Shown here: in pieces, positions 1 to 33,428 of the stretch
Numbering within the stretch: position 1 is the first letter of the stretch
Layout: every line of letters begins with the position of its first letter
Virus record (IMG/VR): IMGVR_UViG_3300049856_000142
Location: 1-33,428 of that record
From: a virus
Length of the DNA stretch: 33,428 nt
Reading direction: 5' to 3' (one strand)
Notes under the pieces: generated by a model
What the model was told of the DNA's origin: nothing
Databases searched by the model: none
Seen by the model: only the letters and a program-made list of their open reading frames with translations
Program-made: the position numbers and the translations under genes

Positions 1-322
1 TGTTTGGTCTATGTAATTTATGAGTTGAAACAGCAACCATAACAGCATTTCGTGCTTTTAGTTTTTCAGGGTATTTTTTATTATGTAATTTTGTCCCTAA
101 TCGTCTTTTTTCTTTATTATTTTTTGCGTATTCTTTTGATCTCTCAAGAAAATAGTTTCTATGTTTTTTTACATATTCTTTCATGTATTTTTTGAAGTAT
201 GTTTTTCTTTCTGGGTGTTTTTCAATATACTCAGCGTTATATTTTTTTATATAATCCTTATGTTCATCTCTCCATTTTTTTTGATAAATTGGATCATACT
301 TTCTAAGTCTTTTTGTTTTCAT
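1..322 (-). CDS. Lys/Arg-rich protein, runs off left edge
   Basis: An open frame starts with ATG at 322 and runs off the left edge after 107 codons. It is extremely rich in Lys, Arg and Tyr, with repeated KKY / KEYxKK patterns, and reaches ARNAVMVAVSTHKLHRPN at the edge. That last stretch resembles the segment just before the zinc/HNH part of small phage HNH-type proteins, but no Cys or HNH residues are inside the window. If the window is a circular genome, the frame continues without shift into the 33428-33337 piece and ends as a protein of about 137 aa. The function is unknown; a nucleic-acid-binding role is suggested only by the charge. Confidence 0.6.
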   Translation of the reverse strand, partial: MKTKRLRKYDPIYQKKWRDEHKDYIKKYNAEYIEKHPERKTYFKKYMKEYVKKHRNYFLERSKEYAKNNKEKRRLGTKLHNKKYPEKLKARNAVMVAVSTHKLHRPN

Positions 323-356
323 ATTGTACACAATATAATATATCTTTGTATAAAAC

Positions 357-390
357 AAAAATACCGTTCCATTTCTGGTTCGGTATTTTT
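357..390 (-). terminator. Rho-independent terminator
   Basis: A perfect 10-bp inverted repeat (AAAAATACCG / CGGTATTTTT) encloses a 14-nt loop that can itself pair CCA with TGG. Read on the minus strand, the stem is followed by TTTTTGTTTTA, so it would end leftward transcription after the transglycosylase. The A/T flanks could also let it work in the other direction. Confidence 0.7.
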
Positions 391-629
391 AGTATGTTAA
401 TTATCAGCCATATCCCTTGTGATTGGTACACTCCTTTCGGAAACAAGTTTAATAGACATGACTGGTGTTATCCGAAAATACGGGTTATTTCATTTACAGA
501 TAGAACACACTAGAGCTGTAAACTAGATAAAGGTAGACCAATCGCACTTTATCAATTCATTTAAATATATCACAAAACACCTGATATCGACCAGTGTTTG
601 TGATCAAACTATCTAACCGTGTCGGACAG
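391..629. other. Gene-free stretch with a hairpin
   Basis: No convincing gene lies here. A hairpin at 570-603 (TCACAAAACAC / GTGTTTGTGA with one bulged A) sits just past the transglycosylase stop, but no clean U-tract follows on the minus strand, so it is at best a weak terminator or an RNA 3'-end stabiliser. A 20-codon minus-strand frame near 463-401 has no supporting signal. I see no tRNA. Confidence 0.4.
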
Positions 630-1037
630 TTACGCCTTTTTAGGGGCGTGAACTATTTGCCAGCAACTCCACTGGGATTGTTGTCCTTTTGAAAACATAT
701 ACGCCATTGTCTGTATTGCATTATCAGGATTATACGGATCTCCATTTTCTATTCCTGCTTTGACTGACCATGAGTTGAATGTAGCGGTTTGAAATTGACT
801 AATTCCATGAGACCCCCCATTGGGATCTGATTTGTTAATTGCCTGGGGGTTGAAGTTACTTTCACAGCGAATAACATCCGTGAGATCTTTCTCGTTTACA
901 CCGTATTTAACGGCATAGGTATGTATTATCGTCTGTGGGGTAGAACTCGCTATTACGGGCAGATTTGGGGCTTGTGGGGGTAGGTAAACTTGTGCATTGA
1001 TTAAAGCTAAAAGGGATATTGATAGTATGTTTAACAT
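630..1037 (-). CDS. Secreted soluble lytic transglycosylase (SLT-type)
   Basis: A 135-aa protein with an N-terminal hydrophobic signal segment (residues 1-16) followed by a compact SLT/lysozyme-like domain. The catalytic Glu is probably E59 in RCESNFNPQA. The next family landmarks, GGSHGISQFQ (74-83) and the Tyr/Asn-containing PYNPDNAIQTMAYM (101-114), follow in the expected order. Such enzymes cleave the MurNAc-GlcNAc bond in peptidoglycan. It is transcribed alone, between a terminator (1179-1205) and downstream hairpins, from an extended -10 promoter at 1141-1149. It is separate from the main endolysin operon, so it may act at entry, as a second lysin, or as a host-derived wall enzyme. The domain call is strong; the role is inferred. 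Confidence 0.85.
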   Translation of the reverse strand: MLNILSISLLALINAQVYLPPQAPNLPVIASSTPQTIIHTYAVKYGVNEKDLTDVIRCESNFNPQAINKSDPNGGSHGISQFQTATFNSWSVKAGIENGDPYNPDNAIQTMAYMFSKGQQSQWSCWQIVHAPKKA

Positions 1038-1140
1038 ATTGTAAATAACATCGAGAGAGCCGAGTATCTCATCTTGCCCTTAATCGACTAAAGAAAGGGA
1101 AGTATTGCCGTGCCTGATTTGTCACTTGTTCACGGGTCTT

Positions 1141-1149
1141 ATTATACCA
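1141..1149 (-). promoter_or_regulatory. Extended -10 promoter for the transglycosylase
   Basis: The minus strand reads TGGTATAAT, a perfect TGn extended -10 element, about 100 nt before the transglycosylase start. No good -35 lies 17 bp upstream, as is usual for extended -10 promoters. It sits just downstream of the 1179-1205 terminator, so this gene can be expressed independently. Confidence 0.55.
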
Positions 1150-1178
1150 AGAGAGGAAGTAAGATGGAAGTGGATAAT

Positions 1179-1205
1179 AAAAGGACACAATCAAGTGTCC
1201 TTTTT
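1179..1205 (-). terminator. Strong intrinsic terminator, probably bidirectional
   Basis: A perfect 10-bp stem (AAAAGGACAC / GTGTCCTTTT) with the 6-nt loop AATCAA. On the minus strand it is followed by TTTTATTA; on the plus strand GTGTCC leads into TTTTT. It closes the lysis operon downstream of the zinc-binding gene at 1311-1520. Confidence 0.8.
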
Positions 1206-1310
1206 GTACGTTCCCACGTACCGAATTGTGCCAGGTCTTATATCCCACCTCCTTTGTATGGGTTAACATATGCTAACCAAATTATTTTCACATTCTTTAC
1301 AAAATGCGAA

Positions 1311-1520
1311 TTAGTGTATGTGCCTCATCAAAGCCTCGAAATTCTTTTTAGTGTTCAGAATCTGAACTTGGGGCATGCGTACATGTGCATGCAGTTGAAC
1401 TGGGGCTGATAGTAATTTACCACAGCCAATACTTGTACAGCGACCGTTGTGTACTAAACTGACACGAATTCGGCAGTGAGGACACACAGGTAAGTTATGT
1501 GGATTATATGGATTTTGCAT
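1311..1520 (-). CDS. Small zinc-ribbon-like protein
   Basis: A 69-aa protein with CPHC (residues 13-16) and a second pair in GRCTSIGCGK, giving a CxxC...CxxxxC arrangement that could bind one zinc ion. The remainder is His-rich. It has one of the few clear Shine-Dalgarno sequences in the window (GAGG, five bases before ATG). It is the last gene before the 1179-1205 terminator and lies 86 bp beyond the holin-like gene. No function is recognised; small zinc proteins of this sort are common filler genes in phage operons. Confidence 0.6.
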   Translation of the reverse strand: MQNPYNPHNLPVCPHCRIRVSLVHNGRCTSIGCGKLLSAPVQLHAHVRMPQVQILNTKKNFEALMRHIH

Positions 1521-1562
1521 ATTAACCTCGAAAGAACTAATTGGTGTTAAAGAGCACCTTAG

Positions 1563-1594
1563 AACTTTTAATATAAATAGCTATATTAAAAGTT
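1563..1594 (-). terminator. AT-rich 13-bp inverted repeat after holin-like gene
   Basis: AACTTTTAATATA and TATATTAAAAGTT form a perfect 13-bp stem with a 6-nt loop, 13 bp beyond the stop of the 56-aa holin-like gene. It lacks GC pairs and a U-tract, so it may be a weak terminator, an RNA-end stabiliser or a protein-binding palindrome. Confidence 0.45.
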
Positions 1595-1606
1595 AAGAGC
1601 TGATCT

Positions 1607-1777
1607 CTAAATTCCTACTGGCTGAGTTGTCAAAAATCGAAGTGAAATATCGGCTATCGATTTAAGAATAAGTAAAGTACCTACATCTGGATATGATGAT
1701 GAAAACACTACAATTGCACCGAGTAATGCTTGCAATGTTGCTATCCAAAATGTCTTTGATTTGAATATTGATTTCAT
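1607..1777 (-). CDS. Holin-like small membrane protein
   Basis: A 56-aa frame with a positively charged start (MKSIFKSKTFW) and hydrophobic stretches at about residues 10-27 and 32-43, ending in LRFLTTQPVGI. The sequence type (KSKTFW...Q..LG...F....P..G.L...KS..DI.LRF.TTQP) is one I recognise from small phage membrane proteins often labelled holin-like. The start is separated by one base from the endolysin stop in a TAATATG junction, so translation is probably coupled. Adjacency to the endolysin supports a role in membrane permeabilisation. The function is inferred from context and shape. Confidence 0.7.
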   Translation of the reverse strand: MKSIFKSKTFWIATLQALLGAIVVFSSSYPDVGTLLILKSIADISLRFLTTQPVGI

Positions 1778-1778
1778 A

Positions 1779-2810
1779 TTATATTTTATAAAATTGTGTT
1801 ACTAATTTTTTCTGTCCTTGATAAAAGGTAATCCATGCTGGAAGTGACCAAAATGGTTGCCACAATCCTGTCTGGCTGTCATTGCTCATGATTGCATTTT
1901 TCCCCACTATACCCACATGACCATGGTTATCTCCTTGAGTTACACTGATTATTATATCGCCAAGATCTGGCTTTGATACACTTGTACAGTTATCTTTAAG
2001 CCATTTAGACAGATCGACCGTTCCGTCTATTCCCTTTGAAGGTATTGGTGCTCCGAACTCTTTAAGGACATACGAGACAGCTTGAGCACAGCCGAAACTT
2101 GCGGGAATAGCATCATTCAAGGACAAATGGTGTCCTATAAGAGAGTATGATAAGTCATATAGTTTCTGTGAGTTAGTTGGGAGTAGTGGATCAAGCTGTG
2201 TCTCTAACTTTACAATTTCTTTTTTACTTTGATCATTGAGAGGTTTTGAGAATAATAGACGAATAGAGTCCAGTATAGTTTCGATAAGTGACTTTTGTAC
2301 AAAGTCTGGTAATACCCCTTTGGGGTTTCCTGCATAGAAAAACTCATGTGTTCTGTCTGGTTTACCGAGACGAGAGTACAGAGCGTGTGAAATTTCATGC
2401 ATACAAAAAAGCTCGAAGTCATTCCCAACATCTACTCCGTTTACATATGCTCTGTCATTTTCCTTTTGACCAAATATTATGATGTGGTTTTTGTCATCAA
2501 TGCCCGCTGGAGTAATGTGTCCTTTCTTGTCGTCATCTGATATGCAGAAAACTATAATATCTGCCTGTGGTGCGAGAGGTACTATGTTTAATTCATACCA
2601 AGCCGTAGATATGGTCTCTGCAGTCCCCACAGTGTCCGTAGAACCCTGATGACCGTCTGATGTGGGTACTGTAACAAAAGGGATGTAATCGAAGTAGGTG
2701 TGAACTACTGTGGGCTCTAGTGCAATGGTAGAGAAAAACGAACAGATATTTTTGACTTTCTGGTCAATAGACCCCCATGTATTATGATTCACTATAAATG
2801 AGATTTTCAT
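1779..2810 (-). CDS. Two-domain endolysin: HExxH peptidase-like plus CHAP/NlpC-like
   Basis: A 343-aa protein. The N-terminal half carries HEISH at residues 138-142, the HExxH zinc-metallopeptidase signature, with a possible third ligand downstream. The C-terminal half looks like a CHAP or NlpC/P60-type cysteine peptidase: C241 within ASFGCAQAVSYVL is placed like the catalytic Cys, GDIIIS precedes the His strand, and H298 in GHVGIV is the likely catalytic His. Together they suggest wall lysis by cutting peptide bonds in peptidoglycan. There is no signal peptide, so export would rely on a holin; holin-like genes lie on both sides. The gene overlaps its upstream neighbour by ATGA. The C-terminal call is firmer than the N-terminal one. 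Confidence 0.75.
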   Translation of the reverse strand: MKISFIVNHNTWGSIDQKVKNICSFFSTIALEPTVVHTYFDYIPFVTVPTSDGHQGSTDTVGTAETISTAWYELNIVPLAPQADIIVFCISDDDKKGHITPAGIDDKNHIIIFGQKENDRAYVNGVDVGNDFELFCMHEISHALYSRLGKPDRTHEFFYAGNPKGVLPDFVQKSLIETILDSIRLLFSKPLNDQSKKEIVKLETQLDPLLPTNSQKLYDLSYSLIGHHLSLNDAIPASFGCAQAVSYVLKEFGAPIPSKGIDGTVDLSKWLKDNCTSVSKPDLGDIIISVTQGDNHGHVGIVGKNAIMSNDSQTGLWQPFWSLPAWITFYQGQKKLVTQFYKI

Positions 2811-3223
2811 TGTATTGTAAAATAATTACTTTTAAATACCATTGAAACGGTACGGATAGGGTTTGGTTTGAAATCCACCGCTATTTCAAGGTGATACACA
2901 CCGTTGTCCGTGAGTCGTGGTACTTCGAGGTCTGTGATAGTGACTGTCTTGCACCCTACATTTGCATTGACAGTTAGCTCTGTGAAGTTTACACGGACAC
3001 TATTAACTAACGCTCGATACACCTGACCTGTAACGTTCATATTCTTACAGTAGGATATTGTATATTTGATAGTATCCCCTCTGTGGTATTCAGTTTTGTC
3101 TGTGTGTAGGTCTGATACCGTGAGTATGTTATATGGGTACACTGACCAATAGAAAGCAGTCCACATCAATATGAGTGCAGATAGGATAGCAAACCACGAA
3201 ATGTATAAGATAGATTTTTTCAT
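2807..3223 (-). CDS. Membrane-anchored beta-sandwich protein in lysis operon
   Basis: A 138-aa protein with one N-terminal transmembrane or uncleaved signal segment (about residues 5-27, with Lys before it) and an extracytoplasmic domain rich in alternating beta-strand patterns, containing two Cys (C59 and C92 by my count) that could form a disulfide. It overlaps both neighbours by ATGA, which places it in tight coupling between the XhlA-like gene and the endolysin. By position it could be a spanin-like or lysis-accessory protein, but I see no lipobox or known spanin motif. The function is not assigned. Confidence 0.6.
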   Translation of the reverse strand: MKKSILYISWFAILSALILMWTAFYWSVYPYNILTVSDLHTDKTEYHRGDTIKYTISYCKNMNVTGQVYRALVNSVRVNFTELTVNANVGCKTVTITDLEVPRLTDNGVYHLEIAVDFKPNPIRTVSMVFKSNYFTIQ

Positions 3224-3417
3224 TTTCGTAATACAAGAGTTACGAGAGCGATGAAAACGGAAGATAGGATAATACCCGCAAGTCCAAAAACTAGATTTTT
3301 AACAGGTGAAAACTCACTCCGTGTGACGTAATCATTTTCAAGTTTCATTTTGATTTCCTGAATATCCCGCTGTATGTAGTCAAGTTTGACTGTGATGGGA
3401 GTTTCTTCTTGTGTCAT
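3220..3417 (-). CDS. XhlA-like holin-associated protein
   Basis: A 65-aa protein with an N-terminal helical part with coiled-coil spacing (IQRDIQEIKMKLE), then DYVTRSEFSPVKN, then one strong transmembrane segment (residues 42-63) ending LRK. The order helix, DYVT..EF.PVK, single TM is that of the XhlA/hemolysin-type phage proteins that act with a holin at the membrane. It overlaps the genes on both sides by ATGA. With the 56-aa holin-like protein at 1607-1777 this gives two candidate membrane-disrupting partners for the endolysin. Confidence 0.7.
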   Translation of the reverse strand: MTQEETPITVKLDYIQRDIQEIKMKLENDYVTRSEFSPVKNLVFGLAGIILSSVFIALVTLVLRK

Positions 3418-3629
3418 TTTATTAAGGTTACTATTTGTTCAAGAAGAGACGTCATCTTTTTCATATCCGCTTTCATTACTTTGTTTTCCTCTTGGATATA
3501 TGAAAGTATTGTGCTGTGTTTTGCCGACCTTTCTTGTAGAGATATTTCTACTGTAGATTTCAAGTCATAAAACATAGACAACAAATCATTGAAACGTTTG
3601 TCTATGTTTTTTTCTTGAGTAATGTCCAT
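3414..3629 (-). CDS. Small coiled-coil protein
   Basis: A 71-aa, almost entirely helical protein with heptad-like hydrophobic spacing (MFYDLKSTVEISL, IQEENKVMKADMKKMTSLLEQIVTLI). It has no membrane segment. It lies 9 bp after the stop of the tail-type gene and overlaps the XhlA-like gene by ATGA, so it opens the lysis operon. It may pair with the coiled coil of the XhlA-like protein; that is inference from shape and position only. Confidence 0.55.
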   Translation of the reverse strand: MDITQEKNIDKRFNDLLSMFYDLKSTVEISLQERSAKHSTILSYIQEENKVMKADMKKMTSLLEQIVTLIK

Positions 3630-3638
3630 AATTTTTAA

Positions 3639-4190
3639 TTACGCTCCAAAGAAGAAACGATACCCAGCTGATAAAATTGATGAACCTACAGGCCGCAAGG
3701 CATACCCAGCAATAGTCCATGTTGCTGCAGCACCAACATTGCTGTAATTCATTGCTGTAGCACTCGCTGGAGTAACAGGCCCAGTATCTTCATTTGCTCC
3801 ACTACCACCTGCTCCTGATATGCTATTTCGGTTTGTCTGCCCTGCGGTGATAGAGGTGTCGTCAGTCGCAACAGCAGCATGAACCCAAGTCTTGTCAGTA
3901 ACTGGAGTGACTGTTACAGTCGCATCTGCTGCTCCAACATTTGTTGCTTGATTAGAATTAAATGCCTCTGTTGGTGAAGTCTGATGTACTCCCGTATACG
4001 AAACCGCAACTCCTGTTGAAGCTATAGCTCCTGTGAGTGTCACTGCAATGGTATTTGTCCCCGAGGTAGGGGCAATCAAGCCCCATGTCTCGATTCTAGC
4101 AGCACCCGTTACGGAGTTTCTAGCCCCAAGAAATGTCATCGCTACACCGTTGTACGTTATTCCAGAAACTGTTTGTGCGAGAGAAAGCAT
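3639..4190 (-). CDS. Tail beta-domain protein, 5' end disrupted by HNH gene
   Basis: The ATG at 4190 gives 183 aa, but the reading frame is open back to a TAG at 4377-4379. The extra upstream codons (ARSGRTFPIKAHANTW, FDVASNSGYQ, SWSHACSGNNRYLSVDIA) look like the normal N-terminus and first strands of this domain family. No ATG, GTG or TTG exists in that added part. The body (ITYNGVAMTF, TWGLIAP, VAVSYTGV, TWVHAAVAT, WTIAGYALRP) matches the fold pattern of the products of 4937-5626 and 15172-16149. It is probably a virion surface or tail-tip protein whose start codon was captured by the HNH insertion, so the product is either lost or starts internally at 4190. Confidence 0.6.
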   Translation of the reverse strand: MLSLAQTVSGITYNGVAMTFLGARNSVTGAARIETWGLIAPTSGTNTIAVTLTGAIASTGVAVSYTGVHQTSPTEAFNSNQATNVGAADATVTVTPVTDKTWVHAAVATDDTSITAGQTNRNSISGAGGSGANEDTGPVTPASATAMNYSNVGAAATWTIAGYALRPVGSSILSAGYRFFFGA

Positions 4191-4371
4191 AGCAATATCT
4201 ACAGATAGGTATCTGTTGTTTCCACTGCATGCATGACTCCATGAATATGAAGAGGAAGCAGCTTGGTAGCCAGAATTTGAAGCTACGTCAAAAAGAATAC
4301 CTACTTGGAAGAGATTACTCCAAGTATTTGCGTGTGCTTTTATGGGGAATGTACGTCCTGATCGTGCGATT

Positions 4372-4932
4372 TTAGTCTAATGAAGCCACCAGAGATTTAA
4401 AATATGGTGACAACTTTTCAACATCTTCCATTTTTCGTGGATGATGGTGATGGCAAAGAGTAATGCCATTGTTAATTTGATAACGTAATTCAGGAAACTT
4501 TGACCAAGGCAATATATGATGTGCCTCTAATTTTCCAGAACAATTTTCATCTGCAATTTTACACTTCCAAAAATCCCTATCTTTTACAGCTTTTCGCCAA
4601 CCTTTTTGCAAGGGATCATTCATGCTTCTGTCTCCAACTTTTACTTTACTCCTATCTTTAATCCAAAAAGGATGATTTTCTCCTCTTAACGCAATAGATG
4701 GGTTAATTTTATTAGCTGGAATACAACCTTTTTTAAATTCTGTACTTATTCCTCTGCGCTCTCCTTTCCGAAAAGCGTTAAGAGGAATTAAACCAACTGC
4801 GAATTTATTACCAAGCATATCCAGGCGAGGTCTACCTTTTAAAGCAACTCCAACAGCATATCTCTGTTTTTTAGATTTATTCCTTAATATAAGATAATCC
4901 ATATTACGTTTTGAGTAATCTCTTTTTTTCAT
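4372..4932 (-). CDS. HNH homing-type endonuclease
   Basis: A 186-aa protein. The C-terminal HNH domain has WRKAVKDRDFWKC (112-124), a second Cys at 131, LEAHHI with the HH pair at 138-139, NN at 154-155, and CHHHH at 160-164, so metal-ligand and catalytic positions are intact. The N-terminal part has short basic repeats (KGERRGISTEFKKG, IPANK) like NUMOD-type DNA-binding motifs of phage homing nucleases. The gene lies between two tail beta-domain genes and its stop abuts the headless frame of the downstream one. No intron-like RNA space exists around it, so it is a free-standing nuclease gene. Lys and Asn content is higher than in its neighbours, consistent with transfer. Confidence 0.85.
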   Translation of the reverse strand: MKKRDYSKRNMDYLILRNKSKKQRYAVGVALKGRPRLDMLGNKFAVGLIPLNAFRKGERRGISTEFKKGCIPANKINPSIALRGENHPFWIKDRSKVKVGDRSMNDPLQKGWRKAVKDRDFWKCKIADENCSGKLEAHHILPWSKFPELRYQINNGITLCHHHHPRKMEDVEKLSPYFKSLVASLD

Positions 4933-4936
4933 ATTT

Positions 4937-5626
4937 TTAGTAAGAAGATGCTCTGTTAACTGCTTGTCTTATAAATATATTCTTTGTAAATACTGCTGAC
5001 GTAGCTCCTGTCTGTTTAAATGCTACTGTCCAGCCAGTTACTGGATATGGTGCACTCACAGCACTTGAACTTGCAGATGGATTTACTGCTCCAGCAGTAG
5101 CATTGTTTTCATCTTGTAATAAAGATGAAAGATTCGAACCACCAATACGTTGAGTGCCACTTACTGGTGATATAGTAGTAGTAGTATTTTGAACAAATAT
5201 AGACAATACAAGATCATCATTTGCTGTAGTTGTAACTGAACCACCAGTAACATTGTTTGCTGTACTATTAGTTAATCCAGCACTAACATCGTATGATCCT
5301 GATGCTATATTTGTATATTCTGTAATATAACTTCTGTACATAGTTCCACATGCAAATGTTGGTGTTACTGTATTTGCCGCAGAAGAACCCGCTATTGCCA
5401 GGAATACAGACAAAAATCTACCACCAGAACCAAGTCGATCAACTACTTTTGTGTATGTATTTGATTGTGTATCACTCACACTTGGTGGACAACCAGCGTA
5501 AGAATGTTGAACTATAACTATGAGAGCATTACCCGAAACAACATTACTTGTGTATGCTTTTGTTGTCCCACTTGGATCACCATTTGCCCAATCATTCCCT
5601 TGTACGTATGCCCAGTTTTGTGCCAT
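4937..5626 (-). CDS. Tail/receptor-type beta-sandwich protein
   Basis: A 229-aa protein rich in Ser, Thr, Ala and Val in alternating strand patterns, with no signal peptide. Landmarks are NALIVIVQHSYAG, SVSDTQSNTYTKVVDR, SYITEYTNI, DDLVLSIFVQN and YPVTGWTVAFKQ, in the same order as the paired strands of the 15172-16149 and 3639-4376 products, which suggests three paralogues. Proteins of this build in phage genomes usually sit on the particle surface or tail tip. It lies in a co-directional chain from the fibre gene and ends 5 bp before the HNH start. Function inferred. Confidence 0.6.
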   Translation of the reverse strand: MAQNWAYVQGNDWANGDPSGTTKAYTSNVVSGNALIVIVQHSYAGCPPSVSDTQSNTYTKVVDRLGSGGRFLSVFLAIAGSSAANTVTPTFACGTMYRSYITEYTNIASGSYDVSAGLTNSTANNVTGGSVTTTANDDLVLSIFVQNTTTTISPVSGTQRIGGSNLSSLLQDENNATAGAVNPSASSSAVSAPYPVTGWTVAFKQTGATSAVFTKNIFIRQAVNRASSY

Positions 5627-5629
5627 ATA

Positions 5630-6067
5630 TTATGAATATGCCTTTCGGCTTAGTTCAAACGCTTCATCCCAACCATCTGCTTGCCATACGATTCGACCTT
5701 GTGCATCTCTATGAGAATATAGACAAAAGAACACCGTATTGTCCTCAAGTGCGAATATTTCATGTAGTGATTCTGCTTTTACGAGAAACCAGCATTCATT
5801 GATACCATCAGTCTTTATAAGAGAACTATTAGGAGCATGAAAGTCTTTTTCTACCTCTGTTCCATCAGGATTTTTCATTTTTACATGAACAGACCCCGAC
5901 ATGACAAGTGTGACATGGTCAAAATTATGTGCATGATTTCCACAGACTTGCCCTTTGTTTAAATAGTTTGGTCGACAAAATATACCGCTATCACGACCAC
6001 AATAAAACTCTGGATAACGTACGTTAACGTCTGCAGATCCTTGTTCTAATTTAGGTAAGTTATTCAT
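5630..6067 (-). CDS. Cupin-fold protein in tail region
   Basis: A 145-aa single-domain cupin. GNHAHNFDHVTLVMSGSV (about residues 43-60) fits cupin motif 1 with several His and an acidic residue as possible metal ligands, and SLHEIFALEDNTVFFCLYSH fits motif 2 with H108. Cupins bind metals and small molecules, often sugars. Its ATG overlaps the upstream stop (TAATG). Its place among fibre and receptor-type genes, in a phage that also carries glycan genes, hints at carbohydrate or virion work, but nothing proves a substrate. Confidence 0.7.
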   Translation of the reverse strand: MNNLPKLEQGSADVNVRYPEFYCGRDSGIFCRPNYLNKGQVCGNHAHNFDHVTLVMSGSVHVKMKNPDGTEVEKDFHAPNSSLIKTDGINECWFLVKAESLHEIFALEDNTVFFCLYSHRDAQGRIVWQADGWDEAFELSRKAYS

Positions 6068-6444
6068 TATATTTTTGTTAGCGAATAAATATTAACATCA
6101 CCAAACCATGGCTCAGCCTCAAGTTCACGAGAAACTACACTCCATGACGCATCCCCTGCATCTTTAAAGACAAATATAATTCTATCCGTACCTTGTGAAT
6201 CCGTTACGATAAACAAGCCGCCCTTGTTCAAAGTTTTAACTGTTGTGTACAGATCTCTTGGTTGTACAGAAGTAGCACCAAGAGCAACAATATCTCTACC
6301 TGTCATTGGTTTAGGGAGTGGAATAGAAAACAATACATTTGATGGGTTAGCATCTACATTAAGATTACCAAACCAACTAAGGAAATTACCCCCCATTACT
6401 TTTATTTTTGCATTTTGTACTTGTGGTAAATCTTTAATTTGCAT
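6067..6444 (-). CDS. Hypothetical structural protein
   Basis: A 125-aa protein with mixed strands (AKIKVMGGNFLSWFG, GGLFIVTDSQGTDRIIFVF, WSVVSRELEAEPWFGDVNIY). No known domain is recognised. It has no signal or membrane segment and is tied by a one-base TAATG overlap to the cupin gene. Position suggests a tail or fibre accessory protein. Confidence 0.5.
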   Translation of the reverse strand: MQIKDLPQVQNAKIKVMGGNFLSWFGNLNVDANPSNVLFSIPLPKPMTGRDIVALGATSVQPRDLYTTVKTLNKGGLFIVTDSQGTDRIIFVFKDAGDASWSVVSRELEAEPWFGDVNIYSLTKI

Positions 6445-6446
6445 GG

Positions 6447-6539
6447 TTATTTAATATCTTCACCTATAACTATGAGGAAACAATCTTTTAGTAACCTCCC
6501 TACGTGCTTTATGCGACATTGTAGACAGTATTTTTTCAT
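6447..6539 (-). CDS. 30-aa CxxC mini-protein (tentative)
   Basis: A 30-codon frame beginning MKKYCLQCRIKHVGRLL fills the gap between the genes at 6544 and 6444. It starts 4 bases after the upstream stop and ends with TAA 3 bases before the next start codon. It holds a CxxC pair and a third Cys. The exact fit into an otherwise empty gap favours a real gene; the size is too small to be sure. Confidence 0.35.
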   Translation of the reverse strand: MKKYCLQCRIKHVGRLLKDCFLIVIGEDIK

Positions 6540-6543
6540 ACGA

Positions 6544-7044
6544 TTAAATCTCTACTTCGATCCAACAATACGCATTCACTGCTGTACCTGCTGTTACTCG
6601 AACACGTGTTGCGTTTCCAATAACCATTACGGGTTCCTGACCGAGAGGAAACTGATAGATGTACTGATTTGTTGGTGCAATAAGTTGTGCATCAAACATA
6701 CGTACTGTTGTAATAGATCCTTCTGCAGTTGATGTATATCCTGTTGCAGAAGTACCAAGAGTCAATCCTGCTACAGATGCGACAGCCTGATCTGCTCCAT
6801 TCATTTTTGTACAGTCTGCATCAGCCGAAGCAGTTACTGTTGCAAAAACTGTTCCTGTTTCAAGAAGTTCACATTTAATTGGTGTAGCTGCTGCTGAACC
6901 ATCAAATGAAATTCCCCATGCAACAATCTTTCCTTGGTTAAAAGGTTTAAGTTGAAGCAATGTTTTAATTGCTGTACCTGTGGTTACAACCGCTTGTGCT
7001 GCTGTTGTAGGCATAGGGCCATTGTATATTTTGTATCTTGCCAT
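6544..7044 (-). CDS. Tail/virion beta protein
   Basis: A 166-aa Ala/Thr-rich protein (AQAVVTTGTAIKTLLQL, GKIVAWGISFDGSAAATP, VKCELLETG-like strands, YIYQFPLGQEPVMVIGNATRVRVTAG, CWIEVEI). Such small beta proteins downstream of fibre genes are common in podovirus-like genomes and are thought to be virion or fibre-tip parts. It follows the fibre gene by 53 bp in the same operon. No specific domain is identified. Confidence 0.55.
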   Translation of the reverse strand: MARYKIYNGPMPTTAAQAVVTTGTAIKTLLQLKPFNQGKIVAWGISFDGSAAATPIKCELLETGTVFATVTASADADCTKMNGADQAVASVAGLTLGTSATGYTSTAEGSITTVRMFDAQLIAPTNQYIYQFPLGQEPVMVIGNATRVRVTAGTAVNAYCWIEVEI

Positions 7045-7097
7045 TTTTTTATTTATTAATTATAAATTTGAGTTTACAGACTTCTAGGTCATACTTA

Positions 7098-9281
7098 TTA
7101 AAAACCATTCGTCTGAGCAACAAAGTCCCACTTAGAATCTGCACTGTTATAACGAAAGTTCAAATACATTGTCTTGGATGCTGTTGTTGTAGTTGGAAAT
7201 GCTAAATCAGTCGATGCTCGATAAATAGCGTTAAACGCAAGAGTTTGAGCACCACCATTATCTTTGATTCGAATAGTTAAGACGTTGTTGTTTGCTGGAG
7301 TTCCTGATGGTGCAGCGAAAGTTGCGCCCGCAGCTAAGGCGGTGACTGAAAAGAAATTTCTCAAACTACCTCCTGTTGGTGTAGGAGTTGCTGATGAAGC
7401 TGTAGTGGTCATTTCTTCCACCACGTTTGTGCTGGCAATCAGAGTCTTGTTAGTAAGAGTTTGAGTAGAAGAAACATCGGCGATGGTTACACCTTCCACT
7501 GCAATCACTCCTGCAGATACTCTTGAGAGAGTTGTATCTGTAGCGTTACCCAGTTCTATTGTTGCAGCTTGGAGAGAAGTACTTATTACGTATGCACCCG
7601 CTCCAAAACTTCCTGGAAGAATAGCTGCAGCAGGAACACCAGTAACATTAGTCATTACTCCAGAAGCAGGAGTACCCAAAGCAGGGGCAACAAATGTCTT
7701 GTTACTCATTGTCTGAGCTTTTGTCTTGAATGTAAATTCATCGACCACACTCGCAAAGTCTGGAATAGTAAGTGTTGTAGCGCCGACTGTTTGTGAAGTC
7801 AAAGCTACATTTACCAATTGACCATTTGTTAAAAGTAGAGGTGTAGCTGCAGAAGTTGCCAGTGATGTGGCAGAAGCTACTCCTAATACAGGTGTAACCA
7901 GAGTTGGTGAGGTATTCATTACAAATGTAGTACCTGTACCTGTTTGAGAAGCAATAGCAGTAGCATTACCCGTTGAAGTAATTGGACCAGTTAAGTTTGC
8001 ATTAGTTGCGTCGTTTCCGTTTAACTTCTGGATAGCTTGCAATATTGAGTCTGTAGCAGCCACTGTTCCAGCTCCTGAGACATACCCTGTGAGCACTTTT
8101 GCAATAACAGGAGCGTTTGTGAGAGTGGTAGCATTTCCAACAGAAGTCACATCCCCCGTGAGGTTTGCATTTGTAACCACGGTTGTTGCAAAGCTACCTG
8201 TTCCAGATCCTGTAACACCTCCTGTGAGGGTTATAGTTTGATCACCCGTGTTTGTTCCTGATGATGATCCTGTATGTGTCCCAGAAATAGTTGCAGTGGC
8301 GGAAGCAGTAAGAGTTGCACCATCAGCAATCGTCAAAGTGGAAGCGGTTGCTGGTGCAGTTACTGTCACCTTGTTTATTGTTGTTGCTGTAGCAACCCCG
8401 AGAACTGGAGTTGCGAGTGTTGGTGCTGTAGCGAGTACTACAGAGCCAGTACCAGTAGTTGCTGTTGCCGATAGTACCCCAGAGGTCAATGTTGCAATAC
8501 CTGTTCCAGTAGCACGTTTCCCTGTTTTACCACCTGTACCACTAAATAGAACAATTTCACTATCAACTGATGTTGCGGTGTTTGAAGAAAAATCTCCACC
8601 TCCGCCTGCACCAGTAGTGACAGTTACTGTACCATCACCGTTATCAGTTACAGATCCATTAGAGAACTTAATTGCTGTCGGACTCGTTACTGTTGGAGAA
8701 CCATCGATTTCTGTTACTCTAAAAGCTACGCCGCTTGCAGAACTTCTTTGACCCTGAGTAGCAATCTGATTGAGTAATTGTGTACGATTTTGAAGTGTAG
8801 CAATGGTCTCATCAAGTTCTTCAATAGCAGACATCCCCAATTTTTCTCCATTTGGTAGTGACTCTAATTTATCACGAATTTTATCTGCATTTTCTGCGAC
8901 GGCAACCTCTACTATTTCATTCGTTATATTGTGTGTAACAATTGGCTGTTCTTTTACAGTTGTAATTTTTTCAACTATCTTTTCTACTACAGGTACAGGA
9001 ATAGACTGAGCAATTTCTTTTTTATCTTGTTCTGTGAGTACATAGTCTTCCCCTTGAGCACCTTTCTCAATGGCGTTTATTCTACTGAGAGCGTCTTCTG
9101 TAGTTTTTTTAAACTCATCAATACCTGTTTCGATAACATCTTGGTACTCTTTTATTTTTTCCTCTTTCTGGTCTATAAAATCCTCAAATTCTAGTATTTT
9201 TTCAAGTACAGCCATATCACCACTCTCGACAAGTTTTGCTGCACTGAGTAATTTTCTTTTTTGAGCTTCTGTTAATTCCAT
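7098..9281 (-). CDS. Long tail fibre protein
   Basis: A 727-aa protein. Residues 1 to about 165 are helical and acidic (ILEFEDFIDQKEEKIKEYQ, QDKKEIAQSIP), suggesting a coiled-coil attachment part. The remainder is a long Thr/Ala/Gly/Ser/Val shaft with imperfect repeats such as TPVLGVATATTINKV / TPVLGVASATSLATS / APALGTPASGVMTNV and the TLTNKTLIAS / TMSNKTFVAP pair typical of phage fibres. The C-terminus (NNVLTIRIKDNGGAQTLAF, MYLNFRYNSADSKWDF) resembles a fibre tip domain. It is the first gene after the leader and promoter at 9298-9369 and probably mediates host binding. Confidence 0.8.
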   Translation of the reverse strand: MELTEAQKRKLLSAAKLVESGDMAVLEKILEFEDFIDQKEEKIKEYQDVIETGIDEFKKTTEDALSRINAIEKGAQGEDYVLTEQDKKEIAQSIPVPVVEKIVEKITTVKEQPIVTHNITNEIVEVAVAENADKIRDKLESLPNGEKLGMSAIEELDETIATLQNRTQLLNQIATQGQRSSASGVAFRVTEIDGSPTVTSPTAIKFSNGSVTDNGDGTVTVTTGAGGGGDFSSNTATSVDSEIVLFSGTGGKTGKRATGTGIATLTSGVLSATATTGTGSVVLATAPTLATPVLGVATATTINKVTVTAPATASTLTIADGATLTASATATISGTHTGSSSGTNTGDQTITLTGGVTGSGTGSFATTVVTNANLTGDVTSVGNATTLTNAPVIAKVLTGYVSGAGTVAATDSILQAIQKLNGNDATNANLTGPITSTGNATAIASQTGTGTTFVMNTSPTLVTPVLGVASATSLATSAATPLLLTNGQLVNVALTSQTVGATTLTIPDFASVVDEFTFKTKAQTMSNKTFVAPALGTPASGVMTNVTGVPAAAILPGSFGAGAYVISTSLQAATIELGNATDTTLSRVSAGVIAVEGVTIADVSSTQTLTNKTLIASTNVVEEMTTTASSATPTPTGGSLRNFFSVTALAAGATFAAPSGTPANNNVLTIRIKDNGGAQTLAFNAIYRASTDLAFPTTTTASKTMYLNFRYNSADSKWDFVAQTNGF

Positions 9282-9297
9282 TTTTATATAAAAAATA

Positions 9298-9328
9298 GCG
9301 ATACTATACAGTATCGCCAGTGCTTCTG
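9298..9328 (-). ncRNA. Structured 5' leader, copy 3 (fibre operon)
   Basis: On the minus strand, in order: micro-hairpin CAG-AAGCA-CTG (9328-9318), an adjacent 8-bp perfect stem GCGATACT / AGTATCGC with a 4-nt loop (9317-9298), then TATTTTTTATATAAAAATG into the fibre start. The same arrangement precedes the genes starting at 17259 and 28144. The stem plus U-tract looks like an intrinsic terminator placed just before the start codon. Confidence 0.65.
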
Positions 9329-9339
9329 TGCGTAATTAC

Positions 9340-9369
9340 ATTGTAACATGTGGGGATAGTCAAATGCAA
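9340..9369 (-). promoter_or_regulatory. Promoter of the fibre operon
   Basis: On the minus strand, TTGCAT (9369-9364), an 18-bp spacer and TACAAT (9345-9340). It resembles the promoters at 17318-17346 and 28209-28237 in both the TTGC -35 core and the placement about 11 bases before the micro-hairpin. Confidence 0.5.
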
Positions 9370-9385
9370 CTATCCACAATTTATG

Positions 9386-9412
9386 TTGACTTTAAAAAAT
9401 ACTAGGTATACG
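9386..9412 (+). promoter_or_regulatory. Possible promoter of the plus-strand moron
   Basis: TTGACT (9386-9391) and TATACG (9407-9412) are spaced by 15 bp, and TATAGT lies at 9416-9421. The start codon at 9424 follows so closely that the mRNA would have a very short or absent leader, and no Shine-Dalgarno is seen. This divergent arrangement would let the moron be expressed independently of the late operons. Confidence 0.4.
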
Positions 9413-9423
9413 CTTTATAGTAT

Positions 9424-10248
9424 ATGAAAAAATATATCATTCTGACATTATTACTTTTACCAGTTTTTGCGTATGCTAGTATAGACCAAAACCTAAAATA
9501 TGGCTCTAAAGGTACAGAAGTGACTGAATTACAAGAGTTTTTAATGGATAAAGGTTTTTTATCACAAGTAACAGGTAACTTCTTTTCACTTACAAAGAAG
9601 GCTGTTATTGCGTACCAAGCATCACAAAGTCTCCCCGCAACAGGCTTTGTAGGGGCTATGACACGTGATAAAATAAACGCTGAGCTTGCTAGTGTGTCTG
9701 ATGAAGAAGAAATAAATACTCCAGTTGTAAGTACTCCATCAAATGACACTATAGTATTAAAAAACCAATTGATTGCTCTTACGACTCAAATGAGTGAAAT
9801 GGTAGCACAACAGAAAACTCAGACCGCTCAAAATATACAAGCAACAAAAGCAATCGAACAAGTAGTGACTAATACAACGCCAGTACCTGCATATAGTAAT
9901 CCACCAGCACCTGTATTTGCACCTGTAGCAACTACGATTGATGTAATCAATAATAAATACGAGGGTACTTACTCTGAATATCCTTACGGTTGGTATAACT
10001 TTTTAGTAAGTGTTAAAGACCAAAATGGTAACTATATGAAAAATGTGATGGTAAATTTTGAAAACCCAGTCGATAATCTTTATAAATCTGCTCCAGGAGA
10101 TTTCACCAGAAGTACAACAGGTAGCTATTCTACTGAGAATATTCCTGTAGCAGGGGGATTTGAATACATACCATCTACATACGGAACAAAGATAATTAAC
10201 ATCTCTTCAGGAAATATTACAAAGAGTCTTACTTTAGAAGTAAAATGA
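9424..10248 (+). CDS. Secreted peptidoglycan-binding protein (moron)
   Basis: A 274-aa protein with a clear signal peptide (MKKYIILTLLLLPVFAYA, cleavage near residue 18), then a peptidoglycan-binding PG_binding_1-type domain at about 24-87 (GSKGTEVTELQEFL, TGNFFSLTKKAVIAYQ, PATGFVGAMTRDKIN). A linker/coiled part with Gln-rich segments and a Pro-rich hinge follows, then a C-terminal Ig-like beta domain (residues 170-274). The exact style of the PG domain is one I associate with surface proteins of Patescibacteria. It is the only sizeable plus-strand gene, inserted between two minus-strand late operons with its own promoter: a lysogenic-conversion or host-surface moron, likely host derived. Its effect on the host is unknown. 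Confidence 0.8.
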   Translation: MKKYIILTLLLLPVFAYASIDQNLKYGSKGTEVTELQEFLMDKGFLSQVTGNFFSLTKKAVIAYQASQSLPATGFVGAMTRDKINAELASVSDEEEINTPVVSTPSNDTIVLKNQLIALTTQMSEMVAQQKTQTAQNIQATKAIEQVVTNTTPVPAYSNPPAPVFAPVATTIDVINNKYEGTYSEYPYGWYNFLVSVKDQNGNYMKNVMVNFENPVDNLYKSAPGDFTRSTTGSYSTENIPVAGGFEYIPSTYGTKIINISSGNITKSLTLEVK

Positions 10249-10313
10249 TTTACCTATTCACAGGGCTACTAATAACTACTACTATGTTTATAATTGAGCT
10301 ATATGTAGACTAA
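10245..10313 (+). CDS. 22-aa membrane micropeptide (tentative)
   Basis: An ATGA overlap couples this 22-codon frame (MIYLFTGLLITTTMFIIELY) to the moron. Nearly all residues form one hydrophobic helix. Its end overlaps the stop of the convergent minus-strand gene at 10310. The overlap style matches real gene pairs elsewhere in the window, but size alone makes chance possible. Confidence 0.3.
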   Translation: MIYLFTGLLITTTMFIIELYVD

Positions 10314-11563
10314 TTTTTTAAAATAGAAGATCCTACTGTTCCAACTATACCTGTACCAATAGTACCTCCTATAATTTTTGCTTTTGTTGGATTGTTTTTA
10401 AGCCATACCATTATTGCGTTTCTACCTTTTTCTTTTATTGCCTTTTGTGCTACATTTTCTTGTAGTCTAAATAATTCAGTCATATCTTTCATTGCTGTGC
10501 TATAAACTTTATCTGGTGTTTTTTCTGCAATATATTCTTGAATAGCATTTCTAAACTCTCTTTTAATTGTATTTTGGAGAGTTGGAGAACCACTAAATAC
10601 TTTCTCAATGGACTTATCAAATGCCTTTCTTGACTTCCACAAAGTCTCCATATCATTCTTTGGCAAACTTTTAATAAATCCCTCTGTAATAGTATTTTTT
10701 AATTTGTTTATTCGTGCATCAGGTATCATTACGTCTGATACGCCCTGTAGTTTATCTAGTACAAAGTTTTTAAGTTCGCCATTATTAAATATAGAGTTAT
10801 TCTTTTTTAGAAAACTTCCAACCTCTGTATCTTTTTTTGCTATTTCATCTATTAGGTTAATACTATTTTTAACAGGATCAGGGCTTTGTAGTAAATTTTT
10901 GTACTTAGTCGCTACAGCTTTTTCACCCTCAGAAAGTATATATTCGGGTGCTTTAGTTGCAGTCTTAGGAAGTATTTTACCTTGTCTGAGTAAAGATTCA
11001 TATTCAGTTGGTGTTATATCTTTAGTGAGTGGTGTAATTGCATCAAATGCGTTTGTTATACTTTTTGCTTCTTTTCCTGCTTGTACAGCTTCATATACTT
11101 TTTGAATAGCTGGTATGCCTTTTTTTACAAAACCTGCTCCTAATTCTCCTACCGTTTCCAGATATCCTCCTATCTTTTGAGCCTGACTAGTTGGTTGTAG
11201 TATATCTTGTACACCTTGACCTTGATAAGTAGAAGAATCTAATGATTTGAAACCTAATTGTGAAGTATCACCACTAATTAAACCTAATGCTCCCTTTCCT
11301 AGACTTTGTACTCCACTTGCAACGTCTACAGTACCTCTTATAGCAGACTTTCCTGCTCCTACGAGTTGATCATACAATGAGTTTACAAAGTTACTAGAAA
11401 AACTACTACTTTGTTTACTTACTAGAGGTAAACTTGTACCTTGTGGTTGAGTAGTAGTATTTTGAGTGGTTGGTTGAGTAATCGCACCTGCATTTTTTGC
11501 AAGTATAGTATAATCAATCTTTGAACTTCCACCATTTTGTTTTGCGAGAGCTGCGTAGTCCAT
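10310..11563 (-). CDS. Putative ejection / internal virion protein
   Basis: A 417-aa protein. The N-terminus repeats a short motif (IDYTILAKNAGA after MDYAALAKQNGG), followed by a Thr/Gln-rich low-complexity linker. The middle (residues 70-390) is mostly helical, with Lys/Glu-rich segments. The C-terminus is hydrophobic and glycine-rich (IIGGTIGTGIVGTVGSSIL), like a membrane-inserting tail. It is the last gene of the connector operon and follows another Gln-rich helical protein with a TAATATG junction. In short-tailed phages this position usually holds the proteins ejected with DNA; the assignment is inferred. Confidence 0.55.
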   Translation of the reverse strand: MDYAALAKQNGGSSKIDYTILAKNAGAITQPTTQNTTTQPQGTSLPLVSKQSSSFSSNFVNSLYDQLVGAGKSAIRGTVDVASGVQSLGKGALGLISGDTSQLGFKSLDSSTYQGQGVQDILQPTSQAQKIGGYLETVGELGAGFVKKGIPAIQKVYEAVQAGKEAKSITNAFDAITPLTKDITPTEYESLLRQGKILPKTATKAPEYILSEGEKAVATKYKNLLQSPDPVKNSINLIDEIAKKDTEVGSFLKKNNSIFNNGELKNFVLDKLQGVSDVMIPDARINKLKNTITEGFIKSLPKNDMETLWKSRKAFDKSIEKVFSGSPTLQNTIKREFRNAIQEYIAEKTPDKVYSTAMKDMTELFRLQENVAQKAIKEKGRNAIMVWLKNNPTKAKIIGGTIGTGIVGTVGSSILKN

Positions 11564-11564
11564 A

Positions 11565-13313
11565 TTATTTTATATTAGCTGACTTTTTAAAGGCATCCGC
11601 AGATGCTTGGTCTGGGAAATTATACACTACTCCATCTGGTGCAGTTACACTGGTACTTCCCCCTGATTGTTTAGTGGTTTGTTTAAGTGAGTCATAAGTC
11701 GTTCCAAGAACTGATCGATATATACCATCAATACTAGAGTCAAATAACTTTGTTCTTCCTTTAATAATAGCGTCATTCAATGACTGAGTTTTATTTATAC
11801 CTGGGAAAATACTAGAAATGTCTTTGCCTTCTTGTTCAGAGTATGCTGTACCAGAGATTGCATTTCTGTATGACTGAATATTACCCTGTAATTCTGTTGC
11901 TAGCTGTACAAGATTAGGGTCTTTTACTTGTCCCAAATTATTGTATACCTTTTCTAGGTTTCCTGAAATGTAAGATGTCTTACCACCAGCATCATAAAAT
12001 GCTTTCAATGAATTAGTAAAAGCGGTGAAAGCATCCCTTGAAGACTCAAGACTACTTAATTTTGTAGATTGAGTTTGCCCCATTACATTTTTAGCTTGAT
12101 TTTTTATAGTTGCGACTGGGTCTTGACCGTTATTTACTGAATTTATAACAGCTTTTTTTTGTTCAGATGTAAATTTATCAGATCCTAGAATAACATTTAA
12201 TGCACCAGAGTATTGACTCGCTTGAGGATTAGTTACTGTTGGTATAATAGATTCTGATTTTGTTTTATTAGTTTCTGCATTTATCTTACCTATCTCCGCA
12301 TTAAGTTTATCTGTTTGTGTTCTTGTTTGAGTTATTTCTGCAATCTGTTTTTGGATAGCTAATGGGTCTTGCTGATATTTTCCTATAAGTCCAAGTGCTT
12401 TCTGCAAGTCTGGTTGCTGACTATTACTTTCTGCAAGTGCTTGCTGTGCTGCATATTGAGCCTGTGGATCATTTGGATTATTTTTAAGTGCCGCTGTTGC
12501 CATAGCAAGAATAGTTTTTTTGTCTTCTTTCGCATTATCAATCTGTGTTTGTCTGTCTGCAAGTTTGGCTTGCTGGATTGCAGCACGAGCTTTTTCCTCT
12601 CTATTCAAAGTAGGTGCAAGAGCATCAAGTTGAGCTTTTGCGTAGTCAATTTGTTGCTGTTGCACTTCGTATTGAGCTGTAGCCGCTTTATCTGCTGCAT
12701 CTTTAGCGAGTGAGTATTTACCCATAGCACCATATAGAGCACTTTTAACTGTGAGAGACTGAGTTGCAATAGCACCTTGTTTTATCTGGTTTGCACGTAA
12801 TTGAGAAGCTGTAACAGGAGCTAGACCGCCAGCAGTAACTCCTCTGCCCTCTACAGAGTTTTGTGCAGCGTTTGGTATAGTATATGTTGCTTCATTTTGT
12901 AGGGCTGTAGCTTGGTTGTTTAATCCTTCAAGTTGAGTATTAAGGTCGTTTACTACTGATGCTTGTTGCGGTAGTCCTGCTGCTTGTCCCGCTTCATTTT
13001 GAAGTTGAGTTTGAGTTTTATTTAACCCTACTTGTTTAGTAACCCAGTCAAGCACAGACTGCTTCTTTTGGTCAGTTGATGTAGTCTCACTATTTACAAT
13101 ACTTTCTGGTGTCGGAATAGGCGTAGAGACACTTGTATTTGCAGACATAGCATCAAGTGTAGTCGGAGTAGTAGGAAAAGACATTGTAGGAGCGTTCTGC
13201 TCTAAAGTACCAGCGTTTATAGTGCTAGAGGTTTGGGGAATTTGAAACGTTGGATTTCCACCTTGTCCAGGAGAGAAATAGTTTGCATTTGGGTTTATTG
13301 TTGTTGGGTTCAT
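11565..13313 (-). CDS. Large helical virion protein, putative ejection protein
   Basis: A 582-aa protein, very rich in Gln, Ala, Asn and Thr. Residues 1-85 are a disordered Pro/Thr/Ser stretch. Residues about 85-360 are long helices with coiled-coil character (LNTQLEGLNNQATALQNEA, AQYEVQQQQIDYAKAQLDAL, QIAEITQTRTQTDKLNAEI). Residues 370-560 form another helical domain. No enzyme motif is seen. Position after the beta-propeller-like tail protein and before the membrane-tailed protein suggests an internal virion/ejection protein. It is too short and wrongly placed for a normal tape measure, though that remains an alternative. Confidence 0.55.
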   Translation of the reverse strand: MNPTTINPNANYFSPGQGGNPTFQIPQTSSTINAGTLEQNAPTMSFPTTPTTLDAMSANTSVSTPIPTPESIVNSETTSTDQKKQSVLDWVTKQVGLNKTQTQLQNEAGQAAGLPQQASVVNDLNTQLEGLNNQATALQNEATYTIPNAAQNSVEGRGVTAGGLAPVTASQLRANQIKQGAIATQSLTVKSALYGAMGKYSLAKDAADKAATAQYEVQQQQIDYAKAQLDALAPTLNREEKARAAIQQAKLADRQTQIDNAKEDKKTILAMATAALKNNPNDPQAQYAAQQALAESNSQQPDLQKALGLIGKYQQDPLAIQKQIAEITQTRTQTDKLNAEIGKINAETNKTKSESIIPTVTNPQASQYSGALNVILGSDKFTSEQKKAVINSVNNGQDPVATIKNQAKNVMGQTQSTKLSSLESSRDAFTAFTNSLKAFYDAGGKTSYISGNLEKVYNNLGQVKDPNLVQLATELQGNIQSYRNAISGTAYSEQEGKDISSIFPGINKTQSLNDAIIKGRTKLFDSSIDGIYRSVLGTTYDSLKQTTKQSGGSTSVTAPDGVVYNFPDQASADAFKKSANIK

Positions 13314-13314
13314 A

Positions 13315-13626
13315 TTATTTTGTTAGTAATCCTAGTAATTTTAAATGTTTAACTATATCTCCAATAGTATAGAATGTTGATCCTGTACTCCCTGCGAAAC
13401 CATTACTTTCTGTGACTGCCGTACCTCCTACAGTAGTCATGTTTGATGTAGTACCAGTGGATGAAGGTTTTGAAATAGGAGTTGCACCATAGAAACCCAG
13501 TTTGTTACCTTTATGCTGCAATGTTCTTTCAAACTGATAACGATCTGCATACACAAAATAATTCACTATTTGTTTTAGTTTTTCCATTTCTTGACGTAGA
13601 TGTAGTATTTCTTGTTGAGTGTCCAT
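13315..13626 (-). CDS. Small tail protein
   Basis: A 103-aa protein with an N-terminal helix of coiled-coil type (EILHLRQEMEKLKQIVNYF) followed by a Gly/Thr/Ser-rich flexible tail and a short helix (IGDIVKHLKLLGLLTK). It is joined to both neighbours by one-base gaps (TAAAATG upstream, TAATATG downstream). Probably a minor virion or assembly protein; no family recognised. Confidence 0.5.
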   Translation of the reverse strand: MDTQQEILHLRQEMEKLKQIVNYFVYADRYQFERTLQHKGNKLGFYGATPISKPSSTGTTSNMTTVGGTAVTESNGFAGSTGSTFYTIGDIVKHLKLLGLLTK

Positions 13627-13627
13627 T

Positions 13628-15172
13628 TTAGTTTAGTTGTGACTGATTAGTATGATACTTGTATGAAAATCCTGTTATGACTGCCCCACCAGTACTCTCA
13701 AGTCTAAATTCGTAATTACGCCCCGATGTGAATTGTGTACCCCCTGCAGTTGAACTTTCACATACAGTAAGTTTTGTATCAGGCGAGCTAGGTGTCTTAG
13801 TAAAAATAGTAGTCCAAGAACCTATGCTATCTACTCGGTATTTAGCGATTATTTGTTGACCTGTAGTGAGCGGTTGACAATGTATCGAAAAAGTATCAAG
13901 TTGCTTATCAAGTATTCTATCTGCTCCTTCCATCCCAGGGTTTATAACAGATTCATATATAGACGTTGCACCATAACTAGTAGCACTTGTTTGACCATTA
14001 ATAGTGCATGTTAAAGTTCCAACTGCTGTATGAGCCATTGATACGAAATCTCCTGAAATAGCAGCAGCGAGTACACCTGTCTCTGTATTAGAGTTAGTAG
14101 CAACACGTTCCATTGTAACAGAATATTGCCCAGTAATTTTATTTCTCCCTACAGACCATAGACCATAGTAACTATTTGATACACCATCATTAGGTACTAT
14201 ATTTACTGAAAAGTACAATCTATTTTTATAAACAAAATTTACATTCTGATTAATTGATACTGATGGTTGCCCAGAACTTGTGAGGTGCTGTGCTTTTATT
14301 TCTTTGATGACAAACGGTTCACCACCTCCTGAATAACCTTTAATATAAACTGAATCGGAATCTTGAACAGAACCATTCGTATTTGATGAGTTTGTTGAAA
14401 TACCAATGAGTACGCCTTCGAGGTTATTTAGTACTCTTAACTGACCAGCCCCCCAGTTTATACTTTCTGCAAATGTAGTGACTGAAGTATCTCGATCTGA
14501 TAAGTAGACAACCGAACCTCTATTTGATGCAGACGAATACCCAGGTATTGCTAGATAGTTTCCAAAGTATGAAAGACATGGAATTACATACTCTGCTGGT
14601 AATGTAAACTGTGCCGAGTTTAATGTAGTCGAAAGTGCATAAGTAGCAATTTTATTATCATAAGGAATATACAAGATTTTATCTTTTGGATGAACTAGTC
14701 CTTGGCCTATATTCGTAAAAGTTAAAGCATCATTTGTACTTGATGAAGCGCCAAGTTTATTACCTCTTCTAATATTTCCTGTTTCAGCCCAAAACATCGT
14801 ACGGTCTGTTGCGGGGGTTGTTCCTACTTCTACGTATTCTACCAATAAATTATATTTTGGTACAGCTCCTCCTACCTGACTTGTAGTAGGTATAGCCTGC
14901 CATACATCTGATGCACCATAGCCACTTCGTTGCCATAGTTTACTTGCACTAGAACCATTATCACCTATTCCGTACATTAATCCATCAGAAGCAACGATGA
15001 TATTCCCAATAGCTGTACTACCAGTATCATTTGCCATTCCACGAAGAGGTTGTAGCCTATTTGGGTAAGTGAGTGTGTCAAATTGTTTTGCAATAGCAAA
15101 CTCTCCTATATTTCCAGAATATATATCATTTGTGATCCCAGCATGAAAGTTTTTTACAGTTATTGTTTTCAT
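13628..15172 (-). CDS. Tail hub/stabilisation-type beta protein
   Basis: A 514-aa protein with repeated short strand pairs around Tyr/Gly and Trp (SDGLMYGIGDNGSSASKLWQ, GNYLAIPGYSSASNRGSVVYL, KNRLYFSVNI, NSYYGLWSVGRNKITGQYSV), consistent with a beta-propeller, followed by a C-terminal beta domain (IIAKYRVDSIGSWTTIF, FEFRLES-like strands). The N-terminus FHAGITNDIYSGNIGEFAI resembles phage proteins that plug the connector and stabilise packaged DNA, as gp10 does in P22. It follows the adaptor-type protein by two genes. Family assignment is moderate. Confidence 0.6.
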   Translation of the reverse strand: MKTITVKNFHAGITNDIYSGNIGEFAIAKQFDTLTYPNRLQPLRGMANDTGSTAIGNIIVASDGLMYGIGDNGSSASKLWQRSGYGASDVWQAIPTTSQVGGAVPKYNLLVEYVEVGTTPATDRTMFWAETGNIRRGNKLGASSSTNDALTFTNIGQGLVHPKDKILYIPYDNKIATYALSTTLNSAQFTLPAEYVIPCLSYFGNYLAIPGYSSASNRGSVVYLSDRDTSVTTFAESINWGAGQLRVLNNLEGVLIGISTNSSNTNGSVQDSDSVYIKGYSGGGEPFVIKEIKAQHLTSSGQPSVSINQNVNFVYKNRLYFSVNIVPNDGVSNSYYGLWSVGRNKITGQYSVTMERVATNSNTETGVLAAAISGDFVSMAHTAVGTLTCTINGQTSATSYGATSIYESVINPGMEGADRILDKQLDTFSIHCQPLTTGQQIIAKYRVDSIGSWTTIFTKTPSSPDTKLTVCESSTAGGTQFTSGRNYEFRLESTGGAVITGFSYKYHTNQSQLN

Positions 15173-16149
15173 TAGTTTTTTGTTTGATTATTTATACTCG
15201 AACTATTTTTATTCCCATTTACCCATGTTGATGATGTTTTTGATTGGTTTACCTGAGTCGATGTATTTTTACTATCATTACCCCAAGACGAACTATTTTT
15301 TGATTGATTTACTTGTGTTGATATATTCTTTATGCCATTTATCCACTTTTGAAATAATGTAAACAATAATGAAAATCCTGTAAGGGTATAGCTACCAGTT
15401 GCCATAACTAATTTTCTCCCATAAGAAAATAACACGTTTTGTCCAGTGAGAGTATAGGAACCCTTAGCCATTGTTAATGTATAACCGAATTTTGGTATCT
15501 CTAACAAAATAATGTTTGCGTTTTCTCTGTTTGCCGCTAAATTCCATGTAACTGAATATGATCCTGCTGGTGTAACAGCACCGTTACTATCTCCAAAAGC
15601 ATCACTTAATGTATGAGCACTACCGTCAACTGTAAGTGTATTCGTACTTGATTGACGTAATGTTATACCAGTACCTGCTGTAACTGCACCAGTAGCCGAT
15701 ACAGCTTCTTGACCTCCGAGACTAACAACCCAAGAATTGTTAGATACTGTAGTTATTGATTGTGTAATAGTTGTTGGTGAACCTCCTGTATCTGTACTCG
15801 CAAAGTTTGCACTGCTTATTGTCCCTGCTCCCAAGTACGAAGCTGCATATAATTTCATCTTTGTTCCTGAAACTACTGATGCAACAATATTTTGAGCTGA
15901 ACTTTGTGTCGGATTATTAAGATAATAAAAAAATAGTGTGTTTGCTTGACTACTCGCAATAGTATGACTACCCGCAAAACTCATAGTCACTCCATTGTAC
16001 GTAGGCAGTGTTGAAATAGTATCTGCATTTATATTTGATACGATACCTACAATTAGCAATGCAGCAGAACCTGCTCCCACAGTGTAGCTAGTAGTTATTG
16101 TGTTTGCTGATGCTGTCGCTACAGCTGATGTATCGTATGCTATAGCCAT
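15172..16149 (-). CDS. Virion beta-domain protein with repeat tail
   Basis: A 325-aa protein. Residues 1-220 form a beta-sandwich domain of the same type as the products of 4937-5626 and 3639-4376 (AALLIVGIVSNIN, YNGVTMSFAG, YAASYLGAG, NSWVVSLGGQEA, YSVTWNLAANRENANIILLEIP). Two copies of MAxGSYTLTGxxxLF follow at about 228-262, then a hydrophilic C-terminus made of tandem Asn/Ser/Lys repeats. It is therefore modular, likely exposed on the particle. It shares a TAATG overlap with the next gene. Confidence 0.6.
   Translation of the reverse strand: MAIAYDTSAVATASANTITTSYTVGAGSAALLIVGIVSNINADTISTLPTYNGVTMSFAGSHTIASSQANTLFFYYLNNPTQSSAQNIVASVVSGTKMKLYAASYLGAGTISSANFASTDTGGSPTTITQSITTVSNNSWVVSLGGQEAVSATGAVTAGTGITLRQSSTNTLTVDGSAHTLSDAFGDSNGAVTPAGSYSVTWNLAANRENANIILLEIPKFGYTLTMAKGSYTLTGQNVLFSYGRKLVMATGSYTLTGFSLLFTLFQKWINGIKNISTQVNQSKNSSSWGNDSKNTSTQVNQSKTSSTWVNGNKNSSSINNQTKN
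15178..15335 (-). repeat. Tandem repeats encoding Asn/Ser/Lys tail
   Basis: The last about 50 codons of the gene at 15172-16149 repeat a unit of the form STQVNQSKxSSSWxNxxKN two to three times, with the DNA repeating TTTTTGATTGRTTTAC-like blocks in the plus strand. Such units change copy number easily. Confidence 0.6.
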
Positions 16150-16153
16150 ATTT

Positions 16154-16564
16154 TTATACTATTTGAAGTAGCCCGTTAGTCCCATCAAAGTCGAGAGTTA
16201 ATGTGTCGGTATCGCTTAATGTGAGAGCAGATCCATAGTCATACCATGCAATAAGTGGGCCTCCAGAAGCTGTTGAGTTATAAATAACAATATATCGAAA
16301 TGGCCCTGTAGAACCACCTGTTGAAGTGAGTACTAAGTCTGCAATTACTAATTTATATGTCCCAGAAGTTTGAACAGATGATGAAATCGTAAGATTTCGT
16401 GTTGATAAGTTTGAATAACTTACTTCTGTAATGTTTGCTAATATGGTGTTAGTGTTTACTGGAAGTGTGTTTGTCAAAGCTACTTTCAGTTGATCTGAAC
16501 CTAAATTATGTACCTTTTCGGCTACATCTTCGACGAAACATTGGAATTTTGTATAACTGGCCAT
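16154..16564 (-). CDS. Structural beta protein next to connector
   Basis: A 136-aa protein beginning MASYTKFQCFVEDVAEKVHNLG with a run of beta strands (DQLKVALTNTLP, NLTISSSVQTSGTYKLVIADLVL, FRYIVIYNSTASGGPLIAWYDYG, DTLTLDFDGTNGLLQIV). I recognise the pattern from small phage proteins encoded near connector genes with the FxxxxE..HNL....LKVALTN start. Probably virion associated. It overlaps the adaptor gene by one base (TAATG). Confidence 0.6.
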   Translation of the reverse strand: MASYTKFQCFVEDVAEKVHNLGSDQLKVALTNTLPVNTNTILANITEVSYSNLSTRNLTISSSVQTSGTYKLVIADLVLTSTGGSTGPFRYIVIYNSTASGGPLIAWYDYGSALTLSDTDTLTLDFDGTNGLLQIV

Positions 16565-17259
16565 TATCTTGATGAAATTATCACAGGTCTAATACTTAAA
16601 TTTTCATCTTTAGACCTGAGCTGGTAATCTGATTTTAATGCTTCTTCTTTACGATTGATTTCCTCTAAAAACTTGTTAGCTGTGTTCATTCCATTTGCAA
16701 AAGCGTACTCATATGAAACCCATATAGGAATGAGATCGTGATAGAGAGAGTTAAAACCAGGTTGTTTTGTTCCTGTAGTTACTTCACCAGAAGTATAGAG
16801 TGCTGGAGCTCGTTGATAACGAATTTTTAAAGAAGCTGCCTGTGAATAGTTTGGTTTTGGGTAAAGAAACAGTGACATTCCTAGTTTGTCATAATACTGA
16901 GGTATGCCCGCATCTTTCAAAAAGTCAGTTGTAGAAAGGTTATATTTGATATCATTTTGATCAATTGGAATAAGTGGTATCCAATTTCCTGTACTATCTT
17001 TCAACTCGATCCCTGTGATTTCAAGATGTGTTGATGCGAGAGAATAATCTTGCTGGTTTGCAACAAGAGCTGTCGTGGCAATAGGTAAATCTGTGTTGTT
17101 GGTATCATCCCACTGCCATCGTCCATCGACTGAAATAATGAGAGACGCTACACGCTCATACGCATTGTTAATGAGGATAAGCATGTCTGCTGCAGTAAAT
17201 GAAGAACTATTGGTCTTAGTGAGAAAATATGTTTTTGATACAATATCAGATATAGTCAT
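16564..17259 (-). CDS. Head-tail adaptor / connector protein
   Basis: A 231-aa protein with an N-terminal helical part (FTAADMLILINNAYERVASLI), central beta segments with WQWDDTNN, a DYSLASTHLEITGIELKDS motif, FLYPKPNYSQAASLKIRYQRAP, and a C-terminal helical part with many charged residues. This order is typical of short phage adaptor proteins that attach below the portal. It is the first gene after the leader and promoter at 17278-17346, so it opens the tail operon. Confidence is moderate to good from motif style and position. Confidence 0.7.
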   Translation of the reverse strand: MTISDIVSKTYFLTKTNSSSFTAADMLILINNAYERVASLIISVDGRWQWDDTNNTDLPIATTALVANQQDYSLASTHLEITGIELKDSTGNWIPLIPIDQNDIKYNLSTTDFLKDAGIPQYYDKLGMSLFLYPKPNYSQAASLKIRYQRAPALYTSGEVTTGTKQPGFNSLYHDLIPIWVSYEYAFANGMNTANKFLEEINRKEEALKSDYQLRSKDENLSIRPVIISSR

Positions 17260-17277
17260 TTTTTTATATTAAAAATA

Positions 17278-17307
17278 GGCAACCAATACGGCTGCCCAGT
17301 GCTTCTG
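17278..17307 (-). ncRNA. Structured 5' leader, copy 2 (connector operon)
   Basis: On the minus strand: micro-hairpin CAG-AAGCA-CTG (17307-17297), then GGCAGCC / GGTTGCC, a 7-bp stem with one G-U pair and a 5-nt loop (17296-17278), then TATTTTTAATATAAAAAAATG into the connector start. The micro-hairpin is base-identical to copy 3, while the second stem differs entirely, which argues for conserved structure. Confidence 0.65.
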
Positions 17308-17317
17308 TGACTTTTTT

Positions 17318-17346
17318 ATTATACTACACCTTTATAAGTCAAGCAA
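17318..17346 (-). promoter_or_regulatory. Promoter of the connector/tail operon
   Basis: On the minus strand, TTGCTT (17346-17341), 17-bp spacer, TATAAT (17323-17318), preceded by GTGTAG. The GTGTAGTATAATA block is identical to that at 28207-28220. It overlaps the 3' end of the GT2 gene, so the glycan cassette runs into this promoter. Confidence 0.65.
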
Positions 17347-18006
17347 ATTTTTGTTTTTATTATAAATATAATCTTGTAATACTTGAGCGTGTGGGTTTGC
17401 TGTCGCTTCACTCATATTATTTTCATGTCTTCTCCATAATAAAGCAACATAAGTACCTACAACAGACTCATAACCTTTTCCAATCATACGTAGCCAAGCC
17501 TCACGGTCTTCCCACCCGTATCTCATTATTTCACTTTCATCAAATCCTCCTATATCAATCCACGCTTGTTTTGGGAATAAACTATTAGAATAAATACAAT
17601 TTGTTTGAAGCAAGATAGGTATAGTGGCTTTACGGGGATAAGCTGTATAGTTTTGTGAGCCGAAAGCCATCAAAGCACACGTAGCTATACTCTTTTCATC
17701 TTTCAGTAGTGCAAGGTGTTGTTTAATTGCGTCTGGTCGTAAAATATCATCTGCATCAAAACTCATAATATAATTTCCTGTGGCTTCTCGTATACCTGTA
17801 TTGCGTGCTCCTGCTAGTCCTTTATTATTCTGCCAAATGTATTTTACGGGGTATTTCTTTACTATATCTGCTGTATTATCTGTGCTTTCATCATCTACTA
17901 CAATGATCTCACATGGGACAGTTTGAGCTAAAGCACTCTCAAGAGCCTCTGTAATGTACTTTCCGTAATTAAATGCTGGTATTATTATAGAAACAGTTTT
18001 TTCCAT
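17332..18006 (-). CDS. Family 2 glycosyltransferase
   Basis: A 224-aa GT-A enzyme. The N-terminal nucleotide-binding pattern VSIIIPAFNYGKYITEALES starts at residue 5, VVDDESTDNTADIV lies at 36-49, GARNTGIREATGNYI at 66-80, and the metal-binding DADD at 84-87. A WxDRxAWLRM-type acceptor-side segment (GWEDREAWLRM) follows. It would transfer a sugar from a nucleotide donor to an acceptor; the substrate cannot be read. It is the last gene of the glycan cassette and overlaps the GT17 gene by 22 bp. The length is close to a bare catalytic domain. Confidence 0.85.
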   Translation of the reverse strand: MEKTVSIIIPAFNYGKYITEALESALAQTVPCEIIVVDDESTDNTADIVKKYPVKYIWQNNKGLAGARNTGIREATGNYIMSFDADDILRPDAIKQHLALLKDEKSIATCALMAFGSQNYTAYPRKATIPILLQTNCIYSNSLFPKQAWIDIGGFDESEIMRYGWEDREAWLRMIGKGYESVVGTYVALLWRRHENNMSEATANPHAQVLQDYIYNKNKNLLDL

Positions 18007-18734
18007 TTTTCTTTATTATTTTTTAAATACACTGGTAAATCACTTTCATCAACTCGTTTGTTAGTCTCTCTTCTTTTCCACACTTCATCTGAGAAAGTAT
18101 CATATGTAGGGTTAATCCAAGATTTTATTTTTTCTTCTCTCCCTCCTATCGTACAGAAATGCCACCCTCCATTTTCTATTACTTGATACTCAGTCATACT
18201 ATCAGTCCTGAGATGATTTATGCATGCATCTTTTATATTCTTATACGCAGTAAATACTGTCCCAGTCCAACCTAGCCAGTCTTCATCTGTTCTCTGATTA
18301 AGGTAATATATGTACGGTTTTTGTCGTGGTTTATACACGATATCATCCTCGTACACCCTTTGTGGGACATTCCATATCTCATCAACATCTGAAATAAAAA
18401 CAAGATCATTATCATCACAAAACTTTAATGCTTCTTTTGCATTTTCCTTTTGTATAAACTCTCTTATCCAATAATGTTCCCCATCTCCAGTATTAGGACT
18501 TAATATTGCCTGTTTTCTTAATTCAGGTGTATCCTCGGCGATGTGATATATAATTTTATCATTCCATTGTGCAAATCTTTGTTTGTTTTCTAGGTAATAC
18601 AAAGGTTTTGGTACGCCACTAAAAGTCTCTCTTGCTTCAATAAGCACAAACTTATCCACATGTTTATCTAAGATATTTAGTCTTATTTCCAAAATATCCA
18701 GTTCGTTATTAAAATAAAATAAGTCTATGACCAT
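17985..18734 (-). CDS. Family 17 glycosyltransferase
   Basis: I choose the ATG at 18734 (MVIDLFYFNNELDILEIRL), because it gives the standard N-terminus and only a 10-bp overlap with the upstream gene; a longer frame to 18794 adds a poor prefix. The product is 249 aa. IDLFYFNNELDILEIRLNI, KFVLIEARETFSG.PK, LVFISDVDEIW with its Asp cluster, and GGWHFCTIGG are landmarks of GT17, whose eukaryotic members add bisecting beta-1,4-GlcNAc to N-glycans. Phage and bacterial members usually work on surface glycans. Donor and acceptor are unknown. Confidence 0.8.
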   Translation of the reverse strand: MVIDLFYFNNELDILEIRLNILDKHVDKFVLIEARETFSGVPKPLYYLENKQRFAQWNDKIIYHIAEDTPELRKQAILSPNTGDGEHYWIREFIQKENAKEALKFCDDNDLVFISDVDEIWNVPQRVYEDDIVYKPRQKPYIYYLNQRTDEDWLGWTGTVFTAYKNIKDACINHLRTDSMTEYQVIENGGWHFCTIGGREEKIKSWINPTYDTFSDEVWKRRETNKRVDESDLPVYLKNNKEKWKKLFL

Positions 18735-19288
18735 ATATGATAAAGTGACCGCTCTATTAAATATGCTTCTCCTGGTGTTCCATGCCAGTCGCAATAATCT
18801 CTTAATTTAGTATAAAACTCTTTACTATGTTTAAGTATGTTACTTTTTGGAACAATGTAGCAACCCCCTGGTGCAAACTTGTTATAACTTCTCTCATAAA
18901 AACCTAGCATCTTTTTAAGTTCTTCTGTTCTCGCGTATGTTTTGCATGGATGTTCAAGTAGATACCAGTAGTCGTTAGTTTCGCAATATACTCCATCTTC
19001 GTACCAACATATCGGGTCGTATACATGATGCGACTGCGTGAGTAGTGGTGTAAATGTTTTATTATTCACTACTTTATCAAACTCTTCTTTAGTGATGTGC
19101 CGTTCTAACATATTGGTTTTACCGAATAAAATAACGTCTGGTAGATTGTCGTAATTATCCACTATGAAAGACGTGTAATCATGTATATTTGCTCCTACAT
19201 TATTATCCTTTTTATCATAAAATATAACATTATCAGTGTATTCTTTAATCCAATCTCTATTATTATGATAGTCATTCATTACCCACAT
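18725..19288 (-). CDS. DUF3431-like protein in glycan cassette
   Basis: A 187-aa protein. VIFYDKKDNNVGANIHDYTS and VDNYDNLPDVILFGK resemble the N-terminal landmarks of the DUF3431 family (a Y-D-K start, an invariant-like Gly, then DNYDxLPD). The end (GGCYIVPKSNILKHSKEFY, YLIERSLYHIW) also fits its C-terminal shape. Members often occur near glycosyltransferases and some are thought to have glycosyltransferase-like activity, which is not established. It overlaps neighbours by 10 bp on each side. Confidence 0.6.
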   Translation of the reverse strand: MWVMNDYHNNRDWIKEYTDNVIFYDKKDNNVGANIHDYTSFIVDNYDNLPDVILFGKTNMLERHITKEEFDKVVNNKTFTPLLTQSHHVYDPICWYEDGVYCETNDYWYLLEHPCKTYARTEELKKMLGFYERSYNKFAPGGCYIVPKSNILKHSKEFYTKLRDYCDWHGTPGEAYLIERSLYHIWS

Positions 19289-20076
19289 ATAGTTCCTTGA
19301 TTATCTAACCAATCCCACCCTTTTACATAATTTTGTTTGAGTAACCACTCCCCCGTATTGTGTCGGCCAAAGCCCCACGGAGCTATCACTCGTTTTACTT
19401 CATCATTAAGATATGCAGGCAAGATTGCAAAACTACTATTTGAAAGTATGAGATATCGTGCATACCGTATTGACCTCCAGTTTAACCCTATATCTGCAAT
19501 AATAGGAAAGTGAGGAAAAAACTTTCGAGCTTCTCCAACATCATCAGTGTGTACTTCAAATTTCATGTTCGGCTTCATGGACAGCATTTCTGCTATCGCC
19601 CTATCCCAATAACTTTGAGGAAGAAAGAAAGCAGGTACATATTTATATTCTCCACCTCTAAAGTTAATAATACATGTATCTCTATCAAGCATTAGAGGAG
19701 GTTTGACTTCGAGCCATTCTTGCACCTGGTCACGTCTATGCGAGATATAATTTATTCCCTGTAAAAGACCGTGTATAAGTGTGTTATCCTCAATTTTTTT
19801 AAAATTAGGGTCATAGTCACCATTGTTGATAAACTCCTCTCTATAGTAGTGTTTTAAGCCTTCAGGGAGGGCTGTAGGGTGCTGTCCTTCAACTGGTATT
19901 TCTCCACCAATAACTGGTAAACCCATATATAATTTCATAAACGTTGCACCTTTGAAATTCTCAGGATACATGACACCAAATTTATAATTTTTGTCCAAAG
20001 CTAAACATCGCACTGCTACATAATTAGCTAATTGATTACCGAGCCCCATTCCTTTGTAGAGTGGTGTTGCGATCAT
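19279..20076 (-). CDS. Divergent GT11-like fucosyltransferase-fold protein
   Basis: A 265-aa protein with the ordered landmarks of GT11 alpha-1,2-fucosyltransferases in diverged form: GLGNQLANYVAVRCLA at 11-26, INFRGGEYKYV in place of HxRRGDY (N138-F-R-G-G-E-Y144), FEVHTDDVGEARKFF, and ARYLILSNSSFAILPAYL. The usual donor-binding HxRRGD is altered to NFRGGE, so either donor specificity differs or activity is lost. It is close to normal length for the family, unlike the shorter GT11 at 21842-22384. ATGA overlap with the methyltransferase gene. Confidence 0.65.
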   Translation of the reverse strand: MIATPLYKGMGLGNQLANYVAVRCLALDKNYKFGVMYPENFKGATFMKLYMGLPVIGGEIPVEGQHPTALPEGLKHYYREEFINNGDYDPNFKKIEDNTLIHGLLQGINYISHRRDQVQEWLEVKPPLMLDRDTCIINFRGGEYKYVPAFFLPQSYWDRAIAEMLSMKPNMKFEVHTDDVGEARKFFPHFPIIADIGLNWRSIRYARYLILSNSSFAILPAYLNDEVKRVIAPWGFGRHNTGEWLLKQNYVKGWDWLDNQGTICG

Positions 20077-20588
20077 ACTCGTGTATATACGGTTACACCG
20101 TTATTATTTGGATAATGTTTATATACTTTCCACACACCATTCTCTAACCATTCATCAATAGCAGGCAACATTTCAGGACACGACACGGTATCATGTAATG
20201 CAATGTATTTACGAACTTTGTCAGAGTGAAGTTCTAATTCTTTTTTAAGTTGTTCATATGTGTGGTCAGTGTCTATAAACAATAAATCTGTTGGTTCTAT
20301 TTCAATATCAAGTGTACTTCTCTCTATAAAAGAAAACTTAATGCCATACTCTTGTGCAAGACTTAGGACTTTATCAAAGTTTTTTCCTCCCTCTTGTGGG
20401 ACGTATGTAGACGGGTGGACTATATCAATACACACTATTTCTTTTGGTTTACCCTCTAAAAAGGCAAACGTAGAGACACAATATCGTACACCCATTTCTG
20501 TTACATGTTCACATTCACTCGCCAAGTCTCGGAGAGTTGGTAAGTGTTCATTTATATCACTTGTTGTATTACAAAGTTGATTAAACAT
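20073..20588 (-). CDS. Class I SAM-dependent methyltransferase-like protein
   Basis: A 171-aa protein. VTEMGVRYCVSTFAF (29-43) replaces the motif I strand-loop, IVCIDI (51-56) is the second strand with an acidic end, LLFIDTDHTYEQLKKEL (102-118) and YIALHDT follow as in small Methyltransf_24-type enzymes, some of which act on sugars or small molecules. The Gly-rich loop is reduced (EMGVRY), so binding of SAM is not certain. It overlaps GT2 on one side and the GT11-like gene on the other, which points to sugar modification in the same glycan pathway. Confidence 0.65.
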   Translation of the reverse strand: MFNQLCNTTSDINEHLPTLRDLASECEHVTEMGVRYCVSTFAFLEGKPKEIVCIDIVHPSTYVPQEGGKNFDKVLSLAQEYGIKFSFIERSTLDIEIEPTDLLFIDTDHTYEQLKKELELHSDKVRKYIALHDTVSCPEMLPAIDEWLENGVWKVYKHYPNNNGVTVYTRV

Positions 20589-21144
20589 ATCTTTGTCTCA
20601 TTAAGAACACCTCGTTTTCTTTTTCAGTGTTCGCTATTAAATTTGTTGCTTGGTGTTCACCCTCACCAATTGTCACATTATCTCCTAGTAATACAGTCGG
20701 ATCACCATATTTGGTATACATTCGTTTATAGAAATCACAATCAAATAACCACACAAGATTTTCATCAAAATATATGTCTAATCCTTTTTTTACAGTAAGT
20801 ACAGAGGGACTACCAAGTTTATTGTTTCCTAAATGAATATCTCCTGTGTACATTGGTCTCATATTATTTGAACATCCTGTAATCATCCATTCACCTTTGA
20901 ATTTAGTAACAATGTCTCTTAGAGAGTCTTTGTGAGTGAAATAATCATCTTGGTGAAGTATTTTAATCAAGTTTCCTTGAGCCTGTTTCATTCCTAGGTT
21001 CGTATTGTGAGCAGAATTACCCTCATGAGTCATAACAATTTCGTAATCTTTATATGTTTGAGACTTGATACTCTCAAGACAACGGTTCAAGAAGAACTCG
21101 CCGTTTACCATATTGTCATACACTGGAATTACGATTGATATCAT
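20581..21144 (-). CDS. Family 2-like glycosyltransferase
   Basis: I choose ATG at 21144 because it overlaps the upstream stop as ATGA and begins directly with MISIVIPVYDN, the GT2 first strand. The product is 187 aa. CLESIKSQTYKDYEIVMTHEG and NTNLGMKQAQGNLIKILHQDDYF follow, with QDD serving as the metal-binding DxD equivalent. The C-terminal part has WLFDCDFYKRM and GDNVTIGEGEHQAT as in many short phage/bacterial GT2 enzymes. Substrate unknown. Confidence 0.8.
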   Translation of the reverse strand: MISIVIPVYDNMVNGEFFLNRCLESIKSQTYKDYEIVMTHEGNSAHNTNLGMKQAQGNLIKILHQDDYFTHKDSLRDIVTKFKGEWMITGCSNNMRPMYTGDIHLGNNKLGSPSVLTVKKGLDIYFDENLVWLFDCDFYKRMYTKYGDPTVLLGDNVTIGEGEHQATNLIANTEKENEVFLMRQRYV

Positions 21145-21845
21145 GACTTTGATTTTGACCATTGTGTTGCGTTAAATAATGACTCAAACGTACCTGCGTC
21201 AGACCAGAAACCTTGATACTTTACAATCCCTGCATCATACTCATATTCTACTTCCCCATCTTGTTTTAAACACCAGTTATTAACATCTGTTATTTCAAGT
21301 TCGCCTCGTGCTGACGGTTCGAGTGTCTTGATGAAATTAAAGACTTCTTTATTGTAGAAGTATAATCCAGTGACAGCCATGTCAGATTTAGGAATTAGTG
21401 GCTTTTCCTCAATTGCACCGTCATAATAGACCCCGAAACGCTTTGGATCTTTGACTTTTTTTAAGACAAAACCATATCCCCTAGTAGGTGGAGTCACCGA
21501 ATACTCAAATATATTATCGCCAAGTATTACTGCAAACTGCTCATCAACAAAGTCTTCTGCGAGAAGTAACGCCTGAGCAATGCCTCCAGCTTCATCTTGG
21601 ACTTTGTATGTAAAGTTACACCCGAACTTTGAGCCAGATCCAAGTAAATCAACAAACTGTCCAAGATACTCTCCACCAGTGACGATAAGAATATCCTTTA
21701 TACCCATATCAAGTAATGTCTGTAGCGGGTACATAATCATTGGCTTGTTCCACACAGGTAGTAAGTGTTTGTTTGTCACATTTGTTAGAGGTTTCAGTCG
21801 TGTACCATTACCTCCTGCGAGTATTACTCCTTTTAGTTTATTCAT
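21141..21845 (-). CDS. Sugar-1-phosphate nucleotidyltransferase (RmlA-like)
   Basis: A 234-aa protein with the nucleotidyltransferase signature LAGGNGTRLKPLT at 9-21, LPVWNKPMIMYPLQTLLDMG at 29-48, DEAGGIAQALLLAEDFV near 84-100 and GDNIF at 109-113. This is the pattern of glucose-1-phosphate thymidylyltransferase and close relatives, which make dTDP- or other NDP-sugars from sugar-1-phosphate. The C-terminal GLYFYNKEVF and RGELEITDVNNWCL are also family landmarks. Slightly shorter than the usual about 290 aa, lacking the last helices. It supplies an activated sugar for the cassette; no RmlB, C or D is present in the window. Confidence 0.85.
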   Translation of the reverse strand: MNKLKGVILAGGNGTRLKPLTNVTNKHLLPVWNKPMIMYPLQTLLDMGIKDILIVTGGEYLGQFVDLLGSGSKFGCNFTYKVQDEAGGIAQALLLAEDFVDEQFAVILGDNIFEYSVTPPTRGYGFVLKKVKDPKRFGVYYDGAIEEKPLIPKSDMAVTGLYFYNKEVFNFIKTLEPSARGELEITDVNNWCLKQDGEVEYEYDAGIVKYQGFWSDAGTFESLFNATQWSKSKS

Positions 21846-22384
21846 ATTTGTATAAAGTTATCAGGGCATACAGTACGCTCAATACCGTCTGCATACCAAG
21901 CCTTAGGAGCTGTTACTTTACCTTTACAAAGTAACCCTGCCCAAAGTGAATATGAGCTATTAGCACATATTACAGCTTTACATCCTGCCATGAGGTTAAA
22001 GTCTGTTATCTCATCATTACCCTCAGAAAAATCACAATCTTTGAATATCTCTTGCTGTTTACACCATTCAATATCATCTGAAAACACTAAAAACTTTTCT
22101 TTAGGAAATAGAGCCATAGCATTTTCATAGTATGTAGTTTCCATTAGGTCTACATAAAATGGATTATTCGCATAGTCACCCCTACGAACATGAATTGCTA
22201 CTTGATTGATAGGTTCGATACCTTGAGAGAAGAGCACTTTTAACTCTTCAATACTTTCTGCGAAGTAATATGGGTCTTGCAGATAAAAATCAGGTATACT
22301 ACCGAGTTTTACTTGGTTGTATAAATAGGCAAATTGAAACATTTGGTTTCCTAGCCTTCCTGATAATTTCCACATTGGTATCAT
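21842..22384 (-). CDS. GT11 alpha-1,2-fucosyltransferase-type enzyme, short
   Basis: A 180-aa protein with the main GT11 motifs: GRLGNQMFQFAYLY (9-22), VAIHVRRGDY (62-71, the GDP-fucose-binding motif), FLVFSDDIEWCKQ and FNLMAGCKAVICANSSYSLWAGLL. These are conserved closely. The family is usually about 280-300 aa; here the segment between the first motif and HVRRGDY is only about 45 residues, so the N-terminal domain is shortened. Expected to transfer fucose from GDP-fucose, though no GDP-fucose synthesis gene is present, so the donor must come from the host cell. ATGA overlap with the nucleotidyltransferase gene. Confidence 0.8.
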   Translation of the reverse strand: MIPMWKLSGRLGNQMFQFAYLYNQVKLGSIPDFYLQDPYYFAESIEELKVLFSQGIEPINQVAIHVRRGDYANNPFYVDLMETTYYENAMALFPKEKFLVFSDDIEWCKQQEIFKDCDFSEGNDEITDFNLMAGCKAVICANSSYSLWAGLLCKGKVTAPKAWYADGIERTVCPDNFIQI

Positions 22385-22845
22385 TATTTTTTGAGGTTAA
22401 ACTGTCGAATTTGTTTTATTTTCTCTTCGAGCTGGTCCGTTACTTCGATAAATGTTTTACCATCTCTCTCAATAAACTGTCCGCCCATTTCAAACTCACT
22501 CAATTGATCTTTTATCACATTACGAGCAATAGGATATAGTTTCTCTTTAATAGCATCTGCTTTTTGATTGATAAGATCAGCTTGTTCCTGCTGTACTTGA
22601 AATGGTTTAAGTTCTTCTGTTAATCTAGCTTTAAGTTCTGCACGTTTTTCCTCGATCGGTTTAAGTTCTGCATAAATAACTTCAAGTGCAGGTGTAAGTT
22701 TCTCCATTTCATTAAGAAATGGTTCAGCTTCTACACCACACTTTTTAACTTCCTCTAGTAGACTGATTACTTTCTCATCTGTGATTTCAATGAGTCTTGT
22801 TCCTGTATAATTCTTCTCGCTTAAAATTGCTTTGTCGATAATCAT
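22384..22845 (-). CDS. Coiled-coil protein embedded in glycan cassette
   Basis: A 153-aa, mostly helical protein with charged heptads (ELKPIEEKRAELKARLTEEL, QQEQADLINQKADAIKEKL) and a C-terminal strand turn (GGQFIERDGKTFIEVTD). It has none of the features of a glycosyltransferase. It resembles small helical phage proteins often found in head or assembly regions, so the cassette seems to have been built around an original structural-region gene. Overlaps the next gene by one base (TAATG). Confidence 0.5.
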   Translation of the reverse strand: MIIDKAILSEKNYTGTRLIEITDEKVISLLEEVKKCGVEAEPFLNEMEKLTPALEVIYAELKPIEEKRAELKARLTEELKPFQVQQEQADLINQKADAIKEKLYPIARNVIKDQLSEFEMGGQFIERDGKTFIEVTDQLEEKIKQIRQFNLKK

Positions 22846-22849
22846 TGTA

Positions 22850-23902
22850 TTATTTGGTTAATTTTATAATCTCATCCACCCATGTTTGGGCATAGGTCTT
22901 AATGTTGTAATTCTCTAAAACATACTCTCTCGCTTTTGATGCCATATCCTTATACAACTTATGATTGTTCTTGATATGAGTGATATATTCCAACCATTTA
23001 TCATTATCATTCACAATCGTCATATACTTCTCATCGACCCCTTGATACGGACTCAAGCCATCAGAGAACCCTTGAGCAAGAACAGGGATACAGTGTAGAG
23101 ACATATCCAAAAACTTTAGATTCGATTTACACTTGTTAAAGTAGTGGTCCTTACGGGGGATGATAGCGAGATCAAGAGCGAGTCTTGCAACAGTACTGTA
23201 GTACTCTGTAATGGGCACTACAGAATGCCATTCAACATTGTTGAGTGAGTTCCAGAAATCAAAATCCTCTTGCATCGAGGGCATTATAGAGCCATCAGCA
23301 TATTTCACGCCCATAATTACGAGAGTTATGTCACCTCTTTCGTCCAGTTTCTTTATCTGGTCTTTAATGTGAAAATAGTCATCGTTAGAGGTTACTGATC
23401 CAATGAATCCAACACGAAACTTGCCTGTTGTATTAGGTTTACAAGGATATTCATCTAAAGGATCAATACAATTCTTAAGTACAACAACATTAGGATTAAG
23501 TTGAGTATATTCCTTAGCAAGGATTTCTGTTGATACAGTCACACCATCTGCTATCGTTACAAACTCATTAAGGTTTTTGTTTAATTCTTGTGCTATCTTT
23601 ACCTGTTTTTCACTTCCAAGACGATTAAGTGGTATACCAGAGTATGAGTCGTCATTGTCAAATATAATCTTTTTTCCCTTGAGTTTAAGCAACTTTGCTA
23701 ACTCTAAAGCATTTTTCCCAGTTGGACGCTGAAAACATATAATATCTACTTTAAGCGCTTTATCTAACATTTCTTGGCTACTCGCTTTCATATCTTGACG
23801 TATAAAAGACGAGATGACCATTTGATTTGAGTATATACCAGGTAAATACCCTCTGAAATAGTAACAAAAATTATAATCTCCTTGTAAAAACAGAATCTTC
23901 AT
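22850..23902 (-). CDS. GT-B glycosyltransferase (GT4-like)
   Basis: A 350-aa GT-B protein. The N-terminal domain begins MKILFLQGDYN and includes KIIFDNDDSYSG and VTVSTEILAKEY. The C-terminal domain has KFRVGFIGSVTSNDDY (start of the second Rossmann domain), LVIMGV, VEWHSVVPITEYYSTVARLALDLAIIP and a KSNLKFLDMSLHCIPVLAQ segment where GT4 enzymes keep a donor-binding loop. It is close to the normal length. It starts the glycan cassette just after the small 23899-24222 gene, with an ATGA overlap. Donor and acceptor unknown. Confidence 0.8.
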   Translation of the reverse strand: MKILFLQGDYNFCYYFRGYLPGIYSNQMVISSFIRQDMKASSQEMLDKALKVDIICFQRPTGKNALELAKLLKLKGKKIIFDNDDSYSGIPLNRLGSEKQVKIAQELNKNLNEFVTIADGVTVSTEILAKEYTQLNPNVVVLKNCIDPLDEYPCKPNTTGKFRVGFIGSVTSNDDYFHIKDQIKKLDERGDITLVIMGVKYADGSIMPSMQEDFDFWNSLNNVEWHSVVPITEYYSTVARLALDLAIIPRKDHYFNKCKSNLKFLDMSLHCIPVLAQGFSDGLSPYQGVDEKYMTIVNDNDKWLEYITHIKNNHKLYKDMASKAREYVLENYNIKTYAQTWVDEIIKLTK

Positions 23903-24222
23903 TTCTTTTGTAATAATTCTAATATCTTATTCACATTACCTTCCATACTATCTATCCTTTTTTCCAACTCCTGAGTCTTTGTAGGTGCTATGGTACGTTC
24001 TTCCACCACTGCTTGAGGAGCTGATGCTTGTTGTGTTATTGCATGAGCAGAAAACTTTTTGTCATCTTCTACTCTTTTAATCTCTGCAAATCGTTCTTGA
24101 TTGATAATATTTCCTTTTGAAATAATGATCCCGCCATTTGATTCATCTGTCATATCAACAATTTGACCCGCCAAATTGCGGACTGTTCTTTTTCTAAATA
24201 GGTGACCAACGTTTACTGTCAT
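23899..24222 (-). CDS. Small post-capsid protein
   Basis: I prefer ATG at 24222 (MTVNVGHLFRKRTVRNLAG), which lies downstream of the capsid terminator; a longer frame to 24309 would read through the terminator hairpin. The product is 107 aa: a short N-terminal beta part (GGIIISKGNIINQERFAE), a Gln/Ala linker, and a C-terminal coiled coil (KTQELEKRIDSMEGNVNKILELLQ). Probably head or assembly associated by position; no family recognised. Confidence 0.55.
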   Translation of the reverse strand: MTVNVGHLFRKRTVRNLAGQIVDMTDESNGGIIISKGNIINQERFAEIKRVEDDKKFSAHAITQQASAPQAVVEERTIAPTKTQELEKRIDSMEGNVNKILELLQKK

Positions 24223-24242
24223 ATTAATATAATTATTACAAA

Positions 24243-24267
24243 CAAAAAACCACACGTCAAGTGTGGT
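24243..24267 (-). terminator. Terminator after major capsid gene
   Basis: On the minus strand ACCACAC / GTGTGGT form a perfect 7-bp stem with loop TTGAC, followed by TTTTTGTTTG. It lies 26 bp beyond the coat stop. Partial readthrough would set coat expression above that of the glycan cassette that follows. Confidence 0.8.
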
Positions 24268-24292
24268 CTCCTGTGTATAACTACCAGTCTGA

Positions 24293-25240
24293 TTAAAGAC
24301 CAACAGCAACTGAGTGAGATCGAATTTTAACCGCTGAGTCTACTCGGTTTTGGATAGTTCCATAACAAAGATCAACTGTAACCAATTCCCCAAGATATTC
24401 TTGGATGTATGATTGCTGAATTCGAACACCCTCTGTACCAATGTAGCCCATACCTGTTTTAACAGGCATTGACATACGAGCCCAGTGGATTGAATCCTTG
24501 TGGGCAAGCATATTAAGTCGTGCTGAGTTTTCACCTACTGCACCTGCTCCCAATGGGACAGCTGGAGATACGATAACTGGAATACTGTACAAAGATCGCA
24601 TAGGAGCCTTTGAACGTGGCAATTCAGTCTGTGTATTCTGCCATAGAGTAAGTTTATCTACTGAACCAATCTGTCGATAGAAAGTGTTTGGATGGAAAAT
24701 CCAAGCAGTATCACCACCGTAAACTTCAACGCCAGTTGTTTCAAGAATTGCAATCGCAGCGAGCAAAGATGAGTCTGCTACGTTTGATGAAGCAAGACCT
24801 ATAATCTGACCTGCAACTGTAAAGTTTGTAAACTGTGCTGCAATAGCGTCATCCAAGTCCTGAGCAACTTCCCAAGCACATGCCTTAGCAAACTTATCCT
24901 GCAAGTAATAACTCTTTTTAAGCTGAGCCATTTCTCGATCTTCAATAAGGAATGAAGACTCTTTCCAAGTTGACACTGTAAGTGTAACTTTGGTCTGAAT
25001 AGGGTTGTTAAGTGTTACCTGTGAGTTGTTTGCCTTAACTGCTGTCGCCATAGCGATGATGTTTGGAGTATACACATCAGAACCACCATCGGCTAGTTCA
25101 TCACTTCGATCAATAAAGAAATCTGCGAGAGTTAGTTTATATCTGAAGTAATCGTTAATCTTCTGTCCCCATAGCAATGGAATGTCTGCTGTAAGTGATC
25201 CACCTGATCCAGCACCCATCCCGTTTGTTCCTAAAGCCAT
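24293..25240 (-). CDS. Major capsid protein
   Basis: A 315-aa protein following the scaffold gene, with a long helix region and beta-rich body of HK97-fold type: LLWGQKINDYFRYKL (spine-like segment), FTVAGQIIGLASSNVADSSLL, TTGVEVYGGDTAWIFHPNTF, SIPVIVSPAVPLGAGAVGENSA and HWARMSMPVKTGMGYIGTEG, the last being the kind of conserved C-terminal stretch seen in podovirus coats. Gene order portal, scaffold, coat supports the call. Transcription ends largely at the terminator at 24243-24267. Confidence 0.8.
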   Translation of the reverse strand: MALGTNGMGAGSGGSLTADIPLLWGQKINDYFRYKLTLADFFIDRSDELADGGSDVYTPNIIAMATAVKANNSQVTLNNPIQTKVTLTVSTWKESSFLIEDREMAQLKKSYYLQDKFAKACAWEVAQDLDDAIAAQFTNFTVAGQIIGLASSNVADSSLLAAIAILETTGVEVYGGDTAWIFHPNTFYRQIGSVDKLTLWQNTQTELPRSKAPMRSLYSIPVIVSPAVPLGAGAVGENSARLNMLAHKDSIHWARMSMPVKTGMGYIGTEGVRIQQSYIQEYLGELVTVDLCYGTIQNRVDSAVKIRSHSVAVGL

Positions 25241-25251
25241 ATATTTTTATG

Positions 25252-25770
25252 TTATCTCCCTTGAGATTTGAGCCAGAGAGCTTTATGGTCTTCATCTGAG
25301 AGGTTTGCACTTGTGAATGCTTTCTCTTGTCTTGCTGACCCTGAACCCCTTGATGCACCAAGTTTAGCTTTTTCGGCTTTTGCCGTTGCCTCTTGGTTAG
25401 ATTTCCAAGTCTTATATATATCATCTGACTGAGCTGCGAGTATCGATGTTCCATTGACCTTAGCCAATTTCTTCAAATACGCAATCGAATCAGAGTCAAC
25501 ACCTTGAGACTCAAGAATCTTTACATCTACTGACTCCTCTGTAAGAGAGCTGTTATTAATTGTGTGAGTGGTTTCAGAAGAAGTTGCTTTTAATCGCTTT
25601 ACTTCCTCCTCTGCTTTTTTGGCTCTTGCAGTAATTTGACGTTTTGCTTCATCAGCATCTGCCAATTTCTGTTTAAGAGCTTCGACATCCTCAGTGTCGT
25701 CCAGATTTAGATCAAGTTCTGTATCTTGTTCAGTTGTTGTGGTAACTGCATCCTGGTCTTGTTCAGACAT
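25252..25770 (-). CDS. Capsid scaffolding protein
   Basis: A 172-aa acidic, helix-rich protein, with no hydrophobic core signatures. The N-terminus is acidic and Thr-rich (EQDTELDLNLDDTEDVEA), the middle has a coiled coil (KQKLADADEAKRQITARAKKAEEEV), and the C-terminus is basic (KAKLGASRGSGSARQEKAF), matching typical scaffolds with a basic C-terminal coat-binding helix. It lies directly before the coat gene. AGGGA eight bases before ATG gives it one of the few Shine-Dalgarno-like sites. Confidence 0.75.
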   Translation of the reverse strand: MSEQDQDAVTTTTEQDTELDLNLDDTEDVEALKQKLADADEAKRQITARAKKAEEEVKRLKATSSETTHTINNSSLTEESVDVKILESQGVDSDSIAYLKKLAKVNGTSILAAQSDDIYKTWKSNQEATAKAEKAKLGASRGSGSARQEKAFTSANLSDEDHKALWLKSQGR

Positions 25771-25871
25771 GTGTGTTTCCCTAGTTTATGCCTCATAGGG
25801 TGGCGTTGTGGTGAAGTTATGCTTTCACCGAGCTATTAAGTGCGTGTGTAGGATGCACGCCCCCCGTATTA
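25771..25871 (-). other. Structured spacer before scaffold gene
   Basis: On the minus strand a GC-rich block starts with GGGGGGCGTG and holds two hairpins, GCGTG / CACGC and GGTGAA / TTCACC, before the scaffold start. Its base content is unlike the AT-rich flanks. I see no convincing promoter; it could be an mRNA processing or stability element for the scaffold/coat mRNA. Confidence 0.4.
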
Positions 25872-26093
25872 TTATCTAATACTTCTTACTTCTGGTTTTA
25901 TATCTGGTGAGTACAGATTGTGTAGCTCACTGAATGCTTTATTGATTGCGTTCTTTGCGTCTGCAATCCCTACTGTATCTTCTTTGCTGTACACTGCTTC
26001 AAGCGCATACAAATCTAACTGTTTAAGGAAAAACTCCTTGACAGCTTCTCGTGTATTATTATCGTTTTGAAATTGATTAAGAAATTTTTCCAT
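25872..26093 (-). CDS. Small helical head-region protein
   Basis: A 73-aa, mostly helical protein (FLNQFQNDNNTREAVKEFFL, DLYALEAVYSKEDTVGIADA, AINKAFSELHNLY). No membrane segment or known motif. It is joined to the upstream gene by TAATATG and lies between the portal operon genes and the scaffold, so a head-assembly role is possible. Confidence 0.5.
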   Translation of the reverse strand: MEKFLNQFQNDNNTREAVKEFFLKQLDLYALEAVYSKEDTVGIADAKNAINKAFSELHNLYSPDIKPEVRSIR

Positions 26094-26094
26094 A

Positions 26095-26382
26095 TTATCC
26101 GTTTAGTTCACCTACAAGAAAAGTTATGTCTATTGTTCCTCCTGCTGTGAAGAATAATCCTGTAGTAAAATTTATACCTCCTGTGAAATAGGTTGCTATA
26201 CCTGAACCTGCTGCAAAAGTAATCGTGTTAAGAATTACTTTCCCTGAACCTGCTGTGTTATCCCACAACTTCAATGTACCTGAGGTATGTGAGTTAACTA
26301 CAAAGCCATAAAATTTACCTGCTCCCGCTTTAACACTTCCTGTTGCCGATACGTTTACTGGTGTGATTACTGGTAATGCCAT
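26095..26382 (-). CDS. Small beta-rich head protein
   Basis: A 95-aa protein with alternating strands and Gly turns (GKFYGFVVNSHTSGTLKLWDN, KVILNTITFAAG, TYFTGGINFTTGLFFTAGGT, IDITFLVG). The build resembles small trimeric capsid-decoration or adaptor beta proteins, but no specific family is recognised. Located directly after the portal. Confidence 0.55.
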   Translation of the reverse strand: MALPVITPVNVSATGSVKAGAGKFYGFVVNSHTSGTLKLWDNTAGSGKVILNTITFAAGSGIATYFTGGINFTTGLFFTAGGTIDITFLVGELNG

Positions 26383-26386
26383 ATTA

Positions 26387-28144
26387 TTATTGATTAGTTA
26401 CTAATTGCCCCTGCGGTTGCTGAGACGGTACTGGTTGACCTTGTGGTTGCTGTGGTGCCACTCCTTGCTGTGTTTGTTGGTTAGACTTTGACAGTGAAAG
26501 AGGTGAGATACCTGCTCCTGAGAGTTCCATGATCTTATTCAATACCATTTGTACATCCTGAGCAGATACGATACCCGCTTGTACAAGTGGTAACATCTGC
26601 TGAAGCATTGAATTAAGTGACTCAAGTGCTGCCATTTTATTCTTCTGCTCACCCGTGACATTAATTGTAAGCTTAGCTTTTATATCCTTGTAATAACCCT
26701 CTGGTATATCAAGGAAGCGACGTTTGCCTGTTTTACTAATAAGTTGAGTAAATTGATCCTGTATAGACTGATAGTCTTCAAGTGTAATGACATTACCTGA
26801 AAGGATTTGCTCTTTAGTAAACTCTGAAGCTTGGTACTTTGAGTAGTGTTCATCAAGCCGAGCAAGCTCTTCTGGTGAGAAGTCTGATGCGAGAATATGA
26901 GCCTTGTTCATCTTCTTTTCAATGTAAGGAAATACCCAGTCATAAAAGATTTCTGTAAGGAAAATACCCCATTCTTCACGACGATAATCAAAGTGTGACC
27001 CAGAAGCATTAGCAACAAGAGCTTGTAATCTGTAAGGTTGTCCAGATGGTGGGGTTTCACCTCGCTGTGCGTCATACGATGAAGTAACACGTTCATACTG
27101 TGACCACCATGTTTGCTTCATCACTTCAAACTGTGGCTGTACACCTGTAGTAAGGTTCATCACGTTGATATCCTTCCCGTCTTCAAGCACGAAAATATCA
27201 CCATTCTTATGGTCTGTTTTAGCATTATCCCCCATTTTCTTTGAGTTTGTTTTGAGAAATACTTTAGATGCCCACTCCATGTATGATTGTTCTTTCTGTA
27301 CAGCGTCGTTTGTCCATACTTGCGCCTCTTCACCTTCTTCAACAACACCCCGACCGAGTTTACGACCATTAGCACGCTTCCAAGCGAGGTATTTATAAGG
27401 GAAGTCTTCCTCTTTTTCTTCTGCCCAATAGAGGTGAACTGTCTTATTACCATTTACTGCATAGAAATGCACTTGATTTGAATAGTCTTTTTCATCTCCC
27501 GTAGCTTCTACTTCATCATCAAGGTACACATCTGCAAATTCACCGTGTACTTCCCATATTTCCATACGAGTATCAACACGAGTATATCCTTTCTTTGCCC
27601 AGAGTTTTATAGCATCATCAACGTTAGACCATACGTCTGATTTTTTTCGGAGATCATTTGGTGTCATGTAGTGCTTTTCGATAACGATACCATCATCAAA
27701 ACATACAGGGTCTGAAACAAGGTTTTTCCAGTCCACTACTTCAATCTCTAACTTGTTATCTTCCATACACTTTTTGACTACTACACCGCCGTATCTTGCA
27801 CGAGTCTCTCCCATTTCGTTTAGATCTTCTGCAAAATTTGAGTCTTTCATCCAATTCTGTATTTCATGGTTGTAGAGAAATGATTTATCATAATCCTGTT
27901 CACGTTCTGCTTCTAACCGAATATCTTTAGTGTCAATGTCTGTAGCTACTACTGCTGTATCAACCATAGTATTTACTACGTTATAGAAAGGTCGTTCATC
28001 TCCTGTGTTGAGGAATTTTGAGTTGGTATAGAACTCAACCATGCGCAGTGTCTGAGCTTCCGAGAATGGAAGTCCGCTTGTTATTTCAATAGTACCTCCT
28101 TTGTAGTCTGATTCTATTAATTTTAGTTCGTTTATAAGTTTCAT
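26387..28144 (-). CDS. Portal protein
   Basis: A 585-aa protein, directly after the terminase genes and before the scaffold, in the usual order. It has a helical N-terminus (SGLPFSEAQTLRMVEFYTNSKF), a central beta/alpha core with EIEVVDWKNLVSDPVCFDDG and TRMEIWEVHGEFADVYLDDE, a long helical stem/wing (TNDAVQKEQSYMEWASKVFL, YERVTSSYDAQRGETPPSGQ), and a Gln/Pro-rich disordered tail (QQTQQGVAPQQPQGQPVPSQ). Length and layout fit short-tailed phage portals. It opens the capsid operon after the leader and promoter at 28163-28237. Confidence 0.8.
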   Translation of the reverse strand: MKLINELKLIESDYKGGTIEITSGLPFSEAQTLRMVEFYTNSKFLNTGDERPFYNVVNTMVDTAVVATDIDTKDIRLEAEREQDYDKSFLYNHEIQNWMKDSNFAEDLNEMGETRARYGGVVVKKCMEDNKLEIEVVDWKNLVSDPVCFDDGIVIEKHYMTPNDLRKKSDVWSNVDDAIKLWAKKGYTRVDTRMEIWEVHGEFADVYLDDEVEATGDEKDYSNQVHFYAVNGNKTVHLYWAEEKEEDFPYKYLAWKRANGRKLGRGVVEEGEEAQVWTNDAVQKEQSYMEWASKVFLKTNSKKMGDNAKTDHKNGDIFVLEDGKDINVMNLTTGVQPQFEVMKQTWWSQYERVTSSYDAQRGETPPSGQPYRLQALVANASGSHFDYRREEWGIFLTEIFYDWVFPYIEKKMNKAHILASDFSPEELARLDEHYSKYQASEFTKEQILSGNVITLEDYQSIQDQFTQLISKTGKRRFLDIPEGYYKDIKAKLTINVTGEQKNKMAALESLNSMLQQMLPLVQAGIVSAQDVQMVLNKIMELSGAGISPLSLSKSNQQTQQGVAPQQPQGQPVPSQQPQGQLVTNQ

Positions 28145-28162
28145 TTTTTATATAAAAAAATA

Positions 28163-28193
28163 GACACTCTCTTCGAGTGCCTCGGTACTTCCG
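28163..28193 (-). ncRNA. Structured 5' leader, copy 1 (portal operon)
   Basis: On the minus strand: micro-hairpin CGG-AAGTA-CCG (28193-28183), then GGCACTC / GAGTGTC with a 5-nt loop GAAGA (28181-28163), then TATTTTTTTATATAAAAAATG into the portal start. Compared with copies 2 and 3, the micro-hairpin pairs have changed together (A-U to G-C) while the loop is AAGYA in all three. Confidence 0.65.
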
Positions 28194-28208
28194 TTGGCTA
28201 TGTGTAAT

Positions 28209-28237
28209 ATTATACTACACAACGTATATGGGTGCAA
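28209..28237 (-). promoter_or_regulatory. Promoter of the portal/capsid operon
   Basis: On the minus strand, TTGCAC (28237-28232), 17-bp spacer, TATAAT (28214-28209), with GTGTAG before the -10. It lies inside the 3' end of the 58-aa gene; that gene's TAG stop is part of the GTGTAG block. Confidence 0.7.
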
Positions 28238-28391
28238 CATCTGTCAATAATACCTTATTGCTTCTTATGATTAAGAAATGATTTATTCTACCACTCTTGT
28301 CTGCTGTTATCTGGATAGTCTCAAAAGGTTTAAGTGATCTTAATGATTCAATAATCCACTTCTCATTATCAGTGAGTTGTTTATCTTGCAT
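28215..28391 (-). CDS. 58-aa protein after large terminase
   Basis: A 58-codon frame (MQDKQLTDNEKWIIESLRSL, a short helix, then ITADKSGRINHFLIIRSNKV as strands) starts inside the terminase end with an 11-bp overlap. The composition is balanced and hydrophobic residues sit regularly, so it looks coding. No family recognised; it may be a small head-completion or regulatory protein. Confidence 0.55.
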   Translation of the reverse strand: MQDKQLTDNEKWIIESLRSLKPFETIQITADKSGRINHFLIIRSNKVLLTDVAPIYVV

Positions 28392-29616
28392 TGTTTATAT
28401 TGTTAGTTCTTCGATTTTGATAAATATGATGTAGTCGATTCATTTCTCCTCTATCCTCTGGTTGGTTAGTCATAATAGCGTATCTGAGTGCATCCATTGC
28501 ATGGTCGTTTTCCTTTATTGGATTTTCTTGCTCATTATTATTCGGCTTCTTTTCTGGATATGAATATGTCTCTAGTTCACTAATTAAGTTCACACAATCT
28601 CTATGTATCTTTAGTTTGTTTCGTTTTAGTAGGTTACGCACACGATTGATACCATTCATTACTGAGTCTTTTCCCTTAATTACCTCTGTGATATTTATTC
28701 CTTTAGCGCTGAGCACAGAAATAGCACTTGGATTTTCAGGATCAGGATATACTACATTAAAATTACAAGACTTTATGTAGTCCCCTATCTGTTCGTCTGT
28801 TCTACCTCGTTGATACCATTCGCTAGTTACCCAATAATTATTATCATAATCTCGTTTAATATGGATAACTGCACATGGATTTGTAAATCCAAAATCTACA
28901 CCTGCGATGAATTCCGATATATTAGTCGGTTCGTCATCAAATAAATGTCGTGTTCTATCAAACTCTTTATACACAAGTCCCTCAGTCTTTCTAAAGTCTG
29001 CAAGATATTCCTGTGCAAATCTATCCTCTGTTAACTCTAGTTTAGCTTTGTCTAGCTCTTCAGCAGGCAAGTGGGTGTTATCATATGATGTAAAATGAAA
29101 TGATTTATAATCAATATCCTTATTCTCTAAGTTGTACAGGTCATAAAAATGATTAAAGCCTTTAGGGGTTGATATAAACAATGCTTCCCCTTTATAGTCT
29201 GTGAGTGTTGGTCTGATTACTTCTTGCCAGTTAGCGTGCCAGTTACGCATAGAAGCAATCTCATCAACTACGATAAAATGAAATTTCTGTCCTCGAAGGG
29301 TTTCAATGGATTCCCACCCTTGTAAACGTATGATTGATGTTCCGCCTTGTGTTGTATTTAAAGTTATTTCTAGTCTACTTTCGTTTACTTTGTTTATAGC
29401 TGGTAATGCCAATCTCTTTAATTCTTGCCATGCAATATCTCTTGCTTGTGCATATGTAGGTGCTATGTAGCATATTACTCTATCATTTCCATACACTGCT
29501 TTAGCTACCATTTCTAGCACAGCAAGGGTTGTTTTACCAAATCGTCTGCCACAATTTACTACTCTAAATCTGTGAGTATCAATTGCTATTTGTGCTTGAG
29601 CTGGTGTTAGTTGCAT
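28381..29616 (-). CDS. terL: Large terminase subunit
   Basis: A 411-aa two-domain packaging motor. The ATPase domain has a Walker A-type GRRFGKTT at 23-30, Walker B VVDEIA at 116-121, and a motif III-like ISTPKG coupling segment. The nuclease domain has GVDFGFTNPCAVI (metal-binding Asp), and ends with ENDHAMDALRYAIM containing the last acidic residue, as in RNase H-like terminase nucleases. It cuts concatemeric DNA and pumps it through the portal using ATP. It overlaps the small subunit by 38 bp. The family is well supported; the packaging type (headful versus cos) is not decided here. Confidence 0.9.
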   Translation of the reverse strand: MQLTPAQAQIAIDTHRFRVVNCGRRFGKTTLAVLEMVAKAVYGNDRVICYIAPTYAQARDIAWQELKRLALPAINKVNESRLEITLNTTQGGTSIIRLQGWESIETLRGQKFHFIVVDEIASMRNWHANWQEVIRPTLTDYKGEALFISTPKGFNHFYDLYNLENKDIDYKSFHFTSYDNTHLPAEELDKAKLELTEDRFAQEYLADFRKTEGLVYKEFDRTRHLFDDEPTNISEFIAGVDFGFTNPCAVIHIKRDYDNNYWVTSEWYQRGRTDEQIGDYIKSCNFNVVYPDPENPSAISVLSAKGINITEVIKGKDSVMNGINRVRNLLKRNKLKIHRDCVNLISELETYSYPEKKPNNNEQENPIKENDHAMDALRYAIMTNQPEDRGEMNRLHHIYQNRRTNNINNAR

Positions 29617-29899
29617 TCTTTTCTATAAGTTGTTGTGGCATTACAAGTATCTTTTCTCCACCTGATGTTATATCTGTGTTAGTAGCAGGATTACCCTCTG
29701 CCATTTTCCACACAATCTCAGTAGGTAATGATGCTAGGTATTCTACTTTCTCATCATCAGGTAAGGACTCAAGGTATTCTCTAGCAAACTCCTTCAAAGT
29801 CTTCCCCTTAGGTCTACCATTCATATTACCACTTTGACCTTTCTTCCAAATATAAGGCTTTAGTTGTTTCGGCACTTGTTTATCAGTTTCTTCTTCCAT
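29579..29899 (-). CDS. Small terminase subunit-like protein (DUF5681-type)
   Basis: A 106-aa protein with WKKGQSGNMNGRPKGKT at about 18-34, the landmark of DUF5681-type proteins that often lie next to terL, followed by a helical segment (LKEFAREYLESL, EKVEYLASLPTEIVWKMAEG). It is too short to carry the full ring domain of classical TerS but its position and overlap with terL suggest a DNA-recognition role in packaging. It begins almost at the predicted transcription start of the 29908-29936 promoter. Confidence 0.65.
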   Translation of the reverse strand: MEEETDKQVPKQLKPYIWKKGQSGNMNGRPKGKTLKEFAREYLESLPDDEKVEYLASLPTEIVWKMAEGNPATNTDITSGGEKILVMPQQLIEKNATNTSSSTNSN

Positions 29900-29907
29900 A
29901 TAATTAT

Positions 29908-29936
29908 ATTATACAACCTTATCTTTATAAGATCAA
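29908..29936 (-). promoter_or_regulatory. Promoter of terminase operon, near-leaderless
   Basis: On the minus strand, TTGATC (29936-29931), exactly 17 bp, TATAAT (29913-29908), then ATAATTAT before ATG at 29899. Transcription would start about one to three bases before the start codon, so the mRNA would be leaderless or nearly so; no Shine-Dalgarno fits. Confidence 0.65.
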
Positions 29937-30164
29937 ATAATTGTCAACAAGACTTATATCATTGTCCTTATGTGGGTAGATTCCTTTCTGTTTTAGATTC
30001 CAGTTATAGCACTCTACACACATTCCTTCTTTATTAGGAACCACAACATTAGGGCATTTATACACTCCGTGGTTTGAGTTTACTTTCTGTGTGCATCGGT
30101 TATGAACAGCATCACGAGCTACATAGAGTTGGTACCTGTATTTGTATACTTTTTTCTTTGGCAT
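29925..30164 (-). CDS. Small Cys-containing protein, zinc-finger-like
   Basis: A 79-aa basic protein with four Cys in NRCTQ, YKCPN and MCVECYNW, which could form one zinc site, and a Tyr/Lys-rich N-terminus (PKKKVYKYRYQLYVARD). It overlaps the gene before it by 46 bp in another frame and its 3' end contains the terminase -35. Likely nucleic-acid binding; no family certain. Confidence 0.55.
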   Translation of the reverse strand: MPKKKVYKYRYQLYVARDAVHNRCTQKVNSNHGVYKCPNVVVPNKEGMCVECYNWNLKQKGIYPHKDNDISLVDNYLIL

Positions 30165-30295
30165 ATATCACTACAATATTTATACTTTCTATCTGGCATT
30201 GTTTGTCCACATTCTACACACAACTTCTTATCTACTTTTATGTATTTCTTAAATAAGTCACTCCAGTCTATGCGTTTAAATGGGTGTATTTTCAT
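30119..30295 (-). CDS. 58-aa zinc-ribbon protein
   Basis: A 58-codon frame starting by an ATGA overlap with the gene at 30292-30642. It has CVECG and YCSDICQRKK, a CxxC...CxxxC layout that can bind zinc, with a basic end. Such short ribbons are common beside phage nucleases. The frame ends within the next gene, which starts in a different frame at 30164. Confidence 0.6.
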   Translation of the reverse strand: MKIHPFKRIDWSDLFKKYIKVDKKLCVECGQTMPDRKYKYCSDICQRKKYTNTGTNSM

Positions 30296-30642
30296 TTAGC
30301 TTTATTTAATTCTAGCCATAGATTTGCTACAGCTTCTTCTGGAGTTGATCCTCTTCTTGTTTTATTGTGTTTTCTTGGTTCTCCCCAAAAATCTTCGTAG
30401 TATCCTGCGACCCATTCTTCAAGGTCAAACCAAAGTGTAAATTCCCCATGCTCATTATTTTCCCCACATGCTTCTATGAGTTCAGATAGGGTTGGTGGAA
30501 TAAATTGTTCTTCTGTCTCAATTTTAATAACATCACCACTTTCAATTTTACTCCAATCAATCACTGGTTTTGCTTTTACCCATGATTGCATCATTACTGG
30601 GTATCCTGCATCTTTTAATTTTTTAAGTAGTTCTTGGTTCAT
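30292..30642 (-). CDS. Conserved-type phage hypothetical protein
   Basis: A 116-aa protein with PPTLSELIEACGE, GEFTLWFDLEEWVAGYYEDF and GSTPEEAVANLWLELNK. The last two stretches are landmarks of a widespread phage hypothetical family whose function I do not know. It starts with an ATGA overlap after the NinG-like gene, so both are translated together in the early operon. Confidence 0.65.
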   Translation of the reverse strand: MNQELLKKLKDAGYPVMMQSWVKAKPVIDWSKIESGDVIKIETEEQFIPPTLSELIEACGENNEHGEFTLWFDLEEWVAGYYEDFWGEPRKHNKTRRGSTPEEAVANLWLELNKAK

Positions 30643-31037
30643 AACTTTATAGTCTTATACTCCTCTAAGAGCTTTGCGTAATGTACATCTGCTTTGACCG
30701 TTACTTGTTTATCTTTCTCTATCCTTTCTAAATAGTCAGCTCCTTCAATCTTTAACATCTTTTGATAGAAGACTGCTCCATTTCCTCCTAGATTAATATT
30801 GCAGTAATAACATTGCGGGCGGAGAATCCTTAAATCATACTTGAGATATGCTCCGACACTTGCTTTTGCAAAGAGATGCCCTGTGTGCCAGCCTGATCCT
30901 TCTAAACCTTTTTTACCGCATGTATAGCATGTATTTCCAAACTGCTCACGAGTGATACGTTTACATTCTTCCCATAGTAAATCTTGCAACTTTCGTATGG
31001 GTGATTTGGATTTGCGACGTAATGGTGTACGTTTCAT
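30639..31037 (-). CDS. NinG/Rap-like recombination endonuclease
   Basis: A 132-aa protein with a basic N-terminus (MKRTPLRRKSKSPIRKLQDL), CYTCGKKG (C37, C40) and HTGHLFAKAS (H51, H54), then LRPQCYYCNINLGGN (C76, C79) and GAVFYQKML. The order Cys-pair, GHxxxK-like His pair, QCxxCN matches the NinG/Rap family of lambda-like phages, which acts in homologous recombination and Holliday-junction processing as a beta-beta-alpha metal (HNH-related) nuclease. Its start lies 3 bases after a possible 46-aa frame; DnaA-type and pseudoknot elements lie upstream. Confidence 0.8.
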   Translation of the reverse strand: MKRTPLRRKSKSPIRKLQDLLWEECKRITREQFGNTCYTCGKKGLEGSGWHTGHLFAKASVGAYLKYDLRILRPQCYYCNINLGGNGAVFYQKMLKIEGADYLERIEKDKQVTVKADVHYAKLLEEYKTIKL

Positions 31038-31040
31038 ATA

Positions 31041-31181
31041 TTAAGTATACACCTTGACAGGTAAATTACCCTGTGGATAACTTTTATCCAAAAGATAAAA
31101 GAAAAGAAAGTGGTCAAAGAAAATAAAAAGAAAAAGTACTTGAAAAAGAAAAAAGGTTACCCAATTTAGTGAGCCATCCAT
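31041..31181 (-). CDS. 46-aa Phe/Leu-rich frame in pyrimidine tract (doubtful)
   Basis: A 46-codon frame (MDGSLNWVTFFLFQVLFLF...) stops 3 bases before the NinG-like start, as TAA-TAT-ATG, close to the TAATATG pattern of real junctions here. It is almost one membrane helix. However, the DNA is a long T/C tract on the minus strand, which gives Phe/Leu codons by composition alone, so chance is a strong alternative. Confidence 0.25.
   Translation of the reverse strand: MDGSLNWVTFFLFQVLFLFIFFDHFLFFYLLDKSYPQGNLPVKVYT
31072..31080 (-). promoter_or_regulatory. DnaA-box-type 9-mer TTATCCACA
   Basis: The minus strand reads TTATCCACA, the consensus DnaA box, in the intergenic region upstream of the NinG-like gene. 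A second copy is at 33326-33334. Confidence 0.45.
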
Positions 31182-31206
31182 TTTTACTAACATTAAATAT
31201 GTAGGT

Positions 31207-31268
31207 AAACAAAAAGAGGAGTGAGCGACGGCTTAGTGTGCACTCATTCCTCTCTTTGTCTAAGCCGT
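31207..31268. ncRNA. Pseudoknot-like intergenic structure
   Basis: Two interleaved inverted repeats: GAGGAGTGAG (31216-31225) with CTCATTCCTC (31243-31252), 10 pairs including one G-U on the plus strand; and ACGGCTTAG (31228-31236) with CTAAGCCGT (31260-31268), 9 perfect pairs. The second helix links the loop of the first to the sequence beyond it, an H-type pseudoknot. On the minus strand the first stem is followed by TTTTTGTTT, so it may act as a terminator after the gene at 31294-31617. The remainder of the 31038-31293 gap is a pyrimidine-rich tract. Confidence 0.6.
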
Positions 31269-31293
31269 TACACATATTGTAACAAACAGCCTA

Positions 31294-31617
31294 TTATTTT
31301 GTCAAATCGTGATATCCAACCTCGTAACCAAATTCGATTTGCTTATTTTGAGATAATGCTTTTCCGTCACAATAATCCATGCCCCGCAAATTAATATGAT
31401 CTCTTGTGCAAGAATCCCACTCATGTCTGTAAGAGTCATACTTCTTCGCTACTTCTAGTAACTCGAATAAAGTGAGTGCTACATTGTTATCAAACTTCTC
31501 TATCAGTCCACATTCTCGTAGAGACATTCTCATGAGTCCTACACCTCGTTTAGAGCGTTCTCTAAAGTGTTCATTCTCTTCGAGCTTTTGTTTTATTTTA
31601 GTGTATATGGTTGTCAT
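31294..31617 (-). CDS. Early phage hypothetical protein
   Basis: A 107-aa protein with ENEHFRERSKRGVGLM, a central LFELLEVAKKYDSYRHEWDS helix, and LRGMDYCDGKALSQNKQIEFGYEVGY. The landmarks ENxxxRER, YDxxRHxW, LRGxDYxD and Q..E.GYExG are those of a common family of phage early proteins of unknown function. It is the last gene before the pseudoknot element and follows its neighbour with TAG-C-ATG. Confidence 0.6.
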   Translation of the reverse strand: MTTIYTKIKQKLEENEHFRERSKRGVGLMRMSLRECGLIEKFDNNVALTLFELLEVAKKYDSYRHEWDSCTRDHINLRGMDYCDGKALSQNKQIEFGYEVGYHDLTK

Positions 31618-31618
31618 G

Positions 31619-31918
31619 CTAGTAAATTGAGTAGAGTCTTGACTTCAAGGAATTTAATAACTCTTTTGTCGCAATACAGTACCTTTTAAGTACAATCAAT
31701 CTTTGCCCGCTCGTTGTTGCTTTCCAAAATATCTTTTGTTGTGCCACTGAATCATCTGGATGTTTCTTGTTCATGAATAAAGCCTCTTCTTTTTCAAGAT
31801 CTGCCAATTCCATTTGCATTTGTGCAAATACGTCGGACATATCCCCTCTGTAAGCCTCCAATTGGTCTTTAGAGAGGTTCTTTTCTTTCACAGCAACAAT
31901 CAGATCGTGTAATTTCAT
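31619..31918 (-). CDS. Helical early protein
   Basis: I choose ATG at 31918 (MKLHDLIVAVKEKNLSKDQLE), which forms a TAATATG junction with the upstream stop. The product is 99 aa, helical and charged (FAQMQMELADLEKEEALFMN), with RLIVLKRYCIATKELLNSLK at the end. No family recognised. Early-operon position suggests a DNA-metabolism accessory or host-takeover protein. Confidence 0.5.
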   Translation of the reverse strand: MKLHDLIVAVKEKNLSKDQLEAYRGDMSDVFAQMQMELADLEKEEALFMNKKHPDDSVAQQKIFWKATTSGQRLIVLKRYCIATKELLNSLKSRLYSIY

Positions 31919-31919
31919 A

Positions 31920-32219
31920 TTAGAAGTTATTAAAAGCGTCTTCTGGGTTAATTTCTGCCTCTTTTGCACTTATAGGCTCGAAAGGTATCGGATTACCTGC
32001 AGAAGTTAGTTTATCGTACTTTTCCTTGTATATTTTTTTAAGTCCATCTGCATTAAGTGATAGATTGAGGTACATTGTGCCTTTTGCTGATGTCTTCTTC
32101 CAACCTGCACCAACATCTTCAAATTTCTCTCCTATTTTTGCACGAACTACATAATCTGGCTGTGTATCTTTAGTTTTAGTGTTTTGAAAACACATTACTG
32201 ATATTGTTTCTTTGTTCAT
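31920..32219 (-). CDS. Possible ssDNA-binding partner protein
   Basis: I choose ATG at 32219 (MNKETISVMCFQNTKTKDTQ), again a TAATATG junction. The product is 99 aa with a beta-rich core (DYVVRAKIGEKFEDVGAGWKK, GTMYLNLSLNADGLKKI) and an acidic-aromatic end, EINPEDAFNNF, like the peptide tip by which SSB proteins recruit partners. It follows the annealing-type gene directly. An OB-like or SSB-like role is inference; no family is certain. Confidence 0.5.
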   Translation of the reverse strand: MNKETISVMCFQNTKTKDTQPDYVVRAKIGEKFEDVGAGWKKTSAKGTMYLNLSLNADGLKKIYKEKYDKLTSAGNPIPFEPISAKEAEINPEDAFNNF

Positions 32220-32220
32220 A

Positions 32221-32598
32221 TTAGAAATCAAATGGAGCATCATCTCGCTCCGTTATTGGGTCATTTTTACCAGCAGTTTTACCTACTTTTCTCATCTCAT
32301 CTGCTGATGCAATACCGTCTAGTAATCCTATATTCGCAAAACCTAAAGCTCTACCAATTGCTGAAGTTTCTGCTACTTCAAGAGCAACACCACCCATTAA
32401 ACCTTTCCCCCATTCTGCTTGAGAATGTCCCGTGTAAGTTTTTTCACCAATTTTTACTGTAGCAAACACAATTACTCGTGTTTCAGTATTACTCGTCACC
32501 TGAGTTATTATAGAGCCTTCAGGGTATAGTCTATGGAACTCTTTAACTCGCTCTACCACAGGGACATAAAGTTTTCCCTTAATTTCAATTGTTTTCAT
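32221..32598 (-). CDS. ERF/Rad52-like single-strand annealing protein
   Basis: A 125-aa protein with a small N-terminal beta part (LYVPVVERVKEFHRLYPEG, RVIVFATVKIGEKTYTGHSQ) and the conserved helix-turn GGVALEVAETSAIGRALGFA-NIG-LL-GIASADEM, the landmark of phage ERF/Sak-type annealing proteins. The C-terminus TERDDAPFDF is an SSB-like acidic tip. It would bind ssDNA and promote annealing during phage replication or recombination. It overlaps the upstream gene by ATGA and runs with the small partner gene and NinG-like nuclease in one transcription direction. Confidence 0.75.
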   Translation of the reverse strand: MKTIEIKGKLYVPVVERVKEFHRLYPEGSIITQVTSNTETRVIVFATVKIGEKTYTGHSQAEWGKGLMGGVALEVAETSAIGRALGFANIGLLDGIASADEMRKVGKTAGKNDPITERDDAPFDF

Positions 32599-32810
32599 AT
32601 TATTTTTTGTGTAAATATTTCTTCTGCTTTGTCTAATCCTGCTTTTTTACCTTTTAAAAACTCTAAACTACCATATACCGTTGCGTATTCTAATAGTTTA
32701 TCTACGTCTAGTCTTTCTAAAAATGCTTCAAAGTTGTCTGTAATATCATCATCTGTACCTGTGTAAAATGAGGCATAAGCATCTTTCAAGTATTCTTCAA
32801 ATGTTTTCAT
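32595..32810 (-). CDS. Small acidic early protein
   Basis: A 71-aa acidic helical protein (FEEYLKDAYASFYTGTDDDI, FEAFLERLDVDKLLEYATVYG). No motif recognised. TAATATG junction upstream; ATGA overlap with the annealing gene downstream. Confidence 0.55.
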   Translation of the reverse strand: MKTFEEYLKDAYASFYTGTDDDITDNFEAFLERLDVDKLLEYATVYGSLEFLKGKKAGLDKAEEIFTQKII

Positions 32811-32811
32811 A

Positions 32812-32955
32812 TTAGTTAAAGTAAGTTTCTAATTTAACCGCATAACGTAATTCTCTGTCTGAACACCTTGACCAAAACTTGAGCATGGCACAGTCTTCAA
32901 GTAGTGTTCTCTGGTTTTTCCCTTTTAAGAGAATGTTGAATATAGTTTTGTTCAT
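32812..32955 (-). CDS. 47-aa early protein
   Basis: A 47-codon frame (MNKTIFNILLKGKNQRTLLE, then CAMLKFWSRCSDRELRYAVK) fits exactly between its neighbours: the start overlaps the upstream stop as TAATG, and the TAA is followed after one base by the next ATG. The tight fit favours a real gene. Function unknown. Confidence 0.55.
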   Translation of the reverse strand: MNKTIFNILLKGKNQRTLLEDCAMLKFWSRCSDRELRYAVKLETYFN

Positions 32956-33167
32956 TATATTTCTTTATCTTGTAAGTATTCATCTTCACTATCATCATCA
33001 CCTGCGAGTCTTAATCGTTCACTTTCTTCAAACTCTAGTACGTCCGCCTCGTCTATGAATCCCTCGTTTCGTAATTCCTCTAAGATTTCCTCACGTCTAT
33101 TTGCTGTGGCGTATGCAAATTCTTCTTGCATGTCTTCTAAATAGTTATCGTTTTGTAGTGTGCTCAT
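32955..33167 (-). CDS. Acidic early protein
   Basis: I choose ATG at 33167 (MSTLQNDNYLEDMQEEFAYA) because it follows the stop of the upstream 27-aa frame by one base (TAATATG); a longer frame to 33203 adds an unlikely prefix. The product is 70 aa, very acidic (VLEFEESERLRLAGDDDSED). No family recognised. Confidence 0.55.
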   Translation of the reverse strand: MSTLQNDNYLEDMQEEFAYATANRREEILEELRNEGFIDEADVLEFEESERLRLAGDDDSEDEYLQDKEI

Positions 33168-33168
33168 A

Positions 33169-33252
33169 TTAGATTGCGTTAACGTATAAGTGATAATAAC
33201 CAACTGCCCAACCTACGACTATCAGTATTGCGATTGTGTATGTGAATTTCAT
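33169..33252 (-). CDS. 27-aa single-pass membrane peptide
   Basis: A 27-codon frame (MKFTYTIAILIVVGWAVGYY...) forming one hydrophobic helix. It follows a possible promoter at 33281-33307 and ends in a TAATATG junction with the next gene, which supports translation. Function unknown. Confidence 0.5.
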   Translation of the reverse strand: MKFTYTIAILIVVGWAVGYYHLYVNAI

Positions 33253-33280
33253 ATATTTATTTATTTGCTAATACATACAT

Positions 33281-33307
33281 ACTATACCTATACTAAAACA
33301 TATGCAA
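33281..33307 (-). promoter_or_regulatory. Possible early promoter
   Basis: On the minus strand TTGCAT (33307-33302) and TATAGT (33286-33281) are spaced by 15 bp, shorter than ideal. It lies in the gap between the two rightmost genes, and the -35 shares the TTGC core of the late promoters. Confidence 0.4.
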
Positions 33308-33325
33308 GTGCTTACAATAGCAAAC

Positions 33326-33334
33326 TGTGGATAA
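33326..33334 (-). promoter_or_regulatory. Second DnaA-box-type 9-mer TTATCCACA
   Basis: A second perfect TTATCCACA on the minus strand, next to the stop of the rightmost frame. A one-mismatch copy, CTATCCACA, lies at 9370-9378 on the plus strand. Confidence 0.4.
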
Positions 33335-33336
33335 CC

Positions 33337-33428
33337 CTATTTTAACCCTAACAACATATCTAAATATCCCGTCATAGACATACGTTTCTTCACTGCTTGT
33401 TCTTTTAATTTTTGTCTTGCCTTATCCG
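33337..33428 (-). CDS. C-terminal end of a basic protein, runs off right edge
   Basis: Thirty codons before a TAG at 33337-33339 encode DKARQKLKEQAVKKRMSMTG and a short hydrophobic end (YLDMLLGLK). The frame is open at the right edge. It matches in frame with the piece at 1-322 if the window is circular. On its own no function can be assigned. Confidence 0.5.
   Translation of the reverse strand, partial: DKARQKLKEQAVKKRMSMTGYLDMLLGLK

Follow-up and report, generated by a model that had tools for sequence, protein, structure and literature searches.

Glycosylation of phage virions is already known. In the mycobacteriophages Che8, Corndog and Myrna, capsid and tail proteins receive glycans from phage-encoded glycosyltransferases (GTs), which shields these proteins from antibodies, as described in PMC12363180, and in the Moraphages, an uncultured lineage, four groups of GTs are reported among the core genes in PMC12619734. 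What is new in the locus analyzed here is an invariable pair of capsid and GT genes across a large phage group, together with a plug-in cassette of further glycan enzymes.

Gene order and composition of the sugar block

The window, that is, the whole stretch of DNA that was analyzed, is an IMG/VR virus record of 33,428 bases known from metagenomes; the completeness of this and of all other records compared is uncertain. Its minus strand carries, in this order, TerL, portal, scaffold, the major capsid protein (MCP), a small ORF, the sugar block, a connector-like gene and tail genes. A preliminary description had reported a chain of nine sugar-enzyme genes at 17332-23902; they lie on the minus strand, and nearly all of them overlap or abut. 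Searches of the Pfam and PHROG families bore out all nine enzymes, and the gaps between neighbors inside the block range from −22 to +4 nucleotides, but a tenth gene (22384-22845), which encodes the non-enzyme protein CC153, had been overlooked between GT4 and GT11a. The features are listed below, with the start of the GT17 gene corrected to 18734 (ATG, 249 amino acids) from the 18794 given earlier, and with the post-capsid gene set to 23899-24222 on the grounds that its ATG is preceded by a terminator-like hairpin.

24293..25240, minus strand: major capsid protein (MCP); phrog_267 at E 2.5e-11; the group profile matches the solved phage capsid structures 9jwb (3e-24) and 8e16 (1.2e-8)
24245..24271, minus strand: terminator-like hairpin and T-run directly after the MCP stop; read from the sequence, tested across relatives
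23899..24222, minus strand: small post-capsid ORF, 107 amino acids; homologues in relatives
22850..23902, minus strand: GT4-type GT-B glycosyltransferase (GT4), core head-module gene; phrog_7162 at 1e-35, structural model, present in 73/73 MCP-selected loci
22384..22845, minus strand: CC153, core non-enzyme long-helix protein; conserved in relatives; 91-residue helix, beta hairpin, C-terminal helix
21842..22384, minus strand: GT11a, short GT11 fucosyltransferase-like protein, 180 amino acids; PF01531 at 6e-24; motifs GRLGNQ, HVRRGD, SDD and NSSYSLW
21141..21845, minus strand: short RmlA-like glucose-1-phosphate thymidylyltransferase, 234 amino acids; PF00483 at 9e-47; TIGR01207 at 8e-63, below cut-off
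20581..21162, minus strand: GT2a, GT2-like glycosyltransferase; PF00535 at 1.4e-8, N-terminal part only
20073..20588, minus strand: class I methyltransferase; PF13578 at 2.9e-5, with 25.3 bits just short of the 26.3-bit cut-off
19279..20076, minus strand: GT11b, GT11-like protein; phrog_2644 at 5e-7, no Pfam match
18725..19288, minus strand: DUF3431 protein; PF11913 at 2.8e-6
17985..18734, minus strand: GT17-like glycosyltransferase; PF04724 at 1.9e-23; SDVDE motif
17332..18006, minus strand: GT2b, GT2 glycosyltransferase; PF00535 at 1.2e-36; DADD motif
17317..17327, minus strand: promoter-like GTAGTATAATA ahead of the connector; sequence, and GTATAAT enrichment in relatives
17276..17298, minus strand: hairpin and T-run separating the cassette from the connector; similar elements in L034, L025, L103 and L086
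16564..17259, minus strand: connector-like head-tail gene bounding the cassette; position conserved in all complete loci

Database searches gave no match for the connector-like gene (16564-17259), and its name is positional. No similarity between the cassette DNA and named phages was found, and tblastn with the capsid protein against 50,697 phage records returned no match. When bacterial genomes were scanned for the capsid, only two short MAG contigs were recovered, one from Bacteroidales (L096) and one from Tenericutes (L097); both are too short, and therefore we do not derive a host name from them.

GT4, which had no match in Pfam and matched phrog_7162 at 1e-35, gave an AlphaFold2 model with a pLDDT of 93.9 and a confident GT-B fold. 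Comparison by VIA-align placed this model at Z 24-26 to GT4 enzymes that use sugar nucleotides, HepE being the first (Z 25.8, rmsd 3.4, 313 residues), followed by BshA, PglA, PimA and TarM, and the GT4 profile matched TarM and BshA. By this model and these matches, GT4 has the GT-B fold, with a sugar-nucleotide site resembling that of GT4 enzymes. Inspection of the canonical E-x7-E pattern showed that E266 was kept in 90% or more of the 50 rows, and that the residue eight positions earlier was C258, replaced by A in one relative. Purifying selection was observed between L011 and L039, strong for GT4 (dN 0.042, dS 0.856) and seen also for GT11a (dN 0.121, dS 0.846).

Both GT11a (180 amino acids) and the RmlA-like protein (234 amino acids) are shortened, with their catalytic motifs intact. 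The two hallmarks of GT11, G-x-LGNQ at the N terminus and the donor motif HxRRGD, are present in GT11a; the GxLGNQ pattern is missing from GT11b, whose GT11 label comes from one weak PHROG match. The RmlA-like protein keeps the nucleotidyltransferase signature GGxGTRLxPxT as well as LGDN and EKP. Against the TIGR01207 equivalog it scored 212 bits, below the cut-off of 361, and its alignment stopped at position 235 of the 286 in the model, having begun at position 1. It therefore lacks the C-terminal end, which in bacterial RmlA carries part of the feedback-inhibition site. The methyltransferase encoded at 20073-20588 probably performs sugar O-methylation. As to CC153, searches in Pfam, PHROG and among folds gave nothing useful and no structural match, and its sequence matches in the PDB were generic coiled coils.

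Conserved and variable genes behind the capsid gene

Related loci were collected by scanning IMG/VR with capsid homology alone, a selection blind to GT4, and those contigs were kept that extend 1 kb or more beyond the MCP gene (n = 73; all distinct, some of them near-copies). GT4 was located behind MCP in every one of the 73 contigs, at a median distance of 384 nucleotides downstream. GT4 and CC153 were both present in all 89 complete segments from MCP to the connector (a few contigs were counted twice), 52 of which had no other gene of at least 120 amino acids after GT4. Since 89/89 segments hold GT4 and CC153, and 52 hold little else, we consider the plain head block to be composed of MCP, in some cases a small ORF, GT4, CC153 and the connector. 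The initial view of the cassette as a single nine-gene unit was not sustained by the relatives: across a large group of uncultured tailed phages GT4 belongs to the core of the head module, and the eight other enzymes are an accessory expansion.

A comparison with relatives lacking the cassette had been proposed as a check. The nearest unexpanded relatives, L025, L042 and L103, whose MCP is 63-64% identical to that of the window, do lack the eight enzymes, but GT4 and CC153 are retained, and in L042 and L103 GT4 stands without any accessory enzyme. Placed on the capsid tree, the expanded state required 8 changes, 6 of them forced by well-supported branches. All members of the window's clade are expanded, as are several other branches, which carry other sugar genes. 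Most genes keep their order within the window's clade and others are swapped; the slot of RmlA is occupied in relatives by RmlB-like dehydratases, fucose-synthase-like epimerases or aminotransferases. Accessory insertions reach up to about ten enzymes, and methyltransferases, epimerases/dehydratases and aminotransferases were the commonest families in 55 representative unnamed inserts. Accessory enzymes of 335-355 amino acids had been considered as GDP-mannose dehydratases; NCBIfam placed those tested nearer to dTDP-glucose 4,6-dehydratase, and for this reason we abandoned the idea that they provide GDP-fucose for GT11.

We also compared pairwise identities of the proteins encoded in these loci. 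Identity of MCP correlated best with that of GT4 among all genes tested (r 0.79, rank correlation 0.72), followed by CC153 (0.74), scaffold (0.65), portal (0.60), connector (0.26) and TerL (0.11). Some loci of this set had been found through GT4 similarity, a bias that does not affect the 73/73 count. Some relatives (L003, L009) show more than 80% identity in MCP and only about 20% in TerL, which indicates that terminase and tail parts have been exchanged while MCP, GT4 and CC153 were kept together. Physical proximity may explain part of the correlation between MCP and GT4; yet the scaffold, which is nearer to MCP, correlates less.

A phage GT conserved with the structural genes, as expected for glycosylation of the virion, was thus found both in gene order (73/73) and in divergence (r 0.79), and the positional argument made in the preliminary description turned out to be far stronger across relatives than from one genome. 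The constant linkage of GT4 to the capsid gene, and the close match in divergence between the two, the best of all genes tested, favor the virion as the target. Tail or receptor-binding fiber proteins could be modified instead of the capsid, with adsorption tuned as a result: the cassette sits between head and tail genes, and several tail-region proteins, e.g., that encoded at 7098-9281, are visibly rich in Thr and Ser. Given that GT4 evolves with MCP (r 0.79) and less with the connector behind the cassette (r 0.39), we consider a tail target quite improbable.

Expression signals and proposed target of the glycan

The post-capsid hairpin was first noticed by reading the sequence, and it was afterwards tested across relatives. 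A hairpin with a T-run at most 110 nucleotides after the MCP stop was detected in 18 of 90 loci, compared to 0.7 expected from shuffled sequences; it was found in most of the window's clade, and such elements were rare behind portal, scaffold or GT4. A stock terminator scan over the whole block gave sites no more often than chance. Of 64 loci, 15 have GTATAAT ahead of the connector, with 2.8 expected. Taken as sequence signals, these elements suggest that the cassette may extend the head operon by read-through and that the tail block may have its own start.

Decoration of the virion, remodeling of the host surface and DNA modification had all been named as possible purposes of the cassette, the first two being favored by its position. 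Virion decoration gained from the linkage between GT4 and the capsid gene, while DNA modification lost ground, since no thymidylate-synthase-family hydroxymethylase was found in 20 long records. GTs of phages are capable of hypermodifying DNA (Pyle et al., 2024, as cited in PMC12619734), and those of the window might glycosylate hydroxymethylated phage DNA as a protection against restriction. A pyrimidine hydroxymethylase of the thymidylate-synthase family was, however, found in none of 20 long records, which may be incomplete, with a positive control search, and RmlA, GT17 and the methyltransferase fit this role poorly, which makes it very improbable.

Glycan genes found in phages from the environment are commonly classed as auxiliary metabolic genes that act on the host surface, and rmlB, rmlD and gmd of groundwater Patescibacteriota phages have been interpreted as host lipopolysaccharide genes (PMC12911398). 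The cassette described here, whose accessory gene mix is like that of bacterial O-antigen loci, could accordingly be a set of auxiliary metabolic genes for a surface glycan, or it could remodel the host cell surface late, so that superinfection is excluded or progeny do not stick to debris. Nevertheless, a hydrophobic 19-mer at membrane level was found in none of the 204 distinct ORFs between MCP and the connector, and neither flippase, polymerase nor ligase is among the families listed for the cassette inserts. The pattern of Gtr-type serotype conversion, with a membrane flippase and a membrane glucosyltransferase (GtrA, GtrC), was likewise absent, there being no membrane-level hydrophobic segment in the cassette proteins. 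Moreover, action on the host surface gives no reason why one GT never parts from the capsid gene. We regard it as unlikely, and the comparison points to the particle.

The reading that we prefer, and consider reasonably probable, is that of a virion-glycosylation module on the head operon, in which GT4 would initiate a glycan that the other enzymes elaborate. GT4 would transfer the first sugar to a head protein as its presumed acceptor, which may be MCP or one of its neighbors, CC153 and the small post-capsid protein. Lengthening, fucosylation and probably methylation of the glycan would be the task of the accessory enzymes in the clade of the window, in a presumed order of sugars, while RmlA would raise the supply of nucleotide-sugar donors and the host would provide the remainder. 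Read-through of the terminator after MCP would lead to late and low expression of the cassette, presumably at a level suited to enzymes, and the benefit may consist of shielding or altered adsorption. We put forward more tentatively, as a possible if somewhat doubtful extension, that heads throughout a large phage group might not assemble or mature without protein glycosylation, with the GT coevolving with the capsid and the swappable cassette giving each phage its own, serotype-like type of capsid glycan.

GT4 is no less constant than the capsid gene, while the glycan enzymes that follow it change fast. If virion glycosylation is indeed its function, glycosylated capsids would count among the core traits of a large group of uncultured phages, the GT4 gene would be a useful marker of that group, and a directly testable model for the variation of phage outer surfaces would be at hand.

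Comparison with described systems

Moraphages differ from the present group in being large aquatic phages, and no linkage of their GTs to the capsid gene is described in the parts of PMC12619734 on which we draw. Bacterial O-antigen and dTDP-sugar loci show a similar modular mix of RmlA or RmlB-like proteins, epimerases, aminotransferases, GTs and methyltransferases; in contrast to them, no genes for membrane export or polymerization were seen in the phage cassettes, which hold only fragments of donor pathways each and are located in a head operon.

The capsid profile of the group detects gp6 of Che8 (37.8 bits, E 1.2e-8). In Che8, however, a head-to-tail adaptor lies directly behind the capsid gene and no GT is annotated in the head block; its GT, gp110, is encoded outside that block according to PMC12363180, whereas here a GT follows the capsid gene in every relative. 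MW202801, an uncultured podovirus from Manatee Spring, has sugar-enzyme genes between its capsid and head-completion genes, and this cassette includes a homologue of GT4 (profile E 5e-39). Its capsid, portal and connector fall outside the profiles of this group, and its cassette differs in having radical-SAM-like, PhyH and NodB-like genes and in lacking CC153. Since this layout occurs in an unrelated head, the link between a GT4-type enzyme and the post-capsid slot is a repeated one.

Terminase exchange among related loci

When the window was compared with the related loci L003, L009 and L012 of the same uncultured phage group, the terminase large subunit (TerL) showed about 20% identity, whereas the major capsid protein (MCP) was 71-84% identical. 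By sequence comparison, TerL is swapped for distant versions in these three loci with retention of the MCP.

Portal and tail regions

28218-28162, minus strand: second exact copy of GTAGTATAATA followed by a hairpin with a T-run, upstream of the portal gene
5630-6067, minus strand: cupin-like protein of 145 aa in the tail region

The first arrangement matches that preceding the connector, a connector-like head-tail gene by position, where GTAGTATAATA is likewise followed by a hairpin and a T-run. In some relatives (L037:4082-6196, L023 and L132), large ORFs of 545 to 704 aa are inserted among the genes intervening between portal and scaffold. The cupin likeness was judged by eye, and a Pfam search with this protein gave no match.

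Translation starts and host

Shine-Dalgarno-like motifs were nearly missing, being present at 2 of the 44 gene starts in the window vs 10% of random positions. In relatives, 1 to 9 per 83-142 starts carried such a motif (MCP, portal, scaffold, GT4 glycosyltransferase, the long-helix protein CC153 and connector). Translation in the host probably starts without such motifs, which provides a hint to the host's identity. Another possible host lead comes from the following gene, whose product may be similar to Patescibacteria proteins.

9424-10248, plus strand: lone plus-strand gene whose product begins with a signal peptide-like stretch and contains a PG_binding_1 domain (PF01471, 2e-11)
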